Below, one piece after another: positions 1 through 64,000 of a stretch of DNA of 64,000 bases (position 1 is the stretch's first letter; every line of letters begins with the position of its first letter). A program made the position numbers and the translations under genes. Location: contig NZ_CP132542.1 of the NCBI RefSeq assembly GCF_030845175.1, positions 1,833,501 to 1,897,500 of the forward strand, read 5' to 3'. Source of the DNA: Coralliovum pocilloporae (GTDB lineage Bacteria > Pseudomonadota > Alphaproteobacteria > Rhizobiales > Cohaesibacteraceae). The notes beneath the pieces are model-generated. The model saw only the letters and a program-made list of their open reading frames with translations, did no database searches and was not told the DNA's origin.

Positions 1-1
1 G

Positions 2-718
2 GGCGCATTCATGGAAAACCCGGATGATGCGCGGGCGCTCTCGGAAAGTCTGGTCCTTGTTGCCAATCGGGCCGGAGTACGCACATCTGCTTTGCTGACA
101 GACATGAGCCAGCCTCTTGCCAATGCTGCAGGCAATGCGGTTGAGATGCGTAACGCGGTTGAGCTGCTGACCAATGATGGCCATGACACGCGATTACGAG
201 CGGCAACCCTGGCCCTTGCTGCTGAAATGCTGGTGGTCGGGGGGCTCTATCCGGACAATGGGCAGGCTCTAGAGGCTGCAGAGGAGGCCCTGACGTCAGG
301 GCGGGCTGCAGCGCGCTTCGGGCGGATGGTCAGCGCTCTGGGCGGGCCTTCAGATTTCATCGAATGGATGGATCATTATCTGCCGAAAGCCGATCATGTG
401 GTTCCGGTTCCTGCGCTGAAACCCGGCCTTGTCACGACTATTGATACAAGAGCCGTCGGTGTTGCCGTGGTCGAGCTCGGCGGTGGTCGTGTGCGCCCGG
501 AAGATGACATTGACCATGGTGTCGGGTTGACCGGACTTGTGGAAGTGGGAACCAGGATTGAGGCGGGGCAGCCACTGGCACTTGTTCACGCCCGCACAGA
601 GGATGATGCAGAACGCGCCATTGCCCGCGTGCAGGCCGCCTACACCGTTTCCGATATGGCAGATGCACCGGAAATCAGCTCCGTTGTTCTCGACAGGGTG
701 GATTTTGATGATGCCTGA
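2..718 (+). CDS. deoA: Thymidine phosphorylase, C-terminal part (5' end outside window)
   Basis: The window opens inside this gene: the frame is already open at base 2 and reads GAFM before the first ATG at 11, as in the GAFM segment of thymidine phosphorylases. About 238 residues are present, against roughly 430-440 for the family. They contain the end of the phosphorylase core and the C-terminal pyrimidine-nucleoside phosphorylase domain (about residues 150-205, with VVELGGGRVRPEDDIDHGVG). The enzyme splits thymidine or deoxyuridine with phosphate into the free base and deoxyribose-1-phosphate. That product feeds deoB, which follows after 24 bases. The upstream missing part probably belongs to the same salvage operon. 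Confidence 0.93.
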   Translation, partial: GAFMENPDDARALSESLVLVANRAGVRTSALLTDMSQPLANAAGNAVEMRNAVELLTNDGHDTRLRAATLALAAEMLVVGGLYPDNGQALEAAEEALTSGRAAARFGRMVSALGGPSDFIEWMDHYLPKADHVVPVPALKPGLVTTIDTRAVGVAVVELGGGRVRPEDDIDHGVGLTGLVEVGTRIEAGQPLALVHARTEDDAERAIARVQAAYTVSDMADAPEISSVVLDRVDFDDA

Positions 719-742
719 CTTTGAGATGGGGATGTGTTGCTG

Positions 743-1966
743 ATGGCCCGGGCTTTTCTCATGGTTATGGATTCATTTGGCATCGGCGGTGCGCCGGATG
801 CGGCGGCATTTGGCGATGAGGGCGCTGATACATTCGGCCACATTGCTGAGGCCTGTGCAGAAGGGCGGGCGGATGTGCCGGGCCTGCGTCATGGCCCATT
901 GCTCCTCCCCAATCTGCAAAGGCTTGGCCTTTTGGAGGCAGCCAGGAAGGTTGCCGGGAAGACTGTTGCCTCTCTGGGGTTTGAAGGGGAGATCACAGGC
1001 TTCTGGGGTGCTGCTCATGAAATCTCGAACGGCAAAGACACACCATCGGGCCACTGGGAACTTGCAGGCGTGCCGGTCACGTTTGACTGGGGCTATTTCC
1101 CTGATACGCGCCCTTCGTTCCCGGAGGACTTCACCCGAGCCTTTATTCGTGAGGCGAGATTGCCGGGGATCCTGGGAGATTGCCATGCATCCGGGACGGT
1201 GATCATTGATGAATTCGGTGAAGAACACGTCCGCAGCGGTAAACCCATCTGTTATACAAGTGCGGATTCCGTTCTCCAGATTGCTGCTCATGAGGAGCAT
1301 TTCGGGCTTGAGAGGCTTTATGATATCTGCGCCATCGCCCGTGAAATGCTCTACGACCTGAACATTGGCCGGGTGATCGCAAGGCCCTTTGTGGGAGAAG
1401 ACAGGGCCAGTTTCGAACGGACGGCCAACCGGCGGGATTTCTCCGTATTGCCACCTGCTCCCACATTGCTGGACCGGGCAAAGGCGGCTGGTCGGTCTGT
1501 TCATGCGGTCGGCAAGTTGAATGATATCTTTGCAGGCCAGGGCGTGACAGATGTTCACAAGGCTGCGGGGACAGACGCGCTTTTTGACCTGACCCTGTCG
1601 CTTGTAGACACAGCCCGGGATGGTGATCTGGTTTTCGTGAACTTTGTCGATTTTGACACGCTCTATGGACACCGTCGGGATATTCCCGGTTATGCCGCTG
1701 CTCTTGAGGCATTTGACGCGCGGCTGCCGGAGCTGGAAGCCCGCCTGCGGCCCGGTGACCTTGCGGTTCTGACTGCAGACCATGGCTGTGATCCGAGCTG
1801 GCATGGAACAGAACACACGCGGGAGCAGGTTCCGTTTCTGGCGTTTGGGCCTGGTCTTGAAGCTGGAGAAGCCCGTGATTCCATGACTTTCTCGGATATA
1901 GGCGCCAGTGTTGCCCATCATCTGGATATTGATCAGGGGCCAGTGGGGAGGAGTGTCTGGATATGA
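743..1966 (+). CDS. deoB: Phosphopentomutase
   Basis: From ATG 743 this gives 407 residues, the size usual for DeoB; a GTG at 734 in the same frame is a less likely start. It is a metal-dependent alkaline-phosphatase-superfamily mutase that interconverts (deoxy)ribose-1-phosphate and -5-phosphate. Visible motifs are the N-terminal metal-binding [16 protein letters not shown] around the phospho-accepting Thr, [14 protein letters not shown], and [18 protein letters not shown] near the C terminus. It takes the sugar phosphate released by DeoA into the pentose phosphate and glycolytic pools. Its stop overlaps the next start (ATGA), so the downstream gene is likely translationally coupled. Confidence 0.95.
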
Positions 1967-2841
1967 ATGCGAGACGGTTTCAGGCAACCGAAGACGGTCA
2001 TCTGACGGGCGATATGCAGCAGGCCTATGAGGATGACGGGTTTCTTGTTCTGGAAGGCTTTGTCACCCCTGAAGCATGCGACCGTTTAAGGGCGCGCATG
2101 GATCAGTTGATTGACGGGTTTGATCCACAATCCGTGGCAACCGTCTTCTCAGCCCGGGATCAGGGGCATGGCCAGGACACCTATTTCCGGGACTCCGGCG
2201 ACAAGATACGGTTCTTCTTTGAAGAGGAAGCGTTTGATGCCGATGGTCAACTGACCAAGGACAAGCATCTGGCGCTGAACAAGGTTGGCCACGCCCTGCA
2301 TGATCTAGACCCGGTTTTCGAGGCGTTTTCGCATACGGACAAGCTGGCTTGTCTGGCCAGAGATCTGGGGCTGGCCCAGCCTCACCTGATGCAGTCCATG
2401 TATATCTTCAAGCAGCCGCATATTGGCGGAGAGGTGAATTGCCATCAGGATTCGAGTTTCCTTCATACGGAACCGCTTTCCTGTACCGGCTTCTGGTTTG
2501 CCCTTGAGGACGCGGATTCAGGCAATGGTGGTTTGTATGGCGTTCCGGGCGGGCACAGGGAAGCCCTGCGGCAGCGTTATCATTATGCCGGTGATGACCT
2601 TGTGATGGACACGCTTGATGAAACCCCGCATGCCCCGGACCATAAGCATGTAGCACTGGATGCGCCGAAAGGAAGTCTTGTTGTTCTGCATGGTTCAGTG
2701 CCTCACAGATCAGCACCAAACCGGTCTGACCGGTCTCGTCATGCCTATGCGATCCACGCGGTCGATGGACTGGCGCACTGGTCTGATGACAACTGGCTGA
2801 GACGGGACAACGCGATGCCACGTCGGGGGTTTGCACTCTGA
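1963..2841 (+). CDS. Phytanoyl-CoA dioxygenase (PhyH) family protein
   Basis: A 292-residue Fe(II)/2-oxoglutarate-type dioxygenase of the PhyH family. The metal-binding HxD is seen at H161-Q-D163 and the distal His at about H248 (VPHRSAPN), followed by Arg residues that could hold 2-oxoglutarate. It overlaps deoB by 4 bases (ATGA) and add by 1 base (TGATG), so it is made together with nucleoside-salvage enzymes. The substrate cannot be told from sequence. Family members hydroxylate fatty acyl-CoAs, ectoine and many small molecules. The setting suggests a nucleoside, base or related metabolite, but that is inference. No signal peptide is seen, so it is cytosolic. Confidence 0.85.
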
Positions 2842-3815
2842 TGCAGTCGGGCACTCTGCCGAAAGTCGAGCTTCATTGTCATCTGGAAGGAACCATTACG
2901 CCAGACTTTGCCTTGAAGCTGGCGGAGAAGCGAGGCGTTGATCTCAAAGCACTCGGGAACCGGGACGGGACGTATAGCTGGCATGATTTCACAAGCTTTC
3001 TGAAAGCCTATGACAAGGTCAGTGACCTTCTGAACAGGCCGCAGGACTATTACGATCTGACCCTTGATCACCTCACCCGTGCAGCTGGGCAAGGGGTGAT
3101 CTACACGGAATTTTTTCTCTCTGCTGATCACGGTCGCCGTATCAATATCGACTATGCAGACATGGTGGAGGCCATTGACGAGGCCTGCCGTCATGCGGAA
3201 GAGGCGTCTGGCATCATCTGTCGTCTGATATCCACCTGTGTCCGGCATCTTGGGCCGGATGCCGCGCTTGATGTGGCGCGGGAGACCTGCGCCAGAAGCC
3301 ATCCAAGGGTCACAGGATTCGGTATGGGAGGCGATGAGCGTTGTCATCACCCATCCGAATTTACACCGGCTTTTGCAATGGCCCATGAAGCCGGCCTTGG
3401 CTGTACCGTTCATGCCGGAGAATTCGGTGGACCTGAGAGCGTGTCCTCCGCTCTGGATTGTCTGCCGGTAACCCGTATCGGGCACGGAGTGCGGGCCGCG
3501 GAGAGCCCGGATCTGGTCAAACGTCTCGTAGACGAACAGATTGTTCTTGAAGTCTGCCCGGGGTCAAATATCGCGCTGGGGCTCTATGAAAGCCTGGCCG
3601 CCCACCCCTTGCCCGCACTGCTGGCAGCAGGTGTTGCCATAACGGTTTCCTCTGATGACCCGCCTTTCTTTCATACGGATATGCAGGCCGAATATGAGAC
3701 GCTCGAAACAGTATTCGGGCTGTCTCACAGCCAGATCAACGATCTCAACTGTACCGGGCTTCAGGCGGCTTTTGTCGATGAAGACACAAGAAAGAGCCTG
3801 ATTAATCGTCTATAA
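2841..3815 (+). CDS. add: Adenosine deaminase family protein
   Basis: 324 residues with the signatures of the adenosine/adenine deaminase family: the zinc-binding HCH near the N terminus (H12, H14 in VELHCHLEG), HAGE (H191, E194), RIGHG, and SSDDPPFF carrying the metal-binding Asp. The protein hydrolyses the exocyclic amine of adenosine, giving inosine and ammonia. Adenine deaminases of the same fold cannot be excluded by eye. It follows the PhyH-like gene with a one-base overlap and is the last gene of the tightly coupled deo block. A gap of 123 bases separates it from the URC1-like gene. Confidence 0.88.
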   Translation: MQSGTLPKVELHCHLEGTITPDFALKLAEKRGVDLKALGNRDGTYSWHDFTSFLKAYDKVSDLLNRPQDYYDLTLDHLTRAAGQGVIYTEFFLSADHGRRINIDYADMVEAIDEACRHAEEASGIICRLISTCVRHLGPDAALDVARETCARSHPRVTGFGMGGDERCHHPSEFTPAFAMAHEAGLGCTVHAGEFGGPESVSSALDCLPVTRIGHGVRAAESPDLVKRLVDEQIVLEVCPGSNIALGLYESLAAHPLPALLAAGVAITVSSDDPPFFHTDMQAEYETLETVFGLSHSQINDLNCTGLQAAFVDEDTRKSLINRL

Positions 3816-3892
3816 ACCCCGGATTGCCGAAATATTCCTGTCACAGTTCGGTGTTCATCTTTTGGTTTGCTGAAGCCTGTAGCCTTTGGGAT

Positions 3893-3919
3893 ACTGAACT
3901 TTTGGTTCATTCGAACCGA
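3893..3919 (+). promoter_or_regulatory. Overlapping short inverted repeats before the URC1-like gene
   Basis: The sequence reads GAAC-ttttg-GTTC overlapping GGTTC-attc-GAACC, about 20-45 bases before the ATG at 3939. Such nested arms could be an operator for a dimeric regulator of the uracil-degradation genes. The arms are only 4-5 bases, so chance is a serious alternative. A GGGAG ribosome-binding site follows about nine bases before the start. Confidence 0.25.
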
Positions 3920-3938
3920 GCCTTGGGAGATGTAATTC

Positions 3939-5204
3939 ATGCATGGCAAGGATAACAAACCCACGCGACATATCCGGCTGACCTCCCATACGGGCAGTGC
4001 CGGTGATGTCATCCATCCGATTGACTGGGGCGCAGCCAGCGCCGGAGAGCGTGGCCCCGTGGTCGCCACCGTCACAAATCAGCAGGATCGCAACGCCATT
4101 GGCGCGCACGGGGGCTCTTACTCCCTTTACAGAGCGCTTGCTGTGTCATCCGGTGCACTCAATCCGGTACAGAGGCCGGACTACACCAATACCCGGCCTG
4201 TGGTGGATATTGGGCCTTATCCGCAATGGTTCGATCCGGACAAGATCGTTTCGCTCGACCCGTTCGGTCATCAGGTGATGGATTGTTTCGCAGATGAAAT
4301 CGCCGCAGGGCACGATATCAGGCCGACAATTGCGGTAACGCGTGCGCGGATCTCCATCATTGAACTGGACGAAGCCATTGCTTCCGGGCGGATCAGGGTG
4401 GATGGTGATATTGTCGGAGAAGCCGGAGATGTTTCGGTGATCAAGGCGGCAGTGGACCCGGTCTGGCACCTGCCGGGCATTGCCCGTCGCTTTGATGTGA
4501 CAGAAGATGAGTTGCGCCGCACTCTGTTTGAGCAGACCGGTGGCATGTTCCCCGAACTTGTGACACGCCCGGACCTGGATGTCTTTCTGCCTCCGATTGG
4601 CGGCATCACGCTCTATATTTTCGGCGACCCGGCGGCCCTTTCAGATCCGGGAAAGAGCCTGACCTGTCGGGTTCATGATGAATGTAACGGTTCCGATGTC
4701 TTTGGGTCCGATATCTGCACCTGCCGCCCCTATCTGATTCACGGTATTGAGGAATGCGTGAAAGAGGCTCAAGCGGGCGGTGTCGGGCTGATTGTCTATA
4801 ATCGCAAGGAAGGGCGGGCGCTCGGAGAAGTGACTAAGTTTCTGGTCTACAATGCCCGCAAGCGCCAGGAAGGTGGAGATAGTGCCGCCACCTATTTTGC
4901 CCGCACGGAATGTGTGGCAGGCGTACAGGATGCCCGTTTTCAGGAATTGATGCCGGATGTTCTGCACTGGCTTGGTATCACACGCATTGATCGCTTTATC
5001 TCAATGAGCGACATGAAATATGATGCGGTCACTGGATCGGGGATTGAAATCGTCGAGCGGGTGGCAATCCCGGATGATATGGTGCCTATGGATGCACAGG
5101 TAGAACTGGAAGCCAAGAAAGCAGCGGGGTATTATGCGCCTGACGGAACACCGGATGAAACAGATCTGGAGTCAACCGTCGGCCGGTCTCTTGAGGAGTT
5201 CTGA
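3939..5204 (+). CDS. GTP cyclohydrolase II-like uracil-catabolism protein (URC1 type)
   Basis: 421 residues: an N-terminal extension of about 200 residues not found in ordinary RibA, then a GTP cyclohydrolase II-like domain. The zinc triad is intact as C249-x10-C260-x-C262 (HDEC...DICTC). The usual catalytic stretch RQEGRGIGL is changed to RKEGRALGE, which argues against plain riboflavin synthesis. Its partner 6 bases downstream is DUF1688 (URC4). Together with upp at 7657 this is the gene set of the URC uracil-degradation pathway first described in the yeast Lachancea kluyveri, where URC1 is a GTP cyclohydrolase II homologue. The likely substrate is a uracil-derived nucleotide; the exact reaction is not known from sequence. 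Confidence 0.88.
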   Translation: MHGKDNKPTRHIRLTSHTGSAGDVIHPIDWGAASAGERGPVVATVTNQQDRNAIGAHGGSYSLYRALAVSSGALNPVQRPDYTNTRPVVDIGPYPQWFDPDKIVSLDPFGHQVMDCFADEIAAGHDIRPTIAVTRARISIIELDEAIASGRIRVDGDIVGEAGDVSVIKAAVDPVWHLPGIARRFDVTEDELRRTLFEQTGGMFPELVTRPDLDVFLPPIGGITLYIFGDPAALSDPGKSLTCRVHDECNGSDVFGSDICTCRPYLIHGIEECVKEAQAGGVGLIVYNRKEGRALGEVTKFLVYNARKRQEGGDSAATYFARTECVAGVQDARFQELMPDVLHWLGITRIDRFISMSDMKYDAVTGSGIEIVERVAIPDDMVPMDAQVELEAKKAAGYYAPDGTPDETDLESTVGRSLEEF

Positions 5205-5209
5205 CCCCT

Positions 5210-6448
5210 ATGACGGAACTTGAAACGCTGTCTGCACGTCAGTTGCTGTCCGCTACGGCAGTCAGGGAACGTGCACATGGGCTTTTGGCACTGGGCGTGC
5301 TGAACCAGCTTGACCACTTCAGTGTGGATATGGATGCACTGAGCGAAGTGGCAGACTTCGTGCTGGATGTGACACGGGACACTTACCCGGACGGACGGAT
5401 ACCGTTTCATGCCCGTTGGCGGCATTTTGATGATCCGATCACTGATGCCCTGCCAAATCTCATTCCTGAACTGACCAATGATGAAGCAAAGGCTGCGGCA
5501 CGGCTGGCGGTTGATCTGACATTCGTCTCTGTCCTGCTTGATGCTGGTGCCGGGCCGGACTGGTCTTATGAGGATGACAATACAGAACAGGTCTATACCC
5601 GCTCTGAAGGCCTGGCCCAGGCCAGTCTACGCATGTTCCGCTCGGGGTTCTTTTCAAGCGATCCGCTGGATCCGATGCGAGTGGACGCACAGGCTCTTGC
5701 AACGCTCACCCTTGATGAGCTGGAACGCGGGTTCAAGGTCAGCCCGTCAAACCCGCTTGTGGGGCTTGAGGGCCGTTTGAGTCTGCTGCAGAAACTGGGC
5801 GGTGCGCTGGTCGGTAATCCGGATGTCTATGAGACCGAAGATGGCCTGCGTCCTGGCGGCCTGGTGGACCATTTCACAATCCGTGCCGAGGAAGGGCTGG
5901 TGACCGGAGAGGATATTCTCAAGACGCTGCTTGAATCCCTCGCGTCTATCTGGCCAAGCCGCTATGCCATTGGCGGTTATCCGCTGGGGGATACCTGGCA
6001 GCATCGCAAGGTGACAGTGCCGGACCCGACCAACAGCTTCATTCCGTTCCACAAGCTCTCCCAGTGGCTGACCTATTCACTGGTTGAGCCGCTGCAGTGG
6101 GGGCGTGTGCCGGTTCATGGGCTGGACACACTTACGGGCCTGGCCGAATACCGCAATGGCGGGCTCTTTATCGATCTGGGCGTGCTGACGCCAAAAGACG
6201 CCACGGCGATGGAGCGGTCGCACAGCGCTGACAGTGAGCTGATTGTTGAGTGGCGGGCCCTGACCATCGCATTGCTCGACAAGCTTGCTGATGAGCTGCG
6301 TAATCGGACGGGGGGAGATCCTGAGACCCTGCCGCTGGCGCGTATTCTCCAGGGTGGCACATGGAATGCCGGTCGCAAGATTGCCAAAGCCCGGAGAGAG
6401 GACGGAACACCGCCGCTCAAAATTGAAAGCGACGGGACCGTTTTCTGA
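5210..6448 (+). CDS. DUF1688 family protein (URC4 type, uracil catabolism)
   Basis: 412 residues, matching the DUF1688/URC4 family in its opening (TELETLSARQLLSATAVRER) and in conserved stretches such as YPDGRIPFHARWRHF and YPLGDTWQHR. No known catalytic motif, signal peptide or membrane segment is evident. It starts 6 bases after the URC1-like gene and is surely co-transcribed. In the URC pathway URC4 is needed for growth on uracil as nitrogen source, but its reaction is unsettled. Pairing with URC1 and with a nearby uracil phosphoribosyltransferase supports the same role here. Confidence 0.87.
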   Translation: MTELETLSARQLLSATAVRERAHGLLALGVLNQLDHFSVDMDALSEVADFVLDVTRDTYPDGRIPFHARWRHFDDPITDALPNLIPELTNDEAKAAARLAVDLTFVSVLLDAGAGPDWSYEDDNTEQVYTRSEGLAQASLRMFRSGFFSSDPLDPMRVDAQALATLTLDELERGFKVSPSNPLVGLEGRLSLLQKLGGALVGNPDVYETEDGLRPGGLVDHFTIRAEEGLVTGEDILKTLLESLASIWPSRYAIGGYPLGDTWQHRKVTVPDPTNSFIPFHKLSQWLTYSLVEPLQWGRVPVHGLDTLTGLAEYRNGGLFIDLGVLTPKDATAMERSHSADSELIVEWRALTIALLDKLADELRNRTGGDPETLPLARILQGGTWNAGRKIAKARREDGTPPLKIESDGTVF

Positions 6449-6502
6449 GTTCCGGGCCATAGTCTGCCAGAACAGAATGAACGACATTAATGGGTCTTGA
6501 CC

Positions 6503-6862
6503 CTAGCCTTCTGTTTTAAAGGCCAGCGTCGCCTCCATGATCGGATGATAGCGACAATAATAGTCAAGAACCATGTCTTCGGTCACTGTGACAGTCGCTG
6601 ACTGATCCTTGTCGATCTGCCCTGTATCCCAGGAATGATCGCGCGCGGTTGCCGTATGCGGGGCGATGTCGAGGTTGGTCCAGGTGATCCGGTCACCAGG
6701 GCGTACGGTCAGATGCGCCGGTTCAAAGACAAAGCCTGTGATCGTGACCATGTGGTGGACTGGATTTTCAGCGGTGTAGCCCATTGTTGCTCGGGCTGGC
6801 AAAGAAAGACCCGCGGCGAAGAGGCTCGCCGCGGTTCCTGCAAGAAGGTCTCGTCGTTTCAT
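6503..6862 (-). CDS. Tat-exported cupredoxin (pseudoazurin/amicyanin-like)
   Basis: 119 residues. The N terminus MKRRDLLAGTAASLFAAG looks like a twin-arginine signal. The mature part is one plastocyanin-type domain. The four type-1 copper ligands are all present: H69 (IAPHT), then C103, H106 and M109 in YYCRYHPIM. It should be a small periplasmic blue-copper electron carrier, although some such domains bind copper only for delivery or stress. It lies 5 bases downstream of the DUF4142 gene on the same strand and convergent to the URC4-like gene. No redox partner gene is adjacent. Confidence 0.88.
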   Translation of the reverse strand: MKRRDLLAGTAASLFAAGLSLPARATMGYTAENPVHHMVTITGFVFEPAHLTVRPGDRITWTNLDIAPHTATARDHSWDTGQIDKDQSATVTVTEDMVLDYYCRYHPIMEATLAFKTEG

Positions 6863-6867
6863 AATGA

Positions 6868-7401
6868 TCAGCCGCCGTTGACAGCCTTGACCATCATTTC
6901 AGCGTGATGCTCATGACCCTTGAAGATGTTCAGGCCAGCCTTGAACAGTTCTTTCACTTCAGGATTGTCAATATTCGGGATGAAGGTCTTCTCCACAAGC
7001 TCATTGACGGCCTTGTGGTAAGCCAGCTCGTTTTCGGCGTAGCGCTTATCAAAGGCAGCGCCTTCGAGTGCGCTCATTTCGCGGACCAACTGGTCAGCAC
7101 CTTCATTCAGGGACTGGCTGAGGAAGTTGTCCTGCGGCTGGGCTTTGAGTTTCTTGAGAAGGGCCAGAGCCTGGTCGTTGACGGCTTCATGATCCCGGAT
7201 CATGGTTTTGGCAAACTCGCGAACAGCCGGGTTGCTGGACTTGGCAAGCGCCAGGTGAGCATAGCGGATGTCGATATTGTCTGCTGTATAGGCCACGTGG
7301 GCGATCTGCAGATCGTTCAGATCAGCCGGGGATTCCGCCTGCGCGGCAGTCGCAAGCATAAAGGCGGTGGAAATAGCGGCAAGCATTGTTTTAATGGACA
7401 T
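6868..7401 (-). CDS. DUF4142 exported protein
   Basis: 177 residues from the ATG at 7401, preceded by AGGGAG; a longer frame begins at 7431 but leaves the signal peptide internal. A Sec signal peptide (MSIKTMLAAISTAFMLATAAQA) leads into a helical DUF4142 domain with ferritin-like spacing of His, Glu and Asp residues (IRDHEAVN, AYHKAVNE, GHEHHAEMM). Members are often induced by stress or sit with copper proteins; biochemical function is not established. It shares an operon with the cupredoxin downstream and is divergent from upp, with a 255-base shared promoter region. Confidence 0.82.
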   Translation of the reverse strand: MSIKTMLAAISTAFMLATAAQAESPADLNDLQIAHVAYTADNIDIRYAHLALAKSSNPAVREFAKTMIRDHEAVNDQALALLKKLKAQPQDNFLSQSLNEGADQLVREMSALEGAAFDKRYAENELAYHKAVNELVEKTFIPNIDNPEVKELFKAGLNIFKGHEHHAEMMVKAVNGG

Positions 7402-7656
7402 TTTAGGCTCCCTTGAAGACGTGAAAAGCATCCCTCCTGATGCCTGCGGTCTAGGTAATCATCAGGGCCCCAAGAGAAATAGACCTGATATGCCGGGTTT
7501 TTTGACCAATCGTACGGAAGGTTCTGTGGGTTGCGTGAGAGAAGCCCTATTATCGCATTCGTATTTGTCTGCGGTTGCGGTAGATTGCCAGTAAAGCGAT
7601 TCATATAAAGCTCCGCATGAATCTGCGGAGGCAATGAGGAAGAAAGGACCATCGTC

Positions 7657-8286
7657 ATGGATGGCGTAACCGTCATTGATCATCCGCTTGTCCAGCACAA
7701 GCTGACCATCATGCGCAAGAAAGAGACATCGACCGCGAGCTTCAGGAGGCTGCTGCAGGAGATCTCAACATTGCTCTGCTATGAGGTGACGCGTGATCTG
7801 GAACTGACGACGGTTATGATAGACACGCCGCTTGAAGAGATGGAAGCGCCGACGCTTGCAGGCAAGAAGCTGGTTTTTGCCTCTGTTCTCAGGGCGGGCA
7901 ATGGCCTTCTGGAAGGGATGCTGGATCTGGTTCCATCTGCTCGCGTGGCGCATGTGGGGCTGTACCGGGATCCCAAGACGCTTGTCGCCGTTGAATATTA
8001 CTTCAAGGCACCGGAAGATATTTCCGACCGGCTGGTTGTTGTGGTGGACCCGATGCTGGCTACGGCCAATTCGGCAATCGCCGCCATCGACCGCCTGAAG
8101 GAGCGCGGTGCTCACAATCTGCGCTTTGTCAGCCTGCTGGCTGCTCCGGAAGGAATCGCGAATTTCAGGGAACATCACCCGGATGTGCCGATCTTCACCG
8201 CCTCCATTGACCAGCGTCTCAATGAGAAGGGCTATATCATGCCTGGCCTGGGAGATGCCGGCGATCGCATGTACGGCACTAAATGA
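7657..8286 (+). CDS. upp: Uracil phosphoribosyltransferase
   Basis: 209 residues, the usual length. It opens with [20 protein letters not shown]. The PRPP-binding loop reads [11 protein letters not shown] and the C terminus reads [14 protein letters not shown] with the uracil-contacting GLGDAGDR. The enzyme makes UMP from uracil and PRPP. In the URC pathway the equivalent enzyme (URC6) supplies the first step, so this gene links nucleoside salvage with the URC1/URC4-like genes upstream, although two divergent genes lie between. A GAGGAAGAAAGGA stretch before the ATG serves as ribosome-binding site. Confidence 0.95.
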
Positions 8287-8485
8287 TTTACCAATAATCC
8301 AGATTTGATGCGCGATTAGAGGTTATTCCGGGGTTTTCTGCCTGTCGTGCACGGATTGGCAATCTTGTTGGCTTAGGCGAGAACATATCATTTATGAGTT
8401 TACGACCCGGTTGCCATGCAATTGTCACAGAGTCTTTTCTATGACTGACGCAGAAGTGTCGTTCAATGTCTTGAGGTTATGATCC

Positions 8486-9985
8486 ATGTTCCCGAAGCCA
8501 CAGCCAAAGCTGGTTGAAAACACGTATGAATATGAAGCCCGTCCAATGGTGAAAGCCACGGGCTTCCGGGAATATGATGCGCGGTGGCTGTTCGGTGCTG
8601 AGATCAATCTCATGGGCATCCAGGCTCTTGGAATGGGGCTGGGGACACTGCTGCATGAGATGGGTGTGCGTCCCGAGCTGGTGACCGGCCATGACTTCCG
8701 TGGTTACTCGGCATCAATCAAGATGGCACTCACCACCGGATTGATGGCCGCAGGCATCAAGGTTCACGATATCGGCCTGGCCCTGTCGCCCATGGCCTAT
8801 TTTGCCCAGTTCGAGCTGGATGTGCCAGCTGTTGCCATGGTGACCGCCTCGCATAATGACAATGGCTGGACCGGTGTGAAGATGGGGGCCAACAGGCCGC
8901 TGACTTTCGGGCCGGATGAAATGACACGGCTGAAGGAAATTGTGCTGGCGGCGTCTTTTGACCTACGCGGTGGTGGCTCCTACGTCTTTGTGGATGACCT
9001 GGCCGAGCGTTATATTCGCGATCTGACCAATAGACCCGGCCTTGAAAATCCGATCAAGGTTGTGGCTGCTTGCGGCAATGGCACAGCAGGTGCCTTTGCT
9101 CCGCGTGTTCTTGAGGCCATTGGCTGTCAGCTGATCCCGCTTGATTGCGAGCTTGACCATACGTTCCCGCGCTATAATCCGAATCCGGAAGACATGACCA
9201 TGCTCCATGCGCTCCGGGACAAGGTTCTGGAGACCGGGGCTGATGTGGGGCTTGGTTTTGACGGCGACGGTGACCGGTGCGGCGTGGTCGACAATGAAGG
9301 TGAGGAAATCTTTGCAGACAAGGTCGGCGTCATGCTGGCTCGCGACCTGTCAGCCCTGCACGAGAACGCCCGGTTTGTTGTGGATGTAAAATCCACGGGG
9401 CTTTTCAATACGGATCCGGTTCTTCTCGGGAATGGTGCAAAGACCGACTACTGGAAGACCGGTCATTCCTATATCAAGCGTCGGGTCAATGATCTGAACG
9501 CACTGGTCGGATTTGAGAAATCAGGTCATTTCTTCTTCAATGCCCCGATAGGCCGTGGCTATGATGATGGTCTGGTCTCAGCTCTTGCTGTCTGTGACAT
9601 GCTGGACAGGAACCCGGGTAAATCCATGGCTGATCTTCGCCGCGGATTGCCCAAGACCTGGGGGTCTCCGACCATGTCACCCCATTGCGCCGACGAGATT
9701 AAGTATGACGTCGTGGATCGTGTGATTGCCCGTTTCAAGGCCATGAAAGAGCAAGGAGAACAGGTCGCCGGGTCAGAGATTACAGATCTCGTGACGGTCA
9801 ATGGCGTCCGCGTTGTAACCGAAGACGGCACCTGGGGTCTCATCCGTGCGTCATCCAACAAACCTGAACTGGTTGTTGTTATCGAAAGCCCGGCATCTGA
9901 AGAGCGTCTCCACGCCATGTTCAAGGCGATGGACGCTGTTCTGCGGGAGAACCCGGAAGTCGGAGCCTATAACCAGACCCTCTAG
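8486..9985 (+). CDS. Phosphomannomutase/phosphoglucomutase
   Basis: 499 residues of the alpha-D-phosphohexomutase superfamily. The phosphoserine loop is VTASHN with S122. The metal loop is GFDGDGDRCG, the sugar-binding loop is GFEKSGHFFF, and a C-terminal phosphate-binding segment lies near RASSNKPELVV. It interconverts 6-phospho and 1-phospho hexoses for nucleotide-sugar, lipopolysaccharide or exopolysaccharide synthesis. Whether it prefers mannose or glucose phosphates (ManB/AlgC-like) cannot be decided here. It stands alone, 200 bases after upp. Confidence 0.9.
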   Translation: MFPKPQPKLVENTYEYEARPMVKATGFREYDARWLFGAEINLMGIQALGMGLGTLLHEMGVRPELVTGHDFRGYSASIKMALTTGLMAAGIKVHDIGLALSPMAYFAQFELDVPAVAMVTASHNDNGWTGVKMGANRPLTFGPDEMTRLKEIVLAASFDLRGGGSYVFVDDLAERYIRDLTNRPGLENPIKVVAACGNGTAGAFAPRVLEAIGCQLIPLDCELDHTFPRYNPNPEDMTMLHALRDKVLETGADVGLGFDGDGDRCGVVDNEGEEIFADKVGVMLARDLSALHENARFVVDVKSTGLFNTDPVLLGNGAKTDYWKTGHSYIKRRVNDLNALVGFEKSGHFFFNAPIGRGYDDGLVSALAVCDMLDRNPGKSMADLRRGLPKTWGSPTMSPHCADEIKYDVVDRVIARFKAMKEQGEQVAGSEITDLVTVNGVRVVTEDGTWGLIRASSNKPELVVVIESPASEERLHAMFKAMDAVLRENPEVGAYNQTL

Positions 9986-10095
9986 CTTTCCGATGCCGGA
10001 GGGGCTTGCGGTTAATTTCATATTGACCCGACCTGTCTCTTCACCCACCCTCCGAATCTAGCCGGATGTTTTCCGGCGCGATACGGAGGGTTGTT

Positions 10096-11133
10096 GTGAA
10101 AACCGTTTTCTCATCACTGCAATTGAACCATCGCCCCACCAAGGAAATGGCTGACGGGCAACTGGTCGATGCTGTCGAAATCCCGCGTCGCGCGGAAATC
10201 GTTCATGAGCACGTGAAGCTGGCCGGGTTTGGTGAGATTCTTGAGCCGAAAGATTTCGGGCGTGCACCGCTGACCCGTGTGCATACGGAGGATTATGTCT
10301 CTTTCCTTGAAACATTCTGGGCAGACTGGCTTGCCGAGGGACGCGACGGTAAGGAGGCCTTTCCCTTTGTCTGGCCGGTGCGAGGACTGCGCGATGACCG
10401 GGTGCCGGAACATATTGACGGCAAGCTTGGCAGGTTCTCCTTTGATGCGGGCTCGCCGCTGACTGTTGGCACGTGGGAAGCTGCAGCGGCTTCGGCCAAC
10501 ACAGCACTGACGGCTGCGGAGCTGGTCAAGTCCGGTGACAGGGTGGCATTCGGGCTCTGCCGCCCGCCAGGGCACCATGCGGGTCCGGATTACTACGGCG
10601 GCTATTGTTTCCTCAATAACGCGTCAGTCGCAACACAATGGTTGCTGGATCAGGGCGCATCGAAGGTCGCGCTGCTGGATATCGATTATCATCATGGCAA
10701 TGGCAGTCAGACGATCTTTGAGCATCGCTCTGATGTTCTTTTCCTGTCGGTTCATGCTGACCCGGCCCATGAATACCCGTATTTCCTCGGATATGCAGAT
10801 GAAACCGGCAAGGGAGAGGGTGAAGGCTATACGGCAAACTATCCGCTGCCTTTCGGAACGCCGATTACGCCCTGGATGGATGCGCTGGAGCATGCCTGCA
10901 AACGGATTAAGGCTTATGGCGCAGAGGCACTGGTCATCTCGCTTGGCATGGATACGTTCGAACGTGACCCGATCTCCAAATTCAAACTGAAGACGGATGA
11001 TTTCCCGGGTGTTGGGGAGCGGCTAGCACAGCTCAATCTGCCAACCACCTTCATCATGGAGGGAGGATATGCAGTGGATGACCTGGGCCGGAATACGACC
11101 GCACTTCTGGGCGGCTTTCTGTCTCGGCTATAG
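10096..11133 (+). CDS. aphA: Acetylpolyamine amidohydrolase (histone-deacetylase family)
   Basis: The start is taken as GTG 10096 because GGAGGG stands 5 bases before it; the frame is open upstream to 10066. The 345-residue product follows the Mycoplana acetylpolyamine amidohydrolase pattern closely: an LNHR-type opening, FPV-like WPVRGLRDDRVP, CRPPGHHAG with the catalytic pair H160/H161, zinc ligands D197 and H199 in DIDYHHGNG, and D286 in SLGMDTFERDP. The GTPYS-like insert and FLGYADETGKGEGEG are also shared. It should remove acetyl groups from acetylputrescine or related polyamines in the cytosol. Confidence 0.9.
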   Translation: MKTVFSSLQLNHRPTKEMADGQLVDAVEIPRRAEIVHEHVKLAGFGEILEPKDFGRAPLTRVHTEDYVSFLETFWADWLAEGRDGKEAFPFVWPVRGLRDDRVPEHIDGKLGRFSFDAGSPLTVGTWEAAAASANTALTAAELVKSGDRVAFGLCRPPGHHAGPDYYGGYCFLNNASVATQWLLDQGASKVALLDIDYHHGNGSQTIFEHRSDVLFLSVHADPAHEYPYFLGYADETGKGEGEGYTANYPLPFGTPITPWMDALEHACKRIKAYGAEALVISLGMDTFERDPISKFKLKTDDFPGVGERLAQLNLPTTFIMEGGYAVDDLGRNTTALLGGFLSRL

Positions 11134-11137
11134 TCCT

Positions 11138-11431
11138 TCAGCCCGGAATATCCTGCCAGAACGAGGCGTTGAACCCGGTTATTGTGGCTGAGACAAGATC
11201 CTGTGCCACAAAAGGATCAGCATCGACAAACTGCTGTGCATCATCGATGCTGTTGCATCTCAGGATGACGATGCCGCCATCACCGGACGTCTTGCCTCCA
11301 AAGGCGAGAACGATCCCGTCCCGTGCTCCATCTTTTAGTTGAGCAACATGGGACGCCATTGCCGGCTCCAATGCATCTGTTGGAACCTTGTAGGTCAGTT
11401 CAACGACAAAATGTTTTGGATTGGCTGCCAT
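11138..11431 (-). CDS. YciI-like protein
   Basis: 97 residues with the small ferredoxin-like alpha+beta fold pattern of the YciI/YCII family: a beta strand HFVVELTYKVP, a helix with SHVAQLKDGARDG, FGGKTSGDGGIVIL, and DPFVAQDLVS with the conserved DPF. The family includes a few lactone hydrolases and dehalogenases and many members of unknown role. It is convergent with aphA (4-base gap) and lies 10 bases downstream of the HAD gene on the same strand, so the two may be co-transcribed. Confidence 0.8.
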   Translation of the reverse strand: MAANPKHFVVELTYKVPTDALEPAMASHVAQLKDGARDGIVLAFGGKTSGDGGIVILRCNSIDDAQQFVDADPFVAQDLVSATITGFNASFWQDIPG

Positions 11432-11441
11432 GGTTGACCTT

Positions 11442-12077
11442 TCACGCGGATATGGCTGCGGCGTGGACTGCCGGAGAGATCAGGCCGCGGTTGGTGAGGG
11501 CCTGATGCAACTGTGCAGGCGAACGGAACAGGATTGCATCCATTCCCAGAGCCGCACCTGTACCAATATTAGCCGGATTGTCATCGATGAAGATGCAGTC
11601 CTCAGGTTTGAGAGCGTTGCGGTCCAGGAGGCAACGATAGAAACGGGGATCCGGCTTGATGATCTTTTCAATGCCGGAGACCGCAATGTCCTGGAACAGA
11701 GAAAAGAAGTCGTATTTCTGCCGGGTTTCCTCGAAGGTATCAGCTGCGAAGTTGGTCAGGCCATAGATTGGGTGCCCGGCAACGTGCAAAGCTTCCAGAA
11801 TATCGATACTGCCCTGTATCGGGCCCGGAACCATCTCGTGCCATCTGCTGCGGAAAGCGCGGATCATCCGTTCCTGGTCAGGATAGGCACGAATACGCTC
11901 TGCAATGGCTTCGTCCCAGTCGCGGCCCGCATCCATACCTTCATTCCACTCGATCGAGCAGACGTCTGACAGGAATGTTTCCATCGCCTTATTGTCGCCC
12001 TCAAACAAAGGCTCGAATAGAAACCTGGGGTCCCAGTACAAAAGAACATTGCCGATATCAAAAACAATCGCTTTCAT
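11442..12077 (-). CDS. HAD-superfamily phosphatase (YihX-like)
   Basis: 211 residues from ATG 12077, which follows a GGT-rich weak ribosome-binding site. The first motif is FDIGNVLLYWDP (nucleophile D7); a Gly replaces the usual second Asp, as in the YihX/HAD-IA group. Motif II is LTNF, motif III Lys lies in IIKPDPRFY, and motif IV is FIDDNPAN. It is predicted to hydrolyse small phosphorylated metabolites, with glucose-1-phosphate the substrate of E. coli YihX. The substrate here is not known. The gene is divergent from the PhnD-like gene over 120 bases. Confidence 0.83.
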   Translation of the reverse strand: MKAIVFDIGNVLLYWDPRFLFEPLFEGDNKAMETFLSDVCSIEWNEGMDAGRDWDEAIAERIRAYPDQERMIRAFRSRWHEMVPGPIQGSIDILEALHVAGHPIYGLTNFAADTFEETRQKYDFFSLFQDIAVSGIEKIIKPDPRFYRCLLDRNALKPEDCIFIDDNPANIGTGAALGMDAILFRSPAQLHQALTNRGLISPAVHAAAISA

Positions 12078-12197
12078 GGAACCTACCCGAATCAGACCGG
12101 CACCAGATACGCACAGCATTGTGTCATCTGCAACACGCGGGGCATATTTGGTCGGACGGACTGAGCATGGCGCGAGAGAAAAGGCGCGAGAAGAACG

Positions 12198-13550
12198 ATG
12201 ACAGGTTGGTTGGGGGACGTGCCAGAAACAGGATATGGAGCGCGCAGAATGGACAAACCCTCGGCAATGAGTGGTCTGTACCGTTCAGTGCTGGCGATCC
12301 TGTGTCTGCTCTGCTTCTCTGGAGGGCTGTTCGCCATCCAGATATCTGCCCTGGCGCAGAATAGTGATGTTCTCGAGGAAATCATCATTGAGCCGCTGGA
12401 TGGGCTCGAGGATTTTGATCTCAACGATGGTGAGATCGGTTCGGACCTCCCTGATATCTCGATAGAAGAAGTGCCGGTTGAGCAAATCCCCGTAGAGCGC
12501 CTGCCTGTTGAACAGTTGACGATCAATCCGCCTCAGGAGAATGCTCCTGAAGGAAGTGAGGAGGTCAACGCGGAAGATGGAACCGGTCCGCAGCCGCAGC
12601 AACCAGCTACAGCCGGGACGGATACTGAGACTGTGGATTCAGTGGCGTCTGAACTGATCGCAGAACAGGGGCGCCCCCTGAGGTATGGGCTTGTCAGTCG
12701 TGATCTGAAAGTGGCTGTTGAGCGTGACTATGCTCCGGTCACCGACTATCTGTCTGCACAGACTGACCGGGATGTGGATCTGGTTATTCTGCCAACCTGG
12801 AAGGCCCTTCTTGATGCGATGGAAAGCGGGCGTATCGATGCGGCCCGCATGCCCAGTTTTGCCTATCTCACAGCCAGAATACGATGTGATTGTGTTGAGC
12901 CGGTGGTTATCCCGGTTTCAGAGACCGGCGCGACCGGTTTCCGGAGCCTTTTGCTGGTCCGGTCCGGCAGTGATGTGGAGACGCTCGCAGACCTGTCCAG
13001 TCGGTCCGTGGCGCTAACAGATCGGTCATCCATCAGTGGACACTTCATGCCAATGCGTCAATTGGCACGCTCGGGAGTGTTGGTGAAGAAGGCGGTTGGG
13101 GGCTCTTTTGCTGATATTCTCGGCGCGCTGGTCAGCGGGGAGGTTGATGCCGTGTCCGGCTGGGCCCTTGATCAGAACGGCCGTTCAAATCTGGCTGGAG
13201 AAGGGTCTCTTGGCTGGTTCCTGAGGGACCAGGGACTGACTGTCGATCAGTTCAGGCTCGTCTGGCAAAGCGCACTCGTTCCATTTCCGCCGCTCGTCGT
13301 GCGCAGTGCAATGAACGGCAATGATCGCATAAACCTGCGACAGGCTTTCATTGATATGAATGAAATTGCGCCAGAAATTTATGACATTGTCGAGACGCAC
13401 CGCACGGGTGGTTTCCGCCTGGCGAGGAGTGAGCAGTTTGATCCGCTGAAGCCTCTGCTACAACCGGATATCAGAGGCACATCAGCTGGTTCCGTAGAGA
13501 AGTCTTCATTGGAGGATAATGATCTGCGCACCGGTGAATCCGGTCTTTAA
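12198..13550 (+). CDS. PhnD-like periplasmic binding protein with acidic N-terminal linker
   Basis: 450 residues from ATG 12198 (GAGAAG upstream); an ATG at 12249 is an alternative. Residues about 28-52 form a hydrophobic signal or anchor. Residues 57-100 are very acidic and contain a VPVEQ-IPVER-LPVEQ triplicated pentad. From about residue 158 comes a phosphonate-type ABC substrate-binding fold (LRYGLVSRDLKVAVERDYAP, ARMPSFAYLTA, LVSGEVDAVSGWALDQ). No permease or ATPase gene is near. Its partner is instead a convergent membrane sensor gene 39 bases away. It may therefore sense rather than transport a ligand, possibly staying membrane-anchored. This is inference. Confidence 0.75.
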   Translation: MTGWLGDVPETGYGARRMDKPSAMSGLYRSVLAILCLLCFSGGLFAIQISALAQNSDVLEEIIIEPLDGLEDFDLNDGEIGSDLPDISIEEVPVEQIPVERLPVEQLTINPPQENAPEGSEEVNAEDGTGPQPQQPATAGTDTETVDSVASELIAEQGRPLRYGLVSRDLKVAVERDYAPVTDYLSAQTDRDVDLVILPTWKALLDAMESGRIDAARMPSFAYLTARIRCDCVEPVVIPVSETGATGFRSLLLVRSGSDVETLADLSSRSVALTDRSSISGHFMPMRQLARSGVLVKKAVGGSFADILGALVSGEVDAVSGWALDQNGRSNLAGEGSLGWFLRDQGLTVDQFRLVWQSALVPFPPLVVRSAMNGNDRINLRQAFIDMNEIAPEIYDIVETHRTGGFRLARSEQFDPLKPLLQPDIRGTSAGSVEKSSLEDNDLRTGESGL

Positions 13551-13589
13551 AACACCAGACCTTTAGCCCGCAGACAAACTCGTGGTGGA

Positions 13590-15215
13590 TTAACCGGTCT
13601 TCTTCAAGGCTACCGAAGCGCCTTCACGGTCGTCCAGCGGTACGCGAATGGAAAGCTCGGGTTTGGGATCTGATGGTGAGGCCGTGAGAGAGACGATTTC
13701 ACCGCTGGCCTCGGCCAGAAGACTGCGCAGTGCGGCGTAGGGCAGGGCCCATTGCAAGGCTGCATGACCACGGGCTCCGGCAGACTTGCGTACTGCAAAT
13801 GTGAACGTTGCAGATCCTGCGCCGTCTTTCTCCCCGGAGATGTGGATATCCGGCTCCGAGACACGAGCACGTGCCACAAGCAGCAGCATGCACTGCCTGA
13901 TGATGTTGCGGATCACCGGTTGCCTGTTGATGATCAAAGGCAGGGTTGTGTGCGTGAGTGCGCCAAGAGCAAGGCCGTCCTTAAGGACTTCATCATGCCA
14001 TTCATTGGCAAAACGCTCGATGCGCAACTCTTCCCTGGATTCTGTCTCCGTCGGTCCGCCGATCAACAGACTGCACGTCTCGAGCAATTGCTTCAGCTCT
14101 TCACGGCTTTGCTGCAGCTGGGTTATTGTCCCGGTCTTCTCCTGATTGCTGGTCCGCAGATCGCGCAGGCTCTTCGAGAACATCGACAGATCAACGATCA
14201 CCGCGTTGATGCGCAATATGTCACCCTTGTCATTGCGCACAGCCTGTAGGGACATGAAACCGTCCACGTTTCTCTGGCCTGTGACGATAGTAACCGCACC
14301 GGAGAAGGTGTCGGACGCCGCAATATCTGTAAGCTGTTTGTCAACATAAGTGTCGCCGGTCTGGACCCGGATAAACTGGTTCGTATGATCCTTGAATTCT
14401 GCAACAGTGGTAAACTTGAACAAGGCAAGAGCTGCAGCATTAGCCGTGCGTACAAAGCCATCGGCATTGGCTTCCAGAACCGCAATGTCTGCATCAGCCA
14501 GAACGCGGGAAAGAGAGTTTGCCCGTCCACCGCTTTCTGAAACTGACGTTGCCAGTATCAGCATGTCGACGGCGCGAGCCGTCTCACTCAATTCATCACG
14601 GCCTCGCCAGCCAAGGCGCATATCGGCTGCGCGTCCAGGCTGTTCCATAGCTGAGATGGCCGCTCGTCTGATCTCCTGCAGCGGTTTCAGGAGCCAGGAA
14701 ACCAGGAAGAACACAACGGCAAGGCTTGTGAGGCCGGTGAGGACTGGAATCCAGTAGGGAATCTGCAGGATGTCCGTCCAGCCTTGGCTGTAAATCGCCT
14801 CACGATCAAGCCGGATGATCATGTGATAAGGCGCATTGATATTTTCAGGGGAAAGATAAACGTCGAGATAAGTCTCGCCATCTTCGGCCAGCCGGGTCAG
14901 GCCATTGCGTTGCCACATGAGGAAAGACAGGCTTGGCCTCTGCCCGAATGTGCCGACAACAGCACCCAGGTCATCATGAAGAACACCACCACTGAGCATG
15001 GTTCGTGCCGTCAGACGTTCTCCGATGGCAGCCTGTTGCATGGCTGCAGCTTTGGGGGATGTCGATGGAGCAACCGCCCATGCGGTCTCAAGCTGTTTGA
15101 TGACGGAGTTGACCGCCTGATTCTCCCAATGCATCCGAAGCCCGGACAGGATCAGGAACTGTGGGGCGGCAACACAGATGAAGACGATCAGCGCAAGTGC
15201 ATAACGCACGCGCAT
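13590..15215 (-). CDS. HAMP/PAS membrane sensor with degenerate kinase-like C terminus
   Basis: Taken from the first ATG at 15215 (541 residues). The frame stays open to a TTG at 15365, but the extra part lies largely in a dispersed repeat (15311-15413), so that extension is doubtful. A first membrane helix at about residues 5-28, a periplasmic region of about 130 residues, a second helix (about 168-190) and a HAMP segment (KPLQEIRRA) are visible. Then come a PAS-like domain, a coiled coil (about 365-410) and an end resembling a histidine-kinase ATPase region but without clear H-box, N, G1 or G2 boxes. It is probably a signalling protein rather than an active kinase. It may be functionally tied to the convergent binding-protein gene. 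Confidence 0.7.
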   Translation of the reverse strand: MRVRYALALIVFICVAAPQFLILSGLRMHWENQAVNSVIKQLETAWAVAPSTSPKAAAMQQAAIGERLTARTMLSGGVLHDDLGAVVGTFGQRPSLSFLMWQRNGLTRLAEDGETYLDVYLSPENINAPYHMIIRLDREAIYSQGWTDILQIPYWIPVLTGLTSLAVVFFLVSWLLKPLQEIRRAAISAMEQPGRAADMRLGWRGRDELSETARAVDMLILATSVSESGGRANSLSRVLADADIAVLEANADGFVRTANAAALALFKFTTVAEFKDHTNQFIRVQTGDTYVDKQLTDIAASDTFSGAVTIVTGQRNVDGFMSLQAVRNDKGDILRINAVIVDLSMFSKSLRDLRTSNQEKTGTITQLQQSREELKQLLETCSLLIGGPTETESREELRIERFANEWHDEVLKDGLALGALTHTTLPLIINRQPVIRNIIRQCMLLLVARARVSEPDIHISGEKDGAGSATFTFAVRKSAGARGHAALQWALPYAALRSLLAEASGEIVSLTASPSDPKPELSIRVPLDDREGASVALKKTG

Positions 15216-15310
15216 CCTCAGAAGCCATCTGAGTGTCAGTTTTACCAAGCCTGGTCTGCGACTTCCACGCAACTCTGTCCACTCCCCACCCGGGACAAAA
15301 CGGTCACCAC

Positions 15311-15413
15311 AGCGTGCTTCTGAAAAGTTGATAGACTTTTCGGATAAAAGCTCGCGCAGAAACAAACTCTTAAAGCACCGCTGCCAATTCAGGTTAAAGG
15401 TTTGGTGCTTTAA
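15311..15413 (-). repeat. Composite palindromic repeat, family 1, copy 1
   Basis: Read on the minus strand it has TTAAAGCACC, 24 bases, then GGTGCTTTAA (10-base perfect arms), followed by a second hairpin around CCGAAAAGT...ACTTTTC ending in GAAGCACGCT. Total 103 bases. Copies are at 26775-26879 and 48891-48993; copy 48891-48993 has the same length. Part of it has been read through by the open frame upstream of the sensor gene. Confidence 0.8.
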
Positions 15414-15521
15414 GCCAGAGAGGGTAACCGGGAACCGATTAATATTTTGTTCACGATGAAAGCTGACTGCGAATTCTGGATAGAAGTGCGCGCAAAGGCA
15501 AGACCCAGGACGACTGGCGCT

Positions 15522-16115
15522 TTAGCAGTTTGAGCAGGTGACTGGGTTTTCCGTGCGTGGCCGCGAAAAGAAAAACCGCTCGATCCTGTACTCGGGGAAA
15601 ATCGTCTCTGCCAATGATGGCCTGAAGATGTAGCGGGTGCCTGAAGCAATGAATGAGCTGTTTGGCTGCAACAGAAAAGCGGGAACATTGTCTGTATCAA
15701 TCCGCAGGGTTCCGTTTCTGGAGTGAATCCAGTCCCGTCTCACCCTGCCATTGCCATCGACCACAAAGCTGGCGATTGTCAGAGTCGTCTCTGCAGACGA
15801 AAAAGGCTGCATTAGAGATGCAGACAGATTGAAAACCCTGTCCAGCCCGGCGCGATTGACGGTCTGCTCACGGCCAACCAGGTCGCCAACGGCGCTGGCC
15901 AGATGGTATACGCGACGCTGGGCACTGAGGGCTGTGCCGATTTCTACAGAACCCAGATACATGCTCAGCATAAGCGGCAGAATGATTGCAAACTCAACCG
16001 CTGCCACGCCGGCTATACTGTTGTCCCGGAACCGTCTTTTGATACGACGGGCCGCCTGATGTTCGCGAATGAGCTGTTTGCGAAAGAAGCGCTGGAGCAT
16101 GTTATTCTTTTTCAT
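15522..16115 (-). CDS. TadE/TadF-like pseudopilin (second of pair)
   Basis: 197 residues. After a basic N terminus (KKNNMLQRFFRKQ...RRIKRRFRDNS) comes the TadE-type helix GVAAVEFAIILPLMLSMYLGSVEIG, with the conserved Glu at the start of a hydrophobic stretch of about 20 residues. The rest should be outside the inner membrane and ends with a Cys pair (CSNC). TadE and TadF are minor pseudopilins processed by the prepilin peptidase and needed for Flp pilus assembly. It is 11 bases downstream of the other TadE-like gene and shares its transcript. Confidence 0.85.
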   Translation of the reverse strand: MKKNNMLQRFFRKQLIREHQAARRIKRRFRDNSIAGVAAVEFAIILPLMLSMYLGSVEIGTALSAQRRVYHLASAVGDLVGREQTVNRAGLDRVFNLSASLMQPFSSAETTLTIASFVVDGNGRVRRDWIHSRNGTLRIDTDNVPAFLLQPNSSFIASGTRYIFRPSLAETIFPEYRIERFFFSRPRTENPVTCSNC

Positions 16116-16126
16116 AAGGAGCTCCG

Positions 16127-16693
16127 TCAGCCGCAGGCACTGGTTGTCCGGTTCCCGGTGGCACCCTGAAATGGCTCGTTCACAAATACGGTTGCTGAAG
16201 ACAGCTCGGTAGAGGTGGCTGATGCAAACCCTGTAAAGAAGTTCCAGGTGTAGAAGGCCCGGACAACAACGATGTCATTGGGATTGCCGGTGCTGAATGT
16301 CAGATTGTTGTTGTTCAGCGTTCCGTCTGGATTCCTGATATTCTGATCGGTAATGTCGTTGAAATTCGCATAGGTTCGGACGTCAAGCTGAAGCCGTGCG
16401 GTACATTTTGGCAGGAGCACACCTGCGCAACCGCAAATCATTTCACGAAATTTGGTTTCCGTGATGTTGCCACTGGCAACCTGACCCGTTCTGATCAGGC
16501 GTCCATTCAGTTCAGTCCCTGACTCAAGAACCTGCCCGGCCCAGAAGGCCATGGCTGTCTCAAAAATCAGAAATACAAAGAGAAAAAAGGGGATAGCCAC
16601 AAAGGCGAACTCAATTGCAGCTGTGCCGCTTTCATCAGATCGGAAGCGGCGGAGCCGCTGATGCAAATTTCTGATCTTTTCAAGTCTGGACAT
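16127..16693 (-). CDS. tadE: TadE-like pseudopilin
   Basis: 188 residues with the TadE signature: RSDESGTAAIEFAFVAIPFFLFVFLIFETAMAF in which Gly precedes the T-x-x-x-E processing site, then one long hydrophobic helix. The exported remainder has Cys residues in MICGCAG and KCTAR. It is a minor pseudopilin of the Flp pilus. It lies upstream of the second TadE-like gene on the minus strand, about 100 bases downstream of the CpaC-N-domain gene. The set is transcribed away from the main tad operon. Confidence 0.87.
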   Translation of the reverse strand: MSRLEKIRNLHQRLRRFRSDESGTAAIEFAFVAIPFFLFVFLIFETAMAFWAGQVLESGTELNGRLIRTGQVASGNITETKFREMICGCAGVLLPKCTARLQLDVRTYANFNDITDQNIRNPDGTLNNNNLTFSTGNPNDIVVVRAFYTWNFFTGFASATSTELSSATVFVNEPFQGATGNRTTSACG

Positions 16694-16794
16694 TATAGCT
16701 GCCGTTACTGGTTCGGAACCTCTTTGGACTTTTAGTCGAAATGTGTGTCTATTCCGTTCAGGAGGTCGCTAAGGTTTTAATCGAATAGCTCGTT

Positions 16795-17295
16795 TTACTC
16801 TTCGGTAGTCCCGCTGGAGGCAAGACCGAGACGTCCTTGAACATCAGACTGTATTTTGGCGAAGTTGGCGTCGCCGACACGCAGATCCGGCTGACATTTG
16901 GCATCGCAGGCCAGCGTCTCGCGCGCGTTGCCTCTATAAACTGTAACAGTCTGGGTATCACTTGACGGAACGTGGATGATCTCATTGGCAATCGGTTCGC
17001 CATCAGCATCCAGAATGATGACATTGGTTGTGCCGAAATTCTTGCCGGTGATGATCAGCATCTGGCCGTTCTGAACCGTCGCATCCGCAATGACCGGGTT
17101 GCCGATGATCACAGTGGCCGCAGGCCTCGTGATACGCATGACCTTTGCCTGGTCGAGAGCAACGATGATCGGTGAGCCACCCTTCTCGTCAGATTCCGTC
17201 TCAGCCCAACTGGCTGAAAAAGACATGAAAACAAGTGCAATGGCACAGAGGCCTGAGCGAATTAATTTATATATCTCTGCACGAGCAGCACACAT
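16795..17295 (-). CDS. Short pilus assembly protein with CpaC N-terminal domain
   Basis: 166 residues from ATG 17295, which has AAGGAG 10 bases upstream; the frame is open further to 17457 but without signal-like sequence. A signal peptide (SGLCAIALVFMSFSASWA) leads to one domain like the N-terminal region of CpaC/secretins: a MRITRPAATVIIGNPVIADATVQ segment and GKNFGTTNVIILDADGEPI. There is no secretin barrel. The same opening domain is seen in the real secretin CpaC at 19647. It may be an accessory to the outer-membrane channel or a separate periplasmic protein. A Cys pair lies near CDAKC. Confidence 0.8.
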   Translation of the reverse strand: MCAARAEIYKLIRSGLCAIALVFMSFSASWAETESDEKGGSPIIVALDQAKVMRITRPAATVIIGNPVIADATVQNGQMLIITGKNFGTTNVIILDADGEPIANEIIHVPSSDTQTVTVYRGNARETLACDAKCQPDLRVGDANFAKIQSDVQGRLGLASSGTTEE

Positions 17296-17363
17296 GGCTC
17301 GACACTCCTTGGCGCAATTACTCCTTACAGATTGCTCATTATTGGTTGACGTTTCGTTTAAAT

Positions 17364-17404
17364 CGGCATGTCGCCAGCGTGTTTTGTACGCTGGCGACAT
17401 GCCG
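17364..17404. repeat. Perfect 17-base inverted repeat, 7-base loop
   Basis: CGGCATGTCGCCAGCGT, loop GTTTTGT, then its exact complement. All 17 pairs match, mostly G-C. No T-run follows on either strand, so a simple terminator is unlikely. It lies about 70 bases upstream of the CpaC-N-domain start, and could be a 5' leader hairpin, an operator or a remnant of a mobile element end. Confidence 0.9.
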
Positions 17405-17582
17405 ACATGCGTCGTTTTGGATGCCTGATAGGTTGTTTTATGTTGTAAAGGTCGCAATATGACGGAAATCTAGATGTTGTTATGTGTCAAAATTTGGAAT
17501 ATTATAGTAATATAGTTAGATATATAAAATTTGAATTAAATAAATTGTGCATTTTATTTATTATTTACTTATAAATCTCAAC

Positions 17583-17597
17583 TTAATTGCATGTTAA
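17583..17597 (+). promoter_or_regulatory. CtrA-like box before flp
   Basis: TTAA-TTGCATG-TTAA is an exact match to the TTAA-N7-TTAA pattern of the alphaproteobacterial master regulator CtrA. It is 158 bases before the flp start, in the AT-rich island. CtrA control of pilus genes is known in Caulobacter; here it is inferred from sequence only, and AT-rich DNA raises the chance of a random match. Confidence 0.4.
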
Positions 17598-17754
17598 CCA
17601 CGATAGTTTTGCTTTGTGTTATTGTTTTTAAATATAGAAATGACGCTTCTGCTTAAGATTTTTGTAACGAATAGGCTGTAGATTGCTCCTCAGTTCCGAT
17701 CGACAGGAAGAAATCGACGGGATGGTGCTCAAAACAGTGGAGTAGGAGTTAGTC

Positions 17755-17943
17755 ATGACCAAGTTTCTTGCACGTTTCGCAAACGATGAATCCGGCGCTA
17801 CCGCCGTTGAATACGGCCTTATTGCCGCTCTGATTTCCATCGCAATTATCGCTGGCACAGAAATCGTTGGTACGCAGATTAATGCGACCTTTGATAATAT
17901 CGGTGCCAAAGTTCAGGCTTCTGGTGCTGCAACAGCGAACTGA
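17755..17943 (+). CDS. flp: Flp-family type IVb major pilin
   Basis: 62 residues with the Flp signature: short leader MTKFLARFANDESG, cleavage expected after G14, then ATAVEYGLIAALISIAII with the conserved Glu-Tyr pair. A short tail of small and polar residues follows. It is the structural subunit of the Flp pilus, cut by the prepilin peptidase CpaA encoded just downstream. The gene is followed by a clear terminator, so the pilin is probably made in excess over the assembly proteins. Confidence 0.95.
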   Translation: MTKFLARFANDESGATAVEYGLIAALISIAIIAGTEIVGTQINATFDNIGAKVQASGAATAN

Positions 17944-17990
17944 TTGAACTTGCAATCAGTCATTGTTGTATAGAAGTTGATTGAGAAATT

Positions 17991-18018
17991 GGGCAGCCCG
18001 TCAGGGTTGCCCTTTTTT
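17991..18018 (+). terminator. Rho-independent terminator after flp
   Basis: GGGCAGCC, short loop, GGTTGCCC, then six T residues. One G-U pair in the stem. It separates the pilin message from cpaA and the assembly genes. Confidence 0.85.
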
Positions 18019-18075
18019 GTTGGCCTGTCGCCGAAGAGGTATGGTTGAGCATTGATCAGGCTCGTTATTCAGACC

Positions 18076-18084
18076 TTAACCCAT
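18076..18084 (+). promoter_or_regulatory. Possible CtrA half-site before cpaA
   Basis: TTAACCCAT resembles the TTAACCAT half-site, 50 bases before the cpaA start. It also lies in an imperfect palindrome (AGACC...GGTCT). Weak by itself; supported mainly by similar boxes before flp, cpaB and tadD. Confidence 0.25.
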
Positions 18085-18133
18085 GAGGGTCTATGATTCT
18101 TAGGCTGTATGCAGTCTGCGTTGGAGATCCCCG

Positions 18134-18655
18134 ATGACATCATTTCTTGCCACCATATTGCTCTGCGTGTTCCCGCTTTTGATGATCTATGCGGCTCTAT
18201 CTGATCTGTTCACAATGACAATCCCCAACCGGATCTCATTGGTTCTTATCGGGGCTTTCCTTGCAATTCTGCCATTTTCCGGGCTCGACCTGCATACAAT
18301 AGGGCTTCACTTTGCTGTAGCTTTTGGCGTGCTTGTTGTCGGTATGTGCTGCTTCGCAATGGGTTGGGCAGGCGGTGGCGACGTCAAACTTGCTGCTGCA
18401 ACAACCCTTTGGCTTGGGCTGGGCAGTCTGGCGGAGTACTTCCTCTATACGGCTCTGTTGGGAGGAGGGGTCACACTGATGCTGGTCCTGTTCCGGAGCC
18501 AGCCTCTGTTGCCATTCCTCTATCGGTATGACTGGATGCAGCGTCTGCACAGCAAGACAACTGGTATTCCATACGGTGTTGCCCTGGGAATAGCAGCTCT
18601 GATTGTTTATCCCGAGACTGGCTGGGTTCGATCAGCCCTCGCTTTGACATCCTGA
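18134..18655 (+). CDS. cpaA: Prepilin peptidase CpaA/TadV
   Basis: 173 residues, an A24-type aspartic prepilin peptidase of the short form lacking the methylase domain. The two catalytic Asp residues are D24 (ALSDLFTMTIPN) and D83 in GGGD. Five to six hydrophobic helices place it in the inner membrane. It trims the Flp pilin and the TadE-type pseudopilins. It follows the flp terminator by 115 bases, so it probably has its own promoter. Confidence 0.92.
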   Translation: MTSFLATILLCVFPLLMIYAALSDLFTMTIPNRISLVLIGAFLAILPFSGLDLHTIGLHFAVAFGVLVVGMCCFAMGWAGGGDVKLAAATTLWLGLGSLAEYFLYTALLGGGVTLMLVLFRSQPLLPFLYRYDWMQRLHSKTTGIPYGVALGIAALIVYPETGWVRSALALTS

Positions 18656-18744
18656 TTCAGACGCCTCTGATTTTCCCGACACACTTGGTGAACGATGGTC
18701 CATTGCGGATGATCAGCAGAACAGATCCAATTGATTAGAATACG

Positions 18745-18759
18745 TTAACCATAATTTGA
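18745..18759 (+). promoter_or_regulatory. CtrA-like box before cpaB
   Basis: TTAACCATAATTTGA contains the Caulobacter CtrA half-site TTAACCAT and fits TTAA-N7-TTGA, one base from the full site. It is 84 bases before the cpaB start, in the gap between cpaA and cpaB, so it may control the main tad operon. Confidence 0.45.
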
Positions 18760-18828
18760 CGATTCATGGACGACACTAGGCTCTGAACAGTGAACCAGAT
18801 TGGGTCTCGTGTAGTCGAGTGTCGGACC

Positions 18829-19611
18829 ATGAAAATAATTCGTATTGCTATTCTTTTTGTTGCATTGGGAGCAGGGCTTTTCGCTGCGATGCTCGCAATG
18901 GATCTTACTGCTCAAAACGAACGTGTCGCTGAAAAGCCGGTCAATGAGAATGTCAGTATGGTACTGACAGCCTCCAAGGACATCCGTATCGGTGCGAGGG
19001 TCGCCGAAGGGGATCTGACCTGGGTTTCATGGCCGAAAGAGTCTGTGCAGCCAACCTTTGTGACACAGGTGGCAACGCCCGATGCCCATGAGAGTTTTGT
19101 TGGCCATATTGCCAGAACAAACTTCCTTCAGGGTGAACCGATCCGGTCCGGTCGTCTTATTGCATCAGCTCAGGGCTTTCTTTCTGCGATCCTGCCGGCG
19201 GGAATGCGCGCCATCGCTGTGCAGATCTCAGCCAATACCAGCGCAGGCGGGTTCATCCTGCCGAACGATCGCGTGGACGTTATCCTGACCTCCCAGCAGG
19301 AACAGGTCGACGGTACAACCGGTTTTTCCAGCAACACTATTCTGGAGAATGTCCGTGTATTGGCCATTGACCAGCAGATTGAAGAGAAGGGCGGCGAGAA
19401 AGTTGTTGTCGGGCAGACTGCCACACTCGAACTGGACCGTCCGCAGTCAGAAATTATCGCCGGTGCTGAACGCCAGGGCGATATTATTCTGGTGCTGAGA
19501 AGCCTTGCCGACAACGGGACAGAAACACCCAGCATCACCACGGACAGTCGCGAGAGCCCGACGATTAACGTGGTGAAGTTTGGTGTCCAGAGACAGGTTG
19601 CGCCGAAATGA
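18829..19611 (+). CDS. cpaB: Flp pilus assembly protein CpaB
   Basis: 260 residues from ATG 18829; a GTG at 18790 is a poorer start because it would bury the signal anchor. The N-terminal hydrophobic helix (RIAILFVALGAGLFAAMLAM) anchors or exports it. An SAF-type domain follows (TASKDIRIGARVAEGDLTW, GEPIRSGRLI), then a RcpC/CpaB-like region with ILPAGMRAIAVQISANTSAGGFILPNDRVDVI. CpaB is a periplasmic part of the Tad secretion channel, probably working with the secretin CpaC encoded next. Confidence 0.92.
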   Translation: MKIIRIAILFVALGAGLFAAMLAMDLTAQNERVAEKPVNENVSMVLTASKDIRIGARVAEGDLTWVSWPKESVQPTFVTQVATPDAHESFVGHIARTNFLQGEPIRSGRLIASAQGFLSAILPAGMRAIAVQISANTSAGGFILPNDRVDVILTSQQEQVDGTTGFSSNTILENVRVLAIDQQIEEKGGEKVVVGQTATLELDRPQSEIIAGAERQGDIILVLRSLADNGTETPSITTDSRESPTINVVKFGVQRQVAPK

Positions 19612-19646
19612 TGACGCTTGCCGTAATGTCCTTTAAGGAGAAGCCG

Positions 19647-21101
19647 ATGATCCGCAGCTTGATTGGAAGACTTCCGGCTCTGGTAACCGGTGCGATGTTG
19701 GCTCTGATGCCGCTGGCGGATCATGCGTTGGCGCAGTCATCAGGTGACAGAGAAATCGTTGACGGAAACTCCGCTAATCGAAATCTCACACTCGGCTTGC
19801 GTAAGTCACTTGTTGTCGAGGTTCCCCGCGCCGTCGGTGAGGTTCTTGTCGCTGATCCGAGTATTGCTGATGCTGTGGTCAGGACTCCTTATAGAATTTA
19901 TCTGTTCGGCAAGCAGTTGGGTGAGACCAATATCTTCATCTTTGACAAGAACGGTGCCCAGATTGCCGGTTTTGACGTATCAATCTCTGTTGATACCGCA
20001 AAACTGCAGCGTCAGTTAAACCGGATGATTCCGAAAGCCAAGATCAAGATTGAACCTTTGGGTCGCTCCATTGTGCTCACCGGATCAGTCTCATCAGCAG
20101 CCGACGCCAAGAAGGCTGAAGAAGTTGCACGAAAATACATCGATCTTGGTGATGGAAGTGGCGCGGCCGCGCCGGAAGAATCAGTTCTCAACTACCTGTC
20201 TATCACGGGCAAGGATCAGGTGCTTCTGAAGGTTACGGTTGTTGAAGTTCAGCGTAACTTGTTGAAACAACTTGGCGTTGATCTGACGGCACAGTTCTCT
20301 GCAAGTAATGTTTTTGGCCTTGGTGCCATATCCAACCCGCTGTCTTTGGGGCAGGGATTTGCTGCTCCAGGATTGAATTTCAACGGCAACACCAATGTGA
20401 CTGGTCTGGCTGGCGGGTTCAATGATGGATCGACATTTTTCGCAGCTCGCTTGCGAGCGCTGGAGCGGGATGGACTGGTCAGAACTCTGGCCGAACCAAC
20501 ACTCACGGCTGTTTCTGGTGAACAGGCCGAATTTCTGGCGGGTGGTGAATTCCCGATCCCGGTTCAGCAGGATGAGAACGGCATTACTGCGGAGTTCAAG
20601 CCTTTCGGTGTGTCTCTGGCCTTTACGCCGATTGTCCGGTCTGAAAACCGGATTACCCTGCGTGTGAAGACTGAAGTCAGTGAACTGTCCAGTAACAACT
20701 CGGTGGTTCTGAGCGAGATTGCCCTGCCATCTCTGGAAGTCAGGCGAACAGGAACAACTGTTGAACTGCCGTCCGGTGGTTCCATTGTGCTGGCTGGCTT
20801 GCTGAGAGACCAGATTCGCCAGGATGTGAATGGCTTCCCTGGTCTGAAACGTGTTCCAATCCTTGGATCTCTGTTCCGTAGCCGTGACTTCCTGCGAAAC
20901 CAGACAGAACTGGCGATCTTCGTAACGCCTTACATCGTGTCACCGAAAGCGCCGTCAAAACTGAAAAAACCAACCGACAATCTCTTTATCGCATCCGATG
21001 CGGAAACGATCTTTCTGGGTCGTCTGAACCGCCTCTATGATGTCTCCGGTGGTGCTGCCGGAGGTGATTATGAAGGCGATGTCGGTTTCATCTTCAAGTA
21101 A
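19647..21101 (+). CDS. cpaC: Flp pilus secretin CpaC/RcpA
   Basis: 484 residues from ATG 19647, chosen because AAGGAG stands 8 bases before it; an upstream ATG at 19608 overlaps the cpaB stop but adds no signal-like sequence. A signal peptide ends near ALAQS. The N-terminal secretin domain (about 40-130, VLVADPSIADAVV, ETNIFIFD) and a BON-like segment follow. The secretin barrel reads LAEPTLTAVSGEQAEFLAGGEFPIPV and VELPSGGSIVLAGLL...RVPILGSLF. It forms the outer-membrane pore through which the Flp pilus leaves. Confidence 0.94.
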   Translation: MIRSLIGRLPALVTGAMLALMPLADHALAQSSGDREIVDGNSANRNLTLGLRKSLVVEVPRAVGEVLVADPSIADAVVRTPYRIYLFGKQLGETNIFIFDKNGAQIAGFDVSISVDTAKLQRQLNRMIPKAKIKIEPLGRSIVLTGSVSSAADAKKAEEVARKYIDLGDGSGAAAPEESVLNYLSITGKDQVLLKVTVVEVQRNLLKQLGVDLTAQFSASNVFGLGAISNPLSLGQGFAAPGLNFNGNTNVTGLAGGFNDGSTFFAARLRALERDGLVRTLAEPTLTAVSGEQAEFLAGGEFPIPVQQDENGITAEFKPFGVSLAFTPIVRSENRITLRVKTEVSELSSNNSVVLSEIALPSLEVRRTGTTVELPSGGSIVLAGLLRDQIRQDVNGFPGLKRVPILGSLFRSRDFLRNQTELAIFVTPYIVSPKAPSKLKKPTDNLFIASDAETIFLGRLNRLYDVSGGAAGGDYEGDVGFIFK

Positions 21102-21115
21102 GGGGAGGGGTGAAT

Positions 21116-21874
21116 ATGTCTCGAGAAACCATCATAGCATCTGCTTCCCGGTCTTCTGTGGGCAATGGCTTTACAATCTCAAAGGTTGGTCCAATGACGC
21201 GCACATGTCTTGTGATTGGTGTGGCTCTTCTGGCCGCGTCCTGTAAGTCGATTGTGTCTGAAGTAGATGTCGCCGGGCATGATTACCGGAAGAACCACCC
21301 TATCATTGTCGAAGAAGCACCTGCGGTCCTTGATGTGCCGGTTGCACGTCAGACGGCACGTATTGATCCTGGCCTCAAGCAGGCCATCCGGCTCTATGCG
21401 GAAGGCTACAAGCGGCGTCATGCTCAGGTCATGCATATTCTGGTGCCATCCGGTTCAGGCCATGATGCAGCAGCAGTGCGAACCGCCCGGCAGATCACCA
21501 AGATTCTCAACCAGTCCGGTGTCCCGACCAGCCGCATTCACAGACGACCTTATCGTTCAGAAGGGGGGCGGGATGCTGCTCCTATCCGCTTAGCCTATCA
21601 CCGTTTGACAGCACGGGTTGAGCAGTGCGGAAACTGGCCGGATAATCTCGCAGTCAGTCCGGAAAATGAGAACTGGCACAATTATGGGTGCGCGAGCCAG
21701 TCCAATCTGGCTACCCTTGTCGATAACCCGTCTGACCTGCTTTATCCGCGCGGTTCCGCGTCCGGTGACACAGCACGCCGTATCCGGGATCTCGATGTCT
21801 ATCGGGATGGCTCAAGCCCCGCGACAGACTGGAAGGATGAGGATGACGGCTTTGCTTCGGAGGTTCAGAACTGA
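21116..21874 (+). CDS. cpaD: Flp pilus assembly lipoprotein CpaD
   Basis: 252 residues from ATG 21116, which has a run AGGGGAGGGG 5 bases upstream. A second candidate ATG at 21194 would put the signal-like MTRTCLVIGVALLAASC at the very start and may be the true start. The lipobox-like LLAASC is imperfect. The body carries the CpaD pattern: VPSGSGHDAAAVRTARQITKILNQSGVP and CGNWPDN...NYGCASQSNLATLVDNPSDLLYPR. It is an outer-membrane lipoprotein that helps the secretin. Its stop overlaps the cpaE start by one base. Confidence 0.9.
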   Translation: MSRETIIASASRSSVGNGFTISKVGPMTRTCLVIGVALLAASCKSIVSEVDVAGHDYRKNHPIIVEEAPAVLDVPVARQTARIDPGLKQAIRLYAEGYKRRHAQVMHILVPSGSGHDAAAVRTARQITKILNQSGVPTSRIHRRPYRSEGGRDAAPIRLAYHRLTARVEQCGNWPDNLAVSPENENWHNYGCASQSNLATLVDNPSDLLYPRGSASGDTARRIRDLDVYRDGSSPATDWKDEDDGFASEVQN

Positions 21875-23145
21875 TGGCTGACCCTGCAGTTTACAGTGAA
21901 CAGGATTCCGAAGAAGGTATCCTGACTTCAACCGATATCCGACCTGTTCCCCGTATTGCGATCCAGGCGTTCTATGAGAATGCGTCGGTTGCTGAAGAGC
22001 TTGAAGATGTCTTTGCAGACCGGCGTCTGTCGCGTGCAAAAACAAGCCTGCATACCGGAGGGCTTGCTGCCGCCATTGAGCTGTTTCTCGGGTCTCCAAC
22101 CCCGAATCTGGTGATTATCGAGACCACATCAACTCATGACAAGCTTCTAATTGATCTTGAGCAGCTCGCCGAGGTTTGTGACCCGGGAACTAAAGTCGTT
22201 CTTATCGGGCAGACCAATGATGTGCAGTTGTATCGCGAGCTTATCCGTCGCGGTATCAGCGAATATATTGTTGCGCCGCTTAATCTGGTCGAGGTCGTCC
22301 AGCTTATCTCCGAGCTCTATACCGGCCGGGATACGGATCCGGTTGGAAAAGTCATCTCTTTCATTGGTGCGAAGGGTGGTGTTGGTGCATCAACGATTGC
22401 TCACAATGTAGCCTGGTCGATTGCCCGGAATTTCAACAACAATGTTGTGATTGCCGATCTGGATCTTCCATTTGGCACCGCTGGCCTCGATTTTAATCTC
22501 GACCCGGTTCAGGGGATGGGTGATGTCATTGCACATCCTGATCGTGTTGATGATGTGCTGATTGACCGCCTTCTGTCCAAATGCGCTGACAATCTCAGTC
22601 TTCTTGCAGCACCGGCAACGCTTGATCGCACCTATGATTTCGAAGAAATGGTGTTTGACCCGCTGCTGGAGGTCATTCAGGGGAATGTGCCGCTGACCGT
22701 GCTTGACGTTCCCCACAGCTGGAACGCATGGACCAACCGGGTTCTGCTGGCATCAGATGAGATCGCAATTGTTGCAGCACCGGACCTTGGCAATCTGCGC
22801 AATGCCAAGAACCTGATTGATCAGCTCAGGCAGATGAGACCCAACGATCAGAAACCGCATCTGATTATCAACCAGCAGGGCGTGCCCAAACGTCCTGAGA
22901 TTGGTGCCGATGATTTTGCGGATGCTGTGGGCATTGAACCTGTCGCGGTCATCGGGTTTGACCCGCATTTGTTTGGTCAGGCGTCCAACAATGGTCAGAT
23001 GCTGGCGGAAGTCGACCCGAAAGCAGGGGCTGCCGCTCAGCTGGAAACACTGGCATCGATTGTCTCCGGGCGGTCTGAAGTGAAAAAGCAGGCCAAGCGC
23101 GGATTGGGGCCGATTTTGTCAAAACTGATGGGCAAGAAATCATAA
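21874..23145 (+). CDS. cpaE: Pilus assembly ATPase-like protein CpaE/TadZ
   Basis: 423 residues. An atypical receiver-like N-terminal domain (about 25-140, LVIIETTST, GISEYIVAPLNLVEV) is followed by a ParA/MinD-type domain. The deviant Walker A is GAKGGVGAST at about 165-173, with VVIADLDLPFGTAGLDF next and TVLDVPHSWNAWT later. TadZ/CpaE places the Tad machinery at the cell pole. GGAGG precedes the start and the gene overlaps cpaD by one base. Confidence 0.93.
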   Translation: MADPAVYSEQDSEEGILTSTDIRPVPRIAIQAFYENASVAEELEDVFADRRLSRAKTSLHTGGLAAAIELFLGSPTPNLVIIETTSTHDKLLIDLEQLAEVCDPGTKVVLIGQTNDVQLYRELIRRGISEYIVAPLNLVEVVQLISELYTGRDTDPVGKVISFIGAKGGVGASTIAHNVAWSIARNFNNNVVIADLDLPFGTAGLDFNLDPVQGMGDVIAHPDRVDDVLIDRLLSKCADNLSLLAAPATLDRTYDFEEMVFDPLLEVIQGNVPLTVLDVPHSWNAWTNRVLLASDEIAIVAAPDLGNLRNAKNLIDQLRQMRPNDQKPHLIINQQGVPKRPEIGADDFADAVGIEPVAVIGFDPHLFGQASNNGQMLAEVDPKAGAAAQLETLASIVSGRSEVKKQAKRGLGPILSKLMGKKS

Positions 23146-23163
23146 GGACGGTACAGGGGTCTC

Positions 23164-24654
23164 ATGTTCGGTAAGAGAGGAAATCACAACAGGCCGGCTG
23201 GTGCTGATGTGGCAGTGCCGCCAAAGCCGCAGTCACAGGCCCGTCCGGTCGCGCAGCGACCTGCTGCGGCTGCAAAGCCTCAGACAGAAGCCAAGCCGAA
23301 ACAGGACATGACGATCCCTATGGATCCGGGTGCGCTGTCAGAAGGCAAGGAAAAGTCCGAACAGTACTATGACATCAAGACATCGATCTTCTCGGCCCTG
23401 ATCGATTCCATCGATTTGTCGCAGCTTGCATCTCTTGATGGAGATACTGCCCGAGAAGAAATCCGCGATATCGTCAATGATATCATCGGGTTGAAGAATA
23501 TCGTCATGTCGATTGCCGAGCAGGAGGAACTGCTCGAAGATATCTGTAATGACATTCTGGGCTATGGTCCGCTCGAGCCCCTTCTGGCTCGCGATGATAT
23601 CGCTGATATCATGGTCAACGGAGCTGATGACACCTATATCGAGGTGGACGGCAAGGTCTACATGACCAATATCCGCTTCCGCGACAACACGCAGCTGATG
23701 AATATCTGTCAGCGGATCGTGAGTCAGGTCGGTCGTCGTGTGGATGAAGCCAGCCCGATCTGTGACGCCCGTCTGCCGGATGGTTCTCGTGTCAACGTTA
23801 TTGCACCACCCCTGTCTATCGATGGTCCTGCACTGACCATTCGTAAGTTCAAGAAGGACAAGCTCACTCTTGAACAGCTGACACGCTTTGGTTCGATTTC
23901 CCCGGAAGGTGCCGAGATCCTTGAGATTGTCGGTCGTGTCCGCTGCAATGTGGTGGTGTCCGGTGGTACAGGTTCCGGTAAGACGACGCTACTGAACTGT
24001 CTGACGCGTTACATCGATGCGGACGAACGCATCATCACCTGTGAAGATGCCGCAGAACTTCAACTCCAGCAGCCGCATGTGGTGCGCCTTGAGACGCGCC
24101 CGCCCAACCTTGAAGGCGAAGGTCAGGTCACCATGCGGGATCTGGTCAAGAACTGTCTGCGTATGCGCCCTGAACGCATTATCGTTGGCGAGGTGCGTGG
24201 CCCTGAGGCATTTGACCTGTTGCAGGCTATGAACACGGGTCACGATGGCTCCATGGGAACCCTGCACGCCAACTCTCCCCGTGAAGCTCTGTCCCGTATG
24301 GAATCGATGATTACCATGGGAGGTTTCTCACTTCCTTCCCGTACCATCCGCGAGATGATTGCCGGTTCAGTGGATGTGATTGTGCAGGCCGCACGCCTCA
24401 GAGACGGATCGCGTCGGATCACACATATTACGGAAGTTCTGGGTATGGAAGGCGATGTGATCACCACCCAGGACCTGTTTGTCTACGATATTGTTGGTGA
24501 TGATGCCGGCAAGATTCTCGGTCGCCACAGGTCAACCGGTATTGCCCATCCGGCTTTCTGGCCGCGCGCCCAGTACTATGGTGAGCATACCCGCCTGGCG
24601 GCCGCTCTCGACAGCTCTTTTGCTGAAGCAAGCGATGAGTCTCGTGTTGCGTAA
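23164..24654 (+). CDS. cpaF: Flp pilus secretion ATPase CpaF/TadA
   Basis: 496 residues. A Pro/Gln/Ala-rich N terminus (about 1-60) comes before the GSPII_E-type ATPase. Walker A is [10 protein letters not shown] at about 266-274; the Asp box is [23 protein letters not shown]; Walker B-like [33 protein letters not shown] includes the His box. It powers Flp pilus assembly as a cytosolic hexamer. It lies 18 bases after cpaE in the main tad operon. Confidence 0.95.
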
Positions 24655-24690
24655 TAAAGGACAGATGGGTTTCGGCCCAGGGAGTGTGTA

Positions 24691-25689
24691 ATGGATTCTC
24701 CTGTGTTGTTTGCGATCGCTCTTGCATTGCTGGTGATGTTCTCGATTGGAGGCGTTGCCTATGCGATTCTCTATCCAATGCTGGCTCGGGAAGCGCGTAA
24801 GGAAAAGCGCATGGGCCGGATCAGTTCGAGGGCGGACCTGTCCGTTGGGCAGCGTGAAGCTGCGCGCGATCGTTCCCGTCGTCGCAAATCCATTGAAGAT
24901 ACGCTGAAGGAAGCAGAAGAAAAGCAGAAAGCCAAGAACCAGGCTGGCAAGATTTCGCTGAAAGCCAAGATCAAGCAGGCGGGGCTTTCCTTGGAGATTA
25001 CACATTTCTGGCTGGCAAGTGGCGCAAGCGGGCTGCTTGCTGCCCTTGTGGCCCTGGTCTTTGCGGGAAGTCCTCTTATTGCTCTTTGTGGTGGCCTGAT
25101 TGGGGGGTGTCTCCCACTTTGGGTTATTACCTATATCCGCAAGAAGCGTCTCGCAAAGTTTGTTCTTGAATTTCCCAATGCAATTGATGTGATCGTTCGT
25201 GGTGTGAAGGCTGGCCTGCCATTGGGCGAGTGTATTATCCTGATTTCAAAGGAAGCGCCGGAGCCCGTTCGCACCGAATTCAAGGCCGTTGTGGAAGCTC
25301 AGTCCATTGGGGCGTCTGTATCCGAAGCGATTCAGCAATTGCCGAAACGTATTCCGGTGCCGGAGGCCAACTTCTTTGCCATTGCAATCACCATCCAGCA
25401 GCAGGCTGGTGGTAACCTTGCCGAGGCCCTGTCGAACCTGTCTACCGTGTTGCGTAGCCGAAAGGCTCTGCGTCAGAAAGCTGACGCCATGAGTATGGAG
25501 GCAAAGGCATCAGGGGCAATCATTGGATCCATGCCACCTGCTGTCATGTTTCTGGTGTACATCACCAGTCCCGATTACGTGACTATTCTGTTTGATACAG
25601 AAAGCGGCAATCTTGTTCTTGCCTTTGCGCTTGGCTGGATGTGTGTCGGGATCGGCGTCATGAAAAAAATGATCAACTTTAATATCTAG
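24691..25689 (+). CDS. tadB: Tad inner-membrane platform protein TadB
   Basis: 332 residues. One N-terminal membrane helix, a highly charged cytosolic stretch (about 35-85) rich in Lys, Arg and Glu, two middle helices, a GspF-type domain (NAIDVIVRGVKAGLPLGECI, TIQQQAGGNLAEALSNLS) and two C-terminal helices. It pairs with TadC to form the membrane platform that passes pilin to the growing Flp fibre. Start ATG 24691 lies 36 bases after cpaF. Confidence 0.92.
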   Translation: MDSPVLFAIALALLVMFSIGGVAYAILYPMLAREARKEKRMGRISSRADLSVGQREAARDRSRRRKSIEDTLKEAEEKQKAKNQAGKISLKAKIKQAGLSLEITHFWLASGASGLLAALVALVFAGSPLIALCGGLIGGCLPLWVITYIRKKRLAKFVLEFPNAIDVIVRGVKAGLPLGECIILISKEAPEPVRTEFKAVVEAQSIGASVSEAIQQLPKRIPVPEANFFAIAITIQQQAGGNLAEALSNLSTVLRSRKALRQKADAMSMEAKASGAIIGSMPPAVMFLVYITSPDYVTILFDTESGNLVLAFALGWMCVGIGVMKKMINFNI

Positions 25690-25703
25690 GCGACGAGGAC
25701 AAC

Positions 25704-26681
25704 ATGGATCCACAAATCTTGCAATATGTTGTCGCTGGCCTGACCCTTATTGCGGTATCGGCAACAGTTCTTATGGTCGCTCTTCCCTACATCCAGGGTG
25801 ACAGGCTGCAATCCCGCATGAAGGCAGCCGCAACGGAACGTGACCGGCTGCGCCGGGAAGCACGGGCACGACTGGAACAGGAAGAGGAGCGCAAGTCACT
25901 GCGCGGCCAGGAATCCCGTGCCTACATGCGTGATGTAGTCCGGAAGTTCAATCTGCGCAAGGCACTGGCCGATGACAAGGCTATCGAAAAACTGCGCATG
26001 GCCGGTTTCCGTGGTGAAGCCCCGCTGACCGTCTTTCTGTTTGCCCGCGCAACATTGCCTTTCCTGTTCTTTGCCCTTGGCCTTGTCTATTTCTTTATCG
26101 TCAGTGATCTGCAGTATTCCACTCTGACCAAGTTTCTCTTCTCGCTCATGGTGGCTTATGGAGGCATCTTTGCCCCTAACCTGTTTGTCAGCAACCGGCT
26201 TCAGAAAAGGCAGGAAAGTATTCGTCTTGCATGGCCGGACGCGCTGGATCTGATGCTGATCTGCGTTGAATCGGGTATGTCGATTGACGTGACCCTGAAG
26301 CGTGTGTCCGATGAAATCGGCGCACGGTCCCCGGAACTGGCAGAAGAGCTGGTTCTGACCAGCGCTGAACTGTCCTATCTTCAGGATCGACGGGCAGCGT
26401 TTGAAAATCTCGGCAAGCGGACCGGTCTCGAAATGGTGAAAGCTGTCATGACCAGCCTGATGCAGGCCGAGAAATACGGGACATCACTGGGTACGTCTCT
26501 CAGAACCATGGCCAAGGAAAGCCGTGATGAGCGAATGACGGCCGCCGAGAAAAAGGCCGCCGCCTTGCCGCCGAAGCTGACAGTTCCGATGATTCTGTTC
26601 TTCATGCCAGCTCTTTTTGCGGTGATCATGGGCCCAGCCATCATCCAGGTAATGGCAACAAACTTCAGTGCTTCCCATTAG
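25704..26681 (+). CDS. tadC: Tad inner-membrane platform protein TadC
   Basis: 325 residues, built like TadB: N-terminal helix, charged linker (about 35-85), two helices near 110-165, a GspF-type domain (WPDALDLMLICVESGMSIDVTLKRV, MQAEKYGTSLGTSLRTMAKESRDERM) and a C-terminal helix in VPMILFFMPALFAVIMGPAII. It is the last gene of the plus-strand tad operon, with a terminator beginning about 50 bases downstream. Confidence 0.93.
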   Translation: MDPQILQYVVAGLTLIAVSATVLMVALPYIQGDRLQSRMKAAATERDRLRREARARLEQEEERKSLRGQESRAYMRDVVRKFNLRKALADDKAIEKLRMAGFRGEAPLTVFLFARATLPFLFFALGLVYFFIVSDLQYSTLTKFLFSLMVAYGGIFAPNLFVSNRLQKRQESIRLAWPDALDLMLICVESGMSIDVTLKRVSDEIGARSPELAEELVLTSAELSYLQDRRAAFENLGKRTGLEMVKAVMTSLMQAEKYGTSLGTSLRTMAKESRDERMTAAEKKAAALPPKLTVPMILFFMPALFAVIMGPAIIQVMATNFSASH

Positions 26682-26726
26682 ACCAGAATAACAGTGCGAG
26701 GCCGCGTCTTGTCTAAGAGCGGTATC

Positions 26727-26769
26727 AAAAAAGGGCCGATCCTTATATATGCGGATCAGCCCTTTTTGT
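26727..26769 (+). terminator. Rho-independent terminator after tadC
   Basis: A-run, then GGGCCGATCC, a 10-base AT-rich loop, GGATCAGCCC and T residues. One mismatch or wobble in a 10-base stem. The A-run before it would also let it act on the minus strand for tadD transcripts. Confidence 0.88.
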
Positions 26770-26774
26770 TTTGT

Positions 26775-26879
26775 TTAAGGTGCCAGGTCTCTAGCCTGAA
26801 TTGGTAGCGGCACATTTAATGTACTGTTTTCAAAAGAAGTTTTTATCCAAAAAGTCTGTCAATTTTCCAGAAGCACGCT
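26775..26879 (+). repeat. Composite palindromic repeat, family 1, copy 2 (diverged)
   Basis: Shares CCTGAATTGGYAGCGG and the TTTTATCC...AAAGTC...GAAGCACGCT end with the copy at 15311-15413, but the outer arms have decayed (TTAAGGTGCC, CACATTTAA). It sits between the tadC terminator and the end of tadD. Confidence 0.7.
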
Positions 26880-26894
26880 GTAGCTTTGAAATTT

Positions 26895-27698
26895 CTATGA
26901 CCGTTTTTTCAGCTTGTTCCAGGCGTTTGGCTGGGACAGCATCCGGCGCAGATAGCGGATATTGGCGCTGGCCTGCTCCTGAGAGAGCTCGTTGCGGGCA
27001 ATTTTTTCGGCTTCATCGAACCGGCCCTGAAGGCCAACCACCAGAGCAAGGTTCTGTCGGACACGGCTGTCGGCATTCGGGCGTGATGCAGCCCGGCGCA
27101 GAATACGTTCGGCTGTTTCCAAATCGCCGGACAACACATGAGAAAGCGCCAGGTTGGACAGGATTGATGGCTCATCAGGCTCAATGGTCAGCGCCTGTTT
27201 GTAGAGCTTGCGGGCTTCCTGGCGGTTGCCAAGCTGGTCGACCAGAGCCGCTTCTGCTGAAAGCAGTTTCCAGTCCGGTCTGTCCCGGCGCTGGGCGCTT
27301 CGGATCACGGTCAGTGCCTGCTTGAACTTGCCATCGGATGCCAGTGCCTTGCCATAGGCCGACTGCAGTTCCACATCTTTCGGGTTGGCAGTTATGGCTG
27401 ACTGCAACACGGAAACCGCCTGACCGCTCTGTCCGACACGACGGAGGAGAAGCGCATAGGTAATCGCCGCTTCCTTGTCCTCGCGATCCTTCTCGTAGCG
27501 CTGACCCCACTGGTTCAGTGCCGAGTGGATTTCGGCTTCTGATGCCGGCTGACTGCTCAGGCGGTTATGGGCCGAGGTCGAACTTGTTTTCTTGCCCGCA
27601 CAGCCTGCGAGCCCGATGGCGGTGGCAAGAAGCAGCACACGAACAAGGGATCGGCTTCTGACAGAAGGTCTGCCTGACAGCAACATATCCTGACCCAT
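26895..27698 (-). CDS. tadD: TPR lipoprotein TadD
   Basis: 267 residues from ATG 27698, which has GGGAG 8 bases upstream; the frame is open to 27755. A lipoprotein signal (VRVLLLATAIGLAGC) is followed by tandem tetratricopeptide repeats at about 60-250 (for example GQSGQAVSVLQSAITANPKDVE and NRQEARKLYKQALTIEPDEP). TadD is the pilotin-like or assembly TPR protein of the Tad system, expected at the outer membrane facing the periplasm. It is transcribed against the main tad operon. Confidence 0.87.
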   Translation of the reverse strand: MGQDMLLSGRPSVRSRSLVRVLLLATAIGLAGCAGKKTSSTSAHNRLSSQPASEAEIHSALNQWGQRYEKDREDKEAAITYALLLRRVGQSGQAVSVLQSAITANPKDVELQSAYGKALASDGKFKQALTVIRSAQRRDRPDWKLLSAEAALVDQLGNRQEARKLYKQALTIEPDEPSILSNLALSHVLSGDLETAERILRRAASRPNADSRVRQNLALVVGLQGRFDEAEKIARNELSQEQASANIRYLRRMLSQPNAWNKLKKRS

Positions 27699-27772
27699 AA
27701 TGAACTCCCAGCAAGCTGATAAGGATGCGTCGCGGCATCCGGGTGATTTACTCAAGCAATAAACCGTTAACC

Positions 27773-27787
27773 CTAACGCTTGGTTAA
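27773..27787 (-). promoter_or_regulatory. CtrA-like box before tadD
   Basis: Read on the minus strand it is TTAACCAAGCGTTAG, fitting TTAA-N7-TTAG, one base from TTAA-N7-TTAA. A further TTAA lies close by (27767-27770). It is 75 bases upstream of the tadD start. Confidence 0.35.
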
Positions 27788-27926
27788 ATCTGCCTTGCAG
27801 AAGGAGGCTTGAGCCGGGCCGGAGGGCTCGCTAAAACTCATAGACGAGTCTGTTGCATGGACGGCTTGAAGCGATGCTGTTTATGTCTGGTCTGTGCCCT
27901 GCCTTTCGGTCCTGAGGAGATAATCT

Positions 27927-29312
27927 GTGCCAAGCCGTTTTTTTGCTGAACAATCCACCGATGCGGTTCCTGTCTGGTTTGTTGAACCGTCATCCCTGGA
28001 GGATATTCTTGGCTCACTTGACGCGGCAGCCCGTGCTTGGGCCGATGCAAACGGGTTTAGTGCAGCGGCCGGGGCAAGTCTTCTTGTCCCGGGGTCCGAT
28101 GGAACGCTTGCACATGTGTTGTTCGGCCTGGGAGAGGCCGGTACAGCTGCGCGGACGGCTCTGTTGCCGGGCAAACTGCCATTGGCATTGCCCGACGGCG
28201 ACTACCGGTTTGCCAATGAGCCGGATGACCTGTCTCTGGCATGTCTTGCATGGGGGCTTGGGGCTTATGAATTTGATGCCTACAGACCACGCCAGGCCAA
28301 GGTACCCAAACTCTGTTGGCCTGATACGGTTGATCGCGCGGAGGTTTTGAGGATCTTGTCCGGTGCTTATCTGTCCCGTGATCTGATCAACCGGCCCTCC
28401 AATGATATGGGGCCTGCTGAGCTGGCTGCAGCCGCATCAATGCTTGCAGAGCGCTATGGAGCTGATTGCAAGGTGATCGTGGGGGATGACCTGCTGACGC
28501 AGAACTTCCCGATGATTCATGCGGTTGGCCGAGCCAGCAGCAGGGCACCCCGTCTGATTGATATGAGCTGGGGCAAGGAAACAGATCCGAAAGTGACGCT
28601 GGTTGGCAAAGGTGTCTGCTTTGATACCGGTGGTCTTGATATCAAGCCGTCGAGCGCCATGCTTTTGATGAAGAAGGATATGGGCGGGTCCGCTGCCGTG
28701 CTGGGTCTGGCGTCAATGCTGATGGATGCAGGGCTGCCTATCCGCCTGAGGGTTCTTGTCCCGGCAGTTGAGAATTCGATTTCCGGCGATGCCTTCCGGC
28801 CCGGTGATGTGTTGCCAAGCCGCAATGGGTTGACTGTTGAGATTGGCAACACGGATGCCGAGGGGCGTCTGGTTCTTGCTGATGCGCTGACTTTGGCCGG
28901 AGAGGACAATCCGGACCTGCTCATTGACATGGCGACCCTGACAGGGGCTGCACGTGTAGCCCTTGGCCCGGATCTGCCACCTTACTACACGCGTCATGAT
29001 GAGCTGGCGGCAGCCTTTGAAACCAGTGCGGATACACAGACGGACCCGGTCTGGCGCATGCCGCTTTGGCCTGCTTACGATGCCATGCTGAAATCAAAGA
29101 TCGCTGACGTCAATCACATCTCTTCCGGCGGGTTTGCAGGCTCAATCACCGCGGCTTTGTTCCTGGGGCGTTTTGTTGAGAAATCCGTTCCCTGGATGCA
29201 TTTCGATATTTACGGCTGGGTGCCATCCGCTCAGCCGGGACGCCCGGAAGGTGGGGATGCGCAGGCAATCCGCGCTCTTTATGATCTGATCAAAACCCGT
29301 TTTGAGGGTTGA
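27927..29312 (+). CDS. Leucyl aminopeptidase (M17) family protein
   Basis: 461 residues from GTG 27927, with GAGGAGA 6 bases upstream. An N-terminal M17 domain of about 150 residues precedes the catalytic domain: DLINRPSNDMGP, GKGVCFDTGGLDIKPSSAM with the metal Lys and Asp, KKDMGGSAA, and the family signature NTDAEGRL. It is a two-metal cytosolic aminopeptidase releasing N-terminal residues from peptides. It is shorter than E. coli PepA (about 503), as in a subgroup often found next to NlpC/P60 genes, which is also the case here. Confidence 0.92.
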   Translation: MPSRFFAEQSTDAVPVWFVEPSSLEDILGSLDAAARAWADANGFSAAAGASLLVPGSDGTLAHVLFGLGEAGTAARTALLPGKLPLALPDGDYRFANEPDDLSLACLAWGLGAYEFDAYRPRQAKVPKLCWPDTVDRAEVLRILSGAYLSRDLINRPSNDMGPAELAAAASMLAERYGADCKVIVGDDLLTQNFPMIHAVGRASSRAPRLIDMSWGKETDPKVTLVGKGVCFDTGGLDIKPSSAMLLMKKDMGGSAAVLGLASMLMDAGLPIRLRVLVPAVENSISGDAFRPGDVLPSRNGLTVEIGNTDAEGRLVLADALTLAGEDNPDLLIDMATLTGAARVALGPDLPPYYTRHDELAAAFETSADTQTDPVWRMPLWPAYDAMLKSKIADVNHISSGGFAGSITAALFLGRFVEKSVPWMHFDIYGWVPSAQPGRPEGGDAQAIRALYDLIKTRFEG

Positions 29313-29405
29313 CTGGACATAAATTTTCCTTGCGGATTGAAACGGTTCCGAAACATTATCATGGTTTCATGAGCTTGTACGAGTTTCACCACAGGCGGGG
29401 AAAAT

Positions 29406-29756
29406 ATGCCGGTTGAGTTGCGTCCAAGTCAGGCGCTTAAGTTATGGCATGATGTGACCATGGATCTTGTCCTTGATGGAGGGCAGGATCTGTCGGCGCG
29501 ACAGATTTCCATTCTGCTGACGATTTATCTGGAACCGCCGCCCCATACTGTGCGGGGCCTTGCTGCCAAACTTGATGTGACCAAGCCGGCTATTACGCGG
29601 GCACTGGATACAATGGGCAAGATAGGGCTTGTGACCCGGAAACGGGATGAGGCGGACCGGCGCAATGTGATTATCCAGCGTACCGTTGAAGGTGCGCTTT
29701 ATGTGGAACGTCTTGGAGACCTGATCGTGGAACGGGCGCGGAGTGTACCGAGATGA
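29406..29756 (+). CDS. MarR-family transcriptional regulator
   Basis: 116 residues, mostly a winged helix-turn-helix: LSARQISILLTIYLEPPPHTVRGLAAKLDVTKPAITRALDTMGKIGLVTRKRDEADRRNV. The recognition helix is in TKPAITRALD and the wing carries DEADRRN, as in MarR proteins. It ends with a short helix and is on the small side for the family. Its stop overlaps the start of the NlpC/P60 gene (ATGA). It may control its own operon, including the peptidase genes, but no operator is evident. Confidence 0.85.
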   Translation: MPVELRPSQALKLWHDVTMDLVLDGGQDLSARQISILLTIYLEPPPHTVRGLAAKLDVTKPAITRALDTMGKIGLVTRKRDEADRRNVIIQRTVEGALYVERLGDLIVERARSVPR

Positions 29757-30631
29757 CCGGCTTCTCATTTGATCGCAGAATCCATGCAGCGCGCCCTGAT
29801 CTGGCAGATGTCCGGTTGAAAGATCATGTAACGGCTGAGCGGTATGTGGAAGGTAGTCCGGCCTGGGTTAAGGCGGCAGGCGTTCCCTTGCGGCCGGGGC
29901 CGGATCCTGCCCGGCCGATTGATACCGAACTCCTGATGGGAGAGAGCGTCCTGGTCTTTGATGAGCGGGATGGCTGGTCCTGGTGTCAGAATGACGAGGA
30001 TGGCTATGTGGGCTATTGCCCGTCAGACAGTCTGGAAAGCGGCCTCGACAGGCCGGCTGCAACCCATCGGATCTCCGCGCCATCCAGCTTTATCTATCCT
30101 GAAGCTGATCTGAAATATCCGCCGCGTGCCCGGCTCAGCATGGGAACAGGCCTTGCGGTTGTCGGGGAAGCGGAAACCAGGGGCACGCCATATCTGCAGC
30201 TGGCTGATGATCTGGGCTGGATCGTGGCCACTCATGCATCTGCTGCAGACAAACAGCGGTCCGATTATGTCGATTTTGCCGAGGCCTTTCTGAATGTGCC
30301 CTATCTCTGGGGTGGTCGGACAGGGCAGGGGCTTGATTGCTCAGCACTTGTTCAGATCCCCATGATGATGGCAGGGCAGACTGTCCCGCGCGACAGTGAC
30401 ATGCAGGCCAGAGCCATCGGCGCGTCTCTCGGACATGATATTTCTGCCCTGTCGTTCAGGCGAGGGGACCTCATTTTCTGGCGAGGTCATGTGGGCATTA
30501 TGTCGGATGCCGAGACACTGCTGCATGCAAGCGGCTATCAGATGATGGTCGTAAAGGAACCGTTGCAGAATGCTGTCGCACGGATCGGGGCAAATGAATT
30601 CGGGGCTGTGACTGATATCAGACGTCCCTGA
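29753..30631 (+). CDS. NlpC/P60 family peptidase with SH3-like domains
   Basis: 292 residues. Two bacterial SH3-like segments fill about 30-165 (MGESVLVFDERDGWSWCQNDEDGYVGYC and a second ending LQLADDLGWIVATHAS). The C-terminal NlpC/P60 domain shows C196 in GLDCSALVQ, H246 in WRGHVGIM and a third polar residue, H258. Such enzymes cut gamma-D-Glu-diaminopimelate bonds in murein peptides. No signal peptide is seen, which points to cytosolic recycling of murein peptides, fitting the neighbouring M17 aminopeptidase. Confidence 0.9.
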   Translation: MTGFSFDRRIHAARPDLADVRLKDHVTAERYVEGSPAWVKAAGVPLRPGPDPARPIDTELLMGESVLVFDERDGWSWCQNDEDGYVGYCPSDSLESGLDRPAATHRISAPSSFIYPEADLKYPPRARLSMGTGLAVVGEAETRGTPYLQLADDLGWIVATHASAADKQRSDYVDFAEAFLNVPYLWGGRTGQGLDCSALVQIPMMMAGQTVPRDSDMQARAIGASLGHDISALSFRRGDLIFWRGHVGIMSDAETLLHASGYQMMVVKEPLQNAVARIGANEFGAVTDIRRP

Positions 30632-30807
30632 AGTACGTCAGAAGCGAGCCTGAAACGTGGCAAAGACAGGTTTGCGATAATCCTGCCTCACCCCGAACAG
30701 GCGTGACACAAAAACTCACAATCGCGAAAACAGCCTTGCATCATGGGTCTTGTTACCCCCAATCTCTATTGGAGTATGATGAGGTATGGTCTGATTGGGA
30801 GGTGTTC

Positions 30808-31287
30808 ATGAGGCAGGTTCTGTCCGGGTTTCTGGGTTTTGTGTTGATCTTGGCAAGTGTCGGTCTGGTTCATTCAGCAGATCTTCATGCGGGATACTAT
30901 TATCCGACACCACAAACGCAGGAAGTGTTTGTCGCCCGCGTTCCGAAATCTGAAAACGTCTCAAAGGAATCGCGAACGGCCTTCACTGTCGGCCTTGAGA
31001 AGCAACTCCAGATGCGGGGATATGCCCCGTCATATCACCTCTTTCCGAAGGGGCAGTATGACGAAAAGCTGATTATCGTTGTGGTCGACAGTAGCAAATA
31101 CAATACGCTCTACCGCATGCGGGCCTTGATTGCCTCGCTGACATCTCTTGTGCGCTCCACACCGATCTTCAATGAGGTGGAAGACCCGACTGATCTGACT
31201 TTTCTGGATTTCAGCAAACTGATGGGCTTCAAGTGGGTGACGATCACCGATGGTGCCAACTTCGCCCATCGTTATATTATTGAGTGA
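30808..31287 (+). CDS. Conserved exported protein of unknown function
   Basis: 159 residues from ATG 30808, with GGGAGGTG 6 bases upstream; the open frame extends to 30703 without signal-like sequence. A clear signal peptide (MRQVLSGFLGFVLILASVGLVHSADL) is followed by a compact domain with GYYYPTPQTQEVFVARV, KLIIVVVDSSKYNTLYRMRALIASL and a C-terminal LMGFKWVTITDGANFAHRY. I recall similar proteins in Rhizobiales, often carrying an unreliable molybdopterin-biosynthesis label. No catalytic motif is recognised. Confidence 0.75.
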   Translation: MRQVLSGFLGFVLILASVGLVHSADLHAGYYYPTPQTQEVFVARVPKSENVSKESRTAFTVGLEKQLQMRGYAPSYHLFPKGQYDEKLIIVVVDSSKYNTLYRMRALIASLTSLVRSTPIFNEVEDPTDLTFLDFSKLMGFKWVTITDGANFAHRYIIE

Positions 31288-31291
31288 GCCT

Positions 31292-31363
31292 AGAGCATAT
31301 TCCCGAAAAGTGTGTGCGGTTTTCGGATAAGAATATGCTTGGAAACAAAGAGATAGAGCATTT
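31292..31363 (+). repeat. Palindromic repeat, family 2, copy A
   Basis: AGAGCATATTC-CCGAAAAGTGTGTGCGGTTTTCGG-ATAAGAATATGCT forms an imperfect stem, followed by TGGAAACAAAGAGATAGAGCATTT. Nearly the same 72 bases occur inverted at 50241-50312. It lies just after the exported-protein gene. Confidence 0.85.
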
Positions 31364-31398
31364 GGGGTGACTCTGTTCTCACACAAAATGCTCTATCT
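31351..31398. repeat. Long hairpin between convergent genes
   Basis: AGATAGAGCATTTGGGGTGA, an 8-base loop, then its complement with two mismatches in 20. It overlaps the end of the repeat copy and the last codons of the M23 gene, so it could act as a two-way transcription stop although no T-run follows. Confidence 0.75.
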
Positions 31399-32400
31399 CA
31401 AACTGACTTGATGGGTTTCTTCCCGGAGAGGCTTGCCGTTCCGAATGAGGGAGACGCGGCCTGAATAGGTGCCGTGGCTCCAGCCGGCTTTGGGTTGCCG
31501 TTTGCCGGTGAAAAGAAACTGCTGGGCGCGATTGCGGTCAAGGGTCAGAGAACGGGATGCCGAGAAGCCACCCGGTCCCGTAATCGATAGCCGGATTTCG
31601 TCGCCTTTGACCACATTGATGGCCCAGATATAAATCACCAATGCCTCACTTGAGTTCTGAAAGTCCGGTTTCTGTAAGCCTTTGGCGGTCAGAATGCCAA
31701 AATCGGGGGCCTGATCTGTAAAGCCTGAAGCCAGCAACTGGCCTGTGCCGCCGGACAGTTTGTCCAGTGTGTCAGGCTGCCAGAGGGTGTCGGCTGTAGA
31801 ATGACCACATCCTGCATCAAGGCGCTTGCCGGTAAATGGGTCGACGGGCTGACCATTCTTGCGGACGCTGAGGTGAAGATGCGGGAAGGCCGCATCGCCG
31901 GAATATCCCATAAGACCCAGTGTTTCGCCTCGCTCGATGGTCTGGCCTTCACGAACGGAAACGCTGTTCTGCTTCATATGGCAATATTGCGTTTCGAAAC
32001 CGCCTTCATGACGGATAACAACACCATTGCCGCATTCCTTGCCCCTGATTCGGGCACGGTCTTCAGCGGTGGCCACAATCCTGTCAGGCTCAGAATTCCG
32101 AAGTGCGACCACGGTTCCTCCTGCAGAGGACAGAACCGCAACGCCTGTCTCAATCTCACGGAGCGTACGGACGCGGATATCAGTTCCCTTGTGGCCATCA
32201 TAGGCAGAGCTGCCACAGGTATAATCAGCAATGCCTGACCCCTGATCCACATCAGGGTACTGCTGGACAAAACAGTCGTCACCGATTGTACAGGCGACCG
32301 GCAGTGACAGAAACGGTTCTGCGGAAACGGAACTGATGAAAAGCGTCGCAACAAAAAGCGAGGCTGTCCGGGTTGCTTTATGAAGAGGGGAGAGTGTCAT
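31393..32400 (-). CDS. Exported M23 metallopeptidase
   Basis: 335 residues. A signal peptide ends near SSVSAEP. The LytM/M23 domain has the zinc ligands H70 and D74 (DGHKGTD) and H176 in FPHLHLSV, with H141 and H174 as the usual catalytic His residues. After about residue 200 comes a beta-rich C-terminal domain of unknown role (KGDEIRLSITGPGGFSASRSLTLDRNRAQQF). It probably cuts peptidoglycan cross-links in the periplasm. Five Cys residues before about position 140 could form disulphides. Confidence 0.9.
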   Translation of the reverse strand: MTLSPLHKATRTASLFVATLFISSVSAEPFLSLPVACTIGDDCFVQQYPDVDQGSGIADYTCGSSAYDGHKGTDIRVRTLREIETGVAVLSSAGGTVVALRNSEPDRIVATAEDRARIRGKECGNGVVIRHEGGFETQYCHMKQNSVSVREGQTIERGETLGLMGYSGDAAFPHLHLSVRKNGQPVDPFTGKRLDAGCGHSTADTLWQPDTLDKLSGGTGQLLASGFTDQAPDFGILTAKGLQKPDFQNSSEALVIYIWAINVVKGDEIRLSITGPGGFSASRSLTLDRNRAQQFLFTGKRQPKAGWSHGTYSGRVSLIRNGKPLREETHQVSLR

Positions 32401-32471
32401 GAACCTGTCCTGTCTGTTCGGTCCCGATGCATCCGCCCCCTGTGGATTGCGCCTGTGCTGATCTCGCTTTC

Positions 32472-33365
32472 TTACGAGCGTATCTCCGGCCGCAGATCAC
32501 GATTGGCTTCCGGTTCCTTGATCTTCTCACGGAACGGAGAGGCCGGATAAATGCCGACAATCTTCAGTTCTGCTGAGAAGAAGGCCAGTTCTTCCAGTGC
32601 CAGAGCCAGTGACCGGTCATCCGGGTGTCCTTCCACATCCGCATAAAACTGAGTTGCGAAGAATTCGCCGCCAAGCTGATAGGATTCAAGCTTGGTCATA
32701 TTGATGCCATTGGTGGCAAAACCACCGAGACCCTTGTAGAGCGCGGCCGGAACGTTGCGGACCCGGAAGATGAAGCTGGTTACCACCGGGCCACTGTCAG
32801 CCTTTGCTTCAAGCTTGTCGCGGGACAGAATAATGAAGCGGGTCGTGTTGTGATCTTCGTCCTCAACATCCTTTTTCAGGATATCAAGGCCGTAAATATC
32901 GGCAGCCAGATCAGAGGAAATAGCCGCGACACTCGGATCATTCAGCTCAGCAATCTGCCGGGCGGACCCGGCCGTGTCAGCACCAACGACGGCCTGAATG
33001 CCAAGCTGGCGGATGATTTTCCGGCATTGCCCGAGGGCCATCACATGGCTCTGTACGGATTTCAGTCCTTCCAGGGTGGCCCCTTTCGGCGCGACAAGCT
33101 GGTGATGAATGGGCAGGAAATATTCACCGATAATGTGGAGGTCGGCTGTGGGCATCAGATGATGGATATCAGCAACACGACCGGCGACGGAGTTTTCAAT
33201 CGGGATCATGCCCAGATCGGCCTCACCGGAACTGATCGCCTGAAAACAATCCTCGAAAGTAGCGCAGGGAACGGCTTCCGCATCGGGAAATACTTCATTG
33301 CAGGCTATATGGGAATTCGCCCCGGGTTCCCCCTGAAACACAACTTTTTTGGCAGTTTCGATCAT
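32472..33365 (-). CDS. pheA: Prephenate dehydratase
   Basis: 297 residues: a monofunctional dehydratase with no chorismate-mutase domain (a separate chorismate mutase is at 51174). It starts VVFQGEPGANSHIAC, has IPIENSVAGRV, the catalytic NTTRFI, and a C-terminal ACT domain with TKLESYQLGGEFFATQFYADVEG for phenylalanine feedback. It converts prephenate to phenylpyruvate. It is on the minus strand downstream of kdsB, with a 42-base gap that suggests one transcript. Confidence 0.94.
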   Translation of the reverse strand: MIETAKKVVFQGEPGANSHIACNEVFPDAEAVPCATFEDCFQAISSGEADLGMIPIENSVAGRVADIHHLMPTADLHIIGEYFLPIHHQLVAPKGATLEGLKSVQSHVMALGQCRKIIRQLGIQAVVGADTAGSARQIAELNDPSVAAISSDLAADIYGLDILKKDVEDEDHNTTRFIILSRDKLEAKADSGPVVTSFIFRVRNVPAALYKGLGGFATNGINMTKLESYQLGGEFFATQFYADVEGHPDDRSLALALEELAFFSAELKIVGIYPASPFREKIKEPEANRDLRPEIRS

Positions 33366-33407
33366 TCTGGTCTCACAAACTCAACAGCTTTATTCTGTGA
33401 TGGCGGG

Positions 33408-34154
33408 TTACGACTGGTCCGTCAAGAGTGTGCGGGCCTTCTCGAGGTCTTCGGGTGTATCCACCCCGAGTGGTACAGAAGAGACCAGTGCCACATCAAT
33501 GCGCATGCCTGCCTCAAGCGCCCTTAACTGCTCAAGCTTCTCGCGGCTCTCAAGTGGTGACGGTGGCAGACTGACAAAGCGCTCCAGTGCGGCCCGCCTG
33601 TAGGTGTAGAGCCCGATATGATGATAAAGCGGTCCGTCACCCCATGGCGCTGTCGCCCGCGTAAAATAAAGGGCACGCAGGCGCTGGTCATCCAGAGGAG
33701 AGCCGATCACCTTGACCACATTGGGATTGGTAATCTCCTCGGGATCAGTAATCTCTGCTGCTATGGTGGCCAGATCCACTGCATCGTTGCTGAGTGGTGT
33801 GAAACAGGCACGGATAGATGTCGGGTCAATCGTCGGCAGATCCCCTTGAACATTGACGATCACATCGTGATGGCCATCCGGGTCCAGCTTGGTGATCGCC
33901 TCATGGATGCGATCGGAACCGGATGGGTGGTTCGGGTCGGTGAGAACCGCCTCGCCCCCGGCGGCCTCAATGGCACTGACAATCTCGTCTGAATCAGCTG
34001 CAACAGCAACACGGCCAATACCGGCTTCCTGAGCGCGCTTCAACACCTGTACAATCATCGGCAGGCCTGCAATGTCGGCCAATGGCTTACCAGGAAGGCG
34101 CGTTGAAGCAAGGCGTGCGGGAATCAGTACAATCGGATTCATTGATGTTGTCAT
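33408..34154 (-). CDS. kdsB: 3-deoxy-manno-octulosonate cytidylyltransferase
   Basis: 248 residues. The nucleotide-binding opening is [26 protein letters not shown] and a second signature is [23 protein letters not shown] and HIGLYTYRR complete the family pattern. It activates KDO with CTP for lipid A core synthesis, which fits a Gram-negative outer membrane. The start could be ATG 34154 or the internal ATG four codons later. It is divergent from cycM over 219 bases. Confidence 0.94.
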
Positions 34155-34373
34155 AGGTGTTTAGCTCCAAACTGTCGGTGCACCACCGGCCTATCACAGC
34201 CTGTAAAGTGCGAAAAGTGGTAGCCGAAGACAAAAACTCCACTTTAGACCTTTTATAGAGCTGGACAGTCGGGGTGCATTCCTTGTAATTTCCGCCAAAC
34301 TTTTCGTGATCCTGTCTGCGACTGCCGATTCAGAGCCGGACGAGCAGACCAAGACTGCAGGAGCCTGGAGCGA

Positions 34374-34964
34374 ATGGATTCGTTCGAACTGAACAAAATC
34401 TTTGGAGCCCTTTGCCTGAGCGTGCTGATTGTCCTCGTTGTGTCAAATCTCGCAGGCATTCTCTACCACGTGGACAAGCCGGAAAAGCCGGGCTTTGTCA
34501 TCGAGGTTGCTGAAGCATCTACGGGCGATGCGCAGACCGAAGAAGTGGTGGAAGAGCCATCCATCGCTGAGCTGCTTGCAAGTGCAGATGCCGGCAAGGG
34601 CGAGAAAGTCTTCAAGAAGTGCGGCGCATGTCACACCGTAGACAATGGTGGCGCTAACAAGGTTGGCCCGAATCTCTGGAACATTGTGGATCGCAAGCCG
34701 GGTTCTGTTGATGGCTTTAAGTATTCCGCAGCTATGGTCACCTTCGGTGAAAGCGCGTCTTGGGATTATGACAATCTCGACGGGTTCCTGAAAAAGCCGA
34801 AAAGCCACGTGAGCGGAACGACCATGAGCTTTGGCGGTATTAAGAAGCCGGACCAGCGCGCTGATCTGATTGCTTACCTGCGTGGTTTTGCAGACAGCCC
34901 GGCACCGCTGCCTGCTGCTGAACCAGAGCAGGAAGAAGAAACAGCACCGGCTGCTGCTGAATAG
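34374..34964 (+). CDS. cycM: Membrane-anchored class I cytochrome c (CycM-like)
   Basis: 196 residues. An uncleaved N-terminal helix (about 10-30, IFGALCLSVLIVLVVSNLAGIL) anchors it, followed by an acidic linker (about 48-65). The heme site is CGACH in VFKKCGACHTVDNGGANKVGP; the axial Met is in VSGTTMSFGGIKKPDQRADLIAYL. The C terminus is rich in Ala, Pro and Glu. The protein should shuttle electrons from the bc1 complex to a terminal oxidase. A strong terminator follows. Confidence 0.92.
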   Translation: MDSFELNKIFGALCLSVLIVLVVSNLAGILYHVDKPEKPGFVIEVAEASTGDAQTEEVVEEPSIAELLASADAGKGEKVFKKCGACHTVDNGGANKVGPNLWNIVDRKPGSVDGFKYSAAMVTFGESASWDYDNLDGFLKKPKSHVSGTTMSFGGIKKPDQRADLIAYLRGFADSPAPLPAAEPEQEEETAPAAAE

Positions 34965-34991
34965 ACGTCAGCAACAAGGTCTGAAATTAAG

Positions 34992-35016
34992 AGCCCGGCC
35001 ATCGCGCCGGGCTTTT
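34992..35016 (+). terminator. Rho-independent terminator after cycM
   Basis: AGCCCGGC, loop CATCGC, GCCGGGCT, then T residues. All eight pairs are perfect. Confidence 0.92.
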
Positions 35017-35128
35017 TGCTGTCGTGCTATTAAATTTTCGTCATCTTGGCGCTTGCATCTGGGCTTGGCGATGCCGAACGACTACATTGAAGCAAATCAA
35101 TGTGTTGAAGCGAACGCTCGGGTGATCA

Positions 35129-36994
35129 ATGTTCAAACTAGCCAAGCCGTTTTTCATCGCTCTCGGTCTGACGGTTCTGTCTGTCACCGCTCTGCCAGTT
35201 ACAGCCCTGGCTGAAGAACCTGAATGGCGTCATGCAACAGCCCTCACGGGGACGCCGAAATACCCCCGCGATTTCAAGCGCTTCGATTATGCCAATCCGG
35301 ATGCCCCAAAAGGTGGGTTGGTTCGGCAGGCCACATCCAACTCCTTTGATACATTTAACCCGATTCTTCAGAAAGGGTCGCCGACAGCCGGTCTCAACCT
35401 GATTTATGAGACCCTGATGACATCCTCCCTGGATGAGCTGGATATAAGCGCTGCCTATGGGCAAATCGCTCTCGAAACCCGATATCCGAAGGATTATTCC
35501 TGGGTCGAGTTCCGTTTGAACCCCAAGGCCAGATGGCATGATGGTCAGCCAATCACTGCAGAAGATGTGATCTGGTCTTTCGAGAAAGCTATCGAACACA
35601 ATCAGGGGCAACGGGCTTATTATCACAATGTGACAAAAGCCGAAGTGCTGGCCACAGATGTGGTGCGCTTCACCTTTGACGGGCCGGACAATCGCGAGCT
35701 GCCGCATATTATGGGTCAGGTTCTGGTCCTCCCCAAACATTGGTGGGAAGGAACCAATGCCAAGGGTGAACAGCGTTCCATCGGCAAAAGTACTCTGGAA
35801 ATTCCACTTGGCTCGGGCCCCTATCGCATGAAGGAATTTGTCGCCGGGCGGTCGGTGACCTATGAGCGGGTGCCGGACTACTGGGGTAAAGATCTGCCTG
35901 TAACCATCGGTCACTACAATTTCGACCAGATCCGTTACGACGTCTATCTGGACCAGACCGTTCTGGTAGAAGCCTTCAAGGGTGATCAGTACGATTTCCG
36001 CACAGAGAATTCTGCAAAGAACTGGGCAACGCAGTACAAGTTCAAGGCCGCCGAAGAAGGTAAAGTCATCCAGGAAGCTTTTGATGACAAGGCTTCTGGT
36101 GCAATGCAGGCCTTTGTTCTAAATCTGCGTCTTGACAAGTTCAAGGATCCCCGCGTCAGGCGCGCCCTGAACCTGGCATTTGATTTTGAAGCGCTGGCAG
36201 AAACCATCTTTTTTGGCCAGTATCAGCGAACAGGTAGCTATTTCGCCGGCACAGAACTGGCTGCGTCCGATGTTCCGACAGGACTCGAACTCGAAATCCT
36301 GGAGGGGGTTCGCGGTGAGGTTCCGGAGCAGCTGTTCTCAGAGCCCTACACCAATCCGGTTGGCGGCTCCCCCCGCAATGTCCGCAACAATTTGCACGAA
36401 GCCGTGAAGCTTCTGAAGGAGGCAGGCTGGGTGTTGAAGTCTGGCAAGCTGGTCAATGCGAAGACAGGTGAGCCCTTCACCATCGAGTTTGTTGACAATT
36501 CTCCAAGCACGGAGCGGATCGCATTGCCCTATCAGTCTGCACTGAAGCGGATTGGTATTGAGATGACCCTCAGGATTGTTGATACCTCCCAGTATATCAA
36601 CCGGATCCGCAGCCGGGATTTCGAGATGACCACGCTGGGTTGGGGGCAGTCTCTGTCCCCTGGTAACGAGCAGCGGGAATACTGGGGATCTGTTGCAGCG
36701 GATTCCAACAGCTCCCGTAACTATGCCGGTATCAAGAACCCCGCTATCGACAAGCTGATTGATCGGGTGATTTTTGCAAAAGACCGGGCTGAGCTTGTTG
36801 CCGCCACCAAGGCTCTGGACCGGGTGCTGCTCTGGAACAATTACATGGTCCCTCAGTGGTATGTGGCAAAGACGCGGACCGTGCGCTGGAACAGGTTCTC
36901 GCATCCTGAAAACCTGCCGGAATACAATCACGGCTTCCCGCATATCTGGTGGTATGATGAAGAGAAGGCGCGGAAAACCGGATTGGCCCGATGA
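35129..36994 (+). CDS. yejA: Family 5 extracellular solute-binding protein YejA-like (Sec-exported)
   Basis: 621 residues. A Sec signal peptide (FIALGLTVLSVTALPVTALA) is followed by the YejA opening (GTPKYPRDFKRFDYANPDAPKGG) and a full SBP_bac_5 fold with WHDGQPITAEDVIWSFEKA and LGSGPYRMKEFVAGRSVTYERV. YejA-type proteins bind oligopeptides, and in E. coli the system imports microcin C. It begins a five-gene operon with a second binding protein overlapping it by ATGA. Confidence 0.9.
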   Translation: MFKLAKPFFIALGLTVLSVTALPVTALAEEPEWRHATALTGTPKYPRDFKRFDYANPDAPKGGLVRQATSNSFDTFNPILQKGSPTAGLNLIYETLMTSSLDELDISAAYGQIALETRYPKDYSWVEFRLNPKARWHDGQPITAEDVIWSFEKAIEHNQGQRAYYHNVTKAEVLATDVVRFTFDGPDNRELPHIMGQVLVLPKHWWEGTNAKGEQRSIGKSTLEIPLGSGPYRMKEFVAGRSVTYERVPDYWGKDLPVTIGHYNFDQIRYDVYLDQTVLVEAFKGDQYDFRTENSAKNWATQYKFKAAEEGKVIQEAFDDKASGAMQAFVLNLRLDKFKDPRVRRALNLAFDFEALAETIFFGQYQRTGSYFAGTELAASDVPTGLELEILEGVRGEVPEQLFSEPYTNPVGGSPRNVRNNLHEAVKLLKEAGWVLKSGKLVNAKTGEPFTIEFVDNSPSTERIALPYQSALKRIGIEMTLRIVDTSQYINRIRSRDFEMTTLGWGQSLSPGNEQREYWGSVAADSNSSRNYAGIKNPAIDKLIDRVIFAKDRAELVAATKALDRVLLWNNYMVPQWYVAKTRTVRWNRFSHPENLPEYNHGFPHIWWYDEEKARKTGLAR

Positions 36995-38859
36995 CGGTGT
37001 CTGATCTCTCACGCCGGACGCTTCTGAAAGGCGGGGCCGCTCTTGCGACCCTGTCCGGGCTTCATCTGCCTGCACGGGCAGCGGGAGAGCAGCACGGTCT
37101 CTCTGTTTTCGGGGATCTCAAGTATCCGGCGGATTTCAAGTATTTCGATTATGTGAATCCGGAAGCCCCAAAGGGCGGTTCCCTGTCCATGACTGCGCCG
37201 AACTGGCAGTACAATCAGAACGCCCAGACCTTCAATACCCTGAACAGTTATATCTTCCGTGGTGACGCGCCACCGCGTATGGAGCTGACTTTTGACACCC
37301 TGATGGTCCGGGCCTTCGATGAGCCTGATGCGCTCTATGGCCTCGTGGCAAAGAGCGTGTCTGTATCGGATGACGGCAATATCTATCGTTTTCATCTGCG
37401 CCCGGAAGCGCGGTTCAGGGACGGTTCACTGCTGACTGCAGACGATGCCGCGTTCACCATCAATCTGCTGAAAGAGCAGGGGCACCCGCAGATCCGTGAT
37501 CCGATCCGCGAGCTGGTATCGGCGGAGGCTGAGGCGGAGCACGTCCTGCGTTTGACATTCTCCGGCAGGCAGTCCCGTCAGGTGCCGCTGATTGTCGCTT
37601 CCGCCCTGCCGGTCTTCTCAAAGGCCTATTACTCCGAACACGCCTTTGACGATGCCAATCTGATGGTGCCGCTAGGATCCGGCCCCTATCGGGTTGGAGC
37701 GTTCAAGCCTGGTGACTTTATCACCTATGAGCGTGATGAGACCTATTGGGCCAGGGATCTGCCGGTCAATCGCGGGCAGAACAATTTCGATACGATTCGC
37801 ATCGAATTTTATCGCGACAGCACGGTGTCCTTTGAAGCATTCAAGACGGGAAGCCTGACATTCCGCGAGGAGTTTTTCTCAAAGCTCTGGGCCACCTCCT
37901 ATGACTTCCCGGCCATGAAGGATGGCCGTGTGAAGAGGGTCACCTTTTCTGACAAGACGCCTGCCGGAGCGCAGGGCTGGTTTCTCAATACACGACGGGA
38001 GAAGTTCGCGGACGTGCGCACTAGGGAAGCCCTGGGCCTGACCTTCGACTTTGAATGGTCCAACAGAAAGCTGTTTTACGGGCTTTACACGCGGACAGCG
38101 TCATTCTTTGAGAACTCCATTCTGAAAGCGGCAGGAAAGCCCGGTGCCGAAGAACGTGCTCTCCTGGAACCCTATCGGGGACAGGTCCCTGACAGTGTCT
38201 TTGCAGATGCCTTTGAACCGCCGGTTTCAAGCGGCACCGGCAAGGACCGCAATCTGCTGAGGCGTGCGGCAAAACTGCTGAATGAGGCCGGTTGGCGACG
38301 GCAGGGTGGTCGGCTGGTCAATGCCAGAGGTGAACCGTTCACCATGGAGATCCTTGGCAATTCACCTGCTTTCGAACGGATTATCGGTCCATGGGTCCAG
38401 AACCTGAAAGCGCTTGGCATTGAGGGGTCTTTCCGTCTGGTTGATCCGTCCCAGTATCAGGCACGGCTGAACAGCTTTGATTTCGATGCGGTCGGGCGCC
38501 GTTATTCTTTCCCGCCCACACCAGGCGAGCAGGTCAGGCTCTATTGGGGCTCGGAAGCGGCCAGAACCGAAGGCAGCTTCAATCTGGCAGGGATTGCCGA
38601 TCCGGTCGTGGATGCCCTGATGGAGAAGATGTTTGCAGCCGACAACCGCAAGGATCTGGTCGTGGCGGCTAGGGCTCTGGACAGGGTTCTGCGCTCCGGA
38701 CACTATTGGGTGCCGAACTGGTACAAAGCCAGTCACACCACAGCGCTCTGGGATATGTATGGCTGGCCGGACCCTCTACCGGATTTTGCCTTTCCAGTAG
38801 AGCGCCTCTTCTGGTACGACAAAGAGAAAGCCGAAGCCTTGAACAAGAAGGGGTCCTGA
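36991..38859 (+). CDS. Second YejA-like solute-binding protein (Tat-exported)
   Basis: 622 residues, clearly paralogous to the preceding gene: LKYPADFKYFDYVNPEAPKGGSLSM and VPLGSGPYRVGAFKPGDFITYERDETYWARDLPVN match the same regions. Export differs: LSRRTLLKGGAALATLSG is a twin-arginine signal rather than a Sec signal. So this copy is probably folded in the cytoplasm before export. Start ATG 36991 overlaps the previous stop by 4 bases. It may have a different ligand range while sharing the same permeases. Confidence 0.88.
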   Translation: MTVSDLSRRTLLKGGAALATLSGLHLPARAAGEQHGLSVFGDLKYPADFKYFDYVNPEAPKGGSLSMTAPNWQYNQNAQTFNTLNSYIFRGDAPPRMELTFDTLMVRAFDEPDALYGLVAKSVSVSDDGNIYRFHLRPEARFRDGSLLTADDAAFTINLLKEQGHPQIRDPIRELVSAEAEAEHVLRLTFSGRQSRQVPLIVASALPVFSKAYYSEHAFDDANLMVPLGSGPYRVGAFKPGDFITYERDETYWARDLPVNRGQNNFDTIRIEFYRDSTVSFEAFKTGSLTFREEFFSKLWATSYDFPAMKDGRVKRVTFSDKTPAGAQGWFLNTRREKFADVRTREALGLTFDFEWSNRKLFYGLYTRTASFFENSILKAAGKPGAEERALLEPYRGQVPDSVFADAFEPPVSSGTGKDRNLLRRAAKLLNEAGWRRQGGRLVNARGEPFTMEILGNSPAFERIIGPWVQNLKALGIEGSFRLVDPSQYQARLNSFDFDAVGRRYSFPPTPGEQVRLYWGSEAARTEGSFNLAGIADPVVDALMEKMFAADNRKDLVVAARALDRVLRSGHYWVPNWYKASHTTALWDMYGWPDPLPDFAFPVERLFWYDKEKAEALNKKGS

Positions 38860-38865
38860 TCCTCC

Positions 38866-39978
38866 ATGGGTGCCTATATTCTCCGCCGCCTTCTGCTGAT
38901 CATCCCGACCATGTTCGGAATCATGGCGATCAGTTTTGCTGTCATCCAGTTTGCCCCTGGTGGCCCTGTTGAGCAGGCCATTGCCAAACTGACCGGCACG
39001 GATGTGTCAGCCACGGCTCGTATTGGCGGAGGTCAGGGAGGTGATTTCACCGGCACCGGTGCAGGAACCGCGAGCGGTGCAGATGCCATCTCGTCGAAAT
39101 ATCGCGGGGCGCAGGGGCTTGATCCGGAATTCATCAGGGAGCTGGAAAAGCAGTTCGGCTTTGACAAACCGCCGCTTGAGCGGTTCGGGCTGATGATCTG
39201 GAACTATATGCGCTTTGACTTTGGCGAAAGCTATTTCCGCGACATTGCCGTGGTTGATCTCATTGTCGAGAAGATGCCGGTCTCCGTCTCGCTTGGCCTG
39301 TGGCTGATGCTGATTTCCTATGGTATTTCCATCCCGCTTGGTATTTCCAAGGCGGTGAGAGACGGGTCTGCCTTCGATATCTGGACCTCTGCCGTGGTGA
39401 TCGTGGCCTATGCCATCCCGGGGTTCCTCTTTGGTATCCTGCTAATTATCCTGTTTGCTGGCGGCTCGTTCTGGGATCTGTTCCCGCTCAAGGGTCTGAC
39501 CTCCGATAACTGGGCTGACCTGAGCTGGCCCGAACGGATTGTCGATTATTTCTGGCACCTTATTCTGCCGCTCTTGGCATTGGGTCTTTCTGCCTTTGCA
39601 ACAACCACGCTTCTGACCAAGAACTCGTTTCTTGATGAAATCCGCAAGCAATATGTGGTGACAGCACGGGCCAAGGGGCTCGGCGAACGGCAGGTGCTTT
39701 ACGGGCATGTGTTCCGGAATGCCATGCTGATCATCATTGCCGGTTTCCCGGGGGCCTTTATCGGTGCCTTTTTCACAGGGTCCCTGCTGATCGAGCAGAT
39801 TTTCACGCTGGATGGCCTGGGATTGCTCGGGTTTGAATCCGTCTTGAACAGGGACTACCCGGTGGTCTTTGCCACGCTCTATATTTTCTCGCTGGTGGGG
39901 CTGCTCGTGGGGCTCCTGTCCGACCTCATGTATACGTGGATTGACCCGCGTATCGATTTTGAATCGCGGGAGGTCTAG
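38866..39978 (+). CDS. yejB: Oligopeptide ABC permease YejB-like
   Basis: 370 residues. DppB-type N terminus (MGAYILRRLLLIIPTMFGIMAISFAVIQFAPGGPVEQ), a Gly/Ala/Thr-rich insert (about 45-75) typical of YejB, then six membrane helices. The inner-membrane loop that meets the ATPase reads YVVTARAKGLGERQVLYGHVFRNA. It forms the channel with YejE. It starts 6 bases after the second binding-protein gene. Confidence 0.93.
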   Translation: MGAYILRRLLLIIPTMFGIMAISFAVIQFAPGGPVEQAIAKLTGTDVSATARIGGGQGGDFTGTGAGTASGADAISSKYRGAQGLDPEFIRELEKQFGFDKPPLERFGLMIWNYMRFDFGESYFRDIAVVDLIVEKMPVSVSLGLWLMLISYGISIPLGISKAVRDGSAFDIWTSAVVIVAYAIPGFLFGILLIILFAGGSFWDLFPLKGLTSDNWADLSWPERIVDYFWHLILPLLALGLSAFATTTLLTKNSFLDEIRKQYVVTARAKGLGERQVLYGHVFRNAMLIIIAGFPGAFIGAFFTGSLLIEQIFTLDGLGLLGFESVLNRDYPVVFATLYIFSLVGLLVGLLSDLMYTWIDPRIDFESREV

Positions 39979-39982
39979 ACCG

Positions 39983-41122
39983 ATGGAGGCAAGCATCTCC
40001 CAGCCCGCAGCAGAACCGGTCAAGCGCCCGTTCTTCTCGCCGCTCAACCAGCGTCGCCTGCAGAATTTCCGCGCCAATAAACGCGGCTACTGGTCCTTCT
40101 GGATTTTCATGGTGCTGTTTGTTCTGACCCTGTTTTCAGAACTCATCGCCAATGACCGTCCGATCCTCGTGCACTATAAGGGAGAGCTGCTGGCACCGAT
40201 CCTGGTGGATTACCCGGAGGAGAAGTTCGGCGGGTTCCTGGCAACAACCGATTATCGCGATCCCTTCATCCAGGAAGAGATAGAGGCCAATGGCTGGATG
40301 CTCTGGCCGTTCATCCGCTATTCCTACAACACCACCAATCTGGATCTGCCACGCCCGGCTCCCTCGCCACCTTCATGGTCTCTGAGCAAGGAGGAGCGCT
40401 GCAGTCCCTATCCCTCAGGCACCGAGGATATGAATTGTGTGGTCGGCAACTGGAACTGGCTCGGTACGGATGATCAGGGTCGGGATGTGGTGGCGCGGAT
40501 GCTCTACGGCTTCCGGATCTCAGTGTTGTTTGGTCTGGTGCTGACCTTGTTTTCATCTGTCATCGGTATCGCTGCAGGGGCCATCCAGGGTTATTTCGGC
40601 GGCTGGACTGACCTTCTGTTCCAGCGCTTTATCGAGATCTGGACATCAGTCCCCCAGCTGTATCTGCTGCTGATCATTGCGTCGGTCCTGCAGCCCAATT
40701 TCTGGATCCTGCTTGGTATCCTCCTGCTGTTCTCCTGGGTGGCGCTGGTCGGCGTTGTGCGGGCTGAGTTCCTGCGGGCCCGGAATTTTGAATATGTGCG
40801 AGCAGCGCGTGCTCTTGGTGTCAGTAACGGAACCATCATGTGGCGGCATCTTCTGCCCAATGCCATGGTGGCAACGCTGACCTTCATGCCGTTTATCCTG
40901 AATGGATCGATCACCACTCTGACCTCGCTGGATTTCCTTGGTTTCGGCCTGCCTGCCGGATCAGCTTCGCTTGGTGAAATGCTGGCCCAGGGCAAGCGTA
41001 ACATTCAGGCTCCGTGGCTGGGGCTCAGCGGTTTCTTTGTCATCTCAATCATGCTCAGCCTGTTGATTTTCATCGGCGAAGCGGTGCGCGATGCCTTTGA
41101 TCCCCGGAAGACATTCAAATGA
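39983..41122 (+). CDS. yejE: Oligopeptide ABC permease YejE-like
   Basis: 379 residues from ATG 39983, with GGGAGGT upstream; longer open sequence before it overlaps yejB and is not coding. It has an N-terminal OppC-type segment (RLQNFRANKRGYWSFWIFMVLF), a large periplasmic loop of about 110 residues with a Cys pair (ERCSPYP, DMNCVVG), GTDDQGRDVVARMLYGFRIS, and the EAA-like loop YVRAARALGVSNGTIMWRHLLPNA. Second half of the Yej channel. Confidence 0.93.
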   Translation: MEASISQPAAEPVKRPFFSPLNQRRLQNFRANKRGYWSFWIFMVLFVLTLFSELIANDRPILVHYKGELLAPILVDYPEEKFGGFLATTDYRDPFIQEEIEANGWMLWPFIRYSYNTTNLDLPRPAPSPPSWSLSKEERCSPYPSGTEDMNCVVGNWNWLGTDDQGRDVVARMLYGFRISVLFGLVLTLFSSVIGIAAGAIQGYFGGWTDLLFQRFIEIWTSVPQLYLLLIIASVLQPNFWILLGILLLFSWVALVGVVRAEFLRARNFEYVRAARALGVSNGTIMWRHLLPNAMVATLTFMPFILNGSITTLTSLDFLGFGLPAGSASLGEMLAQGKRNIQAPWLGLSGFFVISIMLSLLIFIGEAVRDAFDPRKTFK

Positions 41123-42762
41123 GCGGAGACAGCATGACAGAACCTCTTCTCTCCGTTCGCAATCTGAGTGTTGATTTCTCGCAGGGTAATGCGGTCAATC
41201 ACGCAGTCCGCAACGTATCCTTTGATATTGCCAAGGGTGAGACCGTGGCTCTGGTCGGGGAATCCGGGTCCGGGAAATCCGTAACGGCCCTGTCTGTCCT
41301 GAAACTGCTGCCCTATCCATCAGCATCTCATCCGGGCGGCGTGGTGCTCTGGAATGGAACGGACCTGCTCAAGGCCGACGACAGTGCCTTGCGTAAGGCA
41401 CGGGGCAATGAAATCTCGATGATTTTTCAGGAACCGATGTCCTCGCTCAACCCTCTTCATTCCATTGAGCGGCAGATTGGTGAAGTGCTGAAGATTCACA
41501 AGGGCCTGTCCGACAGTGCAGTCCGGGAGGCCGTGATTGATCTCCTGAACCAGGTCGGCATTCATGATCCTGAAAGCAGACTTGGATCTTATCCGCATCA
41601 GTTGTCAGGTGGTCAGCGCCAGCGCGTGATGATCGCCATGGCGCTGGCCAATGAGCCTGAATTGCTGATTGCCGATGAGCCAACCACAGCGCTGGATGTG
41701 ACAGTGCAGGCCCAGATTCTCAAACTCCTGAAAGAGCTGCAGCAGCAGCGTGGTATGGCGCTTCTGTTTATCACCCATGATCTGGGGATCGTCCGCAAGT
41801 TTGCCGATCGGGTCTGTGTAATGACCAATGGCGAGATTGTCGAAGCGGGCAAGACTGCGGATGTGTTCGAGAACCCGCAGCACAGCTACACCCAGCATCT
41901 GCTGGCGGCTGAGCCCAAAGGTGATCCGCTGCCGGTGGCTGATAATGCGGAAACGATTATCGATGCGACGGACATGAAGGTCTGGTTTCCCATCAAACGG
42001 GGTTTCCTGCGGCGTACTGTGGATCATGTGAAGGCGGTTGATGGCATCGACCTGTCCTTACGTGCTGGTGAAACGCTGGGCATTGTAGGCGAATCGGGTT
42101 CCGGCAAAACCACATTGGGCCTGGCCCTTTTGCGGCTGATTTCATCTGAAGGGCAGATCCGGTTCTCGGGCGGGCAGATTGACGGTCACTCCTGGAAGGA
42201 GATGAAGCCGTTGCGCCGGCACATGCAGGTGGTGTTTCAGGACCCGTTCGGCTCGCTCAGCCCGCGCATGTCAGTTGCGGGGATCGTGGCGGAAGGCCTG
42301 CGTCTGCATCATCCCGATTTGACTGATGACGAGGTGGACCAGAAGGTCGTTGCGGCGCTTGAGGAAGTGGGGCTCGACCCGGCCAGTCGTCACCGGTACC
42401 CGCATGAGTTTTCCGGTGGTCAGCGCCAGAGGATTTCCATCGCGCGGGCCATGATTCTGGAACCGAAATTCGTCATGCTGGATGAGCCCACATCAGCGCT
42501 GGATATGAGTGTCCAGGCTCAGGTCGTTGACCTGCTTCGTGACCTGCAGAAACGTCATGGCCTCGCTTATCTGTTCATCTCCCACGATCTGAAGGTGGTT
42601 CGTGCCCTGGCCAATAATGTGATTGTCATGCGCCATGGCAAGGTGGTTGAGCAGGGGGCGGCAGAGCAGATCTTCGATGCGCCTGAGACGGATTACACCA
42701 GAGCCCTGATGGCGGCCGCTTTCCGGCTTGAAACGGTCGCAGAAGGCGTTGTATCTCAGTAA
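41119..42762 (+). CDS. yejF: Double ABC ATPase YejF-like
   Basis: 547 residues with two complete nucleotide-binding domains. Walker [11 protein letters not shown] (first) and [10 protein letters not shown] (second). Signatures: LSGGQRQR and FSGGQRQR. Walker [15 protein letters not shown] and [13 protein letters not shown]. It energises uptake through YejB/YejE. ATG 41119 overlaps the yejE stop (ATGA). An ATG at 41134, with GGAG before it, is an alternative start. Confidence 0.94.
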
Positions 42763-42804
42763 TTGCAAAGATGCGATTTCACGTGCTGTTTCGGGAGGCA
42801 GGGC

Positions 42805-43746
42805 ATGTCTATTCTACTTGCGCTTAAAGGTATGGATATCCCGGCCTGGGTTGCCGGATTAAAGGAAGCCTTGCCGGATCATCCGATTGTTCTGGCCGAT
42901 GAGGATTACGACCCGGCAGCGATAGACTATGCCGTTGTCTGGCAGCCGGACGACGCTCTGTTCAGGCCTCTTTCCAATCTGAAAGTGATCTTTTCAGCGG
43001 GCGCTGGTGTTGACCATATTCTGAGACATCCGGCCCTGCCCGATGTGCCGATTGTGCGTGCGGTGGATACGGAACTGTCCCAGCGGATGACTCACTACAT
43101 TCTCTCCCAGGTCTTCTTTCATCACCGTAAGATGTTTGAGGTCCAGGCTGCTCAGGCCAGAGGGGAGTGGATCATGCTTGATCAGCCATCCGCGTCCCGT
43201 ATTCGTGTTGGCATTATGGGGCTTGGCGTTCTCGGTACAGATGCGGCAGAGAAGTTGAAACTGCATGGCTATGATGTGGCGGGCTGGAGCAGAACGGAAA
43301 AACAGATCGACGGCATCAGGACCTATTCCGGTGAAGACGGGCTGGATGCGCTTCTTGGCTGGAGCGACATTCTGGTCTGCCTTCTGCCGTCCACACCAGC
43401 AACGGCAGACATCCTGAACTATGATCTCTTCTCCAAGCTGCCACAGACCGGTGTTCTGGGTGGTCCTGTCCTCATCAATGTGGGACGAGGTGCCCTGCAG
43501 AAGGAAGAGGATATCATCCGGGCGCTGGATGATGGAACTCTGATGGCGGCATCACTCGATGTCTTCAAGGTTGAGCCTCTGCCTCAGGACAGCCCGCTCT
43601 GGGGTCATCCACGAATCGTGATTACCCCCCATGTGGCTGCAGACAGCGACCCGGCAGCCTTCTCGCGCAGTATCGGCACCCAGGTGCGAAAATTTGAAAG
43701 TGGGAAGCCGCTTGATAATCAGGTGGATAAGACCGTCGGCTATTGA
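42805..43746 (+). CDS. D-2-hydroxyacid dehydrogenase (GhrA-like glyoxylate/hydroxypyruvate reductase)
   Basis: 313 residues from ATG 42805, which has GGGAGG upstream; the frame is open to 42763. The NAD(P)-binding loop is GIMGLGVLGTDAAEKL; catalytic residues fit R in LINVGRGALQ, E in FKVEPLPQDSPLW and H in ITPHVAAD. The VWQPDDALFRPLSNLKVIFSAGAGVDHIL opening is typical of GhrA-type enzymes that reduce glyoxylate and hydroxypyruvate. It lies 42 bases after yejF on the same strand, possibly by read-through. Confidence 0.88.
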   Translation: MSILLALKGMDIPAWVAGLKEALPDHPIVLADEDYDPAAIDYAVVWQPDDALFRPLSNLKVIFSAGAGVDHILRHPALPDVPIVRAVDTELSQRMTHYILSQVFFHHRKMFEVQAAQARGEWIMLDQPSASRIRVGIMGLGVLGTDAAEKLKLHGYDVAGWSRTEKQIDGIRTYSGEDGLDALLGWSDILVCLLPSTPATADILNYDLFSKLPQTGVLGGPVLINVGRGALQKEEDIIRALDDGTLMAASLDVFKVEPLPQDSPLWGHPRIVITPHVAADSDPAAFSRSIGTQVRKFESGKPLDNQVDKTVGY

Positions 43747-43749
43747 TCA

Positions 43750-44106
43750 ATGGATCTGAGACAGCGGATTTATCTGAATTACCTTCGCTTCCGTGAGCAT
43801 GTACCGTCTGTACTGATGGTCATTGGGATGTTTGCCGGGTTAGCCGGTATTATACTCTGGTACATCCACTCGACTGAAGTGGTTGCGCGGTACAATGTGG
43901 ACGGTGTGGTGCAGTCCTGGACGCGGGTGCAGAGTGAAGAGGGTACGGGCGGCTACGTCGTTTATGTCACACTTGAGAATGGCAGAAAAGTCGTTGCGTC
44001 AATGAGTAAGCACAGCTCTTTATTTCTGAAGCACGGCATGACCATTGAACTGACCGTTCTGAAACAGAAGAATGATTCTCTGCGCTATGTGATCAGGAAA
44101 CAGTAA
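43750..44106 (+). CDS. Small membrane protein of unknown function
   Basis: 118 residues. One hydrophobic helix at about 19-42 (VLMVIGMFAGLAGIILWYI) separates a basic N terminus from a C-terminal beta-rich part (GGYVVYVTLENGRKVVASMSKHSS...GMTIELTVLKQKNDSLRYVI). The tail resembles small beta-barrel domains found on membrane proteins, but I do not recognise the family. It starts 3 bases after the dehydrogenase stop, so the two should be co-translated. Confidence 0.72.
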   Translation: MDLRQRIYLNYLRFREHVPSVLMVIGMFAGLAGIILWYIHSTEVVARYNVDGVVQSWTRVQSEEGTGGYVVYVTLENGRKVVASMSKHSSLFLKHGMTIELTVLKQKNDSLRYVIRKQ

Positions 44107-44137
44107 GCCTGTATTTTTTGTAATTTAGACAAAGTTT

Positions 44138-44175
44138 GACCGGCAGCCCCGTCTGTGGGAGGGGAACTGCCGGTC
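44138..44175. terminator. Strong hairpin between convergent genes
   Basis: GACCGGCAG-CCCC, a 10-base loop, GGGG-aa-CTGCCGGTC: nine outer and four inner pairs with a two-base bulge. No T-run follows on either strand, so its role as a terminator is only likely from its place between the convergent genes ending at 44106 and 44252. Confidence 0.5.
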
Positions 44176-44251
44176 TGAAAGCCGCACGGGTACTGCAGAG
44201 TGGGGGGAACGCTGTCAATACGAGAGTGCGCGGCTAACCCTGATCAGGTGC

Positions 44252-44644
44252 TTACTTGTGCAGCTTGGCGACGCCGAGCGGAACCGTGAACTTTTTGCAC
44301 CAGATGTAAACTTCGTTGAAGTCACCAGCCTTGTCGGCTTTGATCTTGTAGGTCTGAGCACCGTCTTTGTTCTTCAGAACCGCGATCTCAGCGCCGTATT
44401 TACCGTTCTTGCCGAGGCCGACCCATGGGTCCGGAGCGCCATCAAGAGAGAAGTCTTTGCCGAGCTTGACCACGTAGTAGCCGCCTTCTTTTTTGACTTC
44501 CACTTTACCGGTGGTGATGTGGTCAGACTTACCGGTGAAATTGCCATGCTTGGCGCCACCAGCCTGAACGCTGGTTGCTGCGAGTGCGAGGCCTGCTGCG
44601 AAAACCAGACCGGTAGCAATGCGAGAAACAAGTTTAAAGAACAT
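44252..44644 (-). CDS. Exported DM13-domain protein
   Basis: 130 residues from ATG 44644, preceded by AGGAGG. A signal peptide (FKLVSRIATGLVFAAGLALAATSVQAG) leads to one DM13 domain: GNFTGKSDHITTGKVEV, YYVVKLGKDFSLDGAPDPWVGLG and AGDFNEVYIWCKKFTVPLGVAKL. The single Cys near the end is conserved in many DM13 domains, which have been proposed to take part in electron transfer. It is a periplasmic protein with no evident partner gene. Confidence 0.83.
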   Translation of the reverse strand: MFFKLVSRIATGLVFAAGLALAATSVQAGGAKHGNFTGKSDHITTGKVEVKKEGGYYVVKLGKDFSLDGAPDPWVGLGKNGKYGAEIAVLKNKDGAQTYKIKADKAGDFNEVYIWCKKFTVPLGVAKLHK

Positions 44645-44786
44645 GGCCAATCCTCCTTGGATGCCGTTGCACATTATTCATTGTTGTGAAGGATCGAAGA
44701 CGTCCCCCAGCAGTCGATTGCACATCCGACATAGGACGACTTGGCGAAGATTTCACTTCACACGTTCACACAGCTTGGTGATTTAT

Positions 44787-45755
44787 CTATATATATTCGA
44801 ATACGCGAATGAGTAGATTGGCGATGGACATACGGGTTGGTGCGTAGAGATTTACGCCATCTGTATCCTGGGAAACACTGGTGGTTTCCCGTGGCAACAG
44901 GGCGCGGACTTCTTTCCTTGTGAACCAGCGGCAGTCATCAAGTTCCTGCCGGTCAAAGTTGATCTCTGTCGTCTTGGCCTCTGCAACACATCCCAGCATC
45001 AGGGAGGACGGGAACGGCCAGGCCTGACTGGCGCAATAGCGCACCCGCCCAACCTCAAGACCTGATTCTTCCTTGATTTCCCGCCTGACGGCAGCCTCCA
45101 TGGTTTCCCCCGGTTCCATGAAACCGGCAAGAGCGGAATACATGCCGTCCGGCCAGGAATGCTGACGACCCAGCAGGCATCGGTCACCATCAACCACCAG
45201 CATGATGACCACCGGATCAACCCGCGGGAAATGAGCCGCCTTGCAGTCCGGACAGTCGCGCCGGGCTCCACCCCAGACCTTCAAGGTCGCCGAGCCGCAA
45301 TTGGCACAGAACCCGTGCCTGTCATGCCAGTGCAACTGGCTGCGGGCCTGGGCAAGGGCACCCATGTGATTGGCAGCCAGCACCCCCTGAATGGCAAGTG
45401 ATCGGAGGTCGATGGCCTTGTGATGATCATCGAGACCATCAAGCGCCTGCTCCGGCACCAGGCCTGCCAGATAGGGGATGGCTTCGTCATGGCCGAGCAG
45501 GATCAGGCTTTCCGGTGTGAGCCCCAGACCAAGGGCCTCTTTATGCGAAAAATCCGCCCTGAGGCCGTCCGGAGCAACCCGGTTGATGACCCGGTCCTGA
45601 TGCAGCAGGTAAATGCGGGCTTCCGGATTGGCCAGCGCGTCATCAAGGCATGTGGCGCTACGCTGTTCTGCCTCGCGATCCAGGCGGTTTCCCGCATAAC
45701 CTGGAACGAGGCTCCATTCGTCCTCCGGCATATGAGAAAACAGATCCTGTGCCAT
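44787..45755 (-). CDS. nudC: NAD+ diphosphatase NudC
   Basis: 322 residues. N-terminal NudC domain, then a zinc ribbon with C150, C153, C168 and C171, then the Nudix box at about 211-233 (GFMEPGETMEAAVRREIKEESGL). Downstream SQAWPFPSSLM corresponds to the SQPWPFP motif of NADH pyrophosphatases, with Ala for Pro. It splits NAD(H) to NMN(H) and AMP and can remove NAD caps from RNA in E. coli. It lies 11 bases downstream of the methyltransferase gene. Confidence 0.94.
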   Translation of the reverse strand: MAQDLFSHMPEDEWSLVPGYAGNRLDREAEQRSATCLDDALANPEARIYLLHQDRVINRVAPDGLRADFSHKEALGLGLTPESLILLGHDEAIPYLAGLVPEQALDGLDDHHKAIDLRSLAIQGVLAANHMGALAQARSQLHWHDRHGFCANCGSATLKVWGGARRDCPDCKAAHFPRVDPVVIMLVVDGDRCLLGRQHSWPDGMYSALAGFMEPGETMEAAVRREIKEESGLEVGRVRYCASQAWPFPSSLMLGCVAEAKTTEINFDRQELDDCRWFTRKEVRALLPRETTSVSQDTDGVNLYAPTRMSIANLLIRVFEYI

Positions 45756-45766
45756 GGTAAGCCTTC

Positions 45767-46366
45767 CTATTTGCCGAAAATCATCTGAGCGAAAGAGACA
45801 CCGGGGCGTCCCAGAGTATCGCCAACCCGTTTGTCATCCAGGCAGACAAGCCCTGCTGCAAGCGCCGAGTTGAGTACGTGATCGACACTGACCGGATACA
45901 TCGGCCGCCCCAGTGGGGCCGGTCCCTGCCGGTGCAGCAGCGCCAGTCGTCCATGGGCTTTGAGAAGCGGTCTCAGCCGTTTGAAGACCATAGGGATAAT
46001 GGCCGGGCGCAAGTGGATGAGAACGGAATTGATCAGAATGAAATCCGCGGTCACACCGCGACGGTAAAGCTCGGGCAGGTTCGGCAGGGCATCACCCAGC
46101 CAGGTCACCCGTTCATCCGGTGCGGTTTTCTGGCCCATCCTGCGCATGGCATCAGACGGCTCAACGGCCAGGACCCGGTGGCCTCGCCGGGCCATCAGCC
46201 TGGCAGGTTCACCAGTGCCGGCACCCAGGTCCAGAACGAGGCCGGTCGGGCCGGGCAGATGGTCAAGCCACCACTGGTTCTCCGCCTCGTAAGTCAGGCG
46301 CCCCATCCGGTGAGCATAGGTCTGCGCCTGTCGATCGTAAGCCTCAATCTGCAGCGGTGTGCCCAT
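45767..46366 (-). CDS. SAM-dependent methyltransferase
   Basis: 199 residues from ATG 46366, which forms TGATG with the stop of the HIT gene; a GTG one codon upstream is possible. The class I fold is clear: VLDLGAGTGEPARLMARRGHRVLAVEPSDAM (motif I and the ribose-binding acidic residue), then LGDALPNLP and FILINSVLIHL. The substrate is unknown. The gene is the middle of a HIT-methyltransferase-nudC minus-strand operon. Confidence 0.87.
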   Translation of the reverse strand: MGTPLQIEAYDRQAQTYAHRMGRLTYEAENQWWLDHLPGPTGLVLDLGAGTGEPARLMARRGHRVLAVEPSDAMRRMGQKTAPDERVTWLGDALPNLPELYRRGVTADFILINSVLIHLRPAIIPMVFKRLRPLLKAHGRLALLHRQGPAPLGRPMYPVSVDHVLNSALAAGLVCLDDKRVGDTLGRPGVSFAQMIFGK

Positions 46367-46797
46367 CACGCTTTCCTGTCGGCGGGCAGGGCCAGCCGGT
46401 CCTTGAGCTGAGCCATAAGAGCGTCACGCTCAGCGTCGTCCCATTCCTTCGGCTCCGCGACACCCCAGACCGGTCCGGGCCAGGCTGCATCGTCTTCAGT
46501 TCGGGCGATAACATGCACATGAAGCTGGCGGACCATGTTGCCGAGCTGGGCCACATTCAGCTTGTGGCAGCCGGTGAATTCCTTCAGAGCTTCCGAGACC
46601 TTGGAAATCTCCAGCATCAGCTGCAGGCGCTCATCGGGTTTCAGATCGATGATTTCAACGAGATCGTTCTGCCGGGGAACCAGAAGCAGCCAGGGATAGT
46701 TGGCATCCTTCATGATGCGCAGGTCGCAAAGCCAGAGTTTGGTAATGTGCAGGGAATCCGCTTCAAGCCGCTCATCCAGTTGGAAATTGTTGATCAT
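46366..46797 (-). CDS. HIT-domain protein
   Basis: 143 residues from ATG 46797 (GGTGA upstream); the open frame further upstream runs into the SRP RNA gene on the other strand and is not real. The histidine triad is QLHVHVIAR, followed by DDAAWPGPVWG. It belongs to the HIT group of nucleotide hydrolases or transferases. Substrate not determined. First gene of the operon with the methyltransferase and nudC. Confidence 0.88.
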   Translation of the reverse strand: MINNFQLDERLEADSLHITKLWLCDLRIMKDANYPWLLLVPRQNDLVEIIDLKPDERLQLMLEISKVSEALKEFTGCHKLNVAQLGNMVRQLHVHVIARTEDDAAWPGPVWGVAEPKEWDDAERDALMAQLKDRLALPADRKA

Positions 46798-46870
46798 CGC
46801 CGAATCACCGTGAAATTGTTGTCTCTCTACTCTTGCCATAGCACGAACAACATGTGATATGGTTGCTCTT

Positions 46871-46967
46871 GAGAGGTTGGCAGTGGACGAGCCCCTCGCC
46901 AATCGGGTCAGGTCCGGAAGGAAGCAGCCCTAACGAGTTTCGGCACGGGTCATTCGTCCAGCCTCTC
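46871..46967 (+). ncRNA. ffs: Signal recognition particle RNA (4.5S type)
   Basis: The apical loop consensus GGTCAGGTCCGGAAGGAAGC is exact, with AGCCCTAACGAG next. Outer arms GAGAGG and CCTCTC close a hairpin of about 97 bases. It is the short bacterial SRP RNA that binds Ffh. It lies just before dnaX, as in many alphaproteobacteria. The ends are estimated from the pairing. Confidence 0.95.
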
Positions 46968-47050
46968 ACCTTCGGGTCAACCGCAAGGGTAACCTGATGA
47001 TCTGCGTCATTGCACGGCAGGTCGTCTCGCAAACTTCCGGATCGGTTTAT

Positions 47051-48877
47051 ATGGACGATACTTCTGCCAAGACACCGGAAAATAAGGCATCCGGTCAGGC
47101 AGGCTATCGCGTACTGGCCCGGAAATACCGTCCCCGTACCTTTGATGACATGATCGGCCAGGAGCCTCTGGTCCGGACATTGTCCAATGCGTTTGAGACC
47201 GGGCGCATCGCGCAGGCCTATATGCTGACCGGTGTCCGTGGTGTGGGCAAGACGACCACAGCCCGTATTCTGGCCCGCGCGCTCAATTATGAAGTCCCTG
47301 GCGAGATTGATCAGCCCACCATTCACATGCCTGCTTTCGGCAGTCATTGCGAGGCGATTATTGAAGGTCGCCATGTGGATATCATCGAGATGGACGCGGC
47401 CTCTCATACGGGCATTGGCGATATTCGCGAAATCATCGAGGCCACCCGCTACAAGCCGGTGTCGGCCCGGTACAAGGTCTATATCATCGATGAGGTGCAC
47501 ATGCTCTCCACAGCGGCCTTCAACGGTCTGCTGAAAACGCTGGAAGAGCCGCCGGAACATGTGAAGTTCATCTTTGCCACAACAGAAATCCGCAAAGTCC
47601 CGGTTACGGTCCTGTCCCGTTGCCAGCGGTTTGACCTGCGACGGATTGATGCCAGTGATCTGACGGGCCATCTGCGCATGATCTGCGATAGGGAAGCGGT
47701 CGAGATTGATGACGAGGCGCTGGCGATGATCGCGCGGGCCGGTGAAGGATCAGCCCGTGATTCGCTGTCTCTGCTGGACCAGGCCATGGCTCACGGGGCC
47801 GGGCGGATCACGGCGGATGACATACGCCAGATGCTGGGCCTTGCCGACCGTGCCCGGGTTATTGATCTCTTCGAAGCCGTCATACGCGGGGCTCTGCCTG
47901 ACGCGCTGACAATTCTGAAAGACCTCTATGACGTGGGTGCCGAACCCTTTGTGGTTCTGTCTGACCTGTCCGAATTTACTCATCTGGTGACACGCCTGCG
48001 GGTGATTCCGGATTCAGCTTCAGATGCCTCCTTGTCGGAGGAAGAGCGGACGCGTGGCCTTGCGCTGGCCGAGAAACTGTCCATCCGGGTTCTGAGCCGC
48101 GCCTGGCAAATCCTGCTGAAGGGATTGCCGGATGTGCAGGCCGCACCGCGACCGCTGGCAGCAGCCGAGATGGTACTTGTCCGTCTGGCTTATGCTGCTG
48201 ACCTTCCCACGCCCGATGAGGCGCTGAAGGCCCTGCTGAACGAAGGCGTGCAGACAGATGGTTCGCCAGCACCAGGTGGTGGTTCAGGCAGTGGTTCAGG
48301 CGGAGGGGGAGGTGGTGCTCCCGCGCAGGCCCGGTTCCAGTCGGTACAGGGAGGGCGGGTTGCCACGGCTCCACGCGCCATGCCACAGCGGGAGACAATC
48401 GCTCAGGCCGACGCAGGCCCGCAGCTCAGGCGGTTCGAAGACATCATCGCGCTGGCTGAAAAACATCGCAACGTGGTGTTGAAACTTGACCTTGAGAACA
48501 AGGTCCGTCCGCTGCGTCTTGAACCGGGTCGTCTTGAAATCGGTCTGACCCCGGACGCACCGAAGGATTTTGCCAACAAGCTGTCCCGCCAGCTGAAGGA
48601 ATGGACCGGTTATAACTGGATCATTGCTGTTGAGCAGGATGCGGAAGCCGATACGCTTGCGGAACGGCGGGACAAGACCAAGCGGAAGATGCTGACCGAT
48701 GCCCGGTCTGACCCTCTGGTGGAAGCCGTGCTGAAACGCTTCCCCGGCGCGGAAATCGTCGATGTCCGGGTGCATGAGGATCTCGAAGATCCCATATTGG
48801 AAGCAGTGCCCGAGGCTGATGACGAGGTCGCTGTTGATGATCTCGGGCTTGACGAATTTGATTCTGAACTGGATTGA
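47051..48877 (+). CDS. dnaX: DNA polymerase III subunit gamma/tau
   Basis: 608 residues from ATG 47051, the Met just before the DDTSAK leader; the frame is open to 46997. AAA+ clamp-loader part: RKYRPRTFDDMIGQEPLV, Walker A GVRGVGKTTTA, Walker B IIDEVHMLS, sensor 1 FIFATTEIRKVPVTVLSRCQRFDLRR. Of the four zinc Cys of E. coli DnaX only one is evident (GSHCEAIIEGRH). A Gly/Ser-rich linker near residue 400-415 leads to the tau-type C terminus. No obvious A-rich slippery site for a gamma form was seen. Confidence 0.95.
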   Translation: MDDTSAKTPENKASGQAGYRVLARKYRPRTFDDMIGQEPLVRTLSNAFETGRIAQAYMLTGVRGVGKTTTARILARALNYEVPGEIDQPTIHMPAFGSHCEAIIEGRHVDIIEMDAASHTGIGDIREIIEATRYKPVSARYKVYIIDEVHMLSTAAFNGLLKTLEEPPEHVKFIFATTEIRKVPVTVLSRCQRFDLRRIDASDLTGHLRMICDREAVEIDDEALAMIARAGEGSARDSLSLLDQAMAHGAGRITADDIRQMLGLADRARVIDLFEAVIRGALPDALTILKDLYDVGAEPFVVLSDLSEFTHLVTRLRVIPDSASDASLSEEERTRGLALAEKLSIRVLSRAWQILLKGLPDVQAAPRPLAAAEMVLVRLAYAADLPTPDEALKALLNEGVQTDGSPAPGGGSGSGSGGGGGGAPAQARFQSVQGGRVATAPRAMPQRETIAQADAGPQLRRFEDIIALAEKHRNVVLKLDLENKVRPLRLEPGRLEIGLTPDAPKDFANKLSRQLKEWTGYNWIIAVEQDAEADTLAERRDKTKRKMLTDARSDPLVEAVLKRFPGAEIVDVRVHEDLEDPILEAVPEADDEVAVDDLGLDEFDSELD

Positions 48878-48890
48878 ACAACTGTTGACG

Positions 48891-48993
48891 TTAAAGCACC
48901 AAACCTTAATGTTGAATCGGCGGAGGTGCTTTAACATATTGTTTTCACGCGAGCTTTTATCCGGAAAGTCGGCCAGCTTTTCGGAAGCACGCT
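48891..48993 (+). repeat. Composite palindromic repeat, family 1, copy 3
   Basis: TTAAAGCACC, 24 bases, GGTGCTTTAA, then a second hairpin with ATCCGGAAAGTC...AGCTTTTCGGAAGCACGCT. Aligns over its whole 103 bases with the minus-strand copy at 15311-15413. It fills most of the gap between dnaX and the YbaB gene. Confidence 0.85.
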
Positions 48994-49036
48994 ATAAACG
49001 GCGGCCTGGCCCGTCGCAACGCTTATGGAGGCTGAC

Positions 49037-49360
49037 ATGCGCGATCTGATGGGCATGATGAAAAAGGCGCAGGAACTGCAGGGTAAGATGCAGACCATGC
49101 AGGCCGAAATCGAAGATCTGACCGTGGATGGCACAGCAGGTGCGGGCATGGTGACTGTCACCCTGTCCGGTAAGGGTGAAATGCGTGGCCTGAAAATCGA
49201 TCCGTCCATGTTCCAGGAAGATGACGTGGAGATTCTTGAAGACCTGATCGTCGCAGCCCACAATGATGCCAAGGGCAAGGCGGAAGTGATGATGCAGGAG
49301 AAAATGCAGGAAATCACTGGTGGTCTCGGCCTGCCCGACGGCCTCAAACTGCCGTTCTGA
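49037..49360 (+). CDS. ebfC: YbaB/EbfC nucleoid-associated protein
   Basis: 107 residues from ATG 49037, which has GGAGG 5-6 bases upstream; ATG 49025 is less likely. The family pattern is clear: [21 protein letters not shown], then [22 protein letters not shown] and a C-terminal helix with [18 protein letters not shown]. It is a small DNA-binding dimer, in the usual place between dnaX and recR. Confidence 0.94.
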
Positions 49361-49374
49361 GAGACGATTAAAAC

Positions 49375-49980
49375 GTGTCCCGTTCCGTCACCGGCCCTGA
49401 GATTGAGCGCCTGATTCAGCTTCTGGCGAAACTGCCCGGCCTTGGCCCGCGTTCGGCCAGGCGCGCGGCTCTGCATCTGATCAAGAAGAAGGATCAGGTG
49501 TTGAAGCCTTTGTCAGATGCCATGTCTGTGGCCGTTGACAAGGTGTCGGAATGTTCGACCTGCGGAAATGTGGATACGTCTGACCCCTGCACCATCTGTA
49601 CAGACCCGCGCCGGGAACAGGGGGTGATCGTGGTGGTGGAAGATGTGTCTGATCTCTGGGCACTGGAGCGGGCTGCTGCCATCAATGCCCAGTATCACGT
49701 GCTTGGCGGCGTTCTCTCGCCGCTTGATGGCATTACCCCGGACGACCTCAGTATCGGCCGGTTGGTTGACAGAATTGCAGGCGGTGCCGTCAGCGAAGTG
49801 ATCCTCGCGGTCAATGCAACGGTGGAAGGCCAGACAACGGCCCACTACATCACCGATCAGCTCTCAGCCCACGACGTCAAGGTGTCCCGCCTCGCCCATG
49901 GCGTACCAGTCGGTGGTGAGCTGGATTATCTCGATGAGGGCACCCTTGCCCAGGCCATCAGGGCGCGGACGAATTTTTGA
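49375..49980 (+). CDS. recR: Recombination mediator protein RecR
   Basis: 201 residues from GTG 49375. A helix-hairpin-helix ([23 protein letters not shown]), a four-Cys zinc finger (CSTCGN...CTICTD) and a Toprim domain ([24 protein letters not shown]) appear in order, with the Walker-like C-terminal [19 protein letters not shown]. It helps RecF/RecO load RecA on gapped DNA. The 3' end overlaps a convergent small gene by 55 bases. Confidence 0.95.
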
Positions 49981-50237
49981 ATGAGGGTGGGGCGATCTGA
50001 TACCCACTCATACTCTTCAGGTTCCAGTTTGATTGTGTGATGTTCGTAAGGGCCGAAATCCTTGCTGACCCAGACATAGCCATACTCGTCGATCTCTGTA
50101 ACAGCGCAGATGTCACCGATAAAAGACATGACCTTGTCGCGGGTTTTCGTATCAAATTGAAAGCCGGTTGGGTCGAATGTGATGACGCGGACAAGAGAGC
50201 GCTTTGTCACGACTCGGCCATTGCAATCCACAGCCAT
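49926..50237 (-). CDS. Small protein of unknown function
   Basis: 103 residues. It reads as a plausible folded protein: [50 protein letters not shown], with no signal or membrane segment. AGAGGA lies 8 bases before the ATG. That ribosome-binding site is at the edge of the family 2 repeat (50241-50312), so the repeat may have supplied it. The last 55 bases overlap the recR end on the other strand. I do not recognise the family. Confidence 0.55.
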
Positions 50238-50240
50238 ACA

Positions 50241-50312
50241 AAATCCTCTGTCTCTTTGTTTCCAAGCATAGTCTTATCCGAAAACCGCACACACTTTTCG
50301 GGAATATGCTCT
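50241..50312 (-). repeat. Palindromic repeat, family 2, copy B
   Basis: On the minus strand AGAGCATATTC-CCGAAAAGTGTGTGCGGTTTTCGG-ATAAGACTATGCT, then TGGAAACAAAGAGACAGAGGATTT. It differs from copy A (31292-31363) at only three positions by eye over 72 bases. It ends next to the start of the 103-residue gene. Confidence 0.85.
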
Positions 50313-50383
50313 GGTATCCGGCGATCAGATAAAGCGGAGAGATGGTGGATTGATGGACAGAACGTGGTGAGTTCGTGGAACCG

Positions 50384-51154
50384 TCAGGCCTGGAACAGGC
50401 GCGCCAGTTTGCGGACCAGAAAACGCGGAGCGAAGCGACCCGAAAAGGCCAGAAGCCAATTGTGCAGACCTGGAATGGTGAAGGCCCGGTTCTTTTCAAG
50501 CGCCCGGATGGCCTGGCGGACAACAGGCGGTGACGGAAGCGCGGTTTTAAACAGCAGCGTGTCGGTCATGTCCGCGGTTTCAGCAAATTCTGTTGCGACG
50601 GGACCGGGGCAGAGTGCTGAGACACGAATGCCGTGCGGCTTCAGCTCTTCATGCAGGGCTTCGGTAAAGGACAGAACATAAGCCTTGGTCGCGTAGTAGA
50701 TTGCCAGCAGCGGGCCAGGCTGGAAAGCAGCAAGAGAGGCCACATTGAGAATGCCGCCGTCGCCCCGTTCAATCATCTGAGGGATGAAGCGATGGCACAG
50801 ATCAGTCAGCACGGAGATATTCAGCTGTATCATCTCAAGCTGACGCCGACGGTCGAGAGTGTGGAAAGGGCCACGCAGGCCAAAGCCTGCATTGTTGACC
50901 AGAATATCTACGGTCAGGCCTTCTTCGGTGAGGCGGGCTTCAAGCTGGTCGAGCGCGCCCGGAGCGATCAGGTCCAGAGCGATAGGCAGGACTTTGATGC
51001 CGTATTTGCGCTCCAGTTCATCGCGCAAGTCATCCAGCCGGTCGCCGCGTCGAGCCACCAGAACCAGATTGCGGCGCTGCTCTGCATAAAGCCGGGCAAA
51101 GTCGACACCCAGGCCGCTGGAAGCACCGGTAATCAGAACGCGCAAATCGGCCAT
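50384..51154 (-). CDS. Short-chain dehydrogenase/reductase
   Basis: 256 residues. Cofactor loop TGASSGLG (about 9-16), NNAG, catalytic Ser in NVASLAAFQPGP and YYATK (about 154-158). This is the classical SDR type, with VARRGDRLDDL after the second strand suggesting NADP use. The C terminus is rich in basic and hydrophobic residues (WLLAFSGRFAPRFLVRKLARLF), as in membrane-associated SDRs. Substrate unknown. It is 20 bases downstream of the chorismate mutase gene on the same strand. Confidence 0.9.
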   Translation of the reverse strand: MADLRVLITGASSGLGVDFARLYAEQRRNLVLVARRGDRLDDLRDELERKYGIKVLPIALDLIAPGALDQLEARLTEEGLTVDILVNNAGFGLRGPFHTLDRRRQLEMIQLNISVLTDLCHRFIPQMIERGDGGILNVASLAAFQPGPLLAIYYATKAYVLSFTEALHEELKPHGIRVSALCPGPVATEFAETADMTDTLLFKTALPSPPVVRQAIRALEKNRAFTIPGLHNWLLAFSGRFAPRFLVRKLARLFQA

Positions 51155-51173
51155 GGTGGGCTCCTGTCTTCAC

Positions 51174-51494
51174 TCAGCTCCTGTCGGAGCCATTCTGAAA
51201 TGTTTCGTGGTGCCGGATCACTTCCTCAATCACAAAACGGATGAACTTCTCGGCAAAGTCCGGATCAAGGTCTGCATCCGCTGCCAGTTTGCGCAGGCGT
51301 TCCACCTGTCGGGCCTCGCGGGATGGATCAGACACATTCATGCCCTGCATTGCCTTGAGACGGCCAACGCGCTTGGTCAGCTTGAACCGCTCGGCAAGCA
51401 GGTGAATAAGTGAGGTATCCAGATTGTCGATGCTGCCCCGGATTTCCAGAAGCTCAGAAGGGATATCGTCTTGTGCCAAGGCCCGTTGCTCCAT
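51174..51494 (-). CDS. Chorismate mutase, AroQ type
   Basis: 106 residues from ATG 51494; a TTG at 51524 is the only longer choice. The helical AroQ pattern is visible: LEIRGSIDNLDTSLIHLLAERFKLTKRVGRLKA, then PSREARQVERLRKLA and FIRFVIEEVIRHHE, carrying the Arg, Lys and Glu residues of the active site. It converts chorismate to prephenate, the substrate of the separate PheA at 32472. No signal peptide is seen, so it is the cytosolic form. Confidence 0.88.
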   Translation of the reverse strand: MEQRALAQDDIPSELLEIRGSIDNLDTSLIHLLAERFKLTKRVGRLKAMQGMNVSDPSREARQVERLRKLAADADLDPDFAEKFIRFVIEEVIRHHETFQNGSDRS

Positions 51495-51582
51495 CTTGCA
51501 TGATCGGCGACACCCTACTTTCAAGCCCTGAATGCTTCAAGTTAGATTTGGCGCCTCGGGCAGGATTTTCCGGAGATAAAGG

Positions 51583-52758
51583 CTACTCGCCTGCCAGAAG
51601 GTCACGCGGTACAGAAGATCCCTCTGGGGCCTGATCATCCCCCACATCAAGGGCCTCGATTTTCCGGCCGCGCTTCACCACCTTGTCGGTGGAAATCAGG
51701 ATCTGGTCGATATCTTTCGTGGTCATGTTGAAATGACTTTGCAGTTTGCGCACACGGTCATCCAGCCGCCCCACATCATCCATCAGCTTGATGACTTCCG
51801 CCTGGATCAGATGGGCCTGTTCCCGCATCTGGGCGTCACGCAGAACGGACTGGATCACCTGGATGGACAGAAGCAGAAGCGATGGCGAGACGATGACAAT
51901 CCGGCTTCTGTGCGCTTTCTGTACCAGATCCTCGAACTGTTCGTTCAGATCAGCGAAGATCGATTCCGACGGTACAAACAGAAAAGCCGTGTCCTGGGTT
52001 TCACCAGGAATGAAGTAGCGCTCGGCAATATCCTTGATGTGTTTCTGCACATCCTGCCGGAACTGGGCACGTGCCGCCTTGTCTTCTTCGGAACTGTCCG
52101 CATTGCGGATGCCGTTCCAGCCCTCCAGTGGAAATTTGGCATCCACCACAAGAACCGGTGCGTCATGAGGCAGGTGAATGACGCAATCGGGTCGTTTGCC
52201 ATTGCTCAGGGTGGTCTGGAAGGAATAGCCGCCCGGCTGCAGGCCATCCTGAATGATGGCTTCCATTCTCCCCTGACCGAATGCCCCGCGTGTCTGCTTG
52301 TTGGACAGGATATGCTGCAGCTCCACCACCTGACCGGTTAGGGAGGTGATGTTCTTCTGCGCGGTATCAATCACCGCCAGTCGTTCGTGCAGCTGCGTGA
52401 GATGGTCATGGGTGTTTTTGCTGGTCTGGGTCATGGATTGACCGATTTTGTGGCTCATGGAATCGAACCGTTCGGACATGGCGCGGGTCATGTCAGCCTG
52501 TCGTGAGCCAAACACCTCGGCCATGGTCTGCATGCGGCCGGTCATCTCAGCCTGCAGCTTGCCCATCTCTGAGAGCTTTGCTTCCAGATCCTGTGCCCGT
52601 TTCTGCGCGTCTGCTGCGCGGCTGTCATGGACACCGCGTCCTTTCAGAAGAGCGGCAAGAATAACCAGCAGCAAGACAACAGCAACGACGGACAGGCCTG
52701 CCATAAGGGCAGCCATCGTCACCGGCGTCTGGCCGAGCATGAAGACAATCTGATCCAT
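51583..52758 (-). CDS. rmuC: DNA recombination protein RmuC
   Basis: 391 residues. An N-terminal membrane helix (about 16-38, ALMAGLSVVAVVLLLVILAALL) is followed by a long coiled coil (about 45-150) and the RmuC domain: TRGAFGQGRMEAIIQDGL, PDCVIHLP, VLVVDAKFPLEGW and FLFVPSESIFADL. The domain has a PD-(D/E)XK nuclease-like core. RmuC limits recombination at inverted repeats in E. coli. It lies between the chorismate mutase and DUF1289 genes on the minus strand. Confidence 0.92.
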   Translation of the reverse strand: MDQIVFMLGQTPVTMAALMAGLSVVAVVLLLVILAALLKGRGVHDSRAADAQKRAQDLEAKLSEMGKLQAEMTGRMQTMAEVFGSRQADMTRAMSERFDSMSHKIGQSMTQTSKNTHDHLTQLHERLAVIDTAQKNITSLTGQVVELQHILSNKQTRGAFGQGRMEAIIQDGLQPGGYSFQTTLSNGKRPDCVIHLPHDAPVLVVDAKFPLEGWNGIRNADSSEEDKAARAQFRQDVQKHIKDIAERYFIPGETQDTAFLFVPSESIFADLNEQFEDLVQKAHRSRIVIVSPSLLLLSIQVIQSVLRDAQMREQAHLIQAEVIKLMDDVGRLDDRVRKLQSHFNMTTKDIDQILISTDKVVKRGRKIEALDVGDDQAPEGSSVPRDLLAGE

Positions 52759-52818
52759 CCGGCCAGTCTATACATGATTCGCTGAGGTGGCGAGATCAAA
52801 CCATGAACATGATCGGTT

Positions 52819-53196
52819 TTATGAAGAGCGCGTGCGACGGCGTACCCGTTCACGGCGGCGGGCTGGAGCGTGGCCCTTGAGCTGGTCGGCACGGGAGGGC
52901 AATTCCGCTTTCCGTGTCAGCCGATCCTCCTGGCTGTAACGGGCCCAGTTGGCAATTTCTTCAGCGGTGCGATGGCAGCCGATACAAAGACCCGCAGCAG
53001 GGTGGATCATACAGATCTTCTCACAGGGAGAATCCGGCTCATTCCGCTTCCAGACCTCATCGGTGGCGGACGAATTCCCGATCGAATCTTCTGTCACTGG
53101 CTGTCTCCGTTCCGGCTGTCTATCCGATATAGCCACCACCCCGCAGAGCCACAAGTCAAACGCGCGTTTTTTCGCCTCAGGCAGGTCATAGATCAT
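52819..53196 (-). CDS. DUF1289 protein
   Basis: 125 residues. The DUF1289 core is near residue 57-92: [33 protein letters not shown] with the C-x3-C and C-x2-C pairs that suggest metal or iron-sulphur binding. The N terminus ([14 protein letters not shown]) is only weakly hydrophobic and the C terminus is strongly basic ([14 protein letters not shown]), so nucleic-acid contact is possible. Function unknown. Divergent from def. Confidence 0.85.
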
Positions 53197-53230
53197 TGAC
53201 CCGTTCCCGTTGATCTTCTATCCCCACAGC

Positions 53231-53746
53231 ATGTCTGTACTCGATATTGTAAAAATCCCTGATGATGTTCTCCGCCAGACCGCAGCGCCGGTCGAGCGGG
53301 TGGACGATGAGCTGCGCCGGTTCCTCGATGACATGATGGAAACCATGTATGACGCACCGGGCATCGGGCTCGCTGCCCCGCAGGTTGGTGTGCTGCGCCG
53401 GGTGGTTACGGTTGATGTTGCTCGGGAAGATGAGGAGAAGCAGCCGCTGTTTCTGGTCAACCCGGAAATCGTCACCTCGTCAGAGGAGCGGTCGACTTAT
53501 GATGAGGGATGTCTCTCTATCCCGGATTATTATGCCGAGGTGGAACGTCCTGCTTCCGTGACCGTGAAATATCTGGACCGTGACGGCAAGGAACAGCAGC
53601 TCGACTGTGAAGGGCTTCTGGCCACTTGTGTGCAGCATGAGGTGGATCATCTGAACGGTGTTCTGTTTATCGACTATCTGTCGAAACTGCGTCGGGACCG
53701 GGTGTTCAAGAAATTTGCCAAGGCCAAGAAACTCGGCCTGCTGTAA
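53231..53746 (+). CDS. def: Peptide deformylase
   Basis: 171 residues from ATG 53231; the frame is open from a TTG at 53210. The three motifs are [10 protein letters not shown] (44-53), EGCLS with metal ligand C94, and HEVDH with H136, E137 and H140. It removes the formyl group from new proteins. It is 36 bases before fmt, forming the common def-fmt pair that handles formyl-methionine at both ends of its cycle. Confidence 0.96.
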
Positions 53747-53782
53747 TCGATAATCCGCTCTGAGAACGGGAGAACCATCGCC

Positions 53783-54715
53783 ATGCCATTGCGTGTTGTC
53801 TTTATGGGAACCCCGGATTTCTCCGTTCCGGTTCTGATGGAAATCATGGGGCAGGGGCATGAGGTCGTGGCGTGTTATACGCAGCCGCCAAGACCTGCCG
53901 GTCGCGGTATGGCTGAACGCAAGTCCCCGGTGCATGACAAGGCGGAAGCGTTTGGTATCCCGGTTTTCACGCCAACCAGCCTGAAAAATGAAGACGAGCA
54001 GGAGTTGTTCCGGTCTCATCAGGCTGATGTCGCCGTGGTCGTCGCCTATGGTCTGCTTCTGCCAAAAGCCATCCTGGATGCACCTGAAGAGGGCTGCCTC
54101 AATCTTCATGCGTCCCTTCTGCCGCGCTGGCGCGGTGCCGCGCCTATTCAGCGCGCTATCATGAGCGGCGATGCGGAAACCGGTGTTATGGTTATGCAGA
54201 TGGATGAAGGGCTGGATACAGGTCCGGTCGCCATGGCGGAAAAACTCCAGATTACGGATCAGATGACCGCGTCCGATCTTCATGACCGGTTGGCTGTCCT
54301 TGGTGCGGACCTGATGGTCCGTGCTCTGGCTGCCCTTGACCGCGGCTCGCTTGGGGCGCAGCCGCAGTCTGATGATGGCGTGACCTATGCTGCCAAGATC
54401 GATAAGGCTGAAGCCCGCATCGACTGGGCTCGTTCAAACCGCGATGTGCACAACCATATTCGTGGCCTGTCTCCGTTCCCTGGCGCATGGTGCGAGATGG
54501 ATCTCGGTGGCAAGGTTCAAAGGGTCAAAATCCTGAGAACGGAGCTGGCAGATACAGAACACGAGGCGGAGGCTCCCGGTAGCCTGCTTGATGACGGTTT
54601 GACCATCGCCTGCTCTTCCGGCGCTATCCGTATCCTTGAGCTTCAACGGGCTGGCAAGGGTGCGATGAAAGCGGATGAGTTTCTGCGTGGCAATGATGTC
54701 CGTACGGTTGGGTAG
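53783..54715 (+). CDS. fmt: Methionyl-tRNA formyltransferase
   Basis: 310 residues. It opens [19 protein letters not shown], has the folate-binding catalytic region [22 protein letters not shown] and DTGPVAM, and the C-terminal tRNA-binding domain with [10 protein letters not shown]. It formylates initiator Met-tRNA using 10-formyl-tetrahydrofolate. It follows def and is convergent with the carbon-nitrogen hydrolase gene 6 bases away. Confidence 0.96.
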
Positions 54716-54721
54716 ACGGCC

Positions 54722-55540
54722 CTATATCTCCGGGTCTGTGCGCTGTTTGCTTATCCAGGGAAGTTTGAAGCGATCGGTATGGTAGGGCAGTCTTATCTGT
54801 GCCCGCTCGACGGCTGATTTCTCGAGGACCGCCAGTGACAGGCCGGAGTTCGCCTGCTCGGCTCGCGCCAATGCCTTGCCGTCAGGGGCAATGATACAGC
54901 TGCCACCATAATAGTGCATGTGGTTTTCCTGTCCGGTATAGTTGGCGTAGCAGAGAAAAACCCCATTCTCGAAAGCCCGGGCCGGAACCACTGATTCCGC
55001 AACAACTCCCCACTGTGCGCCGAGCGCGGTCGGGACTAGGACAAGATCTGCACCATTCAGGGCCACGTGGCGCAGGGCTTCTGGAAACTCCACATCATAG
55101 CAAACCAGAATGGCGACGGTGAAATCGGCAAGCTGAAACAGCTCGCAGCCGTGTCCGGGTGCGAAATAGTTCTCCTCAAAGCCAGGAGGCAAGACCAGCT
55201 TCCGGTGCTGCCCGATGAGCCTGCCGGTTCTGTCTATGCATTGGGCCGTGTTGAAAAGTGTTTTGTCCTGTCGCTCGGCAAACCCATAGAGGATTGCCGT
55301 CTGATGATGCCGTGACAGCTCGGCAATTGCTTCAGCAAATGGCCCGTCCGGTGTCTCGGCCCTGTCGAGGATGGCTTCACCGATATTGTATCCGCACTGA
55401 AACAGCTCGGGCAGAACAATCAGATCCGGTCGCAGGCCTGTATTGCTGGCCAGCGTGTTGGAGAGCCAGCGCAGGCGCTCTTCGGAGGTTGCAAGGTCCG
55501 CTGGGCACTGCGCGACACCCACTGTCAGGGACGAGGTCAT
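54722..55540 (-). CDS. Carbon-nitrogen (nitrilase-family) hydrolase
   Basis: 272 residues with the Glu-Lys-Cys triad: E45 in VLPELFQCGY, K114 in HRKLVLPPG and C147 in ILVCYDVEFPE. This fold cleaves amides, nitriles or carbamoyl groups. The size and residues fit an amidase or N-carbamoyl amidase; the true substrate is not known. It lies 3 bases downstream of the M24-like gene on the same strand, so they are probably co-transcribed and may act in sequence on one compound under the divergent GntR regulator. Confidence 0.87.
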   Translation of the reverse strand: MTSSLTVGVAQCPADLATSEERLRWLSNTLASNTGLRPDLIVLPELFQCGYNIGEAILDRAETPDGPFAEAIAELSRHHQTAILYGFAERQDKTLFNTAQCIDRTGRLIGQHRKLVLPPGFEENYFAPGHGCELFQLADFTVAILVCYDVEFPEALRHVALNGADLVLVPTALGAQWGVVAESVVPARAFENGVFLCYANYTGQENHMHYYGGSCIIAPDGKALARAEQANSGLSLAVLEKSAVERAQIRLPYHTDRFKLPWISKQRTDPEI

Positions 55541-55543
55541 GGA

Positions 55544-56701
55544 TCAGCTCTTGCTCAGCAGGATTTCACGCGGATAGTGCGTGATATAGTCTGCGCCCGT
55601 TTCCGTGACCACAATGCTGTCGCCAATGCGTCCGGCGGTCTCCCCGTTGACGGAAATGCCCCCATCCACCGCGAAAGTCATCCCCGGCTGCAGAATAGTC
55701 TTGTCACCGGCTTTCAGTTCCGGTGCTTCAAGATAGGCAACGCCGATTGACCGACCTGTTCTATAGCCGGTTTCGTAGCCACGTTCGCGGTAAACATCAT
55801 TGGCTGCGGCGGCCACATCCTCGGCCTTGACGCCGGGGCGGATGGCTGCGATGGCAGCCTGCTGTGCATCAATAGCCGCCTGCTGAACATCCCTGTCCTT
55901 ATCCCTGATATCGTCAATATGAAACATCCGGTCAAAGCCCAGCTTGTATTGTTTGAACTGTGCCATATTGCAAAAGCAGAAATAGACCGGATCAAATCGC
56001 TCATAGGGTTTGACGCTGGCGCGCTGATGGACCATGGATGTGTTCTTGCCGCTCTGCAGAATTTGCAGATTGTGAATCATGGGCGACACAAACCGGTCCC
56101 ATCCCCTGTCGGTCAGGAACCCGGCTGCCTTATGTGATCCTGCTTCAATCACGGCAAGGGCCGATTCGTATTCCCGGGCTCCTTCGCGCAGGCTGTCATG
56201 GGCCGCCGCCATCATGGCTCCGGCAATCTGCCCGGCTTCCTTCATAATGCTGATCTCAAAGGGCGTCTTGATCATGCGCATGGCCCCGAGCACAGGTGAG
56301 ATATCCCGCAGCGGTACACCGGGATAGGTGTCGTCCAGATGATTCCGGACCAGGGCTGGCACTGTCGGTTTCTCAATCCAGATGTCCTGCGGGTTATCCC
56401 CCAGAGTTTCCGCAAGCGCCCGGCCCCAGCTCCGTTGCCCCATATCTTCCCATGTCTGGACATCATCAACCCAGGTCATGGCAGAAACCATTTCCGATTC
56501 CATCAGAGGGGTGATGACTGTCGGTTCACCATCTGCATCAACAATCAGCATGGTCGGGCGCCCGAATTCGATGCCCAGATAGCCCCAGAAGCCCGCCAGA
56601 TAGGCAATCGAACTTTCATCGGTAAAGACGGCTTTCCGGATCTTCCGGTCTTTCATCTGCGCCTGAAGAAGGCGGGTGCGGGCTTTGGCTTCATCCAGCA
56701 T
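55544..56701 (-). CDS. M24-fold hydrolase lacking usual metal ligands (DoeA/creatinase-like)
   Basis: 385 residues. The N-terminal creatinase-type domain (FTDESSIAYLAGFWGYLGIEFGRP) and the C-terminal pita-bread domain are both present. Yet the five metal ligands of M24 peptidases are not visible: the Asp pair region reads VYFCFCN...LGFDRMF, the His position reads GRSIG, EPG is DGG and RIED is RIGD. The stretch SIGVAY...LKAGDKTILQPGMTF recalls ectoine hydrolases (DoeA/EutD). It may therefore be a metal-free amide or ring hydrolase, not a peptidase. The typical ectoine partner deacetylase is not adjacent, so the substrate is open. Confidence 0.82.
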   Translation of the reverse strand: MLDEAKARTRLLQAQMKDRKIRKAVFTDESSIAYLAGFWGYLGIEFGRPTMLIVDADGEPTVITPLMESEMVSAMTWVDDVQTWEDMGQRSWGRALAETLGDNPQDIWIEKPTVPALVRNHLDDTYPGVPLRDISPVLGAMRMIKTPFEISIMKEAGQIAGAMMAAAHDSLREGAREYESALAVIEAGSHKAAGFLTDRGWDRFVSPMIHNLQILQSGKNTSMVHQRASVKPYERFDPVYFCFCNMAQFKQYKLGFDRMFHIDDIRDKDRDVQQAAIDAQQAAIAAIRPGVKAEDVAAAANDVYRERGYETGYRTGRSIGVAYLEAPELKAGDKTILQPGMTFAVDGGISVNGETAGRIGDSIVVTETGADYITHYPREILLSKS

Positions 56702-56765
56702 GTGGTGCTCCCTGTCCGATGTGTGGTCTGGCTTTACGCGTGGACGGTCTCATTTAAAGCCAAGC

Positions 56766-56773
56766 TGTATACA
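56766..56773. promoter_or_regulatory. Operator-like box 1 (TGTATACA)
   Basis: A perfect 8-base palindrome in AGCTGTATACA, in the divergent promoter between the M24-like gene and the GntR gene, 65 bases from the M24 start. A second copy is 63 bases away. GTA-TAC half sites are usual for FCD-type GntR regulators. Confidence 0.45.
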
Positions 56774-56828
56774 CCTGTCGAGAAAAAAGATAATAATATA
56801 GAAGGATTCAGTCGAAATCTGAGAGAGC

Positions 56829-56836
56829 TGTATGCA
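56829..56836. promoter_or_regulatory. Operator-like box 2 (TGTATGCA)
   Basis: AGCTGTATGCA repeats the first box with one change, 33 bases before the GntR start. Spacing of 63 bases is about six helical turns, so two bound dimers could face the same side of the DNA. Confidence 0.4.
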
Positions 56837-56868
56837 TTTGTAAGGTTCTCTCGTAAAAAGGGGTCGTA

Positions 56869-57597
56869 ATGACAAAGGGTTTCAGGGCATCAACGGAGAG
56901 TTCAGATGATGAAAAAATGTCCGTTGACGCTATACAGAAAGAGATTGTTCGTCGGATCTGTTTCCTTGATTACGCCCCGGGATGTCAGCTGAAGGAGGCC
57001 GAGCTGGCCAGGGAGTTTGGCGTTAGTCGTACGCCTGTCAGAGATGCGATCAGTCGGATCAAGCACCTTGGCCTGGTTGATACACGCAACGGTGTCGGAA
57101 CCGTGGTTGTCAGGCTTACGAAGGATCAGATCCGGGATGTCTATGACATGCGATTAAATCTGGCCCAGCTGATTGGCAGCATGTCTCCAAGGCCCGTAAC
57201 CGCTCATGATATCCAGCAGATCAATGACCTTCTGAACTCGGCTGTCGAACTGGAACAGGTCTTTGACGCCCGCCTTTATGTTGCGTTGAATGATCGGCTG
57301 CAGAACCTGATTGCCGGTCTCATCGGTAATGAGATGTTGCGGGCGTTCTGGTTGCACGCCTATGTGCAGGCTGCGAGCACCTGGTACCGTGTTGCAGCGC
57401 TTGCGGGTCAGGAAGTGGCCGGTGCTTTTGTGCAGGAGCTTCAGGGCGTCAGAGAGGCGCTACTGCAGGGGGACATGGTCGCGCTGGGGCTCGTCCAGAG
57501 AATCCATATCGGCTACGGCTACCAGAGAATTATTCAGCATGCGTCGGCTGACGTGGGAGCCGGTTCTGCAGTCTCACCTCATGGGAGTGCATCCTGA
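56869..57597 (+). CDS. GntR-family (FCD type) transcriptional regulator
   Basis: 242 residues. The winged helix-turn-helix lies at about 18-85: IQKEIVRRICFLDYAPGCQLKEAELAREFGVSRTPVRDAISRIKHLGLVDTRNGVGTVVV. The helical effector domain follows, with DMRLNLAQLIGSM, and Asp and His residues that could bind a metal (YVALNDRL, RIHIGYGYQRI). It is divergent from the M24-like gene and two similar operator-like boxes lie between, so it probably controls that catabolic pair and itself. An aggggtcgta stretch before the ATG is a weak ribosome-binding site. Confidence 0.88.
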   Translation: MTKGFRASTESSDDEKMSVDAIQKEIVRRICFLDYAPGCQLKEAELAREFGVSRTPVRDAISRIKHLGLVDTRNGVGTVVVRLTKDQIRDVYDMRLNLAQLIGSMSPRPVTAHDIQQINDLLNSAVELEQVFDARLYVALNDRLQNLIAGLIGNEMLRAFWLHAYVQAASTWYRVAALAGQEVAGAFVQELQGVREALLQGDMVALGLVQRIHIGYGYQRIIQHASADVGAGSAVSPHGSAS

Positions 57598-57599
57598 CC

Positions 57600-57824
57600 C
57601 TAGAGATGCAACACGTCCAGACGGCCGTCTGCATAGGCATTGAGCAGGCAGGTCACCAGCGGTATCAGATCTGAATCCACCATATTGCACGCAAAGGCCG
57701 GGCTGAAGATGGAGATTTCTCCGGCGAAGAACTGGTCGAGCAGACGCTGGCAGACCGGATGTATGTCGTCCGGCAGACTGCAGAGGTCAGGCGTCGGGAT
57801 AGGCAGTCCTTGTGTATCCGTCAT
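57600..57824 (-). CDS. Possible small protein of unknown function
   Basis: 74 residues; a GGACAG stretch is just before the ATG. The sequence (LCSLPDDIHPVCQRLLDQFFAGEISIFSPAFACNMVD) reads like a protein but belongs to no family I know. It ends 3 bases from the GntR stop. A perfect 14-base palindrome (CAGACGGCCGTCTG, 57618-57631) lies in its last codons and might instead mark a terminator or operator. It could be spurious. Confidence 0.4.
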   Translation of the reverse strand: MTDTQGLPIPTPDLCSLPDDIHPVCQRLLDQFFAGEISIFSPAFACNMVDSDLIPLVTCLLNAYADGRLDVLHL

Positions 57825-58022
57825 CTGTCCAGTGTGCCGAAGAATGGGCTGACTGTCTTCTGAAAACCGCTCAACAAATTCGTGAAGATCAAATCGCGCT
57901 GGCGCGGCACACTATTTTCTACGGTTTTGCCGTCTTATCTGCTAAGAGGTGCGTCTGGGCGGTCCTGAGGCTGCCCCATGACAAGACTGATCCGCATGGA
58001 CAGATGAATGGGAGACGTGCTC

Positions 58023-59429
58023 GTGCGTTATGTCAGTACGAGGGGGGAAGCCCCGGAACTCGGTTTTTCAGATGTATTGCTGGCTGGCCTGGCCCGTGAT
58101 GGTGGCCTTTATGTGCCTTCCGACTGGCCGCAACTTGATGAGAAGACCATCAAGAGCTTTGCCGGTAAACCTTATGCGGATGTGGCTTTTGAAGTCATCA
58201 AGCCCTTTGTTGGTGGCGAGATTGCTGACAGCACTCTGAAGACCATGGTTGATGAGGCATATGCCTCCTTCCGTCATCGTGCCGTCACCCCGCTTGTCGA
58301 GATCGGCCCGGAAGAATGGGTGCTGGAGCTGTTCCACGGCCCGACGCTGGCTTTCAAGGACGTGGCCATGCAATTGCTTGGCCGTCTGATGGATCATGTG
58401 CTTGGCGAGCGCGGACAGCGGGCGACCATTGTCGGGGCAACCTCCGGCGATACTGGCGGTGCTGCCATTGATGCATTTCGTGGTCGCGACAATGTGGATA
58501 TCTTCATCATGTTCCCGGACGGGCGGGTATCGCCTGTACAGCGGCGACAGATGACCACAATTGAAGACCGCAATGTGCATGCGATTGCTGTTGAAGGCAC
58601 GTTTGATGACTGTCAGGCCATCGTCAAGGGCTGCTTCAATCATCATGCATTCCGGGATCGGGTTTCGCTGGCTGGTGTCAATTCGATCAACTGGGCACGG
58701 GTCATGGCCCAGATTGTCTATTATTTCACCAGTGCTGTTGCCGTTGGCGCGCCGCACCGTCCCATATCCTTTACGGTACCAACGGGCAATTTCGGCGATA
58801 TCTTTGCGGGCTATGTAGCCATGCAGATGGGCTTGCCGGTCGACCGTCTGGTGGTTGCCACCAATGAGAACGACATTCTGACCCGGGCGATGGATACGGG
58901 ATCTTATGAGATGCGCGGCGTCAAGGCGACCATCTCGCCCTCCATGGACATTCAGATCTCGTCGAACTTCGAGCGTCTGCTGTTTGAAGCCTATAACCGT
59001 GATGGCGATGCGATTGATACGCTGATGCAGCGTCTGGGACAGGCCCGCCGGTTCGAAATCACCGATGATGCACTGATGCAGATCCGGTCGGATTTTGCTG
59101 CGGGTCGGGCTGATGAAGATGAGGTCCGGGCGACCATCCGCACCGTGCGGGAGGAGAGTAATTACCTGCTTGATACGCATACGGCCATTGGTGTTGCCGT
59201 CGGGCGCAAGCATGTGAAAAAGGGCGTTCCGATGATCGTCCTCGGCACAGCCCATCCGGCCAAATTCCCTGATGCTGTCGAAGAGGCTTGCGGTTATCGC
59301 CCGCCTTTGCCTCTCTGGGCCGAAGGGATGATGAGCAAAGAAGAAAAGTTCTCGGTTCTTCCTAATGATCAGGCTAAGGTCGAAGCCTTTATTGAAGAAC
59401 ACAGCCGCGCAGTCGGCATGGAGGTATAA
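58023..59429 (+). CDS. thrC: Threonine synthase
   Basis: 468 residues from GTG 58023, chosen because GGGAGAC is 7 bases upstream and VRYVSTRGEAPELGF is the usual N terminus; ATG 58008 is an alternative. The PLP Lys is K112 in GPTLAFKDVAMQ; the phosphate loop is in GATSGDTGGAA; VPTGNFGDIFAGYVA is another family mark. It turns O-phosphohomoserine into threonine. The gap before it (57825-58022) shows no clear leader peptide. Confidence 0.95.
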   Translation: MRYVSTRGEAPELGFSDVLLAGLARDGGLYVPSDWPQLDEKTIKSFAGKPYADVAFEVIKPFVGGEIADSTLKTMVDEAYASFRHRAVTPLVEIGPEEWVLELFHGPTLAFKDVAMQLLGRLMDHVLGERGQRATIVGATSGDTGGAAIDAFRGRDNVDIFIMFPDGRVSPVQRRQMTTIEDRNVHAIAVEGTFDDCQAIVKGCFNHHAFRDRVSLAGVNSINWARVMAQIVYYFTSAVAVGAPHRPISFTVPTGNFGDIFAGYVAMQMGLPVDRLVVATNENDILTRAMDTGSYEMRGVKATISPSMDIQISSNFERLLFEAYNRDGDAIDTLMQRLGQARRFEITDDALMQIRSDFAAGRADEDEVRATIRTVREESNYLLDTHTAIGVAVGRKHVKKGVPMIVLGTAHPAKFPDAVEEACGYRPPLPLWAEGMMSKEEKFSVLPNDQAKVEAFIEEHSRAVGMEV

Positions 59430-59431
59430 GC

Positions 59432-60694
59432 ATGACTGTCAGGGTGACACAACTGGAAACCGGACTGACAGTCGCTACTGAAACCATGCCTCACCTGCAA
59501 AGCGCCGCCCTTGGTATCTGGGTAGCCGCTGGCGCGCGGGTCGAAACAGCTGCACAGCAGGGGATTTCCCATCTGCTTGAGCATATGGCATTCAAGGGCA
59601 CCAAAACCCGCAACGCCCTTGAAATTGCCGAAGAGATCGAAGCCGTTGGTGGTGAGCTGAACGCCTCGACCGGGGTTGAAACCACGGCTTTCTACGCCCG
59701 GGTTCTGAAGGAAGATACGCCTCTGGCCCTGGATATCCTCAGTGATATCCTGACCCATTCGGTGTTTGATGATCAGGAATTGCGCCGCGAACAGCACGTG
59801 ATCCTTCAGGAACTTGGGGCCGCTCTGGATACGCCGGATGACCGGGTTTTTGATATCTTTCAGGAAACGGCATTCCCCGATCAGCCGCTTGGGCGGAATA
59901 TTCTTGGTACTCGCGAGACGATCACCCGGATCGGGTCAGCGGACCTGCGCAGTTTCATGAAGACTCATTATCGCGGTTCTTCCATGGTTCTGGTTGCGGC
60001 CGGTGGTGTTGATCATGACGAGATCGTCGCTCTGGCCCGTGAAAAACTGGCGGATGTCTCCACCGGAACCACACCTGATATGGAAGAAGGCAACTATGTG
60101 GGCGGAGACCGTCGGGAGGTTCGCGACCTGATGGAAGCCCAGCTGACCCTTGGCTTCAAGGGGCGGACCTATCGGTGCGATGATTTCTACACAGCCCAGC
60201 TTCTGGCAGCAGTCATGGGCGGCGGTATGTCATCCCAGCTCTTCCAGGAAGTGCGCGAGAAGCGTGGCCTCTGCTATTCCGTCTATGCTTTCCACTGGGG
60301 CTTTTCCGATACGGGACTGTTCGGCGTTCATGCAGCGACCGGCGAAGAAGATATCGAAGAACTGATGCCGGTGATCATCAATGAACTTGGCAAGGCTAAG
60401 GACCGGATTGAAGATGATGATGTGGCCCGCGCCAAGGCCCAGATGAAAGCGGGTCTTTTGATGGGGCTTGAAAGCCCGGCATCCCGCGCAGGCCAGATTG
60501 CCCGGCAGATCATCGTGTTCGGCAAGCCGATGATGCTTGATGAAATCGTGGCACGGATCGACAATGTATCGACCCAGGCCATTCGGGATCTGTCTGTCGA
60601 GATCTTCTCCCAGTCCATGCCGACACTGGCAGCCGTCGGGCCCGTTTCGCGTATTCCGGCTGCGTCAGATATCGCGTCAGCGCTTGCGGCCTAG
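59432..60694 (+). CDS. M16 family zinc peptidase
   Basis: 420 residues, a single-chain mitochondrial-processing-peptidase-like enzyme. The inverted zinc motif is GISHLLEHMAFKGT with H47, E50 and H51; the further Glu lies in the VLKED...EQHVILQELGA region. The C-terminal half has FKGRTYRCDDFY...GGGMSSQLFQEVREKRGLCYS, the glycine-rich loop of the family. It is placed after thrC with a 2-base gap, as in many Rhizobiales. Confidence 0.93.
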   Translation: MTVRVTQLETGLTVATETMPHLQSAALGIWVAAGARVETAAQQGISHLLEHMAFKGTKTRNALEIAEEIEAVGGELNASTGVETTAFYARVLKEDTPLALDILSDILTHSVFDDQELRREQHVILQELGAALDTPDDRVFDIFQETAFPDQPLGRNILGTRETITRIGSADLRSFMKTHYRGSSMVLVAAGGVDHDEIVALAREKLADVSTGTTPDMEEGNYVGGDRREVRDLMEAQLTLGFKGRTYRCDDFYTAQLLAAVMGGGMSSQLFQEVREKRGLCYSVYAFHWGFSDTGLFGVHAATGEEDIEELMPVIINELGKAKDRIEDDDVARAKAQMKAGLLMGLESPASRAGQIARQIIVFGKPMMLDEIVARIDNVSTQAIRDLSVEIFSQSMPTLAAVGPVSRIPAASDIASALAA

Positions 60695-60704
60695 GGTGAG
60701 TGTT

Positions 60705-61298
60705 ATGCCGGTGCCGTTTTTTCAGGTGCTGAACAGACTACCGGAGATGCCGCCACTGCAGCATCATGATGTGGTGTTGCGGATCCCTGCGCTGACGGAT
60801 TACCAGGACTGGGCCGCATTGAGAGAAGAAAGCCGGGCTTTTCTCAAGCAATGGGAGCCGACCTGGCCCTCAGATGATCTGACCAAGCCCGCTTTCCGTC
60901 GTCGCATCAGGCGTTATCATCAGGATATGCGGTGTGACCGGGCTTATTCGTTTTTCCTGTTTCGTCAGAGTGATGACCGCCTGATTGGTGGTCTGTCCCT
61001 CTCCAATGTCCGGCGGGGGATTACGCAGGCCTGCACGCTTGGGTACTGGATGGGGAAGCCCTATGCCGGATCCGGTTACATGACAGCAGGTGTTACAGCT
61101 GCGTTGCCCTTTGTTTTCCAGACCCTGCGTCTGCACCGGCTCGAGGCAGCCTGCCTCCCGTATAATGCAGCATCTATCCGGCTCCTTGAAAAAGTCGGAT
61201 TCGACCGTGAAGGTTACGCGAAACGCTACCTGAAGATCGATGGTGAATGGCGGGATCACCTGCTGTTCGGCCTGATCTCATCGGATGAGTCGCGTTAG
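60705..61298 (+). CDS. GNAT acetyltransferase (RimJ-like)
   Basis: 197 residues from ATG 60705, with AGGGTGAG upstream; the open frame before it overlaps the M16 gene. It resembles RimJ/RimL: LRIPALTDYQDWAALREESRAFLKQWEPTWP, CTLGYWMGKPYAGSGYMTAGVTAALPF (acetyl-CoA loop) and RLEAACLPYNAASIRLLEKVGFDREGYAKRYLKIDGEWRDHLLF. It should acetylate a protein N terminus or a small amine. Likely co-transcribed with the M16 peptidase. Confidence 0.91.
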   Translation: MPVPFFQVLNRLPEMPPLQHHDVVLRIPALTDYQDWAALREESRAFLKQWEPTWPSDDLTKPAFRRRIRRYHQDMRCDRAYSFFLFRQSDDRLIGGLSLSNVRRGITQACTLGYWMGKPYAGSGYMTAGVTAALPFVFQTLRLHRLEAACLPYNAASIRLLEKVGFDREGYAKRYLKIDGEWRDHLLFGLISSDESR

Positions 61299-61527
61299 CT
61301 TCAGCCGTATCGCGATATCTGACAGGGTGGGGATGCAAAAACCCTTGTTCCTGCTCTGATATGCCAATAAAACCGGCTGGGGTTCGGAAAGCGCTTTGCT
61401 TTGAATCGCAAAAGGCCTATCACCGATAGGGGCGGCTGGTTTTCCGGCTGAATGAGAAAGAACGTTGAACATCAGTTTGTATGCTGGGCATCTGATAGTT
61501 CGGGGCAGAAGGTCAGGTTAGGTACGA

Positions 61528-64000
61528 GTGTTCACGCGCGGACTTCTTCTATGTCTGTTGGTCTTGTTTTCGATGCTGGGGGGCATCGGCTCGGCACAGT
61601 CTGTCGAGGCCATTTCTGTTCCCCTTGACGTCCCTGTTCTGGATCTGACGACAACGATTGAACGCCATTCCGGGACGGACCGGAAGGTTCAGGTTTCAAC
61701 GGCCCCCGGGTCTGACGGAATCGTTCGCCGGATCGAGGTGCAGAGCCGCAGCTCGGAAGGCGCTGAAGGCTGGGCTGTCTTTGCTCTGGCCAATACCAGT
61801 GATCAGCAGATTGACCGTCTGCTTGTTGCCCCGCATTTCAGACTGGCCGGATCTGGGCTGGTCTGGCCGGATCTGGGGTCTGCTCGCATCGCCAACATTA
61901 CCCGAAGCGAGGGTTTTGCCCCGCGCCGTCAGGACGCGACAGAAGCCGATGTGTTTCTCGTCACGCTTGACCCGGGCAGTGTGGTGACGTTCGTTGTGGA
62001 GCTTAGAACTGCAGAGCTGCCGCAATTCGCTCTCTGGGATCCGAATGCCTACAAGGATTCAGTCCATTCCTACGCGTTCTTCCGGGGCATTGTGATTGGC
62101 ATTGCCGGTCTTCTGGCGCTGCTGCTGACCATTCTCTTCATTGTGAAATCGACAGCCATGTTCCCGGGCGCAGCTCTCTTTGCCTGGTCTGTACTGGCTT
62201 ATCTGTCGATCGATTTCGGTTTCCTGACCCGCGTTTTGCAGATTGACCCGGGTGCCGAGCAGATCTGGCGCGCGATGACTGAGGTTCTGCTTTCCACCTC
62301 ACTGGTTATCTTCCTGTTTGCCTATCTCAATCTGAACAGATGGCATGCGCGCTATTCCCATGTGACCATTGGCTGGCTTGTCATTCTTGGCCTGGTGCTC
62401 GGTATCGCCGCCTTCGACCCCGCCGTCGCCGCAGGAATTGCACGCATTTCGCTCGGCCTTATCGGCATTGTCGGCCTCGGCGTGATTATTTATCTGGCGC
62501 TGCATCACTATGACCGTGCCATCATGATCCTGCCCACATGGGTTCTGTTGCTGTTCTGGCTGCTGGGCTCTCTGCTGGCTATCTCGGGTGATATCGTCAA
62601 CGATATCATTCAGCCTGCCCTGTCCGGCGGAATGGTGCTGCTGGTGCTCCTGATCGGCTTCACCATCATGCAGCATGCGCTTGCTGGTGGTTCAATTGGC
62701 CATACGGCGCAAGGCGATGTGGAGCGCAAGGCTCTGGCCCTTATCGGCTCGGGCGACATTCTCTGGGACTGGGATATCGAACGGGACCGGATTCATACGG
62801 GAAATGCCGCAGAGGATCTGCTTGGCTTGAGCCGTGGCAGTCTTGAAGGCCCGGCGCGCGACTGGCTGGAAATCCTGCATCCCTCTGACAGAAGCCAATT
62901 CAGCGCAACGCTTGATGCGGTGATTGACCAGAGGCGAGGGCGGGTCTCTCAGGATTTCAGACTGCGGTCAGAGGACGGCCACTATCGCTGGTTCCGCCTG
63001 CGTGGACGGCCGGTTCTGGGTTCAGATGGCGAAGTGATCCGCTGTGTTGGTACTCTGGTTGATATTACCGACCAGCGCCTGACAGAAGAACGGCTGCTGC
63101 ATGATGCCGTTCACGACAATCTCACCGGTCTGCCCAATCGAAGCCTGTTTGTTGACCGTATGGAAACGGCAATTCGCCTGGCTCAGGCCGGGGCGGCCCC
63201 GTTGCCGGCCATGCTGGTGATTGATGTGGACCGGTTCAAGAATGTCAATGACAGCCTTGGCGTCACGGTCGGCGATTCCATTCTGCTGACGATTGCCCGG
63301 CGCCTGGCGCGGCACCTGAAGCCGCAGGATACGCTGGCGCGTCTCTCTGGTGATCAGTTCGGCCTGCTGCTGATTTCCGAGACCCAGCCAGACCGAATTG
63401 CAAGTATGGCGGACCATCTGCGCAAGGCTCTGCGCGCGCCTATTCTGTTTGGGGACCGCGAGATCTATCTGACGATTTCCATTGGCATAGCAATCGGGCA
63501 GGCCAACCAGACGAGCCTTGATTCCTGTCTGGGCGATGCGCAGCTGGCCATGTATCACGCCAAGCGGGGCGGCGGCGATGCCGTCGAGATCTTCCGACCC
63601 AGCCTGCGCCAGCATGAGCCGGACTACCTGTCGATTGAATCAGATCTTCAGAAGGCGCTGGAACGTAAGGAAATTGTTGTCTATTACCAGCCGGTCATTG
63701 ACCTGAGCAGCCAGTCCGTTGCCGGGTTTGAAGCACTGGTACGCTGGAAGCATCCCCAGCGCGGGCTGCTGTTGCCGGGTGACTTTATTCCGGTTGCTGA
63801 GAATACAGGCCAGATCACAGAGCTCGGATCCTATGTTCTCGAAGAAGCCGCAAGGCAGCTTGCGGTCTGGCAGAGCAACCGTACGGATGGCCCGGGCCTG
63901 TTTGTCAGCGTCAATGTCTCCAGCAGACAGCTTTTCGCCAATGATCTTCTGGCTGAAGTGAAGGCCATTCTGGCGCGCAACCACATTGCCCAGGGTACCC
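61528..64000 (+). CDS. 7TM-PAS-GGDEF-EAL c-di-GMP signalling protein (3' end outside window)
   Basis: The frame is open from GTG 61528 to the window end (824 codons). A signal peptide (about 1-24) precedes a periplasmic beta-rich region (25-185, with DISM-like ALANTSDQQIDRLLVAPHFRL), then seven hydrophobic helices (about 185-390), a PAS domain (405-520), GGDEF (530-680) and EAL. The GGDEF signature is SGDQF at about 608, so cyclase activity is doubtful. EAL is intact in GFEALVRW (E735). It probably senses an outside signal and breaks down cyclic di-GMP. Confidence 0.9.
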   Translation, partial: MFTRGLLLCLLVLFSMLGGIGSAQSVEAISVPLDVPVLDLTTTIERHSGTDRKVQVSTAPGSDGIVRRIEVQSRSSEGAEGWAVFALANTSDQQIDRLLVAPHFRLAGSGLVWPDLGSARIANITRSEGFAPRRQDATEADVFLVTLDPGSVVTFVVELRTAELPQFALWDPNAYKDSVHSYAFFRGIVIGIAGLLALLLTILFIVKSTAMFPGAALFAWSVLAYLSIDFGFLTRVLQIDPGAEQIWRAMTEVLLSTSLVIFLFAYLNLNRWHARYSHVTIGWLVILGLVLGIAAFDPAVAAGIARISLGLIGIVGLGVIIYLALHHYDRAIMILPTWVLLLFWLLGSLLAISGDIVNDIIQPALSGGMVLLVLLIGFTIMQHALAGGSIGHTAQGDVERKALALIGSGDILWDWDIERDRIHTGNAAEDLLGLSRGSLEGPARDWLEILHPSDRSQFSATLDAVIDQRRGRVSQDFRLRSEDGHYRWFRLRGRPVLGSDGEVIRCVGTLVDITDQRLTEERLLHDAVHDNLTGLPNRSLFVDRMETAIRLAQAGAAPLPAMLVIDVDRFKNVNDSLGVTVGDSILLTIARRLARHLKPQDTLARLSGDQFGLLLISETQPDRIASMADHLRKALRAPILFGDREIYLTISIGIAIGQANQTSLDSCLGDAQLAMYHAKRGGGDAVEIFRPSLRQHEPDYLSIESDLQKALERKEIVVYYQPVIDLSSQSVAGFEALVRWKHPQRGLLLPGDFIPVAENTGQITELGSYVLEEAARQLAVWQSNRTDGPGLFVSVNVSSRQLFANDLLAEVKAILARNHIAQGT

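Follow-up and report, generated by a model that had tools for sequence, protein, structure and literature searches.

Why would an Fe(II)/2-oxoglutarate (2OG) oxygenase of the PhyH family be encoded between a phosphopentomutase and an adenosine deaminase, in the midst of a bacterial nucleoside-degradation cluster? We addressed this question in a window of 64,000 nucleotides (positions 1833501–1897500 of a single-contig, 3.918-Mb genome), and consider it highly probable that the oxygenase is a bacterial PHYHD1, predicted to demethylate free 2'-O-methyl ribonucleosides inside a nucleoside-degradation operon. 2'-O-methylation of RNA occurs in all domains of life, and the catabolism of methylated nucleosides was largely unexplored before the PHYHD1 assignment in 2025 (PMC12709175). 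Human PHYHD1, as reported in December 2025, demethylates free 2'-O-methyl nucleosides, as do the metagenomic bacterial enzyme FJS and animal, fungal, plant, viral and other bacterial relatives; the FJS reaction yields formaldehyde and requires 2-oxoglutarate (PMC12709175). Neither FJS nor human PHYHD1 acted on the nucleotides tried, nor did FJS act on the methylated RNAs tried; in zebrafish, knocking out phyhd1 makes free 2'-O-methyl nucleosides accumulate and leaves RNA methylation unchanged (PMC12709175).

The oxygenase gene and its cluster

The gene at 1963–2841 on the plus strand is an intact open reading frame of 292 amino acids with an ATG start and a TGA stop, and its product spans the whole of the PhyH model PF05721 (5.2e-45), which bears out the PhyH-type dioxygenase read there in an earlier note on this DNA. 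We designate it a PHYHD1-type Fe(II)/2OG oxygenase and predicted 2'-O-methyl-nucleoside demethylase on the basis of PF05721, the PHYHD1 match, an AlphaFold2 (AF2) model and the pocket residues. It overlaps deoB by 4 bp (ATGA) and add by 1 bp (TGATG), just as that note had described. The further claim that this is the tightest coupling in the region holds within the window, but just upstream of it the junctions between ABC ATPase and permease 1 and between deoC and deoA are 4-bp overlaps too.

All the catabolic genes around it are on the plus strand. The C-terminal part of deoA (thymidine phosphorylase) occupies 2–718; its best NCBIfam matches, TIGR02643 and PRK05820, are both under the cut-off because the window edge cuts the gene, whose start lies upstream, and the complete deoA is a 444-aa open reading frame in a 20-kb stretch extending upstream of the window (L003). 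It is followed by deoB (phosphopentomutase, 734–1966; PRK05362, 530 bits against a cut-off of 256), the oxygenase gene, and add (adenosine deaminase, 2841–3815; NF006848, 429 bits against 426). The upstream stretch, from which the first part of the cluster was read, contains Pfam-confirmed genes for a pair of BMP-type binding proteins, a regulator carrying a sugar-binding domain, an ABC ATPase, two permeases, a cytidine deaminase (cdd) and a protein that joins PNP and DeoC domains, with deoA next. The cluster as a whole thus reads BMP-type binding proteins, regulator, ABC transporter, cdd, PNP-deoC, deoA, deoB, PHYH, add, URC1, URC4, upp. Strand, spacing and conservation predict that the genes form an operon, and from its place and kind the ABC transporter would carry nucleosides.

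PNP and deoC are here a single 519-aa open reading frame with both Pfam domains (G000:C1:1831328-1832887; L003 8828-10387). Such a fusion occurs only at the window's locus among 43 loci with both genes close together, and its product is possibly a bifunctional nucleoside phosphorylase/deoxyribose-phosphate aldolase.

Genes of uracil catabolism (3939–8286) stand directly after the deo/add genes. They comprise a GTP cyclohydrolase II homologue (3939–5204; NF005536, 745 bits), which we take to be of the URC1 kind, a DUF1688 protein (5210–6448; PF07958, 3.5e-142), presumably URC4, and upp (uracil phosphoribosyltransferase, 7657–8286; TIGR01091, 266.8 bits against a cut-off of 208). Family scans in the window also identified a phosphohexomutase gene and, on the opposite strand between URC4 and upp, cupredoxin and DUF4142 genes.

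Kinship with PHYHD1 in sequence, fold and pocket

Among solved structures, the closest to the window protein is human PHYHD1 (phmmer 1.6e-66 over residues 18–286), and the next sequence match in the PDB is EvdO2, at 1.2e-9. The AF2 model, built from 46 aligned sequences (the window protein and compared loci), has a mean pLDDT of 91.9 and superposes on PHYHD1 (2opw/3obz) with Z 36.1 and an r.m.s.d. of 2.0–2.2 Å over 272–273 residues at 42% identity. The next structure entry scores Z 24.0, so that the overall fold is nearer to PHYHD1 than to other 2OG oxygenases, and Foldseek gave 2.6e-31 for PHYHD1 versus 1.7e-13 for the next different protein. PHYHD1 has a specific extra helix near the cavity opening, alpha4 (human Q56–L71; PMC12709175). 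In roughly this region, which is modelled at lower confidence, the window protein has short helices at 67–71 and 73–76 (block mean pLDDT 63 and 86).

Two other activities of the family were rejected on these grounds. Human phytanoyl-CoA dioxygenase (PHYH, 2a1x) is distant from the window protein (9.4e-8 and Z 22.6, where PHYHD1 has 1.6e-66 and Z 36.1), and it is inactive on 2'-O-methyl nucleosides (PMC12709175). Ectoine activity was dismissed because of the fold distance and because the protein scores 26.5 bits against the ectoine hydroxylase model TIGR02408, under a family cut-off of 336.5.

The metal motif H161-Q-D163...H248, which had been said to look intact, is confirmed by alignment: H161, D163 and H248 correspond to human H156, D158 and H246, and the 2OG-binding arginine R257 aligns with R259. 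Docking in PHYHD1 places the ribose between K102, H105, Q139 and W277 and stacks the base on F161, contacts that rest on docking and not on a substrate complex (PMC12709175). The counterparts in the window protein are K107, H110, Q144, W278 and F166, whereas S154, a purine contact in the docking, is replaced by N159 at a position that varies across relatives. Among 147 relatives (the best 80 loci of genome_contigs plus 67 found in the genome surveys, with some genomes entering twice), K107, Q144, H161, D163 and R259 never vary, H110, H248 and W278 are each retained in 146, and position 166 is Phe in 122, Tyr in 24 and Trp in 1. The catalytic and ribose-contact residues are kept equally in the 72 rows linked to nucleoside genes and the 75 unlinked ones, linkage in this comparison also counting transporter and nucleotidase genes; there is therefore no sign in these residues that the substrate differs between the two groups.

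This retention of the PHYHD1 pocket bears on the suggestion that the enzyme hydroxylates a base or base-modified nucleoside, in a step resembling that of thymine-7-hydroxylase, ahead of the URC or deo enzymes. The adjoining thymidine phosphorylase and uracil-catabolism genes are in keeping with such a step, but we find it scarcely credible, as no thymine hydroxylase is named among the 14 phmmer matches in the PDB at E 0.1 (judged by molecule names) and, of 255 loci compared, none but the window's own (L001, L003) has URC1. It follows that the deo/add linkage is independent of the URC genes, and a role in the URC uracil pathway was rejected on the absence of URC1 from the other loci; URC4 is present at the window's locus and in one further genome of the same set (G302; L085, L146). 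A fungal thymine/deoxynucleoside hydroxylase found no support among the PDB sequence matches either, and is kept as a low-ranking rival.

Linkage to nucleoside-catabolism genes

The PHYHD1-type gene has a patchy occurrence. At E 1e-40, and with the window's own genome counted, it was matched in 18 of 297 genomes of the order sample, 45 of 387 of the class sample and 10 of 397 of the phylum sample; in the window's own family it was matched in 2 of 20 genomes (E 1e-30), 19 of which have deoB. Three family genomes without PHYH whose neighbourhoods were examined (L213–L215) keep the order cdd-PNP-deoC-deoA-deoB-add-upp. The only other family genome with the gene, G019, has no deoB match and no core gene in the 11 kb examined (L212). 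Patchiness and sister clusters without PHYH together make the gene an optional part of the pathway.

We took as core genes deoA, deoB, deoC, add, PNP, cdd, upp, RihA, NupC, URC1 and URC4, and examined up to ~9.5 kb on each side of all 45 genes of the class sample, an even sampling of the Alphaproteobacteria (own locus L003 and L156–L199, some shortened by contig ends), with neighbours called by a codon-usage gene caller and by tblastn with the proteins of the window's own cluster. A core gene lies within about 10 kb in 27 of the 45, and no more than 1.5 kb away in 23. By comparison, none of 40 other PhyH paralogues of the class, drawn from the matches listed, has a core gene nearby (Fisher p 2.5e-10, kinship ignored); these controls were taken best first, at most two from any genome, leaving aside PHYHD1-type hits and genes starting less than 9.5 kb from a contig start. 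The gene occurs in 24 families of the class sample; the 27 linked genes span 12 of these, one of which has both kinds, and the other 12 families have no linkage.

The deo/add context, whose conservation the earlier note had wanted checked, thus recurs in half of the families with the gene. Whether most relatives lie outside unrelated operons, which the earlier note had made a test of its idea, depends on the sample. In the order sample the loci examined, which cover 17 of the 18 genomes (G171 was left out, as was the second copy of G265), are linked in all 17 cases, and the class majority is linked as given above; linkage was found at 0 of 6 extra phylum-sample loci and at 28 of the best 80 genome_contigs loci, some of which are cut by contig ends and one of which (L070) is linked only by distant genes on the other strand, and G019 is unlinked. 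The order, class, phylum and genome_contigs locus sets overlap in genomes. Outside the class, linkage is rare in what was sampled.

The arrangement of the linked loci is varied. The order deoA-deoB-PHYH-add is found in the window, Stappia and others, and deoA-PHYH-add in Enhydrobacter and in one actinobacterial MAG (L044). Further orders are deoB-PHYH without add, PHYH-add-upp, PHYH ahead of BMP-ABC-cdd-PNP-deoC, and PHYH-deoA-NupC-RihA-ribokinase in two gammaproteobacterial MAGs; some linked loci also have a 5'-nucleotidase or a PNP_UDP_1 family protein as neighbours. In L190 and L191 (genomes of 1.6 and 1.2 Mb) PHYH stands directly before a nucleoside hydrolase gene (PF01156 in L190), which suggests a minimal demethylase-hydrolase pair; the stretch examined holds no other core nucleoside gene in either case. 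A tree of 79 rows, with 41 of them linked and 37 unlinked (L070 counted as linked), requires at least nine changes in linkage, three of them forced by starred branches (quick method). As these changes may be losses or gains, repeated association is better argued from the diversity of gene order. Three Stappiaceae clusters have a gene of the proline-racemase family between deoB and PHYH (L004 8958–9965, L007 and L010).

The remaining 18 of the 45 class-sample genes have no core gene nearby, and the 20 same-strand, short-gap neighbours scanned at these loci revealed no nucleoside theme: they belong to unrelated families, including a histidine kinase, chorismate synthase, regulators, aldehyde dehydrogenases, aminotransferases, a class II aldolase, DUF4269, an M1 peptidase, CutA, a porin and DapF, among others. 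At the Massilia loci a 350-aa neighbour of the PHYHD1-type gene has no Pfam match. Such loci could be taken to mean that the enzyme acts on a lipid acyl-CoA, ectoine or another small molecule and that its linkage is incidental, all the more as PhyH is a very diverse family, with at least 113 of 192 class genomes matching at E 1e-15. We regard this reading as extremely unlikely in view of the contrast in linkage between PHYHD1-type genes and control paralogues, the low ectoine hydroxylase score and the remoteness of human phytanoyl-CoA hydroxylase.

A predicted route for 2'-O-methyl nucleosides and its known counterparts

From orthology and the pocket, the window protein is predicted to oxidise the 2'-O-methyl group, and the gene cluster suggests how the products might flow through the operon. 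2'-O-methyl nucleosides derived from RNA would enter via the ABC transporter, and the PHYHD1-type enzyme would convert them to formaldehyde and plain ribonucleosides, with 2-oxoglutarate giving succinate and CO2. Methylated nucleosides are assumed to resist the phosphorylases of the cluster, so demethylation would open up nucleosides that the other operon enzymes presumably cannot use while they are methylated. Add could then receive the freed adenosine and Cdd the cytidine; PNP would act on purine nucleosides and DeoB on ribose-1-phosphate, Upp and the URC genes would deal with uracil, and DeoA too would be on the route of plain nucleosides. Counting against this reading, sister genomes manage nucleoside degradation through the same cluster although they lack PHYH. 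Because a PHYHD1 relative sits in an operon of nucleoside uptake and degradation, we propose that it probably serves these bacteria in consuming modified RNA fragments.

Fungal pyrimidine deoxynucleoside dioxygenases hydroxylate 2'-deoxynucleosides at C2' (or C1'), and an equivalent activity here would feed deoxynucleosides into ribonucleoside routes. The presence of deoA and deoC in the cluster is compatible with this, the 2' side of the docked ribose faces the iron in PHYHD1, and 2'-deoxynucleosides are absent from Table 1 of the PHYHD1 paper (PMC12709175). We nevertheless consider it very unlikely: the usual deoxynucleoside-degrading enzymes are already in the cluster, the three sister genomes have the same gene order without PHYH, L190 and L191 pair PHYH with a nucleoside hydrolase in the absence of deo genes, and PHYHD1 proteins are known to attack the 2'-O-methyl carbon (PMC12709175). 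We likewise give little credence to the broader notion that 2'-deoxynucleosides are substrates of the deo-linked PHYHD1 enzymes, whether alongside 2'-O-methyl nucleosides or in their place; if true, it would mean a bacterial deoxynucleoside 2'-oxygenase joining deoxynucleoside and ribonucleoside catabolism.

Demethylation of 2'-O-methyl ribonucleosides thus remains the preferred reading. The nucleoside or base hydroxylase that had been suggested is strongly supported as a nucleoside-directed oxygenase, by PHYHD1 kinship and linkage, and made unlikely as a base or deoxyribose hydroxylase; its fungal-type variant, acting on thymine or deoxynucleosides, is disfavoured by the PHYHD1 type of the protein, whose published reaction is 2'-O-methyl ribonucleoside demethylation (PMC12709175). 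As that reaction is on nucleosides, a nucleoside substrate is no longer new for the PhyH family, and the claim to novelty has been overtaken (PMC12709175). What is new here is the genomic and operon evidence for a physiological role, the kind of enzyme being already published (PMC12709175). The main text of that paper uses 'operon' once (pyr operon) and mentions neither adenosine deaminase nor thymidine phosphorylase, and in the open-licence literature searched we found no report of PHYHD1-type genes in bacterial nucleoside operons. The recurring bacterial cluster is independent genetic support for the PHYHD1 assignment, places demethylation in a pathway of uptake and degradation, allows the physiological role to be tested directly in simple bacteria and offers grounds for renaming bacterial genes at present annotated as phytanoyl-CoA dioxygenase.

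Among known enzymes, human PHYHD1 isoform A (2opw, 3obz) shares with the window protein the metal triad, the 2OG arginine, the four ribose contacts and the stacking Phe. The window protein differs in being bacterial, in having N159 for S154 and in lying inside a nucleoside uptake and degradation cluster, and its activity is predicted. FJS belongs to the same broad PhyH family and shares the predicted reaction. In bacterial demethylases the stacking Phe is reported to be Tyr, whereas the window protein has the animal-type Phe (PMC12709175; FJS compared by description only); the ribose contacts are stated to be conserved among non-bacterial demethylases (PMC12709175), and here too the window protein has the animal-type residues. 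Human PHYH is alike in fold and family but, as noted above, distant and inactive on these nucleosides. Another bacterial route into 2'-O-methyl nucleosides is provided by the 2'-O-methyluridine nucleoside hydrolase of the RK9NH type, whose gene adjoins an aldolase gene (PMC12709175); related hydrolases cluster with aldolase and ribokinase genes (PMC6278475). Unlike the oxygenase of the window, this hydrolase cuts the glycosidic bond and the methyl group stays (PMC6278475).
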